This document shows, in pieces, positions 1 through 55,204 of a stretch of 55,204 nt of DNA. The DNA is taken from contig JARFQU010000158.1 in the NCBI GenBank assembly GCA_029287595.1, positions 1 to 55,204 on the forward strand, in the 5' to 3' direction. Numbering within the stretch: the stretch's first letter is position 1; each line of letters begins with the position of its first letter. This DNA is from Halioglobus sp. (lineage in GTDB: Bacteria > Pseudomonadota > Gammaproteobacteria > Pseudomonadales > Halieaceae). A model generated the notes under the pieces. It saw only the letters and a program-made list of their open reading frames with translations, was not told the origin of the DNA and ran no database searches. Position numbers and translations under genes: made by a program.

Positions 1-100
1 ACACTGACGGTTTATTATAGGTTGATCGTAGAGCTCCGGGATTGGACAGGCCGGGCACCTACCGAGGGCGCGGGTGGGAATTTTGTTCTAGCCAGCGGGT

Positions 101-167
101 CCGGGCAAAAGCAGGCTTTTCAGTCGCTCCACGATATTCGCATGGTGAAAAGCCTGCATTCCCCCGG
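101..167 (-). repeat. Hairpin repeat unit A
   Basis: Arms 111-122 and 146-157 are perfectly complementary over 12 bp (GCAGGCTTTTCA against its reverse complement), with weaker pairing outward to 101 and 167. The 23-base loop at 123-145 is the family loop read on the minus strand, with one substitution (CCATG for CCAAG at its start). The arm sequence differs from every other unit, yet pairing is kept. One outer imperfection (107 with 161) is a G-U pair on the minus strand. Confidence 0.85.
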
Positions 168-241
168 CCCCTTGCACCGCGAAGCTGCGGGATTCTTTAC
201 CCAAGCCAGCGCTTGGAGAGTACAGGCACCTGCCGAGGGCG

Positions 242-306
242 CGGGCGGGAAAGTGTTTCTCACCAAGCGAATATCGTGGAGCGACTGAGAAACACTTTCG
301 CGTCCG
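242..306 (+). repeat. Hairpin repeat unit B
   Basis: Arms 249-262 and 286-299 pair perfectly over 14 bp (GAAAGTGTTTCTCA and its complement), then continue outward to 242/306 with one G-G mismatch and one G-U pair. The loop 263-285 begins CCAAGCGAATATCG and ends TGGAGCGAC. The arms match those of units C and F rather than unit A, its neighbour. A short tail with AAACCAAACCAG follows at 319-331. Confidence 0.9.
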
Positions 307-365
307 TGACCGCTGGACGAAACCAAACCAGCAATATGCGCTGAGCCTTATTGCTGGGGGGCGGC

Positions 366-854
366 CTAGAGGACCGTCTGGTCGGTTATGTGCTCGAATG
401 GCAGCTCTGTGCGCTGCACCACCCGGCGCAGCTCGAAGCTGGAATGTACACCGCTGACGCCCTCTATGCGGGTGAGCTTGCCCAGCAGGAATTTTTCGTA
501 GTACTCCATATCCGGGACCACGGCCTTGAGCAGGTAATCTGCTGACTGCCCGGTGACTACGGAGCACTCCATGACCTCGGGGTAGTCGGCTATCGCAGCC
601 TCGAAAGCCTCGAAGCGCTCCGGGGTGTGGCGATCCATACTGATGCTGATATAGGCGGTTAGCTTGAGCCCCAGCATGGACTGGTTGAGCAGGGTCACAT
701 GGCAGCGGATGATGCCCGATTCCTCCAGTCGCTTGACCCGGCGCGAGCAGGGGGTGGGAGACAAACCCACGGTTTCCGCCAGCTCCAGGTTACTGATACG
801 GGCGTTGCGCTGCATAGCCTGCAGAATTCTTCTGTCTGTGCGATCCAACTTCAT
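366..854 (-). CDS. Lrp/AsnC family transcriptional regulator
   Basis: This 162-residue protein has the standard Lrp/AsnC length and layout. An N-terminal winged helix-turn-helix (about residues 4-60, beginning KLDRTDRRILQAMQRNARIS and containing SPTPCSRRVKRLEESG) is followed by the ligand-sensing RAM domain (about 66-145). Members bind DNA as multimers of dimers and respond to amino acids. It is divergent from leuA across a 302-bp gap that holds a long inverted repeat, so it probably controls leuA and itself; this is inferred from position. A good TATAAT -10 box lies on the minus strand at 913-908. The downstream side runs straight into hairpin repeat locus 1. Which amino acid it senses cannot be told from sequence. 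Confidence 0.92.
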   Translation of the reverse strand: MKLDRTDRRILQAMQRNARISNLELAETVGLSPTPCSRRVKRLEESGIIRCHVTLLNQSMLGLKLTAYISISMDRHTPERFEAFEAAIADYPEVMECSVVTGQSADYLLKAVVPDMEYYEKFLLGKLTRIEGVSGVHSSFELRRVVQRTELPFEHITDQTVL

Positions 855-907
855 AAAAGATCCTGCCCGCCTGGTTATTAATATGCCCTATGGGCTATAG
901 AATGGTG

Positions 908-913
908 ATTATA
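908..913 (-). promoter_or_regulatory. Candidate -10 box of the Lrp-family gene
   Basis: On the minus strand these bases read TATAAT, a perfect sigma-70 -10 hexamer about 54 bases upstream of the ATG at 854. The -35 region (about 930-936) is a poor match. The surrounding 890-945 stretch is strikingly AT-rich compared with the rest of the window. Confidence 0.45.
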
Positions 914-940
914 TGCATAATAAATATATTTAATAGAGGT

Positions 941-973
941 ATATTGCGCATATCGTGGATATTAGCGCAATAT
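941..973. promoter_or_regulatory. Candidate operator between the Lrp-family gene and leuA
   Basis: A perfect 9-bp inverted repeat, ATATTGCGC (941-949) and GCGCAATAT (965-973), is separated by 15 bases, giving a centre-to-centre spacing of two helical turns or slightly more. It lies between divergent genes, one of which encodes an Lrp-type regulator. It is therefore the natural candidate for its binding site, although this has been inferred only from symmetry and location. The gap 855-1156 shows no gene or recognisable riboswitch. Confidence 0.5.
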
Positions 974-978
974 TTGCA

Positions 979-1007
979 TTCATTTACTCAGTATCGCCGC
1001 CTATACT
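979..1007 (+). promoter_or_regulatory. Weak candidate leuA promoter
   Basis: TATACT at 1002-1007 is a good -10 match. A weak -35 (TTCATT, 979-984) sits 17 bases upstream. This would put the transcription start near 1014, about 140 bases before the leuA ATG, with the inverted repeat at 941-973 centred roughly 57 bases upstream of it. The -35 is poor, as expected if an activator helps, but the call is tentative. Confidence 0.3.
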
Positions 1008-1156
1008 GTGTGCTCGGCTGGTCAATCACCCGGTGCAGTGAACAGCGACGAACTACCCCTATCGCCGCTGTATCCGTACAAAGCCCCAAAAGGGCAGGTA
1101 CCCCGGAATCCGGACGGGTGAGCAGCCTCTAAATTCACAGGTACAGGTAAATTGGT

Positions 1157-2830
1157 ATGAGCAGTTTCGATCATCGCAAATACAAGCCCTTCCAGCCCAT
1201 TGCCATGAGCAACCGGCGCTGGCCTGACCGGGTCATCGAGCGCGCGCCGCACTGGTGCAGCGTGGATTTGCGCGATGGCAACCAGGCGCTGATCGAACCG
1301 ATGACCACCCGGCAGAAGTCCCAGCTGTGGGATCAGCTGGTGAAAATCGGCTTCAAGGAAATTGAGGTGGGGTTTCCCTCGGCATCGGGTCACGATTATG
1401 ATTTCGTGCGCGACCTGATCGACAATGACCGCATACCAGAGGATGTCACCATCCAGGTGTTGACCCAGGCTCGCGCGGACCTGATCAACAAAACTTTTGA
1501 GGCTCTCAAGGGTGTGCGCCGGGCGGTGGTGCATATGTACAACTCAACCTCCACGGTTCAGCGAGAGCAGGTCTTCGGCCTGGAGCGTCAGGGCATTGTC
1601 GATATTGCGGTGCGCGGCGCTGAGCTGCTGCAGGCCTGTGCCGACAAATACCCGGAAACGGATTGGGTTTTTGAATATTCCCCCGAGAGCTTTACCGGCA
1701 CCGAACTGGATTTTGCGGTTGAGGTATGCGACGCAGTGACCGCGGTCTGGCAGCCCACCCCGGAACACCCGGTGATTATCAATTTGCCGGCAACTGTGGA
1801 GATGAGTACCCCCAATATCTACGCGGACCAGATCGAGTGGTTCTGCGACCACGTGAACAATCGGGAAAGCCTGTTGATCTCGCTCCATACCCACAACGAC
1901 CGCGGCTGCGCGGTGGCCGCTGCCGAGCTGGGCGTGCTGGCGGGCGCCGACCGGGTCGAAGGCACCCTGATGGGCAATGGTGAGCGCACCGGCAATATGG
2001 ATATTGTCACCATGGCGATGAACCTTTACAGCCAAGGGGTGGATCCCGAGCTGCACCTGGGCAATATGGACGAGATTATCCGCACCACCCGGGAGTGCAC
2101 CCAGTTACCGGTTCACCCTCGACACCCTTACGCGGGCGAGCTGGTGTTCACCGCGTTTTCCGGTAGCCACCAGGACGCCATCAAAAAGTGCCTGTCCAGG
2201 CGCGACGATCGCGAGCCCTGGGAGGTAGCGTACCTGCCTATTGATCCTGCGGACATCGGTCGCTCCTACCAGGAAGTGATCCGTATCAACAGCCAGTCCG
2301 GCAAGGGAGGCATCGCCTACGTGTTGGAACGGGACTACGGCCTTGAGTTGCCGCGCTGGTTGCAGATTGATTTCAGCGCCGCTGTGCAGGCCTTTGCAGA
2401 GGAGCGGGAGACCGAGGTCGGATCCGAGGAGATTTACCAGTTGTTCCAGCAGACCTACCTGGACAATGAGGGTTACTGGCGCCTGGGCAATTACCAGGTA
2501 ACCCGGGAAGACAAGGTCGACCGGCTGCAGGCCGAATTGGTGCAAGGCGGCACCAGCCACTCCCTCAGTGGAGACGGCAGCGGTGTGGTGGCTTCCTTCG
2601 TGGACGCCATGCAGCGCTTCACCGGCAAGCAGATTGTTCTGGTTGAATATAACGAACACGCCCTGAGTCACAGCGCTGACGCCGAGGCGATCTGTTATAT
2701 ACAGCTGAACGTTGATGGTGACCGTTTCTGTGGCGTTGGCCGCAGCCACGATATCATTCAGGCATCCCTGGACGGCATTCTTGGCGCCATTAACAAGTCG
2801 ACGGAAAGCGAGCAACACGCCGCCGCTTGA
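1157..2830 (+). CDS. leuA: 2-isopropylmalate synthase
   Basis: LeuA condenses acetyl-CoA with 2-oxoisovalerate to 2-isopropylmalate, the first committed step of leucine synthesis. At 557 residues it has the length of the long LeuA type 2 class. The HMGL-like TIM barrel carries the RDGNQ motif (39-43) and the metal-binding HTHN (244-247), followed by GNGERTGNMD. The C-terminal part (about 420-545) matches the LeuA allosteric domain that mediates leucine feedback inhibition. The ATG at 1157 is preceded by a weak purine run. It stands alone behind a divergent Lrp-family regulator and ends just before a stable hairpin at 2860-2890. ilvD lies 2 kb downstream on the other strand. Confidence 0.96.
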   Translation: MSSFDHRKYKPFQPIAMSNRRWPDRVIERAPHWCSVDLRDGNQALIEPMTTRQKSQLWDQLVKIGFKEIEVGFPSASGHDYDFVRDLIDNDRIPEDVTIQVLTQARADLINKTFEALKGVRRAVVHMYNSTSTVQREQVFGLERQGIVDIAVRGAELLQACADKYPETDWVFEYSPESFTGTELDFAVEVCDAVTAVWQPTPEHPVIINLPATVEMSTPNIYADQIEWFCDHVNNRESLLISLHTHNDRGCAVAAAELGVLAGADRVEGTLMGNGERTGNMDIVTMAMNLYSQGVDPELHLGNMDEIIRTTRECTQLPVHPRHPYAGELVFTAFSGSHQDAIKKCLSRRDDREPWEVAYLPIDPADIGRSYQEVIRINSQSGKGGIAYVLERDYGLELPRWLQIDFSAAVQAFAEERETEVGSEEIYQLFQQTYLDNEGYWRLGNYQVTREDKVDRLQAELVQGGTSHSLSGDGSGVVASFVDAMQRFTGKQIVLVEYNEHALSHSADAEAICYIQLNVDGDRFCGVGRSHDIIQASLDGILGAINKSTESEQHAAA

Positions 2831-2859
2831 CGGCGCGCCGCTGCAGCGGGGCCGCTCTG

Positions 2860-2890
2860 CAATAATCCCGTGTAAATCGCGGGATTATTG
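2860..2890 (+). terminator. Hairpin downstream of leuA
   Basis: CAATAATCCCG (2860-2870) and CGGGATTATTG (2880-2890) form a perfect 11-bp stem with a nine-base loop, 30 bases after the leuA stop. No T-run follows (TGATAAAACC), so it is not a textbook intrinsic terminator. It may stabilise the 3' end or terminate weakly. Confidence 0.55.
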
Positions 2891-2955
2891 TGATAAAACC
2901 TGTACCCATTCCACGTGGCGGATCTGCACTGCGTTGCACCCGGCGGTAATGGTGA

Positions 2956-4095
2956 ATGGGTAGTCATCTGACAATAACAAGTGAATCCGGTTGGTCGCGC
3001 CTTAAGCGCCATTTCAGTGAGTCTTTCTCAGGAGAACTGGTTTACCGGCGCCGCGCTCATGATATGGAGCGGGTGGATGAGCAACGGGTAAAGCGGCAGC
3101 GCAATGCCTATCGCTACATCCTGTTGTTGCTGGCGGTTATCCTGGTGCCTATTGATGCCCACAACCTGTACCTCGGTGAGTTGGTGCCGGCCGTTGGTGG
3201 TTTGTTGCTGCTGGGCATCCTGATGATCAACATCCTGTTGCTGAGTATGAACCGGGAAGCCTTCCTGACCCCGCCCCTGGTGCTGTTGCTCAGTATCTCA
3301 CTGGTAATGCTGTCCGTTTACTATGGGCAGAATTACAACCTCTATTTGTTGTATCCCCTGCTGGTCGCACTGCCGATACTGCTGAAAACCCGCTGGGCGG
3401 TGTTGCTGGGCGTGCTCAGCGGCCTGGTGGCGGCGCCTCTGGTCTTTACCCAGTATGACCACACCACGGCGATGGTGATTGGGGCGAGTATGGGGCTTAC
3501 CTGGCTGGTTAGTGCCTGGCTGGTATACGCGGTGACGGAGCAGTCTCGCCACCTCAAGGACATGGCCATTACCGACCCTCTCACCGGCGCCTACAATCGC
3601 CGCTACCTGGAGTTGCAGCTGGAGCAGGTGCTGGAAACCTGGACCCGCTACCAGCGGCCAGCGTCAGTTTTGTTGATCGACATCGATCACTTCAAGCGTA
3701 TCAATGACAAGTTCGGCCATGGCGTGGGCGACACTGCGATCAAAAATCTGGTGGAGGTGATCTCCCGCAATATTCGCAACGTAGATACTCTGTGTCGTTA
3801 CGGCGGCGAAGAGTTTGTGGTATTGCTGGCTGAGACCCCTCTGTCCAAAGCGCGGCCGGTTGCAGAGAAACTGCGTGCGGCGGTGGAGAACACCCGGGTT
3901 GTGCCAGAGGTTGGCATGACCATCAGTGTGGGGGTGTGTGATGTGTCCGTGGCCGACGGCGTGGATCATTGGCTTAACCTGGCAGATGCGGCCCTGTACC
4001 TGGCCAAGCGCAATGGGCGCAATCGTGTCGAGCTGGCGGAGTCAGCGATAGAGCTGGCGGTGCCACTGGACAAAACCATACCGGACTGGCGTTGA
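2956..4095 (+). CDS. Membrane-bound GGDEF diguanylate cyclase
   Basis: The protein has 379 residues. About six hydrophobic segments (roughly 54-70, 78-97, 105-122, 130-144, 148-164 and 175-193) form a membrane sensor module, followed by a complete GGDEF domain from DPLTGAYNRR (about 207). The active-site signature is GGEEF (283-287), a functional variant. An RxxD inhibitory site (RNVD, 274-277) sits five residues upstream, so it probably makes cyclic-di-GMP from GTP with product feedback. There is no EAL domain. The input signal is unknown. An internal ATG at 3064 would still keep all membrane segments, so the start is not certain. The lipoprotein gene follows after 18 bases and may be co-transcribed. 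Confidence 0.93.
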   Translation: MGSHLTITSESGWSRLKRHFSESFSGELVYRRRAHDMERVDEQRVKRQRNAYRYILLLLAVILVPIDAHNLYLGELVPAVGGLLLLGILMINILLLSMNREAFLTPPLVLLLSISLVMLSVYYGQNYNLYLLYPLLVALPILLKTRWAVLLGVLSGLVAAPLVFTQYDHTTAMVIGASMGLTWLVSAWLVYAVTEQSRHLKDMAITDPLTGAYNRRYLELQLEQVLETWTRYQRPASVLLIDIDHFKRINDKFGHGVGDTAIKNLVEVISRNIRNVDTLCRYGGEEFVVLLAETPLSKARPVAEKLRAAVENTRVVPEVGMTISVGVCDVSVADGVDHWLNLADAALYLAKRNGRNRVELAESAIELAVPLDKTIPDWR

Positions 4096-4113
4096 TGCCG
4101 GGAGAGAAAAGCG

Positions 4114-4962
4114 GTGTATCGTGTGTGCAGAGTCTATTTGTTACTCGCCCTGCTGGTACTGGGGGGCTGCAGTAGCACCACCTTCGTTTACAACCGACTG
4201 GACTTTCTCCTGCCCTGGTATCTCGATGACTATGTCGAGCTGAACACCGTCCAGGACCAGTTCCTGGATGACCAGTTACAACCGTTCCTGGCCTGGCATC
4301 GCGACCTCGAATTGCCGCTGTACCTGCAGATACTCGATGATATCGACCGCCGCCTGGATCGCCAGCTGACGGTAGACGATATTGCGGCGATCTCACTGGA
4401 ATTTGAGGACGCGTGGTTTCGTCTTGAGGACCGCGCACTGGACTGGCTGCTGGCCCTGGGAGAGCGACTCACTCAGGAGCAGGTCCAGGAGTTTCTCGCC
4501 GCCTTGTGGGAGCAGCAGGAGAAATACGAAAAGAAATACCTCAAGCGCAGCGACCAGGAGTACCGGCGCGATAGCTACGATAGTCTGGTAGACAATTTGC
4601 AGGACTACCTGGGGCGCATGGATAAGGATCAGAAGCAGGTGCTGGAGAGCGCCAGTGAACAGCTGATGCGTTCGGACGCGATCTGGCTGCGCGAGCGCGC
4701 CAGCTGGGTGCAGCGCATGGAAGAATTCATGCGCCGGGAGCCCGGTTGGCAGCAGGCGGTGCGCGATTCGATCAAACGCCGCAGTGAAACCGTAGCGGCA
4801 GATTATGTGGAATTATATGAGCACAACCTGGGGGTGATTTACGCTGCTTTAGCAGAGACTCTTAATAGCCGCACCGAGAAACAGGACACTCGGCTGCGCA
4901 AGAAAATAGCGGATCTGCGCGAGGACCTGCAGACCCTGGTTGCCCAGGGGCAGGCACAGTAA
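4114..4962 (+). CDS. DUF6279-like lipoprotein
   Basis: A 282-residue protein starting at GTG, with a purine-rich ribosome site (GGGAGAGAAA) just upstream. The first 18 residues are a signal peptide ending in a lipobox (VLGGC, lipidated Cys19). The remainder is strongly helical and acidic with many Leu, Gln and Glu residues (for example WEQQEKYEKKY near 130-140), consistent with coiled or bundled helices. It resembles the uncharacterised gammaproteobacterial DUF6279 lipoproteins, which have no known function. It is probably anchored to the inner leaflet of the outer membrane, since the +2 residue is Ser. It follows the diguanylate cyclase by 18 bases and converges with ilvD. Confidence 0.8.
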   Translation: MYRVCRVYLLLALLVLGGCSSTTFVYNRLDFLLPWYLDDYVELNTVQDQFLDDQLQPFLAWHRDLELPLYLQILDDIDRRLDRQLTVDDIAAISLEFEDAWFRLEDRALDWLLALGERLTQEQVQEFLAALWEQQEKYEKKYLKRSDQEYRRDSYDSLVDNLQDYLGRMDKDQKQVLESASEQLMRSDAIWLRERASWVQRMEEFMRREPGWQQAVRDSIKRRSETVAADYVELYEHNLGVIYAALAETLNSRTEKQDTRLRKKIADLREDLQTLVAQGQAQ

Positions 4963-4979
4963 CAGGGCGTGAGCCGCCC

Positions 4980-6824
4980 CTAATCCAGCAGTGACAAATC
5001 CCTGACCGCACCTTTATCGGCGCTGGTTACCATTTTTGCGTACACCTTCAGTGCGGGGGTGACCTTGCGCGGCCTTGCGTCTCTTGGCCGCCAGGCCTTG
5101 TCTCCCAGCGCGTCCATGGCGACGCGCCTTTGTGCCAATTCCCCCTCACCCAGTGTGACGTTGATGCTGCGTTGGGGAATATTGATGTCGATGGTATCGC
5201 CGTTTTCTACCAGGGCGATGGCACCCCCGGCGGCCGCTTCCGGGGAGGCATGGCCTATGGACAGACCGGAGGTGCCGCCGGAAAAACGCCCGTCGGTGAG
5301 CAGGGCACAGGCCTTGCCCAGTCCCTTGGATTTGATGTAGCTGGTGGGGTAGAGCATCTCCTGCATGCCGGGTCCGCCCTTGGGTCCCTCGTAGCGTACG
5401 ATGACCACGTCTCCCTCCTTCACCCGGTCATTGAGAATGTCATCGACCGCGGCCTCCTGGCTTTCGCAGACATGGGCCGGGCCGGAAAATACCAGGATGC
5501 TCTCGTCCACCCCGGAGGTTTTCACCACGCAGCCGTCTTCGGCGATATTGCCGAACAGCACCGCCAGGCCGCCCTCGGTGGAATAGGCGTTTTCCAGGGA
5601 GCGAATGCAGCCGCCCTCCCGGTCGTCATCCAGGCTGGGCCAGCGGGTGTCCTGGCTGAAGGCTGTCTGGGTGGGGATACCGCCCGGACCCGCACTGAAA
5701 AATTTGTGTACCGCGGCGTCCTGGGTGCGCACGATATCCCACTTGGCCAGGGCATCGCCCATGGTGGGGCTGTGTACTGTGGAGCAGTCGGTATGCAACA
5801 GTCCGGCGCGATCAAGCTCGCCGAGAATGCTCATGATGCCGCCGGCCCGGTGCACGTCCTCCATGTGGTATAGCGGCGTGTTGGGCGCGACCTTGCACAG
5901 TTGTGGCACTGTGCGGGACAGGCGATCGATGTCCGCCAGGGTGAAATCCAGCTCCGCTTCCTGTGCGGCGGCCAGCAGGTGCAGGATGGTATTAGTGGAA
6001 CCACCCATGGCGATGTCCAGGCACATGGCGTTCTCGAAAGCTTTGAAATTGCCGATATTGCGCGGTAGCACAGAGTCATCGTTATCACGGTAATAGCGCT
6101 GGCACAGTTCCACCACCAGCCGCCCGGCGCGCAGGAACAGCTGCTCGCGATCGGCGTGGGTTGCCAGGGTCGAGCCGTTGCCGGGCAGGCTCAGGCCCAG
6201 GGCCTCGGTCAGGCAGTTCATGGAGTTGGCAGTGAACATGCCGGAGCAGGAGCCGCAGGTGGGGCAGGCGGAGCGCTCGTACTCGGCGACTTTCTCATCG
6301 CTGGCCGAATCGTCCACCGCGATGACCATGGCGTCCACCAGGTCCAGTTTGTTCTCGGACAGTTTGGTCTTGCCGGCTTCCATGGGCCCGCCGGACACAA
6401 ACACCACGGGTATATTCAGGCGCATAGCGGCGTTGAGCATTCCCGGGGTGATCTTGTCGCAGTTGGAGATACACACCATGGCATCGGCGCAGTGGGCGTT
6501 GACCATGTACTCCACCGAGTCGGAGATAATGTCCCGTGAGGGCAGGCTGTAGAGCATGCCGTCGTGGCCCATGGCGATACCGTCGTCCACGGCGATGGTA
6601 TTGAATTCCTTGGCAACACCGCCGGCGGCCTCGATTTCCCGCGCCACCAGCTGGCCCAGGTCCTTGAGGTGCACGTGTCCCGGCACGAACTGGGTAAAGG
6701 AGTTCACCACCGCGACGATGGGCTTGCCGAAATCACCGTCTTTCATTCCGGTGGCACGCCACAGGGCGCGGGCGCCGGCCATGTTGCGGCCGTGGGTGGA
6801 GGTCTTGGAGCGGTAGTCGGGCAT
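4980..6824 (-). CDS. ilvD: Dihydroxy-acid dehydratase
   Basis: IlvD dehydrates 2,3-dihydroxy-isovalerate and -methylvalerate to the 2-keto acids, the third common step of valine, leucine and isoleucine synthesis. The 614 residues match the family length. Conserved iron-sulfur and metal motifs are visible: [11 protein letters not shown] (80-90), NCDKITPGM (121-129) and [11 protein letters not shown] (187-197), then [10 protein letters not shown] near the C-terminus. The set of three cysteines supports a cluster-dependent enzyme. It is transcribed alone on the minus strand, converging with the lipoprotein gene 17 bases away. A 119-bp gap separates it from the porin upstream; no clear promoter was picked out there. 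Confidence 0.97.
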
Positions 6825-6943
6825 GGAAGTTCCGTGTCAGCTGTCGGCGATGCCACCTTGCCGGGGGCGGGCCGGTAAATCAGGGAGGGCAGGATAGCAA
6901 AATTTGGCGCTATTTTAACCTGTTACTTGGGTGCGGCTTACGC

Positions 6944-8077
6944 CTACCAGTATAGACGCAGGCCGGTAGTGAGACCCCAGCCATCGTACTCACCACCGTC
7001 CTTCGCGGCGTCATCCATGGTGGTGTACTGCAAGCCGGTCTGCCACTTCACTTTGTGGCCGTAAAAGAACAGGTTCAAACCGGCGAAGTACTCGTCGTAT
7101 TCGTCCCCCCGACCGGAGACGGCGCGATTTTCATAGCGGTTCAGGCGCACGCCGTTGTCGCCGTCACTGCTGAGGTAGGTGTAGCGCAGCACTAGCTGTG
7201 TCATTTCAGTGAAAGAGTAAAAAGGCATCACTACCAGGCCCCAGACGTCACTTTGGCCATAGTAGCCGTCGCCTGCGGAGAGGTCGGTGCGCAGTCCCCA
7301 GTTCGCCTGCTGCCATTGGCTGGAAACGGAGACCACATGGCCAAAATCCCGGGTGTTGGCGTCGGCGTCCTTGTCGTTGTAGATGTAGTCCAGGGTTACC
7401 TGGGCCTTTTCCAGACCCAGGTCTGATGCCCAGCTGTAGCTGAGGGAGGTATGTGTGAAATAGCTGGCGTCTGTAACACCCCACTCGTCGCTGCCGTCGC
7501 TGGAAAACACCCCCGCCTTGTAGGACAGGCGCTTGTCGAGCTTGCCCGCCAGGCTGATGCCGGTGAAGTATTCCGCAGTAAACCACAGGTTGTTGGTAAG
7601 GTTGTTGCGTTCCGGTGTGAGCAGCTTCTTGGAGGAGGTGATGCCGTCCAGGGTAAAACCGGCGGAGTGCTTGAGGATTTTCAGGGAGGCGGTTTCCCCC
7701 ACCTGCCAGTCCACATGCGCATCCGTCAGGCGCTGGTAAAAATCACCCGGTGAATTATTGAGATCGAAGTCGCCTTCCAGGCGCACCGTGAAGTCATCGG
7801 CCAATAGCGAGGTAAAACCGAAGCGAAAGCGGCGCCAGCGGGCGTCGTCGTAATCCCCCTCGTCGGCGTCGAACCAGGCATAGTCCGCCTGCACGCGGCC
7901 ACTGAGGGCGAACTGCCGCACCAGGCCCTGGTCGGATTGGTACAACGTGGCATGGCGCCAGATTTCGTCGTACCTTTCATGATTATCCTTCGCGCCCTGT
8001 GCCCCCGCGATGCAAGCCCACAGCGCCATGCCTGCGGCAGCAGCCAGTATTTTTTTCCAGGGGCGATGCAAAGGCAT
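6944..8077 (-). CDS. OprP/OprO-like outer-membrane porin
   Basis: The protein has 377 residues from the ATG at 8077; a GTG at 8092 would add five. A signal peptide (KKILAAAAGMALWACIAGAQG) leads into a beta-barrel pattern of alternating residues rich in Tyr, Trp and Asp, ending in LYW, the terminal aromatic used by the BAM complex. FALSGRVQADYAWFD near the start and YTYLSSD near the end are typical of phosphate-selective porin O/P family members. The substrate cannot be inferred with confidence: it could be phosphate, given Pit nearby, or another anion. It begins only 4-19 bases after the argA stop on the same strand, with no obvious ribosome site, so coupling is possible. Confidence 0.82.
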   Translation of the reverse strand: MPLHRPWKKILAAAAGMALWACIAGAQGAKDNHERYDEIWRHATLYQSDQGLVRQFALSGRVQADYAWFDADEGDYDDARWRRFRFGFTSLLADDFTVRLEGDFDLNNSPGDFYQRLTDAHVDWQVGETASLKILKHSAGFTLDGITSSKKLLTPERNNLTNNLWFTAEYFTGISLAGKLDKRLSYKAGVFSSDGSDEWGVTDASYFTHTSLSYSWASDLGLEKAQVTLDYIYNDKDADANTRDFGHVVSVSSQWQQANWGLRTDLSAGDGYYGQSDVWGLVVMPFYSFTEMTQLVLRYTYLSSDGDNGVRLNRYENRAVSGRGDEYDEYFAGLNLFFYGHKVKWQTGLQYTTMDDAAKDGGEYDGWGLTTGLRLYW

Positions 8078-8096
8078 GTTGCTAACGGGCACGGGT

Positions 8097-9449
8097 CTAT
8101 AGAGCCTTGAAAAAGACCTTGGAATTGCGCTGCAGGTTATACAGCGACTGTTTGGCGCCGGGCAGCGCGTCGCGAGAGCTCTCGCTGAAGCCCTGCTCTA
8201 TAAACCAGTGGGCGGTTTGTGTGGTGAGCACGAACACCCGATCCAGGCCCTGGCGCCGCGCTTCCCGCTCCAGCTCTCCCAGCAGGCGCTGGCCGCGCCG
8301 GCCGCCGCGATAATCCGGGTGGGAGACAATGCAGGCAATTTCGCCACACCCGTCTTCCGGGAATGGGTAGAGCGCAGCACAGGCGATAGCCCTGCCATCT
8401 CTTTCCAACAGGCGAAATTGTGAGATCTCGGTTTCCAGCAACTCCCGGGAGCGCTTTAGCAGGATACCCTCATGCTCCAGCGGGGCAATCAGCTCCAGTA
8501 TGCCGCCCACATCCTCAATGTCGGCAGCCCTGGCTTTCTCATAGTCGTCGTTCGCCACCAGCGTGCCGCTGCCGTCGTGGGTGAACAGTTCCTCCAGCAG
8601 GGCGCAATCGTCGCTATAGCTGATAATCTGGCAGCGCGACACACCCGCCTGGCAGGCCTGCCTGGCGGTATGCAACAGCGCCAGTTGCTCCGGGTTCTGC
8701 ACGTCCAGTTTGTCTATTTCCCCAGCAGTACACTGGCGGATAAGGCTGCCGTCAGCGGCGTTAATACCCGCAGAGTCACCGAATAGCAGCAGTTTATCGG
8801 CGCCGATGTCCGAGGCGCAGTGCACCGCGATGTCCTCCAGCGCCAGATTGAAAATCTCCCCGGTGGGGGAGTAGCCCAGGGGCGATAGCAGGACGATAGA
8901 GCCGTCCTCCAGCTGCCGCCGTATACCCGTGACATCGATGCGCCGCACCTTGCCGGTGTGGTGGAAGTCCACGCCGTCAACTATGCCAATAGGCCGCGCG
9001 GTGACAAAGTTGCCAGAGCACACCCGCATGCGCGAGCCCTGCATCGGTGAATTGGGCAGGCCCATGGATAGCAGGGCCTCAATCTGTGCCCGCAGCGAGC
9101 CGGCGGCGTCCTTGACGTGTTCCATGGCGTCGCTGTCGGTTATACGCATATTGTCCTGCAGACTGGAGGCCAGCCCCGCGCGCTGCAGCCGCTGGTGGAT
9201 CTGCGGGCGGGAGCCGTGGACCAGCACCAGGCGCACACCCAGGCTGTTGAGCAGGGCGATATCGTGGATGATATTGGCAAAATTTTCGTGTTGCGCAGCC
9301 TCACCTCCCAGCATCAGCACAAAGGTCTTGCCCCGGTGTGCATTGATGTAGGGTGCGGTATTCCTGAACCAGCGAATTTGTGCACGGCCCTGTGTCGTCA
9401 CGATGTCTTCCAAGCTCTTGATTACTATTAACTTATCAAGGTTACCCAA
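8097..9449 (-). CDS. argA: N-acetylglutamate synthase
   Basis: ArgA transfers acetyl from acetyl-CoA to glutamate, the first step of arginine synthesis. The 450 residues have the classical two-domain form: an N-terminal amino-acid-kinase fold (about 25-290, with VLMLGGEAAQ and LVLVHGSRPQI) that in this family carries the arginine feedback site, and a C-terminal GNAT domain (about 295-440, with the acyl-CoA loop YRGGRRGQRLL). argE ends 46 bases upstream on the same strand, so argE-argA is a likely arginine operon, perhaps continuing into the porin. Confidence 0.95.
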   Translation of the reverse strand: MGNLDKLIVIKSLEDIVTTQGRAQIRWFRNTAPYINAHRGKTFVLMLGGEAAQHENFANIIHDIALLNSLGVRLVLVHGSRPQIHQRLQRAGLASSLQDNMRITDSDAMEHVKDAAGSLRAQIEALLSMGLPNSPMQGSRMRVCSGNFVTARPIGIVDGVDFHHTGKVRRIDVTGIRRQLEDGSIVLLSPLGYSPTGEIFNLALEDIAVHCASDIGADKLLLFGDSAGINAADGSLIRQCTAGEIDKLDVQNPEQLALLHTARQACQAGVSRCQIISYSDDCALLEELFTHDGSGTLVANDDYEKARAADIEDVGGILELIAPLEHEGILLKRSRELLETEISQFRLLERDGRAIACAALYPFPEDGCGEIACIVSHPDYRGGRRGQRLLGELEREARRQGLDRVFVLTTQTAHWFIEQGFSESSRDALPGAKQSLYNLQRNSKVFFKAL

Positions 9450-9495
9450 ACAGTGGCGTATTACCTAATGGCAATATTGCACACTGTTGCGGTCA

Positions 9496-10647
9496 CTACA
9501 GGCAGTAGTGTCGTATGCATTGCTGCAGCAGGGCGATACAGGGCTGAATCTGCTCCAGCTCCATATATTCGTCCGGCTGGTGGGCGCGGTCGATGGAACC
9601 CGGCCCCATCACGATGGTGTCCATGCCCAGCTGCTGCATAAAGGGCGCCTCGGTGGCGAAACCTACCGCCTGGGCGCTGTGCCCGGTCAGTCGCTCCGCG
9701 AGGCGCACCAGTTCACTGTCGGCCTGCTGTTCGAAGGGCGCCACATCCTGTATCAGTGAGCGCAATTCGATATCCAGTGAGCGCCGCTCTGCGATCTGCG
9801 CCAGGCGCGCCGCAATTTCTCCGCGCACCGAGGCATTGTCATTGCCGGGGGTCATCCGCAGGTCGAAATGCAGTTCGGTGCGGCCGCATATCCGGTTGGG
9901 GCTGTCCCCGCCGTGGATACACCCCAGGTTGAGTGTGGGAAATGCCACGTTGAACAGGGGATTGCTGTAGCGCTCGCGCAGCTCCTGGCGGTAGTCCATC
10001 AGCTCGCCCATTACCGCATGCGCTCCCTCCAGGGCGCTGTTGCCCAGTTCAGGATTGGAAGAGTGCCCCGCCTTACCGGTAATGTGCACCGCCTCCATCA
10101 TGATGCCCTTGTGCATGCGAATGGGGTTGAGGGAGGTCGGCTCACCGATAATGGCCGCCCTGGCCCGCGGTTTGCCCGCCGCAGCCAACGCCCGGGCGCC
10201 GTTCATTGAGCTTTCCTCGTCGGCAGTGGCCAGCAGGATAAGTGGCTGCTGCAGAGTGTGTTCCAGAAACTCGCTTGCGGCCGCCATGGCCAGGGGGAAA
10301 AACCCTTTCATGTCCGTGCTGCCCAGGCCATACAAACGCTGGTCGCGCTCGACCAGGCTCAGCGGATCACTCTGCCAGCGGCCCTCGTCAAAGGGCACCG
10401 TGTCGGTGTGTCCCGCCAGCACCAGCCCGCCCGGTCCGGTGCCCAGGGTGGCGATCAGGTTGGCCTTGCTGCCGCCGGGGCTGATTTCCTGGATCTCAGT
10501 GCGAAAACCCATATCTGTAAGCCAGCTGGCCAGCAGGTCGATGACCCCGCGGTTGCCCTGATCCCAGCGCGGATCGGTGGAACTCACGGATGGCGTGGCG
10601 ATGAGCTGGCCCAGCTGCGCCAGGATTTGTTTTTCGGATTGGGGCAT
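9496..10647 (-). CDS. argE: Acetylornithine deacetylase
   Basis: ArgE hydrolyses N-acetylornithine to ornithine and acetate in the linear arginine pathway. The chosen ATG at 10647 gives 383 residues, the same as the E. coli enzyme, and has a GCGGAG site just upstream; a longer reading from 10689 adds 14 residues with no family support. The M20 metallopeptidase zinc motifs are present: AGHTDTVP (His80, Asp82) and ATADEESSMNG, plus IGEPTSLNP. Having both argA and argE implies the linear route rather than acetyl recycling by ArgJ. argA follows after 46 bases. Confidence 0.94.
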   Translation of the reverse strand: MPQSEKQILAQLGQLIATPSVSSTDPRWDQGNRGVIDLLASWLTDMGFRTEIQEISPGGSKANLIATLGTGPGGLVLAGHTDTVPFDEGRWQSDPLSLVERDQRLYGLGSTDMKGFFPLAMAAASEFLEHTLQQPLILLATADEESSMNGARALAAAGKPRARAAIIGEPTSLNPIRMHKGIMMEAVHITGKAGHSSNPELGNSALEGAHAVMGELMDYRQELRERYSNPLFNVAFPTLNLGCIHGGDSPNRICGRTELHFDLRMTPGNDNASVRGEIAARLAQIAERRSLDIELRSLIQDVAPFEQQADSELVRLAERLTGHSAQAVGFATEAPFMQQLGMDTIVMGPGSIDRAHQPDEYMELEQIQPCIALLQQCIRHYCL

Positions 10648-10765
10648 GCAGGCTCCGCTGTGAGGGACCACTTGCGGCCCGAGAGGCACGGCAGCTGTCG
10701 CAGCTACCGTGACATTACACCCAGTCTAGACAAGGGCCGTGCCCGCGCCAAGTGGCGGTGCAGAC

Positions 10766-12046
10766 TCAGGGGTTGAAAATACCCTTGAACAGGAAGAAGA
10801 ACAGTATTGCCAGGCCGGCACCGGCGGGCAGGGTGATGATCCAGGACATGAAGATGGCACCGATGGTGCGCAGGTTCAGCGCGGCAATGCCGCGTGCGAA
10901 ACCGACCCCCAGCACCGCACCCACCAGGGTATGGGTGGTGGAGATGGGCAGTCCGGTGGCAGAGGCGATGACCACGGTGCCGGCAGCGCCCAGCTCCGCG
11001 GCGAAGCCGCGGCTGGGAGTCAGCTCGGTAATTTTGCGGCCCACCGTGGCAATCACCCGCCAGCCGTAGGTGGCCAGGCCAGCGACTATTCCCACGGCAC
11101 CGATAAGGAGAATCCACCAGGGCATGACGGATTTCGCGGCTATTTCACCACCTGATTGTATGGTACCGGCAATCGCAGCCAGCGGCCCTACCGCGTTGGC
11201 CACATCATTGGAACCGTGTGCGAAAGCCATGGAGCAGGCGGTAAATACCATGAGCACGGCAAACACCCGCTCGACGCTGCCGAATCGATTCATCTCGTCC
11301 GGGACTTCCTTGATATTACGCAGCAGCAGTGCTCCAAACCCCGCCACCAGCAGCCCGATCACTACCGAAACCGGTATGGCATTGGCGAACTGGCTGCCCA
11401 GGCCCAGGTCCAGATCCAGGCCCACATGCTTCAGACCTTTGAGCAGGGTAACCATGGAGATCATGAAACCCACCATCCACATGTACACCGGTATGTAGCG
11501 CTTGGCGCGACCGAAGGGGTCCTCGGTATCCAGTATCAGGCGCTTCACACTCATGAACAGGGCGAAGGATATAGTCCCCGCCATCACCGGCGATACCACC
11601 CAGCTGGCCACGATAGCGCCGACCTTGCCCCAGTGGACGGCGTCGGCGGAAATGCCCACCGAGGCGAAGCCTACAATCGCCCCGACAATGGAGTGTGTGG
11701 TGGAGACCGGCCAGCCTTTGATGCTGGCGATCATAAGCCAGGTACCGGCCGCCAACAGCGCCGACAACATGCCATAGACCATCAGCTGCGGATCATCCGC
11801 CATCACATCGGCATCAATAATGCCCTTGCGAATGGTTGCGGTGACCTCTCCACCGGCGAGATAGGCCCCCAGAAACTCGAAGACCATGGCGACCAATATG
11901 GCCTGTTTGATGGTGAGGGCGCGGGACCCCACCGAGGTACCCATCGCATTGGCTACGTCGTTGGCGCCAATGCCCCAGGCCATGAAGAAGCCAAATACAC
12001 AGGCCATTATCAGAAAGATGTGCCCGTATTGCGCAATAATTTCCAC
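10766..12046 (-). CDS. Low-affinity inorganic phosphate transporter (Pit family)
   Basis: A 426-residue inner-membrane protein with about ten hydrophobic segments. It has the internal duplication typical of the PiT/PHO-4 family, with signatures GANDVANAMGTSVG near residue 28 and HGSNDVANAVGPLA in the second half. Members move metal-phosphate or phosphate with protons or sodium. The DUF47 gene ends 13 bases upstream on the same strand. This DUF47-pit pairing is widespread, and the DUF47 protein is thought to regulate the transporter. A long reading frame on the opposite strand (11156-12154) is only a shadow of this gene. Confidence 0.94.
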   Translation of the reverse strand: MEIIAQYGHIFLIMACVFGFFMAWGIGANDVANAMGTSVGSRALTIKQAILVAMVFEFLGAYLAGGEVTATIRKGIIDADVMADDPQLMVYGMLSALLAAGTWLMIASIKGWPVSTTHSIVGAIVGFASVGISADAVHWGKVGAIVASWVVSPVMAGTISFALFMSVKRLILDTEDPFGRAKRYIPVYMWMVGFMISMVTLLKGLKHVGLDLDLGLGSQFANAIPVSVVIGLLVAGFGALLLRNIKEVPDEMNRFGSVERVFAVLMVFTACSMAFAHGSNDVANAVGPLAAIAGTIQSGGEIAAKSVMPWWILLIGAVGIVAGLATYGWRVIATVGRKITELTPSRGFAAELGAAGTVVIASATGLPISTTHTLVGAVLGVGFARGIAALNLRTIGAIFMSWIITLPAGAGLAILFFFLFKGIFNP

Positions 12047-12059
12047 GTTGAGTCGCCCC

Positions 12060-12740
12060 TTATTTGGCCATCAGTATCTGCAGTCGATCGCCTACAGTCT
12101 CGGCGTCATCGGCGACAGCGGCGAGCAGGGTCAGCACCCGGTAATAGAACATGACGTCCACCGGCGGCAGGTCTTTCTCAATTTTGAACAGCTTGGCGCG
12201 CAGGGCGACCGCCATTTTGTCCGTGCTTCGTTCCAGCTTGTCCAGGTCCTTCAGCATAGCCTCGACACGGGTCACCTCGCGGCCGCTGAAGCCAACCTCC
12301 AGCAGTTCGTCCAGCTCCTGGATTGCCGCCAGTGCCTGTTGCGACGTGGCGGCACAGGTCTCGACAAATTTCTGGAGGCTCGCTTGCATTTCCTCCGGGA
12401 AGCGCATGTAGCGCCCGATCACCAGCCCGGCGACATCCTTGGAGGTGTTGGCGACATTGTCCTGGATGGATACCAGCCCTAGCAGGTCGGCGCGGGGTAC
12501 GGGCAGGAACAGGCTCTTGGGCAGGTGGCGGCGCACAGAGCGCTTGAGTTTGTCCGCCTCTTTTTCTGCGTCGGTAATGCTCTTGTGCACCAGTTTGGCC
12601 CGTTCCCAGTCATCCGCCGCGGCTGCCTCAAACAGTGTCGGGAGGTGCTGAGCTGCCGCATTTGCCACTTTCATATGTTGCTGGATGGGGCCTATGGGTG
12701 AGCGACCGAACAGGTTGCCAAGGGGGTTTCTGCTAGCCAT
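12060..12740 (-). CDS. DUF47/TIGR00153 family PhoU-like protein
   Basis: From the ATG at 12740 the protein has 226 residues, the normal TIGR00153 length. A GGAG site lies eight bases upstream, which is why the longer reading from 12821 is not used. It is wholly helical and charged, begins ASRNPLGNLFGRSPIG, and has the PhoU-like pattern of metal-binding acidic helices. It is cytosolic and, from the conserved pairing, likely modulates the Pit transporter encoded 13 bases downstream. The 199-bp gap to the divergent ATPase gene must hold both promoters. Confidence 0.9.
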   Translation of the reverse strand: MASRNPLGNLFGRSPIGPIQQHMKVANAAAQHLPTLFEAAAADDWERAKLVHKSITDAEKEADKLKRSVRRHLPKSLFLPVPRADLLGLVSIQDNVANTSKDVAGLVIGRYMRFPEEMQASLQKFVETCAATSQQALAAIQELDELLEVGFSGREVTRVEAMLKDLDKLERSTDKMAVALRAKLFKIEKDLPPVDVMFYYRVLTLLAAVADDAETVGDRLQILMAK

Positions 12741-12939
12741 GTTATTACTCCGCTTTTCGCTGGCAGCGGTAGTGTAGGTGCTGCGGCCGCCATTGTCATA
12801 AAATTGACATAAAAAGTTCACGCGTCCCGGCCCGGCTGCCCATGACCTGAGTCAAGGGATAAAGAATTCCGTCACCGGGGCACTGTGTTAGCATGATTGG
12901 CTATAAGCTTGAGGCGATAGGAGCCCTTGAGGACCGCGT

Positions 12940-14715
12940 ATGGCAACAAACTTTGGCGAACAGTTGATGGAGCACCGCCTCAGCCTGTCCACGCTGGCCC
13001 GGGAATTGCACGAGGATGGTCGGCTCAGCACTGCCGAGTTTGACAGGGTGGTCAAATCCAGCCTGGTCAAGGTGCACCCCCTGGTGTTTCTTGCGGAACA
13101 GAAATTACCCGACGCCGCGGCACCGGGTCGCATGCTGGATATGGACGCACTGCTGGCCTGGCTGGGTGACAGGGCGGGCCAGGCTGTGTATCAGATCGAC
13201 CCGCTTAAAATTGATGTGACAGCGGTTTCCGAGGTGATGTCCCAGGCGTTCGCCGAGCGCCATCGCATACTCGCGGTGGAGGTGCTGGACGATGAAGTAC
13301 TCATCGCCAGTGGCGAGCCCTATATCCGTGCCTGGGAAGCCAATCTGGAACATGTATTGCGCAAACCCATTCGTCGGGTGCTCGCGGACCCCAGGGCAAT
13401 AGCCCGGCACACGGCGGAGTTTTACACCATGGCCGGCTCGGTACGCAGCGCCAGGGGCGCCGAGCGCTCCGAGGGCCAGGCCGGAGTGGGTAACCTGGAG
13501 CAGATGCTGGATCTGGGTGCCATGGCGGAGCCGGATGCCAATGACCAGCACATTGTCAATATCGTGGACTGGTTGCTGCAGTATGCCTTCGAGCAGCGCG
13601 CCAGCGATATCCATATAGAACCCCGTCGTGATGTTGGCAACGTGCGCTTCCGCATAGACGGGGTGTTGCACAGTGTTTACGAGTTGCCGCAACAGGTGTG
13701 CGCCGCTGTTACCAGCCGGGTGAAGATTCTGGGACGCATGGATGTGGCGGAGAAGCGTCGCCCCCAGGACGGCCGCCTGAAGACGCGCGGTCCCCAGGGC
13801 AACGAGGTAGAGCTGCGCCTGGCTACACTGCCGACCGCCTTTGGCGAAAAGCTGGTGATGCGCATCTTCGACCCCGATGTGCTGCAGCGCAGTTTTGAGG
13901 AGCTGGGGCTGGCGGATAAGGACCTGCACCGCTGGCACGAGATGACGGCTACCGGGAACGGTATTGTACTGGTCACCGGGCCCACGGGTTCCGGCAAAAC
14001 CACGACGCTTTATTCCACCCTGCGCCAGCTGGCGACTCCCGAGGTCAACGTGTGCACTATCGAAGACCCGATAGAAATGGTCGAGGGGGCCTTCAACCAG
14101 ATGCAGGTGAACCACTCGATCAACCTGGATTTCTCGTCGGGGGTGCGCGCGCTGATGCGTCAGGATCCGGATATCATCATGGTGGGCGAGATACGCGACC
14201 TGGAAACAGCCAATATGGCGGTACAGGCGGCCCTCACCGGGCACCTGGTATTGTCTACCTTGCATACCAACGACTCGCCATCCTCTATCTCGCGCCTGCT
14301 GGAATTGGGTGTTCCCGCCTACCTGATCAAGGCCACCGTGCGCGGCGTTATGTCCCAGCGCCTGGTGCGCATGTTGTGCTCAAATTGTAAGGAGCTCTCG
14401 CCGGTGGACCTGGATGCCTGGCAGCAGTTAACCCAGCCCTGGAAGATGGAGCCGCCGGCCCAGGTGGCCAGGCCAGTGGGTTGCAAGGTATGCCGGGACA
14501 CCGGGTATATGGGTCGCCAGGGGATCTATGAAGTACTGGTGAACAGTCCGGAGGTACAGCAACAGATAACCCCCCAACTGGAAACCGCAACCATTCGCGA
14601 AATTGCCATGAAAGAGGGCATGCACACCTTGCGACTCAGCGGTGCTGTGCGGGTTGCAAAGGGTCAGACAACGATAGAAGAAGTCATGCGGGTCGCGCCC
14701 CTGCTGGACGCGTGA
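12940..14715 (+). CDS. GspE/PilB-type secretion ATPase
   Basis: The protein has 591 residues. An N-terminal type II secretion E domain (about 60-165) precedes the hexameric ATPase core. Walker A is GPTGSGKTTT (347-356), Walker B is DIIMVGEIRD (411-420), and a four-cysteine zinc module is present (Cys480, Cys483, Cys515, Cys518). These are the features of assembly ATPases for type II secretion or type IV pili. No other secretion or pilus gene is beside it, so it is an orphan whose partners must lie elsewhere. The start has an AGGA-type site upstream (GCCCTTGAGGACCGCGT). glnE follows after 23 bases. Confidence 0.9.
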   Translation: MATNFGEQLMEHRLSLSTLARELHEDGRLSTAEFDRVVKSSLVKVHPLVFLAEQKLPDAAAPGRMLDMDALLAWLGDRAGQAVYQIDPLKIDVTAVSEVMSQAFAERHRILAVEVLDDEVLIASGEPYIRAWEANLEHVLRKPIRRVLADPRAIARHTAEFYTMAGSVRSARGAERSEGQAGVGNLEQMLDLGAMAEPDANDQHIVNIVDWLLQYAFEQRASDIHIEPRRDVGNVRFRIDGVLHSVYELPQQVCAAVTSRVKILGRMDVAEKRRPQDGRLKTRGPQGNEVELRLATLPTAFGEKLVMRIFDPDVLQRSFEELGLADKDLHRWHEMTATGNGIVLVTGPTGSGKTTTLYSTLRQLATPEVNVCTIEDPIEMVEGAFNQMQVNHSINLDFSSGVRALMRQDPDIIMVGEIRDLETANMAVQAALTGHLVLSTLHTNDSPSSISRLLELGVPAYLIKATVRGVMSQRLVRMLCSNCKELSPVDLDAWQQLTQPWKMEPPAQVARPVGCKVCRDTGYMGRQGIYEVLVNSPEVQQQITPQLETATIREIAMKEGMHTLRLSGAVRVAKGQTTIEEVMRVAPLLDA

Positions 14716-14738
14716 TGCTGTTAGAGCGATAGATTACC

Positions 14739-17651
14739 GTGAGCCTGAAACCGAAAAATCTGCCTGAAGCCCTGGCGGCGCAGGCGCAGGGCGCCTGGGA
14801 GAATATCCTGGAGCGGGCCGGGAAAACGCTGGGGCGGGAACTTTGCGACGCATTTGCGGGGGCTCCCCTGGCGCAGCAACTACCCAGGGTCCTGGCCTGC
14901 AGTCCCTTTGTTGCCGAGCAGGCCCGGCGCAAGCCGGCGCTGTTGCTGGAGTTGGCGCTAAGCGGTGACCTGCAGCGCAGTCTACCCGAGACGGAATTTC
15001 GCAGCGCTCTGGATGAGCTGCTGGACACGGATGAGGCGCAGCTGGAGTCGGTACTGCGCTGTTATCGCCAGCGTCATATGCTGCGCATCGTGTGGCGGGA
15101 TTTCTGTCGCCTGGCGGACACTCTGGAAACGGTGCGAGATACCTCCCTGCTCGCCGAAGCCTGTATCGCGGCGGCGGTAGATTCCTGTCACTCCGCCCTG
15201 GAGCGACGTTTTGGTGTGCCCAGGGGGCGCGACAGCGGTGCGGCACAGCAATTGATTGTGTTGGCCATGGGCAAGCTGGGTGCCAGGGAACTCAATGTAT
15301 CTTCCGACATCGATCTCATTTTCGCCTATCCGGAAGCAGGCAGTACCGACGGCGGACCGAAACAGCTGAGCACCGAGGAGTTCTTCACCAGGGTGGGCCG
15401 TGGGGTAATCAGTGCCCTGGACCAGGTTACCGCGGAGGGCTTTGTATTTCGCGTGGACATGCGCCTGCGCCCCTACGGCGAGAGCGGAGCGCTGGTGCAC
15501 AATTTCGCCGCCCTGGAAGAGTACTACCAGGACCAGGGCCGTGACTGGGAGCGCTACGCCCTGATCAAGGCGCGCCCTGTTACCGGCGACCCGTTGCGGG
15601 CACAGGAGTTGATGCTGGCCCTGCGTCCCTTTGTGTTTCGCCGTTACGTTGATTTTGGCGTCATCGAAAGCCTGCGCGGTATGAAACAGATGATTACCAC
15701 CGAGGTGCGCCGCCGTGGCCTGCAGTCCAATGTGAAGTTGGGTCACGGCGGCATCCGTGAGGTGGAGTTTATTGCCCAATGCTTTCAGCTCATACGCGGT
15801 GGTCGCGATCTGGGTCTGCAGCAGCGGGAGTTATTGCCGGTTCTGGATGAGTGCGCCAGCCTGGGGTGCCTGCCGCACTCTGCGGTGGCACAGTTGCGCG
15901 CCGCTTACCTGTTCCTGCGTGACAGCGAGCACGCCATACAGGGCTACCAGGACAAGCAAACCCAGGCCCTGCCCACCGAGCCACTGCCGCAGCTGGCGAT
16001 GGCTACCGTGATGGGCTGTGCCGGCTGGGAGCAGTACCTGGAACTGCTGCAGCGGCACCGCGCGAAAGTTGCGGGGCATTTCAGCGAACTCATCGCCGCG
16101 CCGGAAGAGGAGGACAGCTCCGAGCGCGAGGACGACCTGTACCTGTGGGGCGAGGGGCTCAGTGCCGATGCTCTGGCGGAGCTGGGATATTCCGCGGCAG
16201 AGGAATCCCTGCAGCGACTGCAGGAGTTGCAGCACAGCACCCGTGTGGTGACCCTGCAGGCGGAGGGGCGCGAGCGCCTGCAGCTGTTTATGCCGCAACT
16301 GCTGCGCGCCTGCGCCGAGGTTGACGACCCCGACCTGGCTTTGCGTCGCCTGCTGCCGTTGGTGATCGCGGTAGCGCGGCGCAGTGCCTATCTCGCCCTG
16401 CTGTTGGAAAACCCGCCCGCGCTGGGCGAGCTGGTTTTACTGTGTGCCGCCAGCCCCTGGATCGCCGAGCAAATGGCGCGTCACCCGGTGCTGCTGGACG
16501 AATTACTGGACCGTTCCAGTCTCTATGCACCGCCGGATAAGGCGCTGTTGCAGGATGAATTACGGCAACAGGTGGCGCGCCTGCCCCTGGATGACCTGGA
16601 GGCGCAGATGGATGCCCTGCGCTATTTCAAGGCCTCCCATATGCTGCGGGTGGCCGCCAGCGAGTTGGTGGGTCGCCTGCCATTGATGCGGGTCAGCGAT
16701 AACCTGAGCTGGATCGCCGAGGTCATTCTGGAGCAGGTGCTGGCGGTGGCCTGGGCCGACCTGACGCGAAAGTACGGTGAGCCGCAGCGAGACAGCGATG
16801 GCTATGGCTTTGCCGTATTTGGTTACGGCAAGCTGGGAGGTATTGAACTGGGTCATGGCTCCGACCTGGACCTGGTGTTTGTCAGCGATGCCGCTGGACA
16901 GGGCGTGACCGATGGCGGGCGCAGTATCGCCAACACCGTGTTTTACACCCGCCTGGGGCAGCGCATGATCCATATTCTGGACACGCGCATGGCCATGGGG
17001 CAGTTGTACGAGGTGGACATGCGCCTGCGCCCCTCGGGGGAGTCCGGTATGCTGGTGACCAGCTTTGAGGGCTTTCGCAGCTATCAGGAGCAGTCCGCCT
17101 GGACCTGGGAGCACCAGGCCCTGGTGCGTGCGCGCTTTGTCGCCGGGGATCCCGCGGTGGCGGAAAAAGTGACCGCGGTGCGACGGGAAATCCTCTGCCA
17201 GGAGCGGGATGAGGCTGCCCTTGCACGCGAGGTGCAGAAAATGCGTCGGCGTATGTGTGAGCACTTACTGTCGACAAAAGTCATTGAAGGTGAGGAGTTC
17301 GATCTTAAGCAGAGCCCGGGGGGTATCGTTGATATCGAGTTCATGGTGCAGTATGCGGTACTGGCCTGGTCGCATCGGTCGCCGCAGTTGGCCCAGTGGA
17401 CCGATAACGTACGCATTCTGGAAACCCTGGGCCGCGAGGGCTTGTTTACGCCGGCGGAGTGCCAACAGCTTACCGCTGCCTACCTGGCCTACCGCTGTGC
17501 GGCGCACCAGCTGTCGCTGCAACAGCGGCCCGGGCGCGTGCCGGCACAGGAGTTTGCCTCGATGCGCGCGGCGGTGCAGGACAAGTGGCGACAGCTGTTC
17601 GCACCCTATCCACTGGAAGACCTGCTGGACAGCTCGGGCGAGGACAGCTGA
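14739..17651 (+). CDS. glnE: Glutamine synthetase adenylyltransferase/adenylyl-removing enzyme
   Basis: GlnE adds AMP to, or phosphorolytically removes it from, a tyrosine of glutamine synthetase, under control of PII. The 970 residues hold two nucleotidyltransferase domains: the N-terminal adenylyl-removing half with SSDIDLIFAYPEAG (about 188) and the C-terminal adenylylating half with GSDLDLVFVSDAAG (about 708). Both have the paired aspartates needed for catalysis. It starts at GTG, and its TGA stop is directly followed by the GTG of waaF with no spacer, so translation into the LPS genes is probably coupled. This arrangement of glnE upstream of heptosyltransferase genes ties nitrogen control and core synthesis only by transcription, as far as can be seen. 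Confidence 0.96.
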   Translation: MSLKPKNLPEALAAQAQGAWENILERAGKTLGRELCDAFAGAPLAQQLPRVLACSPFVAEQARRKPALLLELALSGDLQRSLPETEFRSALDELLDTDEAQLESVLRCYRQRHMLRIVWRDFCRLADTLETVRDTSLLAEACIAAAVDSCHSALERRFGVPRGRDSGAAQQLIVLAMGKLGARELNVSSDIDLIFAYPEAGSTDGGPKQLSTEEFFTRVGRGVISALDQVTAEGFVFRVDMRLRPYGESGALVHNFAALEEYYQDQGRDWERYALIKARPVTGDPLRAQELMLALRPFVFRRYVDFGVIESLRGMKQMITTEVRRRGLQSNVKLGHGGIREVEFIAQCFQLIRGGRDLGLQQRELLPVLDECASLGCLPHSAVAQLRAAYLFLRDSEHAIQGYQDKQTQALPTEPLPQLAMATVMGCAGWEQYLELLQRHRAKVAGHFSELIAAPEEEDSSEREDDLYLWGEGLSADALAELGYSAAEESLQRLQELQHSTRVVTLQAEGRERLQLFMPQLLRACAEVDDPDLALRRLLPLVIAVARRSAYLALLLENPPALGELVLLCAASPWIAEQMARHPVLLDELLDRSSLYAPPDKALLQDELRQQVARLPLDDLEAQMDALRYFKASHMLRVAASELVGRLPLMRVSDNLSWIAEVILEQVLAVAWADLTRKYGEPQRDSDGYGFAVFGYGKLGGIELGHGSDLDLVFVSDAAGQGVTDGGRSIANTVFYTRLGQRMIHILDTRMAMGQLYEVDMRLRPSGESGMLVTSFEGFRSYQEQSAWTWEHQALVRARFVAGDPAVAEKVTAVRREILCQERDEAALAREVQKMRRRMCEHLLSTKVIEGEEFDLKQSPGGIVDIEFMVQYAVLAWSHRSPQLAQWTDNVRILETLGREGLFTPAECQQLTAAYLAYRCAAHQLSLQQRPGRVPAQEFASMRAAVQDKWRQLFAPYPLEDLLDSSGEDS

Positions 17652-18689
17652 GTGACAGACGCCGCGACCCGGGTGCTGGTAGTCGGTCCCTCCTGGGTCG
17701 GGGACATGGTGATGTCCCAGGCTCTTTACCGACAGTTGCGGCAGACTCGTCCCGGGGTGCAGGTGGATGTACTGGCGCCGGCATGGAGCAAGCCTATCCT
17801 GGAGCGAATGCCGGAGGTGCAACGCGCGCTCACCCTCCCTTTTGCTCACGGCGAGGTAAATCTGGCAGCGCGCCGGCGACTGGGCAGGGAACTCCAGGCC
17901 GACTCTTATGAGCAGGCGATTGTCCTGCCCAACTCCCTTAAATCCGCCCTGGTACCTTTTTTTGCCAGGATTCCCCAACGCACGGGCTGGCGCGGTGAAA
18001 TGCGCTACGGCCTGCTGAACGACATCCGGATGCTGGACAAAGTGGCCCTGCCATTAATGGTCCAGCGTTTCGTGGCTCTGGGCCTGGGCCCGGGGGAAAC
18101 TCTGCCGGAACGCTTGCCCCACCCCGGGTTGCAGGTGGCGCAGGCGCAGGTGCAGCAATCCCGGGAAGAATTTGCCCTGCAGCCGGAGCTGCCCATACTG
18201 GCCCTGTGCCCTGGCGCAGAATTCGGCACCGCCAAGCGCTGGCCACCAGAGTATTTCGCGGAGCTGGCCCAACAGTATCTGCGACTGGGTTGGCAGGTAC
18301 TGCTGTTTGGCTCCGCAAACGATAGACAGGAATGCGCACATATACGCAAAGCCTGCGCAGGACACCCCGCCTGTATTGATCTTGCCGGCCGCACCTCCCT
18401 GGCGCAGGCGGTGGACCTGTTGTCTCTGGCCACGGCGGTGGTCAGTAACGATTCCGGGCTGATGCATATCGCCGCGGCACTGGGGCGGCCGCTGCTGGCG
18501 ATATACGGAGCGACCTCGCCGGGATTTACCCCGCCCCTGGGCACCCGCGCCTCGCTGCAGGTCAGCGACATCGATTGCGCGCCCTGTTTCCAGCGCGAGT
18601 GCCCGCTGGGCCATCACCGCTGCATGCGCGAGACACTGCCGGAGGCGGTGGCGGATAAGTTGCAGGCGCTGTTGGCAAAGACCGCCTGA
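17652..18689 (+). CDS. waaF: ADP-heptose:LPS heptosyltransferase II
   Basis: A GT9 family protein of 345 residues. It opens VLVVGPSWVGDMVMSQALYR, the WaaF signature, and contains LCPGAEFGTAKRWPPEYFAEL (donor-binding region), VSNDSGLMHIAAAL and the CxxCFQRECPLGHHRCM-type cysteine-rich tail seen in WaaF. It adds the second heptose to the LPS inner core at the cytoplasmic face. It starts at a GTG abutting the glnE stop, and its own stop overlaps the waaC start by one base, so waaF-waaC are translationally coupled. Confidence 0.94.
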   Translation: MTDAATRVLVVGPSWVGDMVMSQALYRQLRQTRPGVQVDVLAPAWSKPILERMPEVQRALTLPFAHGEVNLAARRRLGRELQADSYEQAIVLPNSLKSALVPFFARIPQRTGWRGEMRYGLLNDIRMLDKVALPLMVQRFVALGLGPGETLPERLPHPGLQVAQAQVQQSREEFALQPELPILALCPGAEFGTAKRWPPEYFAELAQQYLRLGWQVLLFGSANDRQECAHIRKACAGHPACIDLAGRTSLAQAVDLLSLATAVVSNDSGLMHIAAALGRPLLAIYGATSPGFTPPLGTRASLQVSDIDCAPCFQRECPLGHHRCMRETLPEAVADKLQALLAKTA

Positions 18690-19684
18690 TGCGTGTGCTG
18701 GTAGTGAAGATGTCCTCGCTGGGAGACGTGATTCACACACTGCCGGCGCTGACTGACGCAGCTGGCAGCCTGCCAGGCATACGCTTCGATTGGGTGGTGG
18801 AGGAGGGTTTCGCGGAGATTCCCTCCTGGCACCCCGCAGTGGATACGGTCATCCCTGTGGCCTTGCGTCGTTGGCGTCAACGCCCGCTGCGGGATTTTCG
18901 CGGCCCGGAGTGGCGTCGGGCGCGCAACCGCCTGCGCCGCCCCGTGTACGATGCGGTGATCGACGCCCAGGGGTTGCTGAAAAGCGCATTTATCACGCGC
19001 CAGGTGCGTGCGCCGCGCTATGGCATGGATCGCAAGTCGGTGCGCGAGCGACTCGCCTGCGCTGTTTACGATCACAAGGTTCCGGTACCCAAAAATATGC
19101 ACGCGGTGCAACGCACGCGCTTGCTGTTCGCCCGGGCGTTGGGCTATCAGCTGCCCGCCGGGCCAGGCGACTATGGCATTCGCGACCAGCTGGCCCTGCA
19201 CGGGCCGCCACCGGAGCCCGCTGTGTTGTTTTTTCACGGTACCGCCAGGGCGGAAAAATTGTGGCCCCAGAGCCACTGGCGCGAATTGTTGCAACAGGTA
19301 GTGGCGGCGGGTTACCAGGTGTGGTTACCCTGGGGCAGTGTGTCGGAGCAGGAGCGCGCCGGGCGCATCGCCGCGGGCATCGAAGGGGCCCTGGTATTGC
19401 CCCGGCAGAACCTGCGGGAGCTGGCGCACAGGTTGCTACGGGTGCAGGCGGCGGTGGCCGTGGATACCGGACTGGGGCATCTGGGTGCCGCGCTGGATGT
19501 GCCCACGGTATCTCTGTACGGTCCTACCAGTACGCGCCTGGTGGGGGCTTACGGGCGTCGACAGGTGCACCTGCAGTCGCCCCCGGGGGCCGCGCGCAGC
19601 GGTGATCCCCATGCCATGATGGCCTCGATCAGTGCGGCTGCGGTATGGGCTGAATTGCGCGCCATCCTTACGGGAGATTCCTGA
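18689..19684 (+). CDS. waaC: ADP-heptose:LPS heptosyltransferase I
   Basis: A 331-residue GT9 protein opening MRVLVVKMSSLGDVIHTLPAL, the hallmark of WaaC. It contains FFHGTARAEKLWPQSHW (donor binding) and VDTGLGHLGAALDVPTVSLYG. It transfers the first L-glycero-D-manno-heptose to Kdo. The order waaF-waaC matches enterobacteria. The start ATG overlaps the waaF TGA (TGATG), and the next glycosyltransferase starts after two bases. ADP-heptose is supplied by hldE, which lies 12 kb downstream in the same region. Confidence 0.93.
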   Translation: MRVLVVKMSSLGDVIHTLPALTDAAGSLPGIRFDWVVEEGFAEIPSWHPAVDTVIPVALRRWRQRPLRDFRGPEWRRARNRLRRPVYDAVIDAQGLLKSAFITRQVRAPRYGMDRKSVRERLACAVYDHKVPVPKNMHAVQRTRLLFARALGYQLPAGPGDYGIRDQLALHGPPPEPAVLFFHGTARAEKLWPQSHWRELLQQVVAAGYQVWLPWGSVSEQERAGRIAAGIEGALVLPRQNLRELAHRLLRVQAAVAVDTGLGHLGAALDVPTVSLYGPTSTRLVGAYGRRQVHLQSPPGAARSGDPHAMMASISAAAVWAELRAILTGDS

Positions 19685-19686
19685 GC

Positions 19687-20829
19687 ATGCGCCTTGCCCT
19701 GTTGTTGTATAAGTACTTCCCCTACGGCGGTATGCAGCGCGATTTTCTGGCCTTTGCCCGGGAGCTGCAGCAGCGCGGCTGTACCTGTCGTGTTTACTAT
19801 ATCTCGTGGCAGGGTGAGCCGCTGTCGGGTGCGGAACTGCGACGTGTTCCGGTAACCGCCCTGAGCAATTTCCGTCGTGACCAGCGCTTCCTGCGCTGGG
19901 TGCAGGCTGATATTGCCGCGGACCCGGTGGACGGGGTTATCGGATTCAACAAAATGCCGGGGCTGGATGTGTATTTTGCCGCGGATCCCTGTTTTCTGGA
20001 CAAGGCGCTGAAGCGCAGCTGGTGGTATCGCCGCACCGCGCGCTTTCGCCACTTTGCCGCCTGGGAGCGCGCCGTTTTCGACCCCCGGGGCAGTACCCGC
20101 ATCCTGACGATCTCGCAGCAGCAGCAGGAGACATTCCAGCACCACTACCAGACCCCGCCCTCGCGCATGTACCTGTTGCCCCCCGGGGTATCCCCACAGC
20201 GGCGGGCGCCGGAGAATGCACCGTCCCTGCGCCGTAGCAAGCGAGAAGAACTGGGAATCCTGCCCCAGGAACTGGTACTGCTGCTGGTGGGTTCCGGTTT
20301 TGTTACCAAGGGCCTGGACCGGGCGATTCGCTGTGTAGCCAATGTGCGTGCTCAGCAGCCCAGCGTCAAATTGCGCTTACTGGTGGTGGGCCAGGATAAA
20401 CCCCGTCGTTTTCGCCAGCTTTGTAAGCGGCAGGGTGTTGCAGATGCGGTATTCTTTCTCGGCGGCAGGGATGATGTGTCCGAGCTGATGCTGGCGGCGG
20501 ATGTACTGGTGCACCCGGCTCGTAGTGAGGCGGCGGGGGTAGTATTGCTGGAAGCCCTGGTGGCGGGCTTGCCCGTGGTAGCCACCGATGTCTGCGGCTA
20601 TGCAGAGCATGTGAAGGCTGCCCGGGGCGGTCTGGTGTTACCGTCGCCTTTTAACCAGGAAGAGCTGGACCGGGCTGTTATGCGCAATATCGATGGCGTT
20701 TTTCGCTTCGATTGTCGGGAGAGTGCGCTGCTGTATGCCCACCTCACCGACCTTTACTCCATGCACAGCAGCGGCGCCGACCTGATGGTGGAGTTTATCC
20801 GGCAAAAGCGTGAGCGTGAGCGTGGCTGA
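19687..20829 (+). CDS. GT4 glycosyltransferase, probable LPS core (WaaG-like)
   Basis: The protein has 380 residues and two Rossmann-like GT-B domains. The N-terminus LLLYKYFPYGGMQRDFLAFA matches WaaG-type core glucosyltransferases. The C-terminal domain has the retaining GT4 signature (HPARSEAAGVVLLEALVAG, two glutamates seven residues apart or so) and VVATDVCGYAEHV. It lies directly between waaC and the heptose kinase waaP, the same neighbourhood as enterobacterial waaG, so transfer of the first hexose to heptose II is likely. The exact sugar is inferred. It overlaps the waaP start. Confidence 0.85.
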   Translation: MRLALLLYKYFPYGGMQRDFLAFARELQQRGCTCRVYYISWQGEPLSGAELRRVPVTALSNFRRDQRFLRWVQADIAADPVDGVIGFNKMPGLDVYFAADPCFLDKALKRSWWYRRTARFRHFAAWERAVFDPRGSTRILTISQQQQETFQHHYQTPPSRMYLLPPGVSPQRRAPENAPSLRRSKREELGILPQELVLLLVGSGFVTKGLDRAIRCVANVRAQQPSVKLRLLVVGQDKPRRFRQLCKRQGVADAVFFLGGRDDVSELMLAADVLVHPARSEAAGVVLLEALVAGLPVVATDVCGYAEHVKAARGGLVLPSPFNQEELDRAVMRNIDGVFRFDCRESALLYAHLTDLYSMHSSGADLMVEFIRQKRERERG

Positions 20830-21682
20830 TTATTTTCTGCGCGATGACCTGCGCCGCGGTGCAATGGCCCATGCTATTGACGCCGCTACGCTACTGCAGT
20901 GGGCTGATGATGCTGCCCGGCGCGCCGCGCCCGAAACGGTGTATCGGGAGAAGGAGGGCCGCAAAACGCTGCGCCTGCAGCTGCAGGGCAACTCTTTTTT
21001 CCTCAAGGACCACCGCGGTGTAGGCTGGCCGGAGATAGCCAAAAACCTGATGCAGCTGCGCCTGCCGGTGCTGGGTGCGGGCCGGGAATACCGCGCGGTG
21101 CGACTGCTGGAAACAATAGGTGTGGACACTCTGGCGGTGGCGGCTTATGCCAGCCAGGGGAGCAATCCCGCCACCCTCCATTCCATGCTGCTCACGGACG
21201 ATCTGGTGGATACCGTCAGTCTGGAGGATTATTGCGCCGATTGGCGGACGAATCCGCCGCCCTTTGCTGTGCGCATGCGCCTTACCCTCGCGCTGGCGGA
21301 CATTGCCAGGCGCATGCATGGAGCCGGCATCAACCATCGGGATTTCTATCTCTGCCACTTCCACCTGGATGAACAAAGCCTGCAGCGAGCCACCCTGCGC
21401 TGCCATGTAATCGACCTGCACCGCGCCCGGATTCGCAGGGAAATACCGCGGCGTTGGCGGGTCAAGGACCTGGCCGGCCTGTACTTCTCGGCCATGGACT
21501 GTGGCCTGACCCGGCGCGACCTGCTGCGTTTTATGCGCCACTACGAGCCCGGCGGCCTGCGCGTGGCCCTGGGTAAGCGCGCCGGCCTGTGGCGCCAGGT
21601 AGCAAGGCGTGCGCGGGCCTTGTATGTCAAGGGCCATGGTGGGTCACCGCCCGCCGTGGCGGGGCCAGACCATGGCCACTAA
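20810..21682 (+). CDS. waaP: LPS core heptose(I) kinase
   Basis: WaaP phosphorylates heptose I of the inner core, which lets divalent cations bridge neighbouring LPS molecules. The 290 residues show a protein-kinase-like fold: FFLKDHRGVGWPEIAKN near residue 64 (nucleotide-binding lysine) and the catalytic loop GINHRDFYLCHFHLD (about 176-190), typical of RfaP. Three in-frame GTG codons (20810, 20816, 20822) could each start it; all overlap the end of the preceding glycosyltransferase. It overlaps the next kinase gene by 11 bases. Confidence 0.92.
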   Translation: MSVSVADYFLRDDLRRGAMAHAIDAATLLQWADDAARRAAPETVYREKEGRKTLRLQLQGNSFFLKDHRGVGWPEIAKNLMQLRLPVLGAGREYRAVRLLETIGVDTLAVAAYASQGSNPATLHSMLLTDDLVDTVSLEDYCADWRTNPPPFAVRMRLTLALADIARRMHGAGINHRDFYLCHFHLDEQSLQRATLRCHVIDLHRARIRREIPRRWRVKDLAGLYFSAMDCGLTRRDLLRFMRHYEPGGLRVALGKRAGLWRQVARRARALYVKGHGGSPPAVAGPDHGH

Positions 21683-22442
21683 ACACCGGGTGATTCGCGG
21701 AGAGCAATGGGCGCAGGCGCTGTTGGCGCAGTTGCTGCACGCGGACCGGGATACGGGCGCGTGGATGGATGAGCATACCCATCTGCTGAAGCGCGACCGG
21801 TACAGTCAGGTGGGACTGTTGCGCCTGCAGGACAGACCCTGTTGCCTGAAATTGTATCGCTGTAAATCCCCGTGGCAGTATCTGCAGTTTGCCCTGGGTC
21901 GCGGTCGCGCGGTGAACAGTTTCGATCGCGGACACAGCCTGCGGGCCGCCGGGATTGCCGTACCTGAAGAGCTTGCTTTGCTGCGCGTGCCCGGGGGTAT
22001 GTTGCTACTTTGCTGCGCCATCGAACAGGCGGACAATCTGCAGGTACTGTGGCCCCGGGTAGATTCCCGTGCAACACGGGAGCAGATCATGGACCGTGCG
22101 GCACAGCTTCTGGCGCGTTTGCATAACGCCGGTTTTGCCCACGGGGATTGTAAATGGAGCAACTGGCTGTGGGCCCAGGGACAGCTTTATCTGGTGGACC
22201 TGGATGCCGTTTGCCAGGCAGCCGCAGGCGATCGCAGGCAGGCGCGTGACCTGGCCCGTTTTACCCTGAATGCGGAAGAGCTATCGCTACAACCGGCGCT
22301 TTACGACCTTTTCCTTGAGGGCTACCTGTCAGTCACGGGCCTGTCACGGGATGTGTTGATGCCGCCCATGCTGGTAGAACTGCAACGCCTGCGGCAGCGT
22401 CATCTGCAGCGCTACGGTGAGTCTGGCCAGCGCCTTGTTTAG
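21672..22442 (+). CDS. LPS kinase-like protein (InaA family) 1
   Basis: The ATG at 21672 gives 256 residues and an 11-base overlap with waaP; an upstream reading from 21609 lies wholly inside waaP and is less likely. It has a kinase-like fold with a catalytic loop HGDCKWSNWLW (about 157-167) and a metal-binding VDLDAV about ten residues on. It belongs with the InaA/WaaY-type small kinases found in LPS core clusters. A second sugar-phosphorylation role on the core is likely, but the acceptor is unknown. It converges with another kinase-like gene 19 bases away. Confidence 0.8.
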   Translation: MATKHRVIRGEQWAQALLAQLLHADRDTGAWMDEHTHLLKRDRYSQVGLLRLQDRPCCLKLYRCKSPWQYLQFALGRGRAVNSFDRGHSLRAAGIAVPEELALLRVPGGMLLLCCAIEQADNLQVLWPRVDSRATREQIMDRAAQLLARLHNAGFAHGDCKWSNWLWAQGQLYLVDLDAVCQAAAGDRRQARDLARFTLNAEELSLQPALYDLFLEGYLSVTGLSRDVLMPPMLVELQRLRQRHLQRYGESGQRLV

Positions 22443-22461
22443 AGTTTCCCGGGGATGTCGC

Positions 22462-23148
22462 TCATAACAGGCCCTTCTCCTCCAGTCGACGCATGGCCCA
22501 ATGGTAGGCCTCCACTGCGAGTATTTTCGCTTCCAGCCTGGACAGGTCACGCATCTGCCTGCGCCATGCGCAGAAAAATCGCATGCGATCGCGGCCGCTG
22601 AGGTCCGCCGGGAGCAGCATATTCAACTGCATCAGGTTTCTCAGTAACTGCCTGCCGGAGGGTGGGTTATAGCGCGCGGTGCGTTCGTTATCGATCAGCG
22701 CGAAATGAAAGTGCTCCCCCTGCGGTGATACCAGGATATTGCCCGGGCGCAGATCGCCGTGGATAAAGCCGGTGGCGTGCGCTCGCCCGATAAAGGTACC
22801 CAGCTCCCGCAGCAGGCGACGCCGCGCGAGTAAGTCCCGGCCCTGGCGTTGCGTCAACCTGTCGCGCAGCCAGCAGGTGACGCCATCCCCGGGTACCGTG
22901 CGGGTAAACAGGTACTCGCGACCCGCTCCCAGCTTGCCCCAGGCAACATTGGCCGGCGCGTTTATCCCCGCGCGCAACAGGGCATCGCTGTTCCTGCGCG
23001 CGCGTGTGGCGCGACTGCCCCGCAGCAGGGCTTTCAGCGATTCAGCCGGGCTGCGCGACAGGAATTCCTTGTAGTACAACTGCAACTGCGGGTTGTGGGC
23101 CACCCGCGCATAGCGGGAGCTTTGCACCAGTAGCCAGCCTGGCGGCAA
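22462..23148 (-). CDS. LPS kinase-like protein (InaA family) 2
   Basis: A 228-residue kinase-like protein with a clear catalytic loop HGDLRPGNILV (about 134-144) and metal motif LIDNERT. The family is the same broad one as the two kinases on the other strand, but sequence similarity to them is low. The start is uncertain: TTG at 23148 is the only canonical codon near the expected N-terminus, while the frame stays open upstream for about 35 codons with no ATG or GTG. It is divergent from rmlD with about 158 bases between. The acceptor sugar is unknown; Kdo or core heptose are both possible. Confidence 0.75.
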   Translation of the reverse strand: MPPGWLLVQSSRYARVAHNPQLQLYYKEFLSRSPAESLKALLRGSRATRARRNSDALLRAGINAPANVAWGKLGAGREYLFTRTVPGDGVTCWLRDRLTQRQGRDLLARRRLLRELGTFIGRAHATGFIHGDLRPGNILVSPQGEHFHFALIDNERTARYNPPSGRQLLRNLMQLNMLLPADLSGRDRMRFFCAWRRQMRDLSRLEAKILAVEAYHWAMRRLEEKGLL

Positions 23149-23306
23149 CCGATCCTGCGCCAGCTCACTGGCGCAGCGGTGCAGGACATCGCCTTCTTCA
23201 CTTGATTTGTCTATGGCCCGGAATCTCCCCTGGCTGGCTGTCGGTCCAGTCTACAGTATATGATAGCGACCGAATTGAAAGCGGCCGCGCTGGCCGGGAG
23301 CAAGTT

Positions 23307-24179
23307 GTGCAGCAAAAGGTCTTGGTAACCGGGGCAGGGGGGCAGTTGGGGCAGGAGCTTGCCCGCAGCAGCGGCGTCCTCCTGCAGTGTGTGCCATTGT
23401 CCCGTCGGGAACTGGACCTGGCGGACCAGGATGCTCTGCAACGCGTTCTGGATGATATTGCGCCACAACAGGTTGTCAACGCGGCGGCTTATACGGCAGT
23501 GGATGCGGCGGAGTCAGACTCGGCGGGGGCCTGGCGTGGCAATGCCGAGGGCCCGCGGCTGCTGGCCGGGGCCTGTGCGGAGCGCGGTATCAGGCTGCTG
23601 CATGTGTCCACGGATTTTGTATTTGACGGCGAGTCCCCCCACCCCTACACCCCGGAAGCACCCACCGCACCGCTGGGAGAATATGGACGCAGCAAACTGG
23701 CGGGGGAGCAGGCGGTACTCGAGGAATGCCCCGGGGCGCTGATCCTGCGCACGGGCTGGGTGTATTCGCGCTTTGGTGGCAACTTCGTGAAGACCATGCT
23801 GCGGCTCATGGCGGAACGGGACGAACTGGCGGTGGTCGCCGACCAGGTGGGCACACCGACCTGGGCTGCCGGCCTGGCGCAGGCACTGTGGGCAGCCGTG
23901 GAACGGCCCCAGCTTGACGGCATCTACCACTGGAGCGATGCCGGCGTATGCAGCTGGTATGATTTCGCGGTGGCTATTTACGAAGAGGGCAGTGCCCTGG
24001 GATTGCTGCCCCCGGGGGTACAGGTGCGTCCTATTCCCGCCAGTGACTACCCGACCCCGGCCCGCCGCCCGGCCTACAGTGTGCTGGATAAAAGCAGCAG
24101 CTGGCGGGACCTGGAATTAAGTGGTGTCCACTGGCGGCAGCAATTGCGCGCCATGTTGCAGGATTTACAGGAGAGTTAA
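23307..24179 (+). CDS. rmlD: dTDP-4-dehydrorhamnose reductase
   Basis: RmlD makes dTDP-L-rhamnose with NAD(P)H, the last step of the pathway. I start it at the GTG at 23307 because GGGAG lies six bases upstream and the first residues then read QQKVLVTGAGGQLGQEL, the normal N-terminus; an open frame continues upstream but overlaps the divergent kinase. This gives 290 residues. The TGxxGQxG nucleotide motif and VNAAAYTAVDAAE are clear, and the catalytic YxxxK is present as YGRSK. rmlB follows after two bases. Confidence 0.95.
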   Translation: MQQKVLVTGAGGQLGQELARSSGVLLQCVPLSRRELDLADQDALQRVLDDIAPQQVVNAAAYTAVDAAESDSAGAWRGNAEGPRLLAGACAERGIRLLHVSTDFVFDGESPHPYTPEAPTAPLGEYGRSKLAGEQAVLEECPGALILRTGWVYSRFGGNFVKTMLRLMAERDELAVVADQVGTPTWAAGLAQALWAAVERPQLDGIYHWSDAGVCSWYDFAVAIYEEGSALGLLPPGVQVRPIPASDYPTPARRPAYSVLDKSSSWRDLELSGVHWRQQLRAMLQDLQES

Positions 24180-24181
24180 CG

Positions 24182-25246
24182 ATGGCTAAATCCCTGTTGG
24201 TAACCGGGGCTGCCGGTTTTATCGGCGCCAATTTTGTCCACTACTGGGCAGCCGCTCACCCCGAGGACACCCTGGTGGCCTACGACGCCCTCACCTATGC
24301 GGGCAATAAAGCCAGCCTGGCCAGCCTGCTACAGCTGCCGAATTTCCATTTCGTGCACGCGGATATCCGCGACTATGACCAGGTGTTGGCGACGATGCGC
24401 GAATACCGGGTGGATACGGTGGTGCACTTTGCCGCGGAGAGCCATGTGGATCGCTCCATCAGCGGCCCCGACGCCTTTATTGACACCAACGTGGTGGGTA
24501 CTCACAGTATGCTCAAGGCGGCCAGGGAGTACTGGCTGGTGGAAGGTCAGCTGGCGCAGCACCGCTTCCACCATGTATCCACCGACGAGGTTTATGGCTC
24601 CCTGAGCCCGGAGGCCCCGGGCTTCCACGAGCAGCAGAAGTATGAGCCGAACTCGCCCTATTCTGCGAGCAAAGCGGCCTCGGATCACCTGGTTCGGGCC
24701 TACCTGCACACCTATGGTTTGCAAGTCACCACCAGCAACTGTTCCAACAACTACGGCCCCTACCACTTTCCCGAAAAATTGATCCCCCTGTGCCTGACCA
24801 ATATCCTGCGCGGCCTGCCTCTGCCGGTCTACGGTGACGGCAGCAATATCCGCGACTGGCTGTATGTGGAAGACCACTGCCGGGGCATTGAGCTGGTGCT
24901 GCAGTCGGGTGTCGTGGGTGAGACCTACAATATCGGCGGCAACAACGAGTGGAACAACCTGGATATTGTCCACCTGCTGTGCGAGCAGATGGATGCGCGC
25001 TTCGCCGCCGACCCGGCCCTGGCGCAATTATTCCCCGCCGCGCCGGGAGCCACCGGCGGCAGCGCCCGGGACCTGATTATCTTTGTGGAGGATCGCGCCG
25101 GGCACGACTGGCGCTATGCCATTGATGCCGGCAAGGTCAGCGCAGAGCTGGGGTATAAGCCGCGGGAGAGTTTTGAAACGGGGCTGGCGCGCACCCTGGA
25201 CTGGTATCTGGGCAACCAGGCCTGGTGGCAGCCCCTGTTAAGCTGA
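24182..25246 (+). CDS. rmlB: dTDP-glucose 4,6-dehydratase
   Basis: RmlB converts dTDP-glucose to dTDP-4-keto-6-deoxyglucose. The 354 residues are full length, with the NAD-binding TGAAGFIGANF at the N-terminus, HFAAESHVDRSI, HVSTDEVYGSL and the catalytic YSASKAASDHL. It starts two bases after rmlD. The gene order is split: rmlD-rmlB on the plus strand meet rmlC-rmlA on the minus strand with only six bases between their stops, unlike the usual single rmlBDAC run. Confidence 0.96.
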   Translation: MAKSLLVTGAAGFIGANFVHYWAAAHPEDTLVAYDALTYAGNKASLASLLQLPNFHFVHADIRDYDQVLATMREYRVDTVVHFAAESHVDRSISGPDAFIDTNVVGTHSMLKAAREYWLVEGQLAQHRFHHVSTDEVYGSLSPEAPGFHEQQKYEPNSPYSASKAASDHLVRAYLHTYGLQVTTSNCSNNYGPYHFPEKLIPLCLTNILRGLPLPVYGDGSNIRDWLYVEDHCRGIELVLQSGVVGETYNIGGNNEWNNLDIVHLLCEQMDARFAADPALAQLFPAAPGATGGSARDLIIFVEDRAGHDWRYAIDAGKVSAELGYKPRESFETGLARTLDWYLGNQAWWQPLLS

Positions 25247-25252
25247 GCGGTG

Positions 25253-25801
25253 TCAGTCCAGCAAGGGCAGCTCTGTCCAGGCCAGGCCCTGCTGGTCCTT
25301 GGCCGATAGTTGCGGTACCTCCCCCGGGGCCAGGGGCCACTCTATACCCACGCTTGGGTCATCCCATGCCAGTGCCACCTCGCTGGCGGGATGATAGATA
25401 TCGGTACATTTGTACTGGAAATCAGCGTAGTCGGAAGTGACGCAAAAGCCGTGGGCAAAGCCTGGCGGTACCCACAGCATGTGATGATTTTCCGCGCTCA
25501 GCGTCGCCCCGTACCACTGCCCCAGGGTGGGCGAATCACGGCGCACATCCACTACCGCGTCGAACACCTCTCCCGCGGTCACCCGCACCAGTTTGCCCTG
25601 GGTGTGTTTCGTCTGGTAGTGCATGCCGCGCAGTATGCCCCGGGCGGAACGGCTGTGGTTGTCCTGGACGAAGTCCAGGTCAAAGCCGGCCTCGCGAAAG
25701 GCTTCCCGATTCCAACTTTCCAGGAAAAATCCCCGCGGGTCGCCAAATACGGCCGGTTTCACCAGGTATACCCCGGGCAGCGCAGTCTCCTCAAACTTCA
25801 T
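25253..25801 (-). CDS. rmlC: dTDP-4-dehydrorhamnose 3,5-epimerase
   Basis: RmlC epimerises the keto sugar at C3 and C5. The 182 residues form a cupin with the expected [32 protein letters not shown] (catalytic His) and [14 protein letters not shown]. It overlaps rmlA: its ATG at 25801 lies inside the last codons of rmlA, which ends at 25791, so the two are translationally coupled. It converges with rmlB. Confidence 0.96.
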
Positions 25802-26696
25802 GGAATACCACCCCGTCGTCGTTGAGCAGGTTTTTCAGGTACAGGCCGTAGCCACTTTTTTCCAGGGGTGCCGCCAGCGCCAGCAATTGTTCAGCGGAAA
25901 TGTAGCCCATGCGGTAGGCGACCTCCTCCGGGCAGGCGATTTTCAGCCCCTGGCGCTCCTCTACCACGCGGATGAAATTACTGGCATCCAGCAGTGAGTT
26001 GTGGGTGCCGGTATCCAGCCATGCGGTGCCGCGGCTCATGACCTCCACATGCAGGTCGCCGCGCTCCAGGTACACCTTGTTCACGTCGGTGATTTCCAGC
26101 TCGCCGCGCACTGAAGGTTGAATGGCCTTGGCGATCTCGATCACGTCGTTATCGTAAAAATACAGCCCGGTGACCGCGTAATGTGACTTGGGCTGTCGGG
26201 GTTTCTCCTCGATGTCCTGTGCCACGCCAGCCGCGTCGAAGCTGACCACGCCATAGCGTTCGGGATCCTGGACATAATAGGCAAATACCGAGGCACCCTG
26301 TTGGCGCCGCGCAGCGTGGGTCAGCTTCTGGCTGAATCCGCCGCCGTAGAAAATATTGTCGCCCAGCACCAGGCTGGCGGGGGAGTCGCCGATAAAGTCC
26401 TCCCCCAGGATAAAGGCCTGGGCCAGGCCGTCGGGGCTGGGCTGCACGGTATAGCTGATCGCCATGCCCCATTGGGCGCCGTCGCCCAACAGGTCGCGAA
26501 AGGCGTCCTGGTCCCTTGGAGTGGTAATGATCAGGACGTCGCGGATACCTGCCAGCATCAGGGTGGCCAGTGGGTAGTAGATCATCGGCTTGTCGTAGAC
26601 GGGCATTAACTGCTTGCTGACGGTGCTGGTCAGGGGATGCAGGCGGGTACCCGAACCACCGGCCAGGATAATGCCCTTGTACGGTTTTTCTGTCAT
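25791..26696 (-). CDS. rmlA: Glucose-1-phosphate thymidylyltransferase
   Basis: RmlA activates glucose-1-phosphate with dTTP, the entry into dTDP-rhamnose. The 301 residues start [17 protein letters not shown], the nucleotidyltransferase signature, and include [29 protein letters not shown] and the C-terminal allosteric region [12 protein letters not shown]. It overlaps rmlC by 11 bases. A 258-base gap upstream, containing a large imperfect hairpin at 26790-26837, separates it from the divergent glycosyltransferase gene. Confidence 0.97.
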
Positions 26697-26789
26697 AGGA
26701 GGAGTCTGCTTGCTAAAACCAGTGATTATAGCGGCAAAGTTGTGGTGTTGCCGACTAAACCGCCTTCTGGGAATTCACTGTACGATCGT

Positions 26790-26837
26790 AAAGGGGGTGG
26801 ATTTTTGATCAATGGCTGATTAAAATCGGTCCCCTTT
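26790..26837. promoter_or_regulatory. Imperfect long inverted repeat between rmlA and a glycosyltransferase gene
   Basis: The left arm (26790-26811) and right arm (26817-26837) pair in three blocks: AAAGGGG with CCCCTTT, GATTTT with AAAATC, and ATCA with TGAT, around a five-base loop and two small internal loops. That is 17 paired positions. It lies between divergent genes, so it could be an operator or a leader RNA hairpin. There is no strong T-run after it. Nothing else is recognisable in 26697-26954. Confidence 0.45.
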
Positions 26838-26954
26838 CACCGGGCGCTTCGCCGCGTGTCTTCGTTTGCGTCCGCTATACGGCGGCATTACATGCCACGT
26901 GCGCGCCAACCCCGTGTACTTCTCACCCACCGAGACTGACAGAGGACGCCTACC

Positions 26955-28280
26955 ATCAGGCACCTTGATACTTTACAGGGCAATGACCAGCCCCTGGCCG
27001 CTGCGGCCTCGCTGGACGCGGGTGTCTCGCCGGGCCCGGAGGTTCAACCACCCCTGCGTATTGCCCTGCTGGGATACCGCAGTCAGCCCTACGGTGGCGG
27101 CCAGGGCGTGTATCTGCGGTACCTGAGCAAAGCGCTGGTGGAGGCGGGTCACTCGGTGGATGTGATTTCCGGCCCGCCGTATCCTCACCTCGATCCCCGG
27201 GTACGTCTTGTCGAACTGCCCAGCCTGGACCTGTTCGCGAATGGCCTGCTGTCGCTGCGACCGCGCCACCTGAAGTCCATGACCAATATTATCGAGTGGA
27301 CCAGCAAGCTGACCGGTGGTTTTGCCGAGCCCTATACCTTTGGTCGCCGGGCGGTAAAATACCTGCGCGGCCACCGTGGTGAATACGACCTGATCCACGA
27401 TAACCAGAGCCTCAGCTACGGTATGCTGGAAATCCAGGATATGGGCGTGCCCCTGGTAACCACTTTGCACCATCCCATTACCAGCGACCTGCGCATCGCC
27501 CTCAATGCCGCGCGCAATGCCTGGGAGCGCTTGCTGATACGCCGCTGGCACTCCTTCCTCAATATGCAGAAAAAGGTGGCGCGGCAATTACACCATATCG
27601 TCACGGTATCGGACTGTTCGCGCCAGGACATTGCCCGGGATTTCGGCCTGCAGCCCGCGGGTATCAGCCTGGTGCACAATGGTATCGATACCGGGGTATT
27701 CCGCCCCCTGCCCGGGGTAACCCGCAAGCCCATGCGTCTGATGACCACCTGTTCCGCCGATGCCCCGCTAAAGGGCCTGCGCTATCTGTTGCGCGCCTAT
27801 GCCGATCTGTTGTCGGAGTTCCCCGAGTTGGAGCTGCTGGTGGTCGGTACGCCGCGGCCGGGGGGACATACCGAGAAATTGTTAGCCAGGCTGGGCATAG
27901 CTGACAAGGTACAGTTCGTTGCCGGTATCAGCACCGAACAGATGGTCCACTATTATGCGCAAGCCACAATTGCTGTGGTGCCTTCAGTCTATGAGGGCTT
28001 TGGCCTCCCCGCGGGAGAGGCCATGGCCTGCGCTGTGCCGGTGATTTCTACAGACGGTGGCGCGCTTCCCGAGGTGGTTGGCGATGCGGGGCTGATCGTG
28101 CCGGTGAAAGACGCCGCTGCCCTGTCCGCGGCGATCAGTGCATTGCTGCGCGACCCGGTGCAGCAGCGTGAGCTGGGTGCACGAGGCCAGCAGCGAATTG
28201 CCGAAAGTTTCTGCTGGCATGTCTGCGCGCGCCAGATGAGCGACTACTACCGGGAGGTGATTGCAGATGCAAACGGTTGA
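26955..28280 (+). CDS. GT4 glycosyltransferase with atypical start
   Basis: A GT-B retaining glycosyltransferase, cytosolic or membrane-peripheral. The conserved N-terminal strand and glycine loop (LRIALLGYRSQPYGGGQGVY) are encoded from about 27052, and the C-terminal domain has SVYEGFGLPAGEAMACAVPV with the paired glutamates. The only canonical start, GTG at 27108, would delete that N-terminal strand. In frame upstream there is a stop at 26937-26939 and no ATG, GTG or TTG in between; an ATC at 26955 sits eight bases after AGAGGA. I therefore propose an ATC start giving 441 residues; a point change of a former ATG is equally possible. The methyltransferase start overlaps its end. The sugar and acceptor are unknown. 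Confidence 0.8.
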   Translation: MRHLDTLQGNDQPLAAAASLDAGVSPGPEVQPPLRIALLGYRSQPYGGGQGVYLRYLSKALVEAGHSVDVISGPPYPHLDPRVRLVELPSLDLFANGLLSLRPRHLKSMTNIIEWTSKLTGGFAEPYTFGRRAVKYLRGHRGEYDLIHDNQSLSYGMLEIQDMGVPLVTTLHHPITSDLRIALNAARNAWERLLIRRWHSFLNMQKKVARQLHHIVTVSDCSRQDIARDFGLQPAGISLVHNGIDTGVFRPLPGVTRKPMRLMTTCSADAPLKGLRYLLRAYADLLSEFPELELLVVGTPRPGGHTEKLLARLGIADKVQFVAGISTEQMVHYYAQATIAVVPSVYEGFGLPAGEAMACAVPVISTDGGALPEVVGDAGLIVPVKDAAALSAAISALLRDPVQQRELGARGQQRIAESFCWHVCARQMSDYYREVIADANG

Positions 28281-28983
28281 CTTCAAACACTTTCCCCTGG
28301 ATTCCGGCGACCTGGTGCTGGATCTGGGCTGCGGTGAGGGCAGGCATGTCATATCCGCTTATGTGGCGGCAGATGTGCACTCCGTGGGGGTGGACCTGTC
28401 CCTGGATGACCTGAAGACCACCCGGGAAAAGTTTTCCGATTTTGCCGAGCCCGAGTGCGACCACAAGTCCTTTGGACTGTCCTCTGCCAACGCCCTGGAG
28501 TTGCCCTTTGCGGACAACACCTTCGACAAGGTGATTTGCAGTGAAGTGCTGGAGCATATACCCGATTACGCGGGCGCCCTGCGGGAAATTCAGCGTGTAT
28601 TGAGGCCCGGCGGGCTGTTTTGTGCCAGTGTGCCCAGGCGCTGGCCGGAAAAAATCTGTTGGGCACTCAGTGACGAGTATTACCAGGTACCCGGAGGTCA
28701 TCTGCGTATATTTCGCAGCGATGAGTTGCGCGGCGAGATCGAACAGCTGGGCTTCAGTCACTACTACCGGCACTGGGCGCACGCCCTGCACGCCCCCTTC
28801 TGGTGGTTGCAGTGCCTGTTCTGGAAAAATCGCGACAGCAACTGGCTGGTGGCCCAATACCACCGGCTGTTGGTGTGGGACCTGATGGAAAATCCAGCCC
28901 TCACGCGGATATTGGAGAAATGCATGAATCCCATCGTGGGTAAGAGCGTGGTGATGTACTTTCGCAAGGAGGCGGCGGCGTGA
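28267..28983 (+). CDS. Class I SAM-dependent methyltransferase 1
   Basis: The ATG at 28267, eight bases after GGGAGG, gives 238 residues; the TTG six bases upstream is less likely. The Rossmann methyltransferase fold shows motif I VLDLGCGEGRH (about 17-27), the acidic residue at GVDLS, ALELPFADNTFDKVICSEVLEHI (motifs II/post II) and LRPGGLF. This is the UbiE/Methyltransf_11 type. It overlaps the glycosyltransferase before it by 14 bases and the next gene by four bases (GTGA), so these three are one operon. The substrate is unknown, plausibly a sugar or lipid intermediate made by its neighbours. Confidence 0.88.
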   Translation: MQTVDFKHFPLDSGDLVLDLGCGEGRHVISAYVAADVHSVGVDLSLDDLKTTREKFSDFAEPECDHKSFGLSSANALELPFADNTFDKVICSEVLEHIPDYAGALREIQRVLRPGGLFCASVPRRWPEKICWALSDEYYQVPGGHLRIFRSDELRGEIEQLGFSHYYRHWAHALHAPFWWLQCLFWKNRDSNWLVAQYHRLLVWDLMENPALTRILEKCMNPIVGKSVVMYFRKEAAA

Positions 28984-30050
28984 GCGGCTTATACCTGAGC
29001 CGGGGCCTGTTCCCCGAAGAGTTCCTGCGACCCACGGTCAACTTCATCCTGGACTGTCAATTGGCCAGCGGGGAAATCCCCTGGTTTGAGGGAGGTTACG
29101 CCGATCCCTGGGATCACACCGAAGCCGCTATGGGCCTGGCTGTGGGGGGCGAGTTGGAAGCGGCGCGCCGGGCCTACCGCTGGCTGGCCAGCATGCAATT
29201 GCCGGACGGCAGCTGGTGGGCATCCTACCGCGGGAATGAGGTGGACAATCCGCAGCGTCGAGAGAGCAACTTTATCGCCTATATTGCGACGGGCCTGTGG
29301 CACTACTATCTGATCAGCGAGGATCGCGAATTCCTGCTGGAAATGTGGCCCATGGTCGATCGGGCCATTGATTTTGTGCTGGAACTACAGACCAGCCATG
29401 GGGATATTCACTGGGCGGTCGACGCCCGGGGCAAGGCAGAAGAAGATGCCCTGGTGACCGGCTGCAGTTCCATTTACAAAAGCCTGGAGTGTGCCCATAA
29501 CCTTGCGCTCACGTTGGACCAGTCGCGTCCCGAGTGGTTATTGGCGCGGGAGCGACTGGGTGCTGCACTGCGTCACAAGCCCGAGCGCTTCGACCGTACC
29601 TGGGAGAGTAAATCGCGCTATTCCATGGACTGGTTCTACCCGGTGCTGGCGGGAGTGTTTCCCCATCCGGAGGCGAAGGCCCGCCTGGCGGCGCGCTGGG
29701 ATGAATTCGTAAAGCCCGGTATGGGCTGCCTTTGTGTGAGCGACCAGCCCTGGGTGACGGTGGCGGAATCCTGTGAACTGGTAATGGCGTTGTTGGCAGC
29801 GGGAGATCACGCCAGAGCGGTGGAAGTTTACAGTTGGCTGCACCAGTGGCGCACCAGCGATGGTTCTTACTGGACGGGCTACCAGATGGTTGAAGATCTG
29901 CTGTGGCCGGACGAAAAACCTACCTGGACCGCAGGCGCGATCCTGCTGGCGGCGGATGCCCTGACGCAATACACGCCAGCCGCTGAACTGTTCTGTAGCG
30001 TAACAATTATCGACCCCGGTGCCCGGCAGCGACACCGGCTGGTGGACTGA
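28980..30050 (+). CDS. Prenyltransferase/terpene-cyclase-fold protein
   Basis: The protein has 356 residues and starts at a GTG overlapping the methyltransferase TGA. It has repeated helix-pair units with glycine-tryptophan turns: QLASGEIPWFEGGYADPW (about 27-44), MQLPDGSWWASYRG (about 72-85), HGDIHWAVD and TSDGSYWTGYQ. This is the alpha/alpha-barrel plan of prenyltransferase/squalene-cyclase-like and some glycosidase families. From memory, similar proteins are annotated simply as prenyltransferase in actinobacteria, often beside GT4 and methyltransferase genes. I see no DxDD cyclase motif and no clear zinc site, so catalytic type is open: a glycan-processing enzyme is as likely as a prenyl enzyme. 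No signal peptide. Confidence 0.7.
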   Translation: MSGLYLSRGLFPEEFLRPTVNFILDCQLASGEIPWFEGGYADPWDHTEAAMGLAVGGELEAARRAYRWLASMQLPDGSWWASYRGNEVDNPQRRESNFIAYIATGLWHYYLISEDREFLLEMWPMVDRAIDFVLELQTSHGDIHWAVDARGKAEEDALVTGCSSIYKSLECAHNLALTLDQSRPEWLLARERLGAALRHKPERFDRTWESKSRYSMDWFYPVLAGVFPHPEAKARLAARWDEFVKPGMGCLCVSDQPWVTVAESCELVMALLAAGDHARAVEVYSWLHQWRTSDGSYWTGYQMVEDLLWPDEKPTWTAGAILLAADALTQYTPAAELFCSVTIIDPGARQRHRLVD

Positions 30051-30055
30051 ACTTG

Positions 30056-30673
30056 CTATAAGCGTCGCATCAGTCCCAGGCTGTTGACCTGGCCCAGATC
30101 CGCAAACAGCCCTGAAGCCAGCGCCATGCGATAAATCGCATAGGGCGCCTGTCCGCCCTCACAGGCATCGGCGAACAGGTCGTGAATGGCCAGGATGCCA
30201 CCGCGCATCACGTGGGTAGCCCAGCAGCGATAATCTTCCAGGGCGGCATCCAGGCTGTGGCCGCCATCGATGAAGACCATGGCCAGGGGGGTCTGCCACT
30301 GCCTGGAGGTCGTCGCAGAGTCCGCCACCAGCGGTACCACGATATCGTCCAGTCCAGCGGCGTGGATGTTGCGCCGGAACTCCCGGAACGTGTCCATCAC
30401 CCCCTCGCCTGGATCGTACAGGTCGGGATCGTGAAAAAACTCCCCACGCTGGTGTTCTTCCGAGCCTCGGTGATGATCCAGGGCGAACACCGTAGCGCCC
30501 TGTTCCCGGCAGGCAAGTCCCAGGTAGATGGTGCTCTTGCCACAATAACTACCGATTTCCAGCACCGGGCCCATGGCGCAGGCCTGCCGAGCGTACTGGT
30601 ACAGTGCCTGGGCCTCATCATCGGCGAGGAAGCCCTTGATCTGGTCAATATTGTCTGGCAGTCCGGCAATCAT
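30056..30673 (-). CDS. Class I SAM-dependent methyltransferase 2
   Basis: A 205-residue protein of the Methyltransf_24 type. Motif I is PVLEIGSYCGKSTIYLGLA (about 36-54), then FALDHHRGSEEHQRGEF and VFIDGGHSLDAALEDY, with a late GGILAIHDLF. The start at ATG 30673 (MIAGLPDN) fits the fold; the frame stays open for another 400 codons upstream, but that part is antisense to hldE and its control region and is rejected. It converges with the prenyltransferase-like gene, five bases between stops, and likely belongs to the same functional group. The substrate is not known. Confidence 0.85.
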   Translation of the reverse strand: MIAGLPDNIDQIKGFLADDEAQALYQYARQACAMGPVLEIGSYCGKSTIYLGLACREQGATVFALDHHRGSEEHQRGEFFHDPDLYDPGEGVMDTFREFRRNIHAAGLDDIVVPLVADSATTSRQWQTPLAMVFIDGGHSLDAALEDYRCWATHVMRGGILAIHDLFADACEGGQAPYAIYRMALASGLFADLGQVNSLGLMRRL

Positions 30674-30823
30674 GTCGCAGTATCTCGCTGCAGTGGCGGG
30701 GGTTGGGCAAGTTAGCGGTTTTGCCCGGTTGAGGCAAGCCGCCGTCGGCGCTGCCTTACCAGCGCTCCGTGCTATGATAATTTGCAGCAGCGTATGCCGC
30801 GTAACCGTGAGGACTGAGACACC

Positions 30824-32260
30824 ATGAAACTGGATATGCCGCGCTTCGAGCAGGCTCGCGTGCTGATCCTCGGAGACGTCATGCTCGATCGCTACTGGCG
30901 CGGAGGCGCCAGTCGCATCTCCCCGGAAGCCCCGGTGCCGGTGGTGCGGGTAGAGGAGATTACCGACCGCCCCGGCGGCGCGGGCAACGTTGCCCTCAAT
31001 ATCGCCGCGCTGGGGACCAGTGCCGTCTTGTGCGGTTTTACCGGCGACGATGAAATGGCCGACTCGCTGCAGGATATGCTTGAGGGTGCCGGCGTTGAAA
31101 GCGCGTTTACCCGGGTCGCGGCATGTCCCACGATTACCAAGTTGCGGGTGATAAGTCAGCACCAGCAGCTGTTGCGCCTGGACTTCGAGCAGGCGGAGTT
31201 CAGCAGCCAGGGGCAATCCCTGGACCAGGGTCTGGGGGCACGGCTGCAGTCCTGCCAGGCGCTGGTGTTGTCTGACTACGCCAAGGGTGCCCTGACAGAT
31301 CCCCAACCGATGATCGCCGCCGCCAGAGCGCAGGGGGTTCCCGTGCTGGTTGATCCCAAGGGTTCTGAGTTCGCCCGGTACCGCGGGGCGGCGTTGCTCA
31401 CACCAAACCTGCAGGAGTTTGAAACCGTAGTCGGCAGCTGCGCCAGTGAAGCAGAGCTGGTAGCCAGGGGACAGTCGCTGATGGTCGAGCTGGATCTGGG
31501 GGCCTTGCTGGTGACCCGGGGCGATCAGGGCATGACCCTGTTGCGCCCGGGTATGGAAGAGCTGCACCTGCCCGCCCGCGCCCGGGAGGTATTCGATGTT
31601 ACCGGCGCCGGGGATACGGTGATCGGTGTCGTGGCCGCAGCGGTCGCGGCCGGTGCCGATTTGCCTCAGGCGGTCACGCTGGCCAATATCGCCGCGGGAA
31701 TTGTGGTGGGCAAATTGGGTACCGCGGCGGTCAGTGCGCCCGAACTGCGACGCGCGGTGCAACTGGAGCAGGGGTCGGAGCGCGGGGTGATGAGCCTGGA
31801 GCAATTGCAGGTGGCGGTAAGCGATGCCCGCAGCCAGGGCGAGCGCGTGGTCTTTACCAATGGCTGCTTCGATATTATCCACGCGGGTCATGTCGGCTAC
31901 CTGGAGCAGGCGCGCGCTTGCGGCGACCGCCTGATTGTGGCGGTTAACAGTGATGCCTCGGTGCGGCGCCTCAAAGGCAGTGGCCGGCCGATCAATCCCG
32001 TGGAGCGACGCATGGCGGTGCTGGCGGGTATGGAAGCGGTAGACTGGGTGGTCAGCTTCGCCGATGACACACCGTTAGGCCTGTTACAGGGATTGCAGCC
32101 AGACCTGTTGGTGAAAGGTGGTGACTATGAAAGCAAGGAGGATATCGTCGGCTGGGATATTGTCCAGGGCTATGGGGGTGAGGTGCGGCTCCTGGACAGG
32201 GTCGATAGCCTTTCCACCACAGCCATTGTCGATCGCATCCAGGGTCAGGCTGGGGATTAA
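30824..32260 (+). CDS. hldE: Bifunctional heptose-7-phosphate kinase/heptose-1-phosphate adenylyltransferase
   Basis: HldE supplies ADP-heptose for WaaC and WaaF. The 478 residues contain an N-terminal PfkB-type kinase (1 to about 320; LILGDVMLDRYWRGGASRISPEAP and the anion hole GAGDTVIG near 264) and a C-terminal nucleotidyltransferase (about 340-478; FTNGCFDIIHAGHVGYLEQA with the HxGH motif, and VNSDASVRRLKG). Both halves are intact. The last four bases (TTAA) are shared with the stop of the convergent aldo/keto reductase gene. Confidence 0.96.
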   Translation: MKLDMPRFEQARVLILGDVMLDRYWRGGASRISPEAPVPVVRVEEITDRPGGAGNVALNIAALGTSAVLCGFTGDDEMADSLQDMLEGAGVESAFTRVAACPTITKLRVISQHQQLLRLDFEQAEFSSQGQSLDQGLGARLQSCQALVLSDYAKGALTDPQPMIAAARAQGVPVLVDPKGSEFARYRGAALLTPNLQEFETVVGSCASEAELVARGQSLMVELDLGALLVTRGDQGMTLLRPGMEELHLPARAREVFDVTGAGDTVIGVVAAAVAAGADLPQAVTLANIAAGIVVGKLGTAAVSAPELRRAVQLEQGSERGVMSLEQLQVAVSDARSQGERVVFTNGCFDIIHAGHVGYLEQARACGDRLIVAVNSDASVRRLKGSGRPINPVERRMAVLAGMEAVDWVVSFADDTPLGLLQGLQPDLLVKGGDYESKEDIVGWDIVQGYGGEVRLLDRVDSLSTTAIVDRIQGQAGD

Positions 32261-33045
32261 CCCAGGGCGCGGCGCGCTGCTGCAACATTATCCCGCAGGT
32301 GATCCGGGTTAATCGTGCCGATAATCACCGCGCTGGTAGCGGGGTGCGACAGGGCCAGTTCCAGGCTGGTTTGCACCGGATCTTCATCGCAACTACTGTC
32401 CAGATGGCCACTGGCCAGGGCCTTCTTGATCAGCACTGCGGTATTGAGATCGGCGCAGGCGTCCAATACCGGCAGCTCCTCGCGCTGCCCGGGGTTATAA
32501 GTCAGCATAAGCACATCACAGTGTGGCGCTGCTGCCAGTCCGCCTGCCAGGGTTTTGGTCGACATGCCAAAGGCGCGGATCAGTCCCTCATCTTTTAACT
32601 GTTGCAGCGCCTGCAGTGTCCCCATTTCATTGATAATGGCCAGGTCAGCGCCATTGGAGTGCACCAGTACCAGGTCCAGTACCTCGGTTTGCAGGCGGCG
32701 CAGGCTGCGGCGCACCGATGCCCCGGCGTGCTCCGGGCTGAAGTCGAAACGCGATTGTCCCGCGGCAAATTCCTCGCCTACCTTGCTGCACAGCAGCCAG
32801 CGCTGCCGCTGTCCGCGCAGCAACTTGCCCAGGCGTTCTTCGCTGTCGCCGTAAGCCGGGGCGGTATCGATCAGGTTGATGCCCAGGTCATGCGCCAGTG
32901 CCAGCAGTGCTGCGGCGCTGCGATCATCGGGCAGGTCAAAGCCGGTGGGATATTTGAGGCCTTCATTGCGGCCCAGTTTTACCGCGCCCAGGCCCAGGGC
33001 GCTGACCTCCATCCCGGTGCCGCCCAGTGGTCGTAGCCAGCTCAT
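32257..33045 (-). CDS. Aldo/keto reductase
   Basis: Starting at the ATG at 33045, the protein has 262 residues in the NADPH-dependent aldo/keto reductase fold. Catalytic tetrad positions are visible: the Asp and Tyr of LIDTAPAYGDSEERLGKLL, the Lys of LLCSKVGEE and the His of LVLVHSNG. Length is slightly short of the usual 280-320. Its start overlaps the stop of the flavoprotein gene upstream by four bases (ATGA), so the two are co-translated and probably act on related substrates; which ones is not evident. It shares a palindromic stop with hldE. Confidence 0.87.
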   Translation of the reverse strand: MSWLRPLGGTGMEVSALGLGAVKLGRNEGLKYPTGFDLPDDRSAAALLALAHDLGINLIDTAPAYGDSEERLGKLLRGQRQRWLLCSKVGEEFAAGQSRFDFSPEHAGASVRRSLRRLQTEVLDLVLVHSNGADLAIINEMGTLQALQQLKDEGLIRAFGMSTKTLAGGLAAAPHCDVLMLTYNPGQREELPVLDACADLNTAVLIKKALASGHLDSSCDEDPVQTSLELALSHPATSAVIIGTINPDHLRDNVAAARRALG

Positions 33046-34238
33046 GGAAACAGGGCGTCCCACAGGGGGGTGGCCGCCACTGGTCGCTCCATTCCCGCCA
33101 GCCCCGACAGGTCAGGTTGGTATTTGGGCAGGATTTGACGCCCTTGCAATTGCTCTTCGATTGCGGCGCCCATCTGTGGGCACAGGGTGAGTTTGGTTGG
33201 CCAGGCTACCAGGGCATTATCCACACCCGCCGCGGCACCAACGTAGGCACCGTCTGGCCGCAACAGGCTGGCCTGGCGGGGCTCGGCCCTGTCCAGGGAT
33301 ATACTGCGCCAGTCGCACTGTCCCAGTTCCAGCCAGGGCAGCAACTGCTGTAATTCCTGCGCGGCCCTGGCGATTAATTGCTGTGAGTCCGCAGCGCTGC
33401 CGGCGGTAGCCAGGTCGCCTCCCAGATACCACACGGGCTCTCCGGTCCGGGTAAGGTGACTGGAAATGGTCAGGCGGGGAGAGGGTCTGTTACCCAGGCA
33501 GTGGGCGTAGAATGGCTCCCGATACTGGTGTTTCAACAGCACCTGCTGCAGCGGTCTGCGCTGCATGGCGGGGCCGCTGGCCCCCAGCTGTTGTAACAGG
33601 GTTTCGTTACCCGCGCCGGCACAGAACAACAGGCACTGGGCTGCTACGGTGCATTGTGGCAGCACCAGGGTGGCTCTGGCCCGCTGCAGCTGCAGGGAAG
33701 CGACCCGCCAGTCGACGCTGAAAATGGCCTCCCGGTGCGGCGCCGCAAGGACCTCCAGCAGCGACGGTACATCCAGCACCAGTTCATTGAGCTTGTAGAC
33801 CTGTCCGCGGAAGTTGCTGTGACGCAGGGGTGGTGGATGATCGTCGGCTGCGACTGCCGCCACACGCCCGCGCAGCAGTTTACTGGCCAAAAAACTGTTG
33901 AGGCGGGCACCCGGCCGGTCGCTGGACCACAGGTAGAAATCCTCGCTCAATACCTTGCAGCTGCGCAGGTCTATATCGCCTTCGCCGTCCAGGCACCGCC
34001 GCCAGACCGCAGGCATTGCCGCTATGGTCTGTGAACCGGTATTGAACGCGCCGTTGAGGGCGTACTTGATGCCACCGTGAATGATGCCCTGGGAGCCAAT
34101 GGTCTGGTCGCTGCCCAGGGCGTCGTGTTCAAACAGCAGGGTGCTGTATCCTCGCTGGCGCAGCAGGTTCAGGGCCCACAGGCCAGCCACGCCGCCGCCT
34201 ATGATTGCGATATCGGTTTGTAAAACAGGGGTCACCAT
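33042..34238 (-). CDS. FAD-dependent oxidoreductase (DAO family)
   Basis: The ATG at 34238 gives 398 residues starting VTPVLQTDIAIIGGGVAGLWALNLL, so the FAD-binding GxGxxG sits at the expected position; the open frame upstream adds 26 residues with no family support and would overlap waaA control sequence. GSDQTIGSQGIIHGGIKY matches the glycerol-3-phosphate dehydrogenase-like DAO group. It is divergent from waaA with about 100 bases between, and overlaps the aldo/keto reductase by four bases. The substrate is unknown; respiratory glycerol-3-phosphate oxidation is not supported by the C-terminus. Confidence 0.82.
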   Translation of the reverse strand: MVTPVLQTDIAIIGGGVAGLWALNLLRQRGYSTLLFEHDALGSDQTIGSQGIIHGGIKYALNGAFNTGSQTIAAMPAVWRRCLDGEGDIDLRSCKVLSEDFYLWSSDRPGARLNSFLASKLLRGRVAAVAADDHPPPLRHSNFRGQVYKLNELVLDVPSLLEVLAAPHREAIFSVDWRVASLQLQRARATLVLPQCTVAAQCLLFCAGAGNETLLQQLGASGPAMQRRPLQQVLLKHQYREPFYAHCLGNRPSPRLTISSHLTRTGEPVWYLGGDLATAGSAADSQQLIARAAQELQQLLPWLELGQCDWRSISLDRAEPRQASLLRPDGAYVGAAAGVDNALVAWPTKLTLCPQMGAAIEEQLQGRQILPKYQPDLSGLAGMERPVAATPLWDALFP

Positions 34239-34337
34239 GCCCGCAGTGTACTGTATCGGGGTTGTACACGCATGGCTGCTGACAGCGTGAGTTGGCGGGG
34301 TTATGCTGCTTGGCACTGATGAGTCCCGGAGCTCCGC

Positions 34338-35606
34338 ATGCGCTATGTTTACAGCGCCCTGTTATACCTGCTGCTGCCATTTCTGTTGTTGCGCCTGTTG
34401 TGGCGCTCACGTCGCGCACCCGCCTACAGACGACGCATAGCCGAGCGCTTTGGCTGGTTCACCCTGCCGGGGCAACACCGGGGCCGGGCCATCTGGGTAC
34501 ATGCGGTCTCGTTGGGCGAAACCCTGGCCGCCGCACCCTTGCTGGAAAGCCTGTTGCAGGCGTACCCCGATCACCGGCTGGTCGTCACCACCACTACACC
34601 CACCGGCTCCGCGCAACTGCGGACTCTGTTTGGGGAGCGGGTACAGCATGTTTACGCCCCTTGGGACCTGCCGGGTAGTGTGGGTCGCTTTCTGGACCGG
34701 GTGCAGCCGCGTTTGCTGATCATCATGGAGACTGAGCTGTGGCCCAATATGTTGCACCTGAGCCGGGCGCGGGGTTGCGCGACACTGTTGGCCAACGGGC
34801 GTCTGTCGGCCCGCTCCGCCAGGGGCTATTCCCGGGTCCCCGGGCTGACACTGCAGATGTTGCGCCAGCTGGATTGCGTTGCCTGCCAGTCTCGGGAGGA
34901 CGGCGAGCGCTTCCTGTCCCTGGGCCTTCCCCCCGGTGCCCTGCAGGTCACCGGGAATATCAAGTTCGACCTGGAGCTATCACCGGACTTGATGCGGCAG
35001 TCGCAGCAGCTGCGACAGGAATACCGGGCGGAGAACCGTCCGATATGGGTCGCGGCGAGCACCCACCCGGCAGAGGAGCCGCTGGTGTTAGCGGCCTTTG
35101 CCGCGATACGCGAAACTGTGGATGATTGCCTGTTGATTCTGGTGCCACGGCATCCCGAGCGCTTCGATGAGGTCTACGGGCTGTGCACCGCCGCCGGCTG
35201 GGATACCCGGCGGCGCTCCAGCGGTTCGCCCCCTGATGCCGGGGTTGATGTTGTGCTGGGCGATACCGTGGGTGAGCTGCTGCTGTTGTTGTCACTGGCC
35301 AGGGTGGCGTTCATGGGCGGTAGCCTGGTACCCCAGGGTGGTCACAATGTCCTTGAGGCTGCGGTGTGGGGTGTGCCGGTACTCAGCGGGCCGCATATGT
35401 TCAACTTCGGGGAGATCAGCCGGCTGCTGGTGGCGGCCGGAGCCATGGAGATAGTGCAGCCGCCGCAAAGCCTGGGGGAGCGGTGCACCCGTTTGCTGAG
35501 GGATCCCGAGGGCTGCCGCCGCATGGGGGCAGCGGGGCAGCAGGTGGTGGCGGATAATCGCGGCGCCCGGGAGCGGTTGCTGCAGCTGGTGGCCGCAGCG
35601 TTCTAG
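34338..35606 (+). CDS. waaA: 3-deoxy-D-manno-octulosonic acid transferase
   Basis: WaaA adds Kdo to lipid IVA at the inner membrane. The 422 residues start with a single membrane anchor (YSALLYLLLPFLLLRLLW) followed by YRRRIAERFGW, typical of KdtA. The GT30 signatures are present: WVHAVSLGETLAAAPLLESL with the catalytic Glu, METELWPNML, GGSLVPQGGHNVLEAA and AASTHPAEE. It stands apart from the waaFC group but in the same LPS region. It converges with tolC, 25 bases apart. Confidence 0.96.
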   Translation: MRYVYSALLYLLLPFLLLRLLWRSRRAPAYRRRIAERFGWFTLPGQHRGRAIWVHAVSLGETLAAAPLLESLLQAYPDHRLVVTTTTPTGSAQLRTLFGERVQHVYAPWDLPGSVGRFLDRVQPRLLIIMETELWPNMLHLSRARGCATLLANGRLSARSARGYSRVPGLTLQMLRQLDCVACQSREDGERFLSLGLPPGALQVTGNIKFDLELSPDLMRQSQQLRQEYRAENRPIWVAASTHPAEEPLVLAAFAAIRETVDDCLLILVPRHPERFDEVYGLCTAAGWDTRRRSSGSPPDAGVDVVLGDTVGELLLLLSLARVAFMGGSLVPQGGHNVLEAAVWGVPVLSGPHMFNFGEISRLLVAAGAMEIVQPPQSLGERCTRLLRDPEGCRRMGAAGQQVVADNRGARERLLQLVAAAF

Positions 35607-35631
35607 TGCTTCACCTACGACAGGCGGCGCG

Positions 35632-37035
35632 CTATTTACTGGAAGTGGCAGTGGCCGGCGTCGGGGGTACCAGGTTGCTGTCCAGGCGCATCACATCTTC
35701 CGGGCTGAGCAGGCCAGCCTGCTCTTTCAGGCGCATCATGTTGAGGATGTAGTCATAGCGGCTGTTGGCGTAGTCGCGCTCGGCGCTGAATAAGGTATTC
35801 TGAGCGTTGAGTACGTCCACCACGTTGCGGGTACCCACCTCGTAGCCGGCCTGGGTTGCATCCAGGGAGCTCTTGGAGGAGATAATGCTCTGCTTGCGCG
35901 CGGCTATGCGCGACACGTCGCTGACTACGGTCATGTGCAGGGAGCGGGTGTTGGTCACGATGTTCCTGGACAGGTTGATGCGCTCCTCCCGGGCAGCATT
36001 GAATTCCTGGGCCGAGGCGCGCCGGTTGGCGCTGATGGCACCACCGCTGTACAGTGGCAGGTCCACACTAATCGTCCAGGCGTGCTCTTCTGTGTCCTGA
36101 TCGGGGGAGCTAACAAAGCCGGTGTCAGGCTTTACAGACCTGGAGCCGTTGGTACTGAAATCGGAATATTCATAGCCGCCGCGCACCTTGGGTGCGTGCT
36201 CCAATCTATTGGCCTTGGCAGACTGTCTTGCCGCTTCTTCCCTATAGTTAGAGGCCCTTAGCAAAAAATTGTTAGCCAGGGAAAAATCCACCCAGGCCGC
36301 TCGATCAATAGGCTCGGGTGGCCTGATCTCGAAATCTTCCTTGAGGATATTAAGGTTGCTGGCGCTCTGGCCAGTCAGTACCGACACGCGTTCCAGGGCC
36401 ACCGATACATTATTCTCATCGACTAACCGGCTCACCTGGGCCAGGTCACGCGCGGCCTGGGCCTCATACACATCAGTAATAGCGATAAGCCCCACTTCAA
36501 AGCGCTGCTGGGTCTGCTCCAGCTGGCGCTCGAAGGCCCGCTCCTGGGCTCTGGATGCTGACAGGTTATCCTGCGCACGCAGCACCAGCAAATAGGCCTC
36601 TACCACCCTGACAATCAGGTTCTGTTGATTAGCGGCGAAGGTAGCTTCGGCTTCCTTGGTCACCTCCTTGCCGGACTTGAACTCAAACCAGGCGGGCAGA
36701 TCGAATAATGCCTGGTTGAGAGACACGCTGTAACCGTCTGTATCCACGTCGACATTGCTGGTTGTGCTTACCGAACCAATGTTTGGCGCGCTGAACTGGC
36801 CATCTACGTCCGTGTCCGAGTCCCGGTAAGAATACCCCGTGCCCACCTGTGGTAGCAGCGCAGAGCGTCCCAGATTTTCGGTCTCCCGTCTTGCCAGGTA
36901 AACCGCTTCCTCAGCCTTCAGCTGCGCATCATTTTCCAGCGCGAGCTCATAGATATCGCGCAGGGAGTCGGCCTGTAAACTGATCGAGCTGACGGCAAGT
37001 GCCAGCGCCAACAGTGCGGCAACAGTACTTTTCAT
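35632..37035 (-). CDS. tolC: TolC family outer-membrane efflux channel
   Basis: From the ATG at 37035, eight bases after AGGGA, the protein has 467 residues with a signal peptide (KSTVAALLALALAVSSISLQA). It has the duplicated coiled-coil/beta-barrel plan of the OEP family: repeated long helices with heptads (YELALENDAQLKAEEA; ARDLAQVSRLVDENNV; VVDVLNAQNTLFSAERDY). It would form the outer-membrane exit duct of tripartite pumps or type I secretion. Divergent from the yqiB-cpdA genes, it keeps the tolC/parE neighbourhood known from E. coli, supporting orthology. Confidence 0.93.
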   Translation of the reverse strand: MKSTVAALLALALAVSSISLQADSLRDIYELALENDAQLKAEEAVYLARRETENLGRSALLPQVGTGYSYRDSDTDVDGQFSAPNIGSVSTTSNVDVDTDGYSVSLNQALFDLPAWFEFKSGKEVTKEAEATFAANQQNLIVRVVEAYLLVLRAQDNLSASRAQERAFERQLEQTQQRFEVGLIAITDVYEAQAARDLAQVSRLVDENNVSVALERVSVLTGQSASNLNILKEDFEIRPPEPIDRAAWVDFSLANNFLLRASNYREEAARQSAKANRLEHAPKVRGGYEYSDFSTNGSRSVKPDTGFVSSPDQDTEEHAWTISVDLPLYSGGAISANRRASAQEFNAAREERINLSRNIVTNTRSLHMTVVSDVSRIAARKQSIISSKSSLDATQAGYEVGTRNVVDVLNAQNTLFSAERDYANSRYDYILNMMRLKEQAGLLSPEDVMRLDSNLVPPTPATATSSK

Positions 37036-37237
37036 GCAAAAAATCCCTAGAGAGCTTGTGGTGTATTTCAATCGCGAGGAGTTTACCAGTCTCTGGCGTT
37101 AAGTGCATTTACTGAAACTTGAAGAAAACGTGCAGTTGCTGGCAGTTTATGCCACCTTAGGTGCTACACTCCTGATTCACCTCCTAATAATATGTTGGGG
37201 GCAACAATGCAGGATAGGGATCATCAACCGGGACACG

Positions 37238-37693
37238 ATGTTGCAGCAGGCCAGGAAAAATCAATTTAAACTCGATCTGAAGGAGCTACACGCTCTTTGC
37301 GAGGCTAATTACGCACGCTTGTTGCGGCTTTTCCCGGACTATGAGACCAGTAACAGCCGTGAATTTGAGGTTGGCCCTGCCAGGGTACAGATCGACGTGG
37401 TAGAGCGGTGCCGCTACACCACGATTTTTCATTTGCACCAGCAGCAGGCTGAAGAGCGGTGGCTGGGGCATTTGCGGGTCGAACTGCGGGCCTATCACGA
37501 CGCGGGCATGCTGGAGGTAGGCATGTTCCAGTCGCACCGCCAGATTGCACCGCGCTATCGCTATCCCAACAAGAACATGTTCCAGCAGGATGAAAAATCC
37601 CAGCAGAATCGCTTTCTCGCGGACTGGCTGGAACACTGTCTGCACAATGGACGCAGCGGCCAGCCTTTGGCCGTGCCCGGACAGGCCAACTAA
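37238..37693 (+). CDS. yqiB: DUF1249 family protein (YqiB-like)
   Basis: The ATG at 37238 (GGGA five bases upstream) gives 151 residues, near the DUF1249 family length; an upstream reading from 37103 would add an odd hydrophobic segment and is rejected. It is cytosolic, with LHALCEANYARLLRLFPDYE early and RYPNKNMFQQDEKSQQNRFLADWLEHCL at the end (split here by description only), both typical of YqiB. Function is unknown. It precedes cpdA, as in E. coli, where the order is nudF-yqiB-cpdA-yqiA-parE; nudF is missing here, so yqiB is the first gene after tolC. Confidence 0.85.
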   Translation: MLQQARKNQFKLDLKELHALCEANYARLLRLFPDYETSNSREFEVGPARVQIDVVERCRYTTIFHLHQQQAEERWLGHLRVELRAYHDAGMLEVGMFQSHRQIAPRYRYPNKNMFQQDEKSQQNRFLADWLEHCLHNGRSGQPLAVPGQAN

Positions 37694-37714
37694 GCGGCTC
37701 TGACGGTAGTGAGT

Positions 37715-38560
37715 ATGGAGCACAGCGTAAATAGCAGTTATAAACTCGAGACTGACGCCGACGTGGTGCGCGTGGTGCAGCTGACGGATACACACCTGTG
37801 CCGTATGCTCGGGGGTACACTGCTGGGCATGGACACCGACCACTCCCTGCAGGCGGTTATCAACCTGGTCAAGCAAGAGAGGGCGGACGCAGATGTATTG
37901 CTGGCCACCGGAGACCTTTCCGATGGCGGCGCAAGGGAGGCTTACGAGCGCCTGCAGGGCTATTTTGCGCAGCTACCCTGTGTGGATTTCTGGCTGCCGG
38001 GCAACCACGATGACCGCGGGGCCATGGAGTCCGTGTCGGCGACCAGTGGGCGCAATTACCTGACCCGGGAAATCTACGCTGGCAAGTGGCAGATCCTGAT
38101 GTTGAATTCCCAGGTGGCCGGGGAAGTGGACGGTGAGTTGGGGCAGGCCGAGATCGCTTTCCTGGCACAGGCACTGGAGCAGGCCACCAAGCTCGGGCTG
38201 TACAGCCTGGTTTGCCTGCACCACCACCCGGTGCCCATTGGTTGTCAGTGGCTGGATGAACAGATGGTAGCTGATGCCGATGCGCTGTTTGCAATGCTGA
38301 GCGGCTATCCCGGTGTCAGGGCAGTGCTCTGGGGGCATGTTCACCAGGAGGTTGACCGACAATACCAGGGCTTGAGATTGCTGGCCTCCCCTTCAACCTG
38401 TGTGCAGTTTGCCCCCGGCAGTGTGGGGTTCAAGGCCGACGACCAACCCCCCGGCTACCGCTGGCTGGACCTTCATGCGGACGGCACCCTGGACACTGGC
38501 GTATCCCGGGTGCGGGACGTGGCTTTCACCGTCGAGCTGGACTCGGGGGGTTATCTGTAA
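37715..38560 (+). CDS. cpdA: 3',5'-cyclic AMP phosphodiesterase
   Basis: CpdA hydrolyses cAMP and so tunes CRP signalling. I use the ATG at 37715 (281 residues); a GTG two codons earlier is possible. The calcineurin-type metallophosphoesterase motifs are all present: TDTHLC, ATGDLSD, PGNHDDRG, LHHHPVP and GHVHQE. It follows yqiB after about 21 bases. In place of the yqiA gene that comes next in E. coli there is hairpin repeat locus 2, beginning within a few bases of the stop. Confidence 0.93.
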   Translation: MEHSVNSSYKLETDADVVRVVQLTDTHLCRMLGGTLLGMDTDHSLQAVINLVKQERADADVLLATGDLSDGGAREAYERLQGYFAQLPCVDFWLPGNHDDRGAMESVSATSGRNYLTREIYAGKWQILMLNSQVAGEVDGELGQAEIAFLAQALEQATKLGLYSLVCLHHHPVPIGCQWLDEQMVADADALFAMLSGYPGVRAVLWGHVHQEVDRQYQGLRLLASPSTCVQFAPGSVGFKADDQPPGYRWLDLHADGTLDTGVSRVRDVAFTVELDSGGYL

Positions 38561-38638
38561 CCCCGGGCCTGACAGCGAACAGGTTTTTTTCAGTCTACAG
38601 GCCCCGGGCGGGTAGGTTTTTCTCAGTCTAGCGGTCAC

Positions 38639-38701
38639 GGGCGGGAAAGTATTTCTCAGTCGCTCCACGAAATTCGCTTGGTGAGAAACACTTTCCCGCC
38701 C
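38639..38701 (-). repeat. Hairpin repeat unit C
   Basis: Arms 38639-38658 and 38682-38701 pair over 20 bp with one imperfection (38651 with 38689), which is a G-U pair on the minus strand. The loop 38659-38681 is the family loop read on the minus strand, with one base change in its middle (AATTTCG for AATATCG). Arm type as in units B and F (GGGCGGGAAAGT...). Confidence 0.9.
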
Positions 38702-38798
38702 GCGCCCTCGGTAGGTGCCTGGTGAGAAACACCTTCCCGCCCGCTCCTCGTTGTGTGCCTTCCCCGTCTTGTTTTGGGGCTTCACGAATCGAGGGTGC

Positions 38799-38861
38799 GG
38801 GTGAAAACAGGTTTTCCACCAAGCGAATATCGTGGAGTGACTGGAAAATCTGTTTTTGCCC
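38799..38861 (+). repeat. Hairpin repeat unit D
   Basis: Arms 38799-38818 and 38842-38861 pair over 20 bp. All three imperfections (811/849, 803/857 and 802/858 after 38000) are G-U pairs on the plus strand, the strand that carries the loop in sense. The loop is 38819-38841 with one change near its end (GTGAC for GCGAC). Arm type resembles unit E. A tail CCGCTGGCTAAAACCAAAAC follows at 38866-38885. Confidence 0.9.
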
Positions 38862-39049
38862 GGACCCGCTGGCTAAAACCAAAACCAGAGTGTCTCTATA
38901 ACGCGCCCGGCAACTGCGATAATGTGCATAGGAAGCATTAAAAAGCCCGGCACACGAAAATCCGTCCCATGCGGACTGCACAAGGCCCGTCTTTGCCATG
39001 TACAATGCCGCTGGTTCCCACCTCCGAAACACGTGAAAAGCCACAAGAA

Positions 39050-40939
39050 ATGAGCGAATACACAGCACAAGATATCGAAGTCCTGACCGGGCTCGAACCG
39101 GTGCGCAAGCGTCCGGGCATGTACACCGACACCTCCCGCCCCAATCACCTGGCTCAGGAGGTTATCGATAACAGCGTCGACGAGGCCCTGGCGGGTCACG
39201 CTGACCAGATCGAGGTTGAGCTGCACAAAGATGGCTCGGTTACCGTGGGTGATAACGGCCGCGGCATGCCGGTGGATATTCATCCTGCACAGGGTAAACC
39301 CGGGGTGGAGGTTATTCTCAGCACGCTGCACGCCGGCGGTAAGTTTTCCAACAAAAACTACGAGTTCAGCGGCGGCCTCCATGGCGTCGGTGTGTCAGTG
39401 GTCAATGCCCTTTCGAAAGCACTGGAAATATCCATTCGCCGTGATGGCAACGTGTACCGCATGACGTTTGCCGGCGGTGACAAGACCAGTGAACTGGAAG
39501 TGGTGGACACTTGCGGCAAGCGCAATACCGGCACCACCTTGAGGTTTACCCCGGATCCGCAGTATTTTGATTCCATAAATTTTTCAGTATCGCGATTAAA
39601 GCACGTGCTGCGGGCGAAGGCGGTGCTCTGTCCCGGCCTGCGCGTCAAGTTCAGAGATGAGAAAAAAGGTGAGTCCGAAGAGTGGTACTACGAGGACGGC
39701 CTCACCGACTACCTGGCCGATGCCACCATCGATTTCCCGGTTATTCCCGAACTGCCCTTTGTCGGTAGTTTCAGCGGCAGCAGTGAGGGCGTGGACTGGG
39801 CGGTGCAGTGGCTGCCCGAGGGCGGGGAAGTCATCGCCGAGTCCTATGTCAACCTGATTCCCACCGCCCAGGGCGGTACCCACGTCAATGGCCTGCGCAC
39901 CGGTTTACTGGACGCGATGCGGGAATTCTGCGAGCTGCGCAACCTGCTGCCCCGGGGCGTGAAGCTGACCCCGGACGATATCTGGGACCGCTGCTGCTAT
40001 GTGCTGTCCTCCAAGCTGGCGGACCCGCAGTTTTCCGGCCAGACCAAGGAGCGCCTGTCTTCGAGGGAGGCGGCGGCTTTTGTCTCCGGGGTGGGCAAGG
40101 ATGCCTTCGGCCTGTGGCTGAACCAGCACACCGAAGAGGCGGAAAAGCTGGCGGAGATGTGCATCAATAATGCCCAGACCCGGCTGCGCTCCGCCAAGAA
40201 AGTAACACGCAAGAAAGTCACCTCCGGTCCGGCGCTGCCCGGCAAGTTGGCGGACTGTTCCGGTGAGGACCCCGAGCGCGGGGAGTTGTTCCTGGTGGAA
40301 GGAGACTCAGCCGGGGGCTCGGCCAAACAGGCCCGCAGCCGGGATTTCCAGGCCATACTGCCTCTGCGCGGTAAGATCCTGAATACCTGGGAAGTGGATT
40401 CCCAGGAGATTCTCGCCTCCCAGGAGGTGCACAATATCTCCGTGGCAATGGGCATAGACCCGGCCAGCGATGACCTCTCCGGCCTGCGCTACCACAAGAT
40501 TTGTATTCTCGCGGACGCGGACTCGGATGGCCTGCATATCGCCACCCTGATCTGCGCTTTGTTTGTGCGTCATTTCAGGCCCCTGGTCGCCGCCGGCCAT
40601 GTCTATGTCGCTATGCCTCCGCTGTACCGCATAGACCTGGGCAAGGAAGTCTTCTACGCCCTGGATGAGGCGGAAAAACAGGGTGTGCTGGATCGAATCG
40701 TGGCAGAAAAAAAGAAGGGCACGCCCAATGTCCAGCGCTTCAAGGGCCTGGGTGAGATGAATCCCCTGCAGTTGCGGGAAACGACCATGGACCCGGATAC
40801 GCGCCGCCTGGTGCGCCTGGTGCTGGACGCGGGTGACGGCACCAACAATATGCTGGATATGCTGCTGGCCAAGAAACGCGCCCCGGATCGCAAAGCCTGG
40901 CTGGAGCAAAAGGGCGATCTTGCCCAGATTGCGCTCTAG
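39050..40939 (+). CDS. parE: DNA topoisomerase IV subunit B
   Basis: ParE is the ATPase and Toprim subunit of topoisomerase IV, which unlinks daughter chromosomes with ParC. The ATG at 39050 gives 629 residues, matching the family length, and starts SEYTAQDIEVLTGLEPVRKR; longer readings from 38969 add unrelated residues. GHKL motifs (DNGRGMPVDI, GLHGVGVSVVNAL), EGDSAGGSAKQARSRD and ADADSDGLHI of the Toprim domain and RFKGLGEMNP are intact. parC is not in the window. The upstream promoter must lie in the short gap after repeat locus 2 or read through it. Confidence 0.96.
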   Translation: MSEYTAQDIEVLTGLEPVRKRPGMYTDTSRPNHLAQEVIDNSVDEALAGHADQIEVELHKDGSVTVGDNGRGMPVDIHPAQGKPGVEVILSTLHAGGKFSNKNYEFSGGLHGVGVSVVNALSKALEISIRRDGNVYRMTFAGGDKTSELEVVDTCGKRNTGTTLRFTPDPQYFDSINFSVSRLKHVLRAKAVLCPGLRVKFRDEKKGESEEWYYEDGLTDYLADATIDFPVIPELPFVGSFSGSSEGVDWAVQWLPEGGEVIAESYVNLIPTAQGGTHVNGLRTGLLDAMREFCELRNLLPRGVKLTPDDIWDRCCYVLSSKLADPQFSGQTKERLSSREAAAFVSGVGKDAFGLWLNQHTEEAEKLAEMCINNAQTRLRSAKKVTRKKVTSGPALPGKLADCSGEDPERGELFLVEGDSAGGSAKQARSRDFQAILPLRGKILNTWEVDSQEILASQEVHNISVAMGIDPASDDLSGLRYHKICILADADSDGLHIATLICALFVRHFRPLVAAGHVYVAMPPLYRIDLGKEVFYALDEAEKQGVLDRIVAEKKKGTPNVQRFKGLGEMNPLQLRETTMDPDTRRLVRLVLDAGDGTNNMLDMLLAKKRAPDRKAWLEQKGDLAQIAL

Positions 40940-41017
40940 CGGGTAGCAGCTTCCCGGCCTCGCTAAGGCGGGCAATGGGTACACGGGGTTAGAGCCGCAG
41001 CTGCCGGCCGCAGCCCT

Positions 41018-43291
41018 CTATTGTGTTGTCAGTTGCTGGTATAGCTGTTGGTAGTTGCGATTGCCCGGGGCCATTTCAGTCAACTGCCTGGCATAGCCGA
41101 TAGCTTGCTCGCGCTGCCCCAGTTCGGCGCTGTAATTGGCCAGCGCCAGCAGTACCTCCTGGTTGCCGGGTACGGCGCGCGACAGCGATTTCAACTCCCT
41201 GACGGCCTCCTCGGGCTGGCCCAGGTCATGCAGCGCAATGGCGTAAACGAAACGGTGACGGGTACCACCGGTTTCAAGGCGCGCCGCCTGCCTGAGATAG
41301 GACAGGGCTTTTTCCGGATCCTTGCTGCGTGTTTCCAGCAGCCCCAGGGCATGCAGTGTGTCACCGCTGCGTGGGGCAACTTCCAGTGCCAGCAACAATT
41401 GCTCTCTAGCCTCGTCCTCCCTGCCCAGCGTGCGCAGCAGATCCGCCAGGTTCAGGCGCGCAGGCAGCAGTTGCGGGTTCAGGTACAGCGCTTCCCTGTA
41501 GGCTTTTTCGGCGGCGGGCGTATCGCCGCGGCTCATCAGGAATACGCCCAGCTGCAGTTGTACCCCCGGCATGTCTGCGTGCTTTCGCTGTATGGTTTCA
41601 TACTCCTTGAACAGGGCCGCCAGGCTGGCCGCCTGCTCCGGGCTCACCTGGTCCAGTGGTACCCCCGCCAGGGAACTGGCCACCTCCATGCGCACGGTGG
41701 TGATGTCGTCGGTAATCAGCGGTTGTAGCAACTGGAAGCGCTGGTGCAGGGGCATAAATTCCAGGGAACGCACGGTGCTGGCGCGAATGATCGAATCGTC
41801 GTCGTAGAGCAGGGCGCTCATGCTTTGCATAGCATCGCGTCCACCCACCTGTCCCAGAGCTTCCATCGCGGTAGCGCGCCAGATGGGTGCCACGCCAGGA
41901 TCATTGGCCAGTTGCGCCAGCGCGGGTACGCCGCGGCTGTCTCCCTGGTCCAGGCGCTGGAAAGCGCGGGCCGGGTGACTGCCGGTATCGCGAAACTGCA
42001 CACCCCAGCCACGCAGGGCTTCCAGCGCCCAGGATGCGTCCTGGTCCTGGTGACACATGTTGCAGGCGTTGGGGGTTCCCATTACAACGCTGAGGTCGGG
42101 TCGCGGAATGCGCATGCTGTGGTCCCTGCGCGGATCCACTCCCATGTAGGTGGTCTCTGGCATATGGCAATTGGCGCACTGGGCGCCGCTGGAATCCGCC
42201 GGATGACGGTGGTGCTGCGGGTTGTCGTAGCGCTCGGGCTTGTGGCACTGGGCACAGACCCCGTTACCCGGAGCTCTCAGGTTCAGCGTGTGTGGTTCGT
42301 GGCAATTGCTGCAGACCACGCCGACCTGGTGCATTTTGCTCTGCACGAATGAGCCGTAGACATAGACCTCATCCAGTATCTGTCCGTCATGGTAATACAG
42401 CGGCCACTGGGGCATGGACAGGCGGTGTGTATCCAGCAGGTCGGCTCCGTAGTGGTAATCTCCCAGGGTTCCCCGGCGTGCATGGCAGCGCCCGCAGCTG
42501 TCGATCTGGGCCCGTGACTGCAGTGGTGTGCGGCGCTGTGCGATAGGGGAGTTTTCGCTGAAAGCCCATTCCCCGCGCTGTGCCAGGTCGGTGGGGAAAC
42601 CGCCCTGGTGTGCGCCCTGCAATTTCTCTTCCCGGGCCAGCTCCAGGTGCGTTTCTCCGGGCCCGTGGCAGGACTCACAGCTCACGTTGATTTCCGCGAA
42701 TTCGGTGGCGAAGGAGCGGGATCTGGCATCGTAGTTTTTCTGCAGGTCTGTGCTGTGGCACTCGGCGCAGCGGGTATTCCAGTTCTGGTAAGGGCCGGTC
42801 CAGTGGAGCGGATCGCGAAAATCGATGGGCTCATCCGGGTACAGGTGATACCAGCGCTGGCCGCCCTGGTCTGCCGGGCGACTGTCCCAGGCGATGCTCA
42901 GTGCCTGCAGTCGTCCCCGGCTCAGGGGTAGCAGGTACTGCTGTAGCGGGTACACACCAAATACATAGCTCACCGGGAAGTCTGTGAGCTTACCGTCCTC
43001 ACCATCGGTGCGCACCATGAAGCGCTCGCCGTCGCGAAAAAAGCGACTGGTGATACCGTTATAGGTAAATTCGCTATTATCGAAGTCGCCTAATACGGTA
43101 GCCTCGCTCGGCAGTTGCATAGCCAGGTCATGGTGGCTGCCACGCCAGTTTTCATACTCCTCGAGGTGACAGCTTTTGCAGCTGCCGGAACCGGTAAAAG
43201 CGTGGGCGGTGCCGCTGAGCAGCACCAGGGCGATGAGCAAAATACGTGAGGCGTACAAGTGGAATAACCGGTAAAAAAAGGGAAGGCACAC
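41018..43291 (-). CDS. Eight-heme periplasmic cytochrome c with TPR repeats
   Basis: A 757-residue exported protein with a signal peptide ending near residue 31 (LLSGTAHA). It has eight CxxCH heme sites: 38-42, 175-179, 205-209, 266-270, 327-331, 346-350, 372-376 and 410-414. The middle (about 430-560) has HEAT-like helical repeats and the last 200 residues are tetratricopeptide repeats (for example YREALYLNPQLLPARLNLADLL). It resembles multiheme cytochromes with a C554/NrfA-like heme domain. Such proteins act in periplasmic electron transfer or in nitrogen and sulfur metabolism; the partner is unknown. No neighbouring gene is an obvious cytochrome partner. Starts elsewhere are possible because no clear ribosome site was picked out. 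Confidence 0.88.
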   Translation of the reverse strand: MCLPFFYRLFHLYASRILLIALVLLSGTAHAFTGSGSCKSCHLEEYENWRGSHHDLAMQLPSEATVLGDFDNSEFTYNGITSRFFRDGERFMVRTDGEDGKLTDFPVSYVFGVYPLQQYLLPLSRGRLQALSIAWDSRPADQGGQRWYHLYPDEPIDFRDPLHWTGPYQNWNTRCAECHSTDLQKNYDARSRSFATEFAEINVSCESCHGPGETHLELAREEKLQGAHQGGFPTDLAQRGEWAFSENSPIAQRRTPLQSRAQIDSCGRCHARRGTLGDYHYGADLLDTHRLSMPQWPLYYHDGQILDEVYVYGSFVQSKMHQVGVVCSNCHEPHTLNLRAPGNGVCAQCHKPERYDNPQHHRHPADSSGAQCANCHMPETTYMGVDPRRDHSMRIPRPDLSVVMGTPNACNMCHQDQDASWALEALRGWGVQFRDTGSHPARAFQRLDQGDSRGVPALAQLANDPGVAPIWRATAMEALGQVGGRDAMQSMSALLYDDDSIIRASTVRSLEFMPLHQRFQLLQPLITDDITTVRMEVASSLAGVPLDQVSPEQAASLAALFKEYETIQRKHADMPGVQLQLGVFLMSRGDTPAAEKAYREALYLNPQLLPARLNLADLLRTLGREDEAREQLLLALEVAPRSGDTLHALGLLETRSKDPEKALSYLRQAARLETGGTRHRFVYAIALHDLGQPEEAVRELKSLSRAVPGNQEVLLALANYSAELGQREQAIGYARQLTEMAPGNRNYQQLYQQLTTQ

Positions 43292-43548
43292 ATTACCTTA
43301 TCTGCCGTCAATCCCCAAGCCGGGACATGTTGGTAATCGGGCTGTGTTCGCCAACTGTTAATCAGCTTCCTGCGCGCAGATTGGCCCGACTGCGTGGTTG
43401 CTGAGTTACGGGCAAATGACAGTTTTATAGCGCTCCACGGGGCGTTTAACCTGCCCAATAGTGTTATGGACAGCCTTTTCTGCGCTATCTATGATGACGC
43501 TCTGCTGGCAGGTATTCAGCCCGCTGGTGTAGCCGGGGCAGGTAAATC

Positions 43549-44265
43549 ATGAAGCTTGGAATTCTGAAAACGGACGCGGTGCGGCCGGAATGGGTGCCGG
43601 AATTCGGTGAGTATCCGGATATGTTTGTCGCGCTTCTGGGACAGCTGGACCCGGCACTGGAGTTTATTGTCTACGATGTGGAGCAGGGCGAATTTCCCGA
43701 TGATGTAGACGAGGTTGATGCCTACCTGATCACCGGCAGCAAATCCAGCGTCTATGACGACAAGCCCTGGATCACGACCCTGATGGAATTTGTGCGCGAG
43801 CTGGACCGCCGCCAAAAGAAAATTGTCGGCATCTGCTTCGGACATCAGCTGGTGGCCCAGGCCCTGGGTGGCAAGACCGAGAAGTCTCCCAAGGGGTGGG
43901 GGGTGGGCCTGCACACTCATAGTTTCAGCTCTGCCCCTGACTGGCACGACCAGGGAGAAATGGACTTCGATATCCTGGTTAGCCACCAGGACCAGGTGGT
44001 GGAAAATGCGATCGGCGCGACGGTGCTGGCCAGCAGTGAATTTTGTGAAAACGCAGTGTGCCAGGTGGGCGATCACATCCTGACTTTCCAGGGGCACCCT
44101 GAATTCATTAATGCCTACTCCAGGGAAATTATGGAGCTGCGTCGGGAGATGATCGGTGAGGACGTCTATCGCAACGGTATTGCCTCGCTGGCGGAACAGC
44201 CCCAGGCCACGCGCGTGGCTCGCTGGATATTGAATTTTCTGAAAGCGCCGGGTGCCGCCAACTAG
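43549..44265 (+). CDS. Class I glutamine amidotransferase-like protein
   Basis: A 238-residue GATase1 protein with the triad Cys96 (GICFGHQ), His183 and Glu185 (GHPEF), so hydrolysis should be possible. There is no synthetase domain, so it is a stand-alone form like the GMP-synthase-like amidotransferases that cleave gamma-glutamyl compounds; the substrate is not known. The ATG is preceded by GGGGCAGG. The 257-base gap upstream shows no further gene. Its last four bases (CTAG) also form the stop of the convergent STAS gene. Confidence 0.88.
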   Translation: MKLGILKTDAVRPEWVPEFGEYPDMFVALLGQLDPALEFIVYDVEQGEFPDDVDEVDAYLITGSKSSVYDDKPWITTLMEFVRELDRRQKKIVGICFGHQLVAQALGGKTEKSPKGWGVGLHTHSFSSAPDWHDQGEMDFDILVSHQDQVVENAIGATVLASSEFCENAVCQVGDHILTFQGHPEFINAYSREIMELRREMIGEDVYRNGIASLAEQPQATRVARWILNFLKAPGAAN

Positions 44266-44636
44266 TCGTCGCGCACTTTGCTCTGCATGGTGTCGAGGTA
44301 GTCGTCCAGCTCCTGGTCGTTGGCAAATACCGCCATGTCCGGCAGGGCTTTGAGAATCTCAAATACCTTGTCGATATGGGGTTTGCGATTTGCCGCCGCC
44401 ATGCGGTGTCCCGCGGCCTTGGTTTGTTTCGCCGCCTTGAAGATAACCCGTAGGCCCGCTGAGCTTATGTAGTCCAGCTCCTTCATATCCAGCACAGTCA
44501 GGTCCAGCCCTTGCGCCACCACTTTTTGCAGCTCCTGATCAAAGTCCGGTGCGGTATCCGTATTCAGCGCGCCGGCAAGAGATACCCGGGCGACTGACCT
44601 GCTCTCATCTATAGTGATAGTGGTATTAAGTTCCAT
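44262..44636 (-). CDS. STAS-domain anti-sigma factor antagonist
   Basis: A 124-residue single STAS domain. The phosphorylatable serine lies in DYISSAGLRVIF (Ser58 or Ser59), the usual place in SpoIIAA/RsbV proteins. It follows the large phosphatase/kinase gene by 32 bases on the same strand. In partner-switching, the unphosphorylated STAS protein binds an anti-sigma kinase; the upstream gene encodes both the phosphatase that would activate it and a kinase-like domain that could inactivate it, so the pair should be a complete switch. Confidence 0.9.
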   Translation of the reverse strand: MELNTTITIDESRSVARVSLAGALNTDTAPDFDQELQKVVAQGLDLTVLDMKELDYISSAGLRVIFKAAKQTKAAGHRMAAANRKPHIDKVFEILKALPDMAVFANDQELDDYLDTMQSKVRDD

Positions 44637-44668
44637 GTGGCTGGCGGTCCCTTATCTATTAGTTTTGC

Positions 44669-47038
44669 TTAGTCGCCATTGGCGTCCAGTGATTTAACGA
44701 TTCGCAGAATATTGCTTTTGCCATCGTGGAGGTAGTGTTGTTCATCCGATAATTTCACTATCAAGTGTACACCAAGACCACCGATCTCGGCAGACTCGAT
44801 ATCGGCACCCAGGGTGGAACGATGGCCCTCATGCAGTGGGTTGTATGCCTTACCCTGGTCATTGAATTCCATCGTCAGGCTGCTGCCAATTCTGTCCAGT
44901 TGGACGAGAACGTCTGAATTGTCTGGTATTTCGCCGTATTTTTCGATGTTGGTCACGATTTCTTCGGCGATCAATACCATTTCCATTTGCGGCTCCATGG
45001 CAATTTCCCATTCATGCAGCGCCTGTTCAAGCCACTCTATTACCCTGCCCGCAAGCGGCGTGCCCGCAGTAAAAGCGCGCTGAGCTTTTTGGCTGCTGTG
45101 TGTCGCTGTTTTTGCACCGTGATCCTGCAGTGGCAGCTGCAGCAGGAGCAGGGTGATGTCATCCGATTGCGGTGTGGCGCCCGCGAAATCATCAACTCGT
45201 TTAAACAGCTGCTCCCCTGCACCGTCCAATGGCATGGATGAGGTGCCGGCGAGTTCTTCGTTAAAACGCTGTACGCCAAACATCTGGGCCCGCTCATTGA
45301 AGGCCTCGTCAATGCCGTCAGTGTAAATTGCCAGGCGATCGCCAGCCTGTAACTGGTATGTGTTCGAGGGGAATCGCAGGTCCGGCGACAGCCCTATGGC
45401 GGGGCCATCCTGCTGGGACAGGATGGTGACATTGTCATCACGCAACAGGCTGGGTGGGGTATGGCCGGCGCTGGCAAATTCCAGCTGTCCGCTCGCCAGG
45501 TCCAGTACGCCGAGGAACAGGGTGACGAACATGCAGTTGTCGTTGCCCGATTCCAGCGCGTTGTTGAGTTTTGCGATCGCGTATTCCGGGGAGTCGCCGG
45601 CGGCAATGAACTGCTGTAACAGGCTGATCGCCTTGGCCATGAACAGGGCGGCGGGCACACCCTTGTCGGACACGTCGCCAACCGCGATAAACAAACGGCT
45701 GTCCGACTGCAGATAGGTATAAAGATCGCCACCCACGGACTTCGCTGGCCGCACTCGCGCCCATAGCTGGTAATCCGGCTGTTGTTCAAAAGCCTCGCCC
45801 CCCAGGGGTAGCAGGGACATCTGTATTTCACGCGCCGCTGCGAGCTCCCCGGCCAGGCGACTGCGGCTGGCGGTGGCCGTTTCCAGGTCGGCGATATAAC
45901 TTTTCAGATCGCGCTTCATGGCGCCGAAAGAGTTTACCAGCCTGGCCAGTTCGTCATCGCCGCGCACCGAGGGCAGTGGGGTATCCAGGTTCCCTTTGGC
46001 GATGTTATCGCTGGCCAGCGCCAGCGCTGTGAGTGGCCGGGTCAGCCGCCGGGTGATCAGGTACACCGCGAGAGACATCAACATCAGGGTGACAAGTCCG
46101 GTCACCGCCGTTTTCATCTGGTATTCGCGCAGGGGCGCGGTAATCTCCCGCTCGGAGTACCGCACGCCGATGGGCCACCCTGTGGATTGCAGGGCGTCCA
46201 GCCGCAGAACACATTTGCCGGAAACTTCAGGGCACTCCAACCGCCTGGTTACCGCTTGCCCCGCCAGCACCGAGCGGAACATGTCCTGCCAGGTATTGAT
46301 ATCCAGCTCATCCAGCAGTGCCTCTGAATAATGACGCATATGGTTTTGCGGATTACGCCCACTGATAATGATGCCCTCCCGGCTCAGCAGGGTAGCAAAG
46401 CCGCTCTCTCCCAGGCGCAGGCGGCGCAGATAGTTGTGCAGTTCGTCCAGGGCGACATCTGCGGTAACCACTGCATAGAGTGAGCGCTGGCTATTCTTTT
46501 CTATTCGGAAGACGGGAACGGCGAATGTGGTCATCAGGATTTCGCCGCCGCCACGATCGAAATAAGGTTCTACCCAGATAGGCTTCGCCGCACTGACAGC
46601 GTCGCTAAACCAGGGCTGTTGGCTGTAGCGATAATCATCTGCTGCCAGATCAGAGTAGGTGAGGATGCCCTCCCGGTGATAGTAGTAAGGCGCGAAGCCC
46701 TGTGGAGAGTCTGCAAGATCCGGGTTGAGCGCGATAGTGGCACCGTAAATATCCTCGTTGTTTTCCACTATATCCTTGAGCATTTGCTCCAGCCCGGCAT
46801 GAGTGTAGTCGCGCTGTTCCAGGATGCGCGCCAGAAACAGCGTGGAGCCCTCTACGCCGTCCAGCCAGTTTTCCAGATCGATAATGGCTGAGCGTATGGT
46901 TTCCCGGGACTCGGTTTGCAGCCTGGCGAGGATCTCATCCCGGGACAGGTGATAGTCCACCAGCAGCCCCAGCCCGAATATCAGCGCCAGGGACAGGCTC
47001 AGAAGCGCGATCAGCCGGCTGGAAATGCTGTTGGACAT
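44669..47038 (-). CDS. Sensor with HAMP, SpoIIE-type phosphatase and anti-sigma-like ATPase domains
   Basis: A 789-residue membrane protein in which several partner-switch modules are fused. A membrane segment near 8-28 and another near 311-331 flank a periplasmic dCache-like sensor. A HAMP domain (about 332-385) and a coiled coil follow, then a PP2C/SpoIIE phosphatase (about 410-620; SVGGDLYTYLQ, VGDVSDKGVPAALFM, YTDGIDEAFNE). The last part (about 650-785) is a HATPase_c_2 module (VLIAEEIVTNIEKYG). It probably senses an extracellular signal and sets the phosphorylation of the STAS protein encoded next. The sigma factor or other target is not in the window. Confidence 0.88.
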   Translation of the reverse strand: MSNSISSRLIALLSLSLALIFGLGLLVDYHLSRDEILARLQTESRETIRSAIIDLENWLDGVEGSTLFLARILEQRDYTHAGLEQMLKDIVENNEDIYGATIALNPDLADSPQGFAPYYYHREGILTYSDLAADDYRYSQQPWFSDAVSAAKPIWVEPYFDRGGGEILMTTFAVPVFRIEKNSQRSLYAVVTADVALDELHNYLRRLRLGESGFATLLSREGIIISGRNPQNHMRHYSEALLDELDINTWQDMFRSVLAGQAVTRRLECPEVSGKCVLRLDALQSTGWPIGVRYSEREITAPLREYQMKTAVTGLVTLMLMSLAVYLITRRLTRPLTALALASDNIAKGNLDTPLPSVRGDDELARLVNSFGAMKRDLKSYIADLETATASRSRLAGELAAAREIQMSLLPLGGEAFEQQPDYQLWARVRPAKSVGGDLYTYLQSDSRLFIAVGDVSDKGVPAALFMAKAISLLQQFIAAGDSPEYAIAKLNNALESGNDNCMFVTLFLGVLDLASGQLEFASAGHTPPSLLRDDNVTILSQQDGPAIGLSPDLRFPSNTYQLQAGDRLAIYTDGIDEAFNERAQMFGVQRFNEELAGTSSMPLDGAGEQLFKRVDDFAGATPQSDDITLLLLQLPLQDHGAKTATHSSQKAQRAFTAGTPLAGRVIEWLEQALHEWEIAMEPQMEMVLIAEEIVTNIEKYGEIPDNSDVLVQLDRIGSSLTMEFNDQGKAYNPLHEGHRSTLGADIESAEIGGLGVHLIVKLSDEQHYLHDGKSNILRIVKSLDANGD

Positions 47039-47048
47039 GGACTGCCGC

Positions 47049-47489
47049 TTACCACTCTCCGGTATTTGGCATGGAAGCCCAGGGTTCCTGTGGCGCCAGG
47101 GGCTCGCCCTGCTGCAGCAGTTCTATGGAAATGCCGTCTGGCGAACGTATGAACGCCATGTGTCCGTCTCGCGGCGGGCGGTTGATGGTTACACCCTTAT
47201 CCATCAGTTGCTGGCACAGCTGGTAGATATCCTTGACGCGATAAGCCAGGTGGCCGAAATTGCGCCCGCCGTCATAACTTTCCGGGTCCCAGTTCCAGGT
47301 GATTTCCAGTAGAGGGCTCTGGCCCTCCCTGGCCCGCGCGGCGTCGTCGGATGCCGCCAGGAACACCAGGGTAAAGCGACCGGCCTCACTGTCGTAACGA
47401 TTGACTTCTACCAGGCCGAGTTTGCCGCAGTAGAAATCCAGGGTCTGGTCGAGGTCACTGGCGCGGATCATGGTGTGCAGGTAATTCAT
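47049..47489 (-). CDS. VOC family glyoxalase-like protein
   Basis: A 146-residue protein of the vicinal oxygen chelate fold, resembling lactoylglutathione lyase. It opens MIRASDLDQTLDFYCGKLGL after NYLHT, contains RFTLVFLA, and its second half has FGHLAYRVKDI and FIRSPDGISIELLQ (late Glu). Likely metal ligands are His6 (YLHT), Glu in LLEITWN, His and Glu near 86 and 130; this looks competent for glyoxalase I chemistry, but other VOC activities cannot be excluded. It ends ten bases from the start of the phosphatase gene on the same strand, with no obvious functional link. Confidence 0.82.
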   Translation of the reverse strand: MNYLHTMIRASDLDQTLDFYCGKLGLVEVNRYDSEAGRFTLVFLAASDDAARAREGQSPLLEITWNWDPESYDGGRNFGHLAYRVKDIYQLCQQLMDKGVTINRPPRDGHMAFIRSPDGISIELLQQGEPLAPQEPWASMPNTGEW

Positions 47490-47601
47490 AAGCTAATCCC
47501 GGTAGGGTAGTGGGTAAGTAAAAACCAGAAAGGGGTGCAAGGCACCCCGCTAAGCATAGTAGAAGTGTGGGCCCGGGCTGACAAGCCCGGTTCGCATAGC
47601 G

Positions 47602-49095
47602 TCAGTTGCGCGGTGCGGCGGCGGCCTGTTTGCCCGCCCTGCGGCCGGAGTAGGTGGCGTCGCCAACAGACATGCCGCTGCTGTAGCCTTCCGCCCGGCG
47701 CACGACTCCGCAAGCCGTGCGGCCTGCAGCATACAGGCCAGGGATAATCCGGCGATTGGGGTCTACCACTTCTCCGCTGGGCAGGGTGTCTAGACCTCCG
47801 AGGGTGAAGTATGGCACGAAAGCACCGCGCCCCGGTGTTATGTCCAGGGCCACCAGTGGCGGCTCCAGGGGCTCCAGCCATTCCGCCGCCTTGTGGCAGA
47901 TACTGTCCTGGCCGCGCTCGCAGTCCTCGTTATAGACCCTCAGGGTTTGCTGCAGCGTGCCCTGGCGCAAACCCAGCTCCTGTTCCAGCTCCTCCACGGT
48001 CTCACCGGTGCCGGCCACCTGAGCGCCCAGGTAGCTGACGCGTTCGTAGTCGCCGTACTGTTCCACCGTGACAATAAAGTAAATGCGGTCTGACAGTTGC
48101 CGCAGCGCAAACGCGCCCAGCCGCCCGTGGTAGACGTCCTCGTTGATAAAGCGCTGCCCCTTGTCGTTGATTACGATGCCCTTGGTCATGCTGGCGGGGG
48201 GGTAGTAGGGCAGGCTGATAAAACCCTCGTGCATATTGATTGCGGCGCCACCCACGGACATGCCCATAAGAATGCCGGTACCGGTGTCGCCCGGATTTCC
48301 GATCGGCTCAGTCCCGGCGCTGAGCATGGGGGCATACTTGGCCAGCATATCTTCGTTCATCACGAAACCCCCGGCGCAGAGGATTACGCCCTGATGCGCG
48401 CGCACGTTGAACTCCTGCTGGTTCTGGCGAATCACCAGGCCCATCACCCGGTCCTGCTCATCTACGATCAGGGTCAGGGCACGGGTTTCATACTCCACCG
48501 TTATCGCATCGCGTTGCGCCACATTGTCGGTGACTATTTTCATGAACAGCGGCCCGCCGTTATCGCCCTCCACATAAAGATTGTGGCCCCGGGGACAGGG
48601 TTTGGCCTGCTGAGCAAAGGGATAGGCTTTTTCGCTTCCGGTATACAACAGCCCATCATCCGTCAGGCACATGATGGCGCGCTCCTCGTGAAAGCTGTCT
48701 TTGAAGGGTACGCCGATATCCAACAACCATTGGAAATGGTCCCTGCTGTTTTCACAGTAGTCGCGAATTTTCTCCGCGTCCGCCTGGGGGCCGGCGCACA
48801 TCATCATATAGTTGAACATATCCTCGGTGTTGTCTGCGAAACCGCAGGCCTGCTGTACCCGCGTACCGCCGCTGCCGCCCATGTAGATCTCAGCGCTGGA
48901 CATTGCAGTGGATCCGCCGCTGGCGCTCGCCAGCTCGAAAATGGTGACACTGGAGCCCGCATCCGCCGCCTCGATGGCGGCGCAACCGCCGGCGCCACCG
49001 AAGCCGACGATGGCGATATCGGTCTCCCGGTCCCATTGCGCCACATCACTTGCCTTGCGCGGTTGGCTGGGGTTGGTTTTGGGCATGTCAGACAT
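47602..49095 (-). CDS. FAD-binding dehydrogenase (3-ketosteroid dehydrogenase/fumarate reductase-like)
   Basis: The protein has 497 residues. The FAD-binding loop DIAIVGFGGAGGCAAIEAADAG (about 28-49, described only in part) is followed by SASGGSTAMSSAEIYMGG and the C-terminal RTACGVVRRAEGYSSGMSVGDATYSGR, which fits FAD-binding 2 family members such as 3-oxosteroid 1-dehydrogenase. It is cytosolic. Marine gammaproteobacteria often carry several such flavoproteins for steroid or alicyclic degradation; a substrate cannot be assigned. It is monocistronic, about 110 bases upstream of the VOC gene on the same strand. Confidence 0.85.
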   Translation of the reverse strand: MSDMPKTNPSQPRKASDVAQWDRETDIAIVGFGGAGGCAAIEAADAGSSVTIFELASASGGSTAMSSAEIYMGGSGGTRVQQACGFADNTEDMFNYMMMCAGPQADAEKIRDYCENSRDHFQWLLDIGVPFKDSFHEERAIMCLTDDGLLYTGSEKAYPFAQQAKPCPRGHNLYVEGDNGGPLFMKIVTDNVAQRDAITVEYETRALTLIVDEQDRVMGLVIRQNQQEFNVRAHQGVILCAGGFVMNEDMLAKYAPMLSAGTEPIGNPGDTGTGILMGMSVGGAAINMHEGFISLPYYPPASMTKGIVINDKGQRFINEDVYHGRLGAFALRQLSDRIYFIVTVEQYGDYERVSYLGAQVAGTGETVEELEQELGLRQGTLQQTLRVYNEDCERGQDSICHKAAEWLEPLEPPLVALDITPGRGAFVPYFTLGGLDTLPSGEVVDPNRRIIPGLYAAGRTACGVVRRAEGYSSGMSVGDATYSGRRAGKQAAAAPRN

Positions 49096-49348
49096 AATTT
49101 GGCACCTTGTACACTGCCCCTGACATCCGCTGCCAGGGGCTATTTTTCACGGACAGTGGATTAGAACGGTTTAGGCTGGGGCTGACAACGACGGCAGGGG
49201 TCAGCTGGATTGATATTTTGTACGCGCTGGCGATTTCTTTGCCGGACCTGCCGGAATCACCTTCGCGGTACAAGAAATTGGAAGTCTGCTGGTAATGGCT
49301 CACCCCTGGGGTACAATCTCCCGCTTTTGCCGGAGACCGTAATATTTC

Positions 49349-50254
49349 ATGTGGTTCAAGAATATCCGGGCTTATCGCCTGACCAGTAGCTTCGATCTTT
49401 CACCGGAACAGTTGGGCGAAAAGCTGGCCCAGCGGGCCTTTCGGCCCTGTGCCAAATCCCAGGCCCTTGCCCTGGGCTGGGTTCCCCCGCTGGGCGATGA
49501 GTCCGAGGAACTTGCCCACGCCGCCGGCGGTCGCCTGCTGCTGAAGCTGAAACGGGAGGAAAAGCTGCTGCCATCTACGGTGGTGCGCGAGCAGTTGGAG
49601 GAAAAAGTAGCCCTGATAGAGGCGGACCAGGGGCGCAAGGTCTACCGCAAGGAGCGCCTTAGCCTGAAGGACGAGATTGTGCAGGATTGCCTGCCGCGAG
49701 CGTTCAGTCGCTCGACCGCTGTGTATGCCTATATTGACCCGCGGGCCCGGTGGATATTCGTCGATGCCGCCAGCGCCGGGCGCGCTGAAGAATTCCTCAA
49801 CCTGTTGCGTGAATGCATCGGCAGCTTCCCGGTGCTCTTGCCCCAGGTCAATAATGCCCCGGGCGCGACCATGACCGCCTGGCTGGCCCATCGCAACCTG
49901 CCGGACGACTTTGTGCTGGGGGAGGAGTGCGAGCTGCGTGAACCCGGAGAAGATGGCGGCGTGGTGCGCTGCCGCGGCGTTGATTTGTTGAGCGAAGAGG
50001 TGGAAACTCATCTGAACGCGGGCAAGCAGGTGGCCCGTCTGGCACTGGCCTGGGAAGACCGGCTGGCGCTGGTGCTGGCGGAGGACCTGTGCCTGCGCAG
50101 GCTCAGGTTTTCGGACGAACTTATGAAAGAAAATGAAGATATTCCCGAGGCGGACAATGCGGCACGCCTGGATGCGGATTTTGCCCTGATGTCAGATGCG
50201 GTTACCAGCCTGCAAGAGCGCATCCTGGCGCTGTTTGGCGGGGAAGCGGAGTAA
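49349..50254 (+). CDS. rdgC: Recombination-associated protein RdgC
   Basis: The 301 residues are the normal length. The N-terminus MWFKNIRAYRLTSSFDLSPEQLGEKLA (split: it begins MWFKNIRAYRL) and FRPCAKSQALALGWVPP are diagnostic of RdgC, a ring-shaped dimer that binds double-stranded DNA and limits RecA. A GGAGA site lies upstream, and a TACAAT -10-like box is at 49312-49317, though the -35 is poor. mnmH follows after nine bases, so rdgC-mnmH-selD form one run. Confidence 0.96.
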   Translation: MWFKNIRAYRLTSSFDLSPEQLGEKLAQRAFRPCAKSQALALGWVPPLGDESEELAHAAGGRLLLKLKREEKLLPSTVVREQLEEKVALIEADQGRKVYRKERLSLKDEIVQDCLPRAFSRSTAVYAYIDPRARWIFVDAASAGRAEEFLNLLRECIGSFPVLLPQVNNAPGATMTAWLAHRNLPDDFVLGEECELREPGEDGGVVRCRGVDLLSEEVETHLNAGKQVARLALAWEDRLALVLAEDLCLRRLRFSDELMKENEDIPEADNAARLDADFALMSDAVTSLQERILALFGGEAE

Positions 50255-50263
50255 CGCCTGGCC

Positions 50264-51358
50264 GTGTCGCATCGTCCCGACACAGCTGATTACCGCGCGC
50301 TGTTCCTGAACGATGCGCCAATGATGGATATGCGCGCGCCCACTGAGTTTCTGCGCGGCGCTTTCCCCCATGCCCACAGCCTGCCGCTGATGTCAGATGA
50401 GGAGCGCGCCCAGGTTGGGACCTGTTACAAGCAGCAGGGTCAGGAGGCGGCTATAGAGCTGGGCCACCAGCTGGTTTCCGGAGAGACGAAAGAGCGGCGC
50501 CTGGCCCGGTGGTGTGAGTTCGCCCGAGAGCATCCCCAGGGATATTTGTACTGCTTTCGCGGCGGGCTGCGCTCGCAAACTGTGCAGCAGTGGCTGCGGG
50601 AGCAGGGCATCGACTATCCGCTGGTCCAGGGCGGCTACAAGGCCATGCGGCGCTTCCTGCTGGAAGAACTGGACAGGGCGGTAGCGCGAAGCGACATAGT
50701 CCTGATCAGTGGTAAAACCGGCACCGGCAAGACACGGGTAATCAGTCGCTTGAAGCGTAGTATCGATCTCGAGGGACTGGCCAATCACCGTGGCTCAACC
50801 TTTGGCCAGTTGCCGCAGCCGCAACCAAGCCAGATCGATTTCGAGAACGCCCTGAGTATAGCGCTGATGAAAATGCTGGCGGCGGGTGAGCGCCGTGTAT
50901 ACCTGGAAGACGAGGGTCGCCTGATCGGGCGCCTGTGCCTGCCGGACGTGTTGCGTGAGCGCATGGAACGCGCGCCCATGCTGGTGGTCGAGCAGAGCCT
51001 GGAGCAGCGGGTCGATATCGTGGTGGAAGATTACGTACTGGACCTGGGGCGCCGTTACGGGGCCCTGCACTCAGCTGACGGCGCGCAACTGCACAGTGCA
51101 AAACTGCAGGACGATCTGGCGCGAATACGTAAGCGCCTGGGTGGTGAGCGCTACCAGCGCATCAGCGCATTGATGGAAGAGGCCTTCCAGCTGCAGTGGA
51201 GGGAAGGGGATTTGTCGCTGCACCGGGAGTGGGTGGCTTTCCTGCTGGAAAAATACTACGACCCCATGTACGAATACCAGCTGTCCCAGCGCGCGGGAGA
51301 GCAGTTGTATCGCGGTGACCGCGAAGCGGTGATCGCCCGGGCCGGGCGGGATTCCTAG
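50264..51358 (+). CDS. mnmH: tRNA 2-selenouridine synthase
   Basis: MnmH (SelU/YbbB) replaces sulfur by selenium at the wobble uridine of some tRNAs, using selenophosphate from SelD. The 364 residues have an N-terminal rhodanese domain with the catalytic Cys97 (YLYCFRGGLRS) and a C-terminal P-loop domain with GKTGTGKT (150-157). It starts at GTG nine bases after rdgC and stops one base before the selD fusion, so the selenium donor and user are made from one message. Confidence 0.95.
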   Translation: MSHRPDTADYRALFLNDAPMMDMRAPTEFLRGAFPHAHSLPLMSDEERAQVGTCYKQQGQEAAIELGHQLVSGETKERRLARWCEFAREHPQGYLYCFRGGLRSQTVQQWLREQGIDYPLVQGGYKAMRRFLLEELDRAVARSDIVLISGKTGTGKTRVISRLKRSIDLEGLANHRGSTFGQLPQPQPSQIDFENALSIALMKMLAAGERRVYLEDEGRLIGRLCLPDVLRERMERAPMLVVEQSLEQRVDIVVEDYVLDLGRRYGALHSADGAQLHSAKLQDDLARIRKRLGGERYQRISALMEEAFQLQWREGDLSLHREWVAFLLEKYYDPMYEYQLSQRAGEQLYRGDREAVIARAGRDS

Positions 51359-51359
51359 G

Positions 51360-53594
51360 GTGCTGCCCGCGCACGAAATTCATCGCGAACTGGTCCTTGT
51401 AGGCGGAGGCCATGCCCACGCCCTGGCGCTGCGTATGCTCGCCATGCGCCCCATCGAGGGTTTGCGTATAAGCCTGATTTCCCCCGCCAGCCATACGCCC
51501 TACTCGGGAATGCTGCCCGGCCTGGTTGCCGGGCACTACAACTTTGAACAAACACATATAGACCTGGCGCGACTGTGCCAGTGGGCGGGGGTGCGCTTTA
51601 TTGCCGCGGAGGTTACAGCACTGGACCCGCAGCAGATGCAGTTGTCTCTTGCCGGGCGACCGCCTGTTTATTATGACTTGCTGAGCCTCGATATTGGCTC
51701 GCAGCCGGAGCTCGATTCCGTGCCCGGGGCCAGGGCACACGCGGTTCCGGTAAAGCCCGTGGCAGGATTGTGGCAGCGTTGGCAGGTGTTGCGCGAGCGG
51801 GTGCTGGCACGTGCACCGGGCACAGATTATCGCATCGCTGTGGTGGGCGGAGGTGCCGGCAGTGTGGAATTGGCCATGGCCATGGCCAACAGTCTGGCCA
51901 CGGACAGTCCCGGTATAGACCTGTGGTGTGGTGCCGCCGATATCCTGCAGAACTACAATAAACGCGCGCGCTCTGCGGTGATGGCTGCACTGGCTCGGCA
52001 GGGGGTTAATGTGCACCTGGGAGCCAGGGTGGAGCGTGTTGAGGGTGACGCCCTGCTCCTCGCCGGCGGCACGCGCGTCAGCTATGACGATTTATTCTGG
52101 TGCACCGGCGCCGCGGCGGCACCCTGGGTGGCGGCCAGCGGCCTGGCTACCGATGCCCAGGGCTTTCTGGCGGTGCGCGATACCCTGCAGTCACTGGATG
52201 ATGACCGGGTGTTTGGCTGTGGCGACATTGCTACCCAGATAAATAACCCCAGGCCCAAGGCGGGCGTTTACGCAGTGCGCCAGGGGCCGGTGTTGGCGCA
52301 CAACCTGGGCGCGGCTTTGCTGGGGAAGCCTCTGCGGCAGCATCGGCCCCAGCAGCGTTTCCTCTCGCTGATTTCCCTGGGTGAGCGCCTGGCCACCGCG
52401 GACCGCGGGCCTTTCAGCGCTACCGGCGCCTGGGTGTGGCGCTGGAAAGATCGTATCGACCGGGAGTTTATGGGGCGTTTCGAACAGCTCCCCGAGATGA
52501 TGCCGATCCGGCCCTGGGGGCGTCTGCCCCAGTTGCCCGAAGAGGCCCGGCCCCACTGTGGCGGCTGTGGTGCCAAGGTCGGGGGCGATGCGCTGGCAAC
52601 TGTTTTGGCCCAACTGGCACAGGCCTATCCCGCCCATTGCACAGGCAGTGACGATGATGCCAGCGTGGTCCCGGTGGCAGATGGCCAGACGGTATTGCAG
52701 AGTGTGGATATGCTGCGCGAACTGGTGGGAGATCCCTGGCTGATGGGGCGGATTGCAGCCAACCACGCCCTGAGTGATCTCTACGCCTGCGGTGCCAGGC
52801 CGTTATCGGCCCTGGCTGCCATTACCATGCCCTTCGCCAGCCCTGAAATTCAACAGCGGGAGCTGCAGCAGTTGCTCGCAGGCGCCCTGCACGAATTCGC
52901 CGCAGTGGATTGTCGCCTTACCGGTGGGCACAGTATGCAGGGGCCTGAGTTAAATGTCGGTTTTGTGGTGAATGGCGTTACCCCTGATTCAGGCGCCTTG
53001 TTGGGTAAACGGGGTTTGCGTGCAGGGGACAGCTTACTGCTTACCAAGCCACTGGGTACAGGAACACTGTTCGCAGCGCAGATGCAGTTACGGGCCGACG
53101 GTCGCGATATCGGGGCAGCTATTGATACTATGCTGCAAAGTAACGCGATCGCGGGAGAGCTGGCGCTGGCCAATGGTGCCAGCGCGGCCACCGACATTAC
53201 CGGCTTTGGGCTGTTGGGCCATTTGCTGGAAATGCTGGGGGATGACCTGGGGGCAGAACTTGAGCTCACGGCGCTCCCGTTGCTGGGCGGTGCGCTGGAG
53301 ACTATGCGGGCTGGAATTTACAGCACCATGCACGCTGCCAACGCCCGGTCCTATGCATCGCTGGCGCAGGGAGCTGACGTAGATGAGCCCCTGTGGGAGA
53401 TATTGTTTGATCCCCAGACCAGCGGTGGTCTGTTGCTGGGCATTGCTCCTCAGGTCGCTGTAGCCCTGCGCGAGACCCTGCGCGAACGCGGTTATATTCA
53501 TGCGCAAATCATAGGTACGGTTGCCCACCGTGAAACCGCTGCCACGCCAGTGGTAACAGTGCACCAGAGTCGGGCGTTTGCCGCCGAACCCTAG
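51360..53594 (+). CDS. selD: Selenide, water dikinase fused to a flavin oxidoreductase
   Basis: The 744 residues combine two proteins. Residues 1 to about 380 are a pyridine-nucleotide-disulfide (NADH dehydrogenase-like) domain, with FAD loop VGGGHAHALAL (14-24) and a second dinucleotide loop VVGGGAGSVE (161-170). Residues about 390-744 are SelD, with the reactive-cysteine motif HCGGCGAK (Cys400, Cys403, Lys406) and the ATP-binding DITGFGLLGHLLEML. SelD makes selenophosphate from selenide and ATP; the N-terminal half may reduce the selenium supply, which is inference. The cysteine version means selenocysteine is not needed to make it. It starts at GTG one base after mnmH and shares its CTAG stop with the next gene. 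Confidence 0.93.
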   Translation: MLPAHEIHRELVLVGGGHAHALALRMLAMRPIEGLRISLISPASHTPYSGMLPGLVAGHYNFEQTHIDLARLCQWAGVRFIAAEVTALDPQQMQLSLAGRPPVYYDLLSLDIGSQPELDSVPGARAHAVPVKPVAGLWQRWQVLRERVLARAPGTDYRIAVVGGGAGSVELAMAMANSLATDSPGIDLWCGAADILQNYNKRARSAVMAALARQGVNVHLGARVERVEGDALLLAGGTRVSYDDLFWCTGAAAAPWVAASGLATDAQGFLAVRDTLQSLDDDRVFGCGDIATQINNPRPKAGVYAVRQGPVLAHNLGAALLGKPLRQHRPQQRFLSLISLGERLATADRGPFSATGAWVWRWKDRIDREFMGRFEQLPEMMPIRPWGRLPQLPEEARPHCGGCGAKVGGDALATVLAQLAQAYPAHCTGSDDDASVVPVADGQTVLQSVDMLRELVGDPWLMGRIAANHALSDLYACGARPLSALAAITMPFASPEIQQRELQQLLAGALHEFAAVDCRLTGGHSMQGPELNVGFVVNGVTPDSGALLGKRGLRAGDSLLLTKPLGTGTLFAAQMQLRADGRDIGAAIDTMLQSNAIAGELALANGASAATDITGFGLLGHLLEMLGDDLGAELELTALPLLGGALETMRAGIYSTMHAANARSYASLAQGADVDEPLWEILFDPQTSGGLLLGIAPQVAVALRETLRERGYIHAQIIGTVAHRETAATPVVTVHQSRAFAAEP

Positions 53595-54016
53595 TCCCGG
53601 TCCCAGTAGCGAGTCATTTCCAGGTACAGGAAGGAAGCGGACCAGGTGATCAGCACCAGCCCGGTTAATGATTCCAGTCCGGTCAGGTAGCGCAGGTCGC
53701 CAAAGGGCTCGATGTCCCCGAAACCCAGTGTGGTATAGGTGGTGAAAGAGAAGTACACGCAGTCCAGCAGGCTGCCATCAAAGTTACCCTGCAGGTGCCC
53801 CCAGCCCTGCGCCCGATGCATCATGAAAAACGATATCGCGAAGATCCATACCTCCGCGGCGTGCGCAGTCAGTGCCATGAACACCCCCAGCACTATGCGA
53901 AAACGATGGCGCACCTTGAGCCGCGGCATCATCAGTGTAAAGCGATACATAAACTCGTAGTGGATCATCACGGTGATGCCAATGACGAACAGGTTTACCG
54001 CGAAAACGGTGATCAA
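53591..54016 (-). CDS. Small potassium-channel-like protein
   Basis: A 141-residue inner-membrane protein. Hydrophobic segments are at about 2-22, 40-65 and 110-133, with a pore loop between the last two carrying TTLGFGD (95-101), the selectivity filter of Ion_trans_2 channels. This is the M1-pore-M2 plan plus one extra N-terminal helix; a tetramer would be needed. There is no cytosolic RCK domain, so gating is unclear. The last four bases are shared with the selD stop on the other strand. Confidence 0.85.
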   Translation of the reverse strand: MITVFAVNLFVIGITVMIHYEFMYRFTLMMPRLKVRHRFRIVLGVFMALTAHAAEVWIFAISFFMMHRAQGWGHLQGNFDGSLLDCVYFSFTTYTTLGFGDIEPFGDLRYLTGLESLTGLVLITWSASFLYLEMTRYWDRD

Positions 54017-54199
54017 TTATTTTGGCTCCTGCCTCGTGACGTCTGCATTGTACTGTAACTTTTTTGGTCGGGCAGCTAAACCTCTAGCCCCGCGGGCAAC
54101 GGGAAACTACCGACATTGGCATTATCTGCAAAAGGGATACACTACGAGGCACTCAGTTCGCTAGCTGAACTTCAGCGCACACCACATGGATGAATAAAC

Positions 54200-54385
54200 T
54201 TGGCTGACATACTACCTTTTCACAAGCCCTCCCTCAAAGAGAAGCACAAGGGAAAGACACTGTGTCGCCACGGACATCACAAGTGGCTGGTGGACAAGGA
54301 AAAACAGTTTGATGTGAAACAGGGCAAGCTGGTGACGGTTTATCGCTGTGCCCGCTGCGACAAGCAGAAGGTAAAAACGCACTGA
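54200..54385 (+). CDS. Small zinc-ribbon-like protein of unknown function
   Basis: A 61-residue basic protein starting at TTG, seven bases after GGATGA; no in-frame ATG is upstream. It begins ADILPFHKPSLKEKHKGKT and has potential metal ligands Cys22, His27 (LCRHGHHKW), Cys50 and Cys53 (CARC), spaced as in a zinc ribbon. I cannot name a family for it, though I believe similar short proteins occur in other gammaproteobacteria. Two divergent genes flank the 183-base gap upstream. Immediately downstream is hairpin repeat locus 3. Confidence 0.72.
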   Translation: MADILPFHKPSLKEKHKGKTLCRHGHHKWLVDKEKQFDVKQGKLVTVYRCARCDKQKVKTH

Positions 54386-54498
54386 CTACGGGTGCCGGCA
54401 TCTACAAAAAGCTCTTTGCGCGTCAGCGGGGCTGCTCGGTAATTTATGGCAACATTCTGTTTTTGGATAATTTCGGGTTTTGGTTATCGCCAACGGTT

Positions 54499-54565
54499 CC
54501 GGACGAAAACAGGGTTTCCAGTCGCTCCACGATATTCGCTTGGTGAAAAACCTGTTTTCGCCCGG
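54499..54565 (-). repeat. Hairpin repeat unit E
   Basis: Arms 54499-54520 and 54544-54565 pair over 22 positions with three imperfections: two are G-U pairs on the minus strand (518/546 and 503/561 after 54000), and one is a true mismatch (514/550). The loop 54521-54543 is identical to the family consensus on the minus strand. Arms resemble unit D (GAAAACAGG...). Confidence 0.9.
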
Positions 54566-54670
54566 CCGCTTGAGTCGTGAAGCTCCGACTTCACTAACAA
54601 GATGAAGAGCTACAAAGACGTTCTTTACCAATGTCCGAAATCCGAAAGAATAAGCACCTACCGGGGGAGC

Positions 54671-54733
54671 GGGCGGGAAAGTGTTTCTCACCAAACGGAT
54701 ATCGTGTAGCGACTGAGAAATGCTTCCCCGCCC
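54671..54733 (+). repeat. Hairpin repeat unit F
   Basis: Arms 54671-54690 and 54714-54733 pair over 20 bp with three imperfections: two G-U pairs on the plus strand (683/721, 682/722 after 54000) and one A-C (678/726). The loop 54691-54713 carries three changes from consensus, the most diverged of the six. Arm type as in B and C. Confidence 0.88.
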
Positions 54734-54824
54734 GGGAGAGGCAGATAAAACCCAACCAGAAATATGCGAGAACACTGATCTACCGGCTTCCGCTCCTCAC
54801 CCCCCGGTTAACGCGCGATGAACT

Positions 54825-54855
54825 AAAAAAAGCCCCGTCGGACGGGACGAGGCTT
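54825..54855 (-). terminator. Rho-independent terminator, minus strand
   Basis: Read on the minus strand, AAGCCTCGTC and GACGGGGCTT form a ten-pair stem (one T-G pair) around CCGTCC, followed by seven T bases. This is a classical intrinsic terminator for transcription entering from the right end of the window. The polarity is clear because the run of A on the plus strand lies to the left of the stem. Confidence 0.85.
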
Positions 54856-55049
54856 AAGTATAAGTAGTGTAAATTGGGTACTCGGAAGAAATCCACTTGC
54901 GCAATGAAGCCCACGGGTTCGAATGCTACCTGGGTCGTTCTGTTCCGGTAAGGCATCTTCAGGTTATAGAGAACCTTGCCGGTAGAAACTACTGCGATAC
55001 GCCGTAGTCCGGTGGCCTGATGCCTACGACAGTTAAGTGGAATCCCGTC
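54855..55049 (-). pseudogene. Decayed IS91-type transposase C-terminal fragment
   Basis: One minus-strand frame, opened by a TAA at 55050-55052, reads through about 65 codons with the segment VLYNLKMPYRNRTTQVAFEP followed by VGFIAQV. This matches, from memory, the late segment of IS91-type (Y2) transposases around LKTPYRDGTTHVVFEPLDFIARL, with several substitutions and without the expected ending. No N-terminal catalytic part is visible and the frame has no start, so it is a remnant. It overlaps the 3' end of the partial gene that enters from the right, in a different frame. Assignment is from a short stretch of similarity only. Confidence 0.6.
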
Positions 55050-55204
55050 TTATCCATGGGAATCACGTCTTTATACAAGAGCTCCTCAGCATCATTGCTG
55101 CGGTAGAGCTCAACCTCCCGGTTCTGTATTCCGGGTTCAACTACCTCATTGACCCAAATAGAGGCACCGGGCGTGGAAAAAGGAACCTGGCGTTCTCCCG
55201 TCGG
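54989..55204 (-). CDS. 3' end of an unidentified gene, running off the window
   Basis: The last 71 codons of a minus-strand reading frame, ending in TAG at 54991-54989. It begins mid-gene at the window edge with PTGERQVPF and continues through SIWVNEVVEP and DVIPMDKTGF to RPPDYGVSQ. The composition is protein-like, but I do not recognise it. It overlaps the IS91-like remnant in another frame, so the gene may have been truncated or its end rewritten by an insertion; alternatively one of the two frames is not real. The terminator at 54825-54855 is suitably placed downstream. Confidence 0.4.
   Translation of the reverse strand, partial: PTGERQVPFSTPGASIWVNEVVEPGIQNREVELYRSNDAEELLYKDVIPMDKTGFHLTVVGIRPPDYGVSQ

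Follow-up and report, generated by a model that had tools for sequence, protein, structure and literature searches.

A gene cluster predicted to make and recycle a mycobacterial-type 3-O-methylmannose polysaccharide in a Halieaceae gammaproteobacterium

The 3-O-methylmannose polysaccharide (MMP) is a chain of 11–14 α-(1→4)-linked mannoses, nearly all of them 3-O-methylated. MMP is known from mycobacteria and Streptomyces, and in vitro it binds fatty acyl chains and tunes FAS-I (PMC9883506, PMC2674218). The polymer of Streptomyces griseus is reported to be an acetylated form (AMMP; Harris and Gray 1977, cited in PMC9883506). The mechanism proposed for mycobacteria starts with the hydrolase MmpH, which would cut a pre-existing chain into two oligomannosides (PMC9883506). 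ManT would then lengthen the fragments by adding α-(1→4)-linked mannose from GDP-mannose, pMeT3 presumably methylates the added mannoses at O-3, and MeT1 would cap the free reducing ends at O-1 (PMC9883506). Such a cut-and-extend cycle means that every new chain would be primed by an older chain. No report of MMP in Proteobacteria was found among the literature matches listed. Another lead, Rv0224c/Rv0225, was dropped; neither tag was found among the papers listed for it.

The window analyzed here is a 55,204-nucleotide stretch of Halioglobus sp. DNA. It carries at 26955–30673 a set of four genes that the initial annotation described as belonging to no characterized pathway; the MMP pathway is characterized (PMC9883506) and is the one that this set resembles. 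The cluster very probably directs the biosynthesis and recycling of an intracellular MMP of the mycobacterial type. The features are as follows.

26942..26946, plus strand: Shine-Dalgarno-like GAGGA, 8 bases 5′ of the proposed manT ATC start
26955..26957, plus strand: proposed non-canonical manT start codon ATC, chosen on conservation and on there being no earlier canonical start in frame
26955..28280, plus strand: manT, GT4 α-(1→4)-mannosyltransferase orthologue, 441 residues if the start is the ATC at 26955
28267..28983, plus strand: pMeT3, putative SAM-dependent 3-O-methyltransferase, Pfam Methyltransf_11
28980..30050, plus strand: mmpH, 356-residue MMP hydrolase (α-(1→4)-endomannosidase) orthologue, α/α barrel
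30056..30673, minus strand: meT1, MMP 1-O-methyltransferase orthologue, Pfam Methyltransf_24

The coordinates agree with the three overlapping plus-strand genes and one convergent gene noted at first; the overlaps are 14 and 4 bases, and meT1 lies 5 bases downstream of mmpH. The two SAM methyltransferases are indeed unlike, falling into different Pfam families. Judged by sequence, the cluster is not a chance assembly, because three of the four proteins match solved enzymes of one pathway with E values of 1e-54 or better and the gene order recurs in 119 of the 145 loci examined, a count that includes duplicates and contig-edge cases. ManT, MmpH and MeT1 are, by the same kind of comparison, orthologues of the mycobacterial MMP enzymes; the polymer, the donor and the pMeT3 activity in Halieaceae are predicted.

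MmpH was compared with the solved MmpH structure 7QSJ by sequence and by fold. The sequences match with E = 6e-100 and 49.4% identity (161/326 columns). The predicted model (pLDDT 94.4) has 7QSJ as its top fold match (TM 0.91–0.94, E = 3.7e-34), and the first terpene synthase in that search appears at rank 34 (E = 4.5e-7). An identity as a prenyltransferase or terpene cyclase was rejected because the PF00432 score of 17.3 bits is below the cut-off of 26.5 and 7QSJ is the best fold. Membership in GH95 or GH15 was also rejected, the matches being weak or below cut-off. The initial reading of an α/α barrel of the glycosidase kind thus stands, and its prenyltransferase part gives way to a glycoside hydrolase. 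Residues D47, W49, M215, Y219, E262 and E265 are invariant in all 109 clusters aligned. Position 50 is D in 81 clusters and N in 28; the window protein carries D47, D50 and E262. The glycerol-site residues are mostly kept across the clusters. The roles of the MmpH and ManT catalytic residues are those given in PMC9883506.

ManT matches its solved counterpart 7QSG with E = 7e-108 and 46.3% identity (186/402 columns). The GT-B residues G15, H142, K240, E313 and E321 are invariant in 109/109 clusters, the window included. At position 293 all 7 actinobacterial rows have D; of the remaining 102, the window among them with T, only 8 do. D293 is the likely guanine contact of the donor, and its replacement in the window leaves the GDP specificity of ManT unconfirmed by that residue.

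Translation of manT seems to begin at ATC, as the initial annotation had it. The reading frame contains no ATG, GTG or TTG between the in-frame stop at 26937–26939 and position 27108. Conservation in Halieaceae supports the same start: among 51 manT genes the codon at this position is ATC in 32 and ATT in 7 (together 39/51), and of the 40 motif-bearing loci, 37 have a Shine-Dalgarno-like stretch 4–12 bases 5′ of the motif. With the ATC start the protein would begin (M)RHLDTLQ. If one gene keeps an AUC/AUU start throughout a family, this would be a rare example of possible translational control at the start codon.

The minus-strand methyltransferase matches 6G7D, 6G80 and 6H40, which we take to be M. 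hassiacum MeT1, over residues 8–202 with E = 7e-55. The PDB names these entries 'Methyltransferase domain protein'. An assignment as MeT3 was rejected on the 6G7D match. The Methyltransf_11 gene takes the place of pMeT3, lying between ManT and MmpH as it does in actinobacterial loci and, going by locus tags, in M. hassiacum and M. avium. This assignment is by position only and is putative; no solved orthologue was found, and the best PDB match is 3BUS (E = 2.5e-16). The label 'putative' is attached to pMeT3 in mycobacteria as well.

Genome samples were used to determine the spread of the cluster. MmpH is present in 129 of 140 Halieaceae genomes, 114 of 390 genomes of the window's order, 8/321 of a class sample and 5/349 of a phylum sample; the window's own genome is counted in each, and the class and phylum samples are small. 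It was also seen in Alphaproteobacteria, Desulfobacterota and SAR324. Cultured carriers include Pseudohalioglobus lutimaris and Seongchinamella sediminis. A contig scan confirmed at least 573 of 590 stretches and kept 80, a collection that yields no frequencies. The distribution is wide and patchy and includes actinobacteria, as anticipated, and the neighborhood is conserved outside close relatives. The order ManT>pMeT3>MmpH><MeT1 is found in 7 of 8 actinobacterial loci, and the locus tags of M. avium and M. hassiacum run the same way. MmpH and MeT1 are inherited together: within the order's 390 genomes, 112 have both, 3 have one only and 275 have neither. Where MeT1 is not beside MmpH it was found elsewhere in the genome (5/5 proteobacterial genomes tested). 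The same holds for five Desulfobacterota loci, which rules out a lone MmpH there: MeT1 is elsewhere in 5/5 genomes, with ManT and pMeT3 adjoining it in two and not seen beside it in three (flanks only, one at full length). A FastTree of the 109 concatenated clusters, which is unrooted, places the 7 actinobacterial rows in one clade (support 1.0), which has a long branch and stands next to Alphaproteobacteria. The main gammaproteobacterial group leaves out four deep rows of the same class (L107, L212, L213 and L214). The direction of transfer is not readable from a tree with this unplaced root, these outlying rows and base support of 0.585–0.668, and the mycobacterial cluster as a recent donor was set aside.

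A hexapeptide-repeat O-acetyltransferase gene, unlinked to the cluster, tracks it through the genomes: all 103 strong matches fall in carrier genomes. Twelve carriers of MmpH or MeT1 are without a strong match and may be undrawn or truly negative; one of the twelve genomes has a fragment at a contig edge. This fifth gene may acetylate the polymer and is a concrete candidate for MMP acetylation. Eight actinobacterial loci, none of them from Streptomyces, showed no copy of it in their flanks. GDP-mannose pyrophosphorylase was found in 7/7 carriers, six above cut-off, and is present in the window's genome. The FAS-I marker domain was found in 0/7 carriers, which makes FAS-I tuning an unlikely function of the polymer. 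The remaining ideas among published roles are long-chain acyl-CoA handling and cold adaptation. Carriers that seemingly have no FAS-I allow the FAS-I role to be tested by exclusion, and they offer marine-type isolates for this instead of mycobacteria.

The enzymes could be true relatives that build a different intracellular methylated oligosaccharide, with another hexose, donor or linkage and the same cut-and-extend logic. The lack of conservation of the ManT guanine-contact residue outside actinobacteria, the variable D50 of MmpH, the 46–49% identity to mycobacterial MmpH and ManT and the co-inherited acetyltransferase would all fit such a product. The tested catalytic residues and most of the MmpH glycerol site are nevertheless conserved, and MmpH and MeT1 are retained together even if unlinked, which makes a different oligosaccharide improbable.

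The flanks contain rml genes on one side and a PfkB plus cytidylyltransferase gene, as in hldE, on the other, and the position between rml genes and hldE had suggested that the set may modify a glycan containing rhamnose or heptose. The position is correct for the window. A survey of 4 kb on each side of 81 named loci found rmlA and rmlC near 15 loci each, every one of which its title or its place in the tree assigns to Halieaceae; hldE is near 9 (three outside Halieaceae, Oceanicoccus and two SAR86), waaA is near 9 (one in Spongiibacteraceae), and the remaining named loci, which are the majority, have neither rmlA nor hldE within these flanks. A system modifying a rhamnose- or heptose-containing surface glycan is very improbable, since rmlA and rmlC are neighbors only in Halieaceae, ManT and MmpH match enzymes working on mannose chains and the four genes include no exporter, although the hldE and waaA genes near a few non-Halieaceae clusters leave some room for an envelope role.

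With MMP as the preferred product, the methylated mannose chain is probably not peculiar to mycobacteria, given the gene set in a Gram-negative host and in most sampled members of Halieaceae. A broader picture has an even chance of being right: MMP would be widespread in Proteobacteria and close to core in Halieaceae, would extend to Desulfobacterota and SAR324, and would seem to be kept mostly by descent. The system would often have five genes, the fifth an O-acetyltransferase giving acetylated MMP, and would make self-priming chains for a purpose other than FAS-I regulation, with the elongating enzyme of Halieaceae throttled by its AUC/AUU start.

The closest known system is the MMP cluster of nontuberculous mycobacteria (M. 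hassiacum MHAS_04402–04405). Three of its enzymes have counterparts here in sequence and one, pMeT3, in position, and the locus-tag order (M. hassiacum, M. avium), the MmpH and ManT catalytic residues and the MmpH fold are shared. The Halieaceae system differs in its host, a Gram-negative member of the Proteobacteria in which the FAS-I marker was not found, in the divergence of ManT and MmpH and the replaced D293 of the window ManT, in a manT that seems to start at ATC, and in an O-acetyltransferase co-inherited elsewhere in the genome. In acetylation it is possibly like the AMMP of S. griseus, should the polymer be the substrate of the fifth gene's product. The mycobacterial 6-O-methylglucose lipopolysaccharide (MGLP) is likewise an intracellular polymethylated polysaccharide (PMC9883506, PMC2674218), and its pathway differs in the literature from that of MMP in sugar and enzymes.

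A search of solved structures was used to identify the products of the four genes. The 356-residue protein matched 7QSJ, the MmpH (methylmannose polysaccharide hydrolase) of M. hassiacum (E 6e-100), and had no Pfam family above cut-off. Its AlphaFold model (pLDDT 94.4) returned the same entry as the best fold match with a TM-score of 0.91-0.94 (E 3.7e-34; next entry 9e-9). The minus-strand methyltransferase matched 6G7D/6G80/6H40 (E 7e-55), which we take to be MeT1. The GT4 glycosyltransferase matched 7QSG (E 7e-108), deposited as ManT by PMC9883506 under a PDB title that names another enzyme. By its position in the set, the other methyltransferase is a putative pMeT3. The layout in the initial annotation, with three plus-strand genes that overlap and a fourth that converges on them, is present in the sequence as follows.

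Probable genes of a 3-O-methylmannose polysaccharide (MMP) set in the window
26955-28280, plus strand, manT, GT4 glycosyltransferase (7QSG match)
28267-28983, plus strand, SAM methyltransferase in the pMeT3 position
28980-30050, plus strand, mmpH, 356-residue protein (7QSJ match)
30056-30673, minus strand, meT1, a second, unlike methyltransferase (6G7D/6G80/6H40 match)

Elsewhere in the window, two open frames beside the rml genes (21609-23148) read by eye as kinase-like, with HGD motifs, and are possibly LPS core kinases.

According to PMC9883506, MMP consists of 11-14 α-(1→4)-linked mannoses, nearly all of them 3-O-methylated. MmpH cuts the polymer internally, the resulting pieces prime new chains built by ManT, and MeT1 caps those that have a free end. 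Locus tags in that paper give the order ManT, pMeT3, MmpH, MeT1 for M. hassiacum and M. avium; the M. smegmatis tags as printed place MeT1 (6482) between MmpH (6481) and pMeT3 (6483).

Residue conservation was surveyed in 109 distinct four-gene clusters, obtained from 145 loci by length filters (116 passed) and removal of 7 duplicates. MmpH D47, W49, M215, Y219, E262 and E265 are invariant, as are ManT G15, G16, H142, K240, E313, G314, F315 and E321. Other MmpH positions vary to some degree (N101 in 106, F102 in 93, T163 in 97 and W315 in 108), D50 is aspartate in 81 and asparagine in 28, and ManT L317 is kept in 87. ManT D293, the inferred guanine contact, is threonine in the window, and this substitution counts against the MMP reading. 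Aspartate occupies the position in 7/7 actinobacterial rows and 8/102 others, and threonine is the commonest residue there in Gammaproteobacteria.

The manT gene appears to start at the ATC at 26955. The proposed frame has no ATG, GTG or TTG ahead of codon 52, a GAGGA lies 8 bases upstream of the ATC (26942-26957), and the codons that follow it (RHLDT) are conserved. The start position in 51 Halieaceae manT genes is ATC in 32, ATT in 7 and GTG in 1, a count that is not independent of the motif because the motif was located by its own isoleucine (or valine). The other 11 genes lack the motif, several with an ATG nearby. A Shine-Dalgarno-like stretch lies 4-12 bases 5' of the motif in 37 of the 40. 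Many of these genes have a GTG, TTG or ATG at some other point of the open frame as well, and only five (the window, L099, L103, L136 and L216) have none of these up to a conserved YRS. Rare AUU starts are known in infC and pcnB.

MmpH was found in 129/140 genomes of the window's family, Halieaceae (75/78 of the good ones), 114/390 of the order, 8/321 of the class sample and 5/349 of the phylum sample, the window's own genome included each time; 96 of the 114 belong to 20 other families. Among the matches listed, a scan of named records recovered relatives from Gamma- and Alphaproteobacteria as well as from Desulfobacterota, SAR324 and Actinobacteria. Gene order was surveyed at 81 named loci among the matches listed, including a Nonomuraea record (NZ_LT559118.1, 11.85 Mb) that PLSDB labels 'plasmid I' and whose size looks chromosomal. 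The full order occurs in 31/39 gammaproteobacterial, 23/25 alphaproteobacterial, 3/3 unspecified pseudomonadotal, 7/8 actinobacterial, 0/5 Desulfobacterota and 0/1 SAR324 loci; some loci without it end at contig ends. The SAR324 locus has MeT1 and an acetyltransferase upstream of manT, and its cluster branches within the gammaproteobacterial group of the tree, which suggests transfer.

Of the 390 order genomes, 112 have both MmpH and MeT1 and 275 have neither (Fisher p 4.5e-95, uncorrected for shared descent). MmpH lacks MeT1 in two genomes, one with MeT1 cut at a contig end and the other 70% complete, and the single MeT1 without MmpH is at a contig edge. In a number of genomes MeT1 lies tens of kilobases away or on a separate contig, so the co-occurrence exceeds mere linkage. 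The two genes are at separate places in 5/5 Desulfobacterota genomes (L124, L130, L134, L143, L148 and L222-L226), with MmpH and an acetyltransferase at one site and MeT1 at another. Examination of the MeT1 flanks found ManT and pMeT3 adjoining MeT1 in two of the five (L222 and L226).

This acetyltransferase, a fifth gene co-inherited with the MMP cluster in the order, is a hexapeptide-repeat acyltransferase (Pfam Hexapep) whose nearest solved relatives are galactoside and maltose O-acetyltransferases. Its relative in the window's genome (L232:1489-2211, contig C45:13662-14372, 43%) lies away from the cluster. Flanks of the matches listed contain it in 6/39 gammaproteobacterial and 1/1 SAR324 loci, directly 3' of MmpH in 5/5 Desulfobacterota loci, and in 0/25 alphaproteobacterial, 0/8 actinobacterial and 0/3 unspecified loci. 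Full-length relatives were present in 9/9 Gammaproteobacteria tested, the window's genome among them; a single alphaproteobacterium was tested and has none (best E 1e-14). Best matches in 361 order genomes split into two classes. All 103 strong matches (E 2e-41 or better) are in genomes bearing MmpH or MeT1; among the 11 weak ones (E 2e-24 to 5e-21), one comes from a carrier, where it is a fragment at a contig edge. Strong matches are lacking in 12/115 carriers, some probably outside the 361-genome sample. Streptomyces griseus makes acetylated MMP (PMC9883506), so a plain guess from this co-occurrence, with descent uncontrolled, is that the fifth gene is a candidate MMP O-acetyltransferase.

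The position of the set between the rml genes and hldE had led the initial annotation to suggest modification of a rhamnose- or heptose-containing glycan. The best support for this idea is the presence of envelope-sugar genes near some clusters outside Halieaceae. A count over the 4-kb flanks at these 81 named loci among the matches listed puts hldE near 9, three outside the family (Oceanicoccus and two SAR86; hldE-like genes at L107, L131 and L114), and waaA near 9, one in Spongiibacteraceae. rmlA and rmlC are each near 15, every one of them assigned to Halieaceae from its title or its place in the tree, and therefore look like a family trait; the flanking genes were not taken as function.

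As to MMP itself, PMC2674218 describes in vitro binding of acyl chains and regulation of FAS-I for both polymethylated polysaccharides. The FAS-I domain PF08354 was detected in 0/7 proteobacterial carriers and, among 14 controls, in Corynebacterium glutamicum alone. Action on FAS-I is therefore an improbable explanation for MMP in the proteobacterial carriers. An MMP-negative M. smegmatis mutant grows more slowly at 15 degrees (PMC9883506). This leaves cold adaptation or acyl-CoA handling as possible roles.

The cluster survey of PMC9883506 covers mycobacteria, eight actinobacterial species related to them, and Hoyosella, and its main text lacks the words 'proteobacteria', 'Gram-negative' and 'horizontal'. 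PMC6520443 employs 1-O-methylmannose as an assay sugar. Among the open-access papers listed, none reports MMP or its genes in Proteobacteria. The pathway is already known; what is new, as far as could be seen, is its hosts, together with the fifth gene and the manT start codon.
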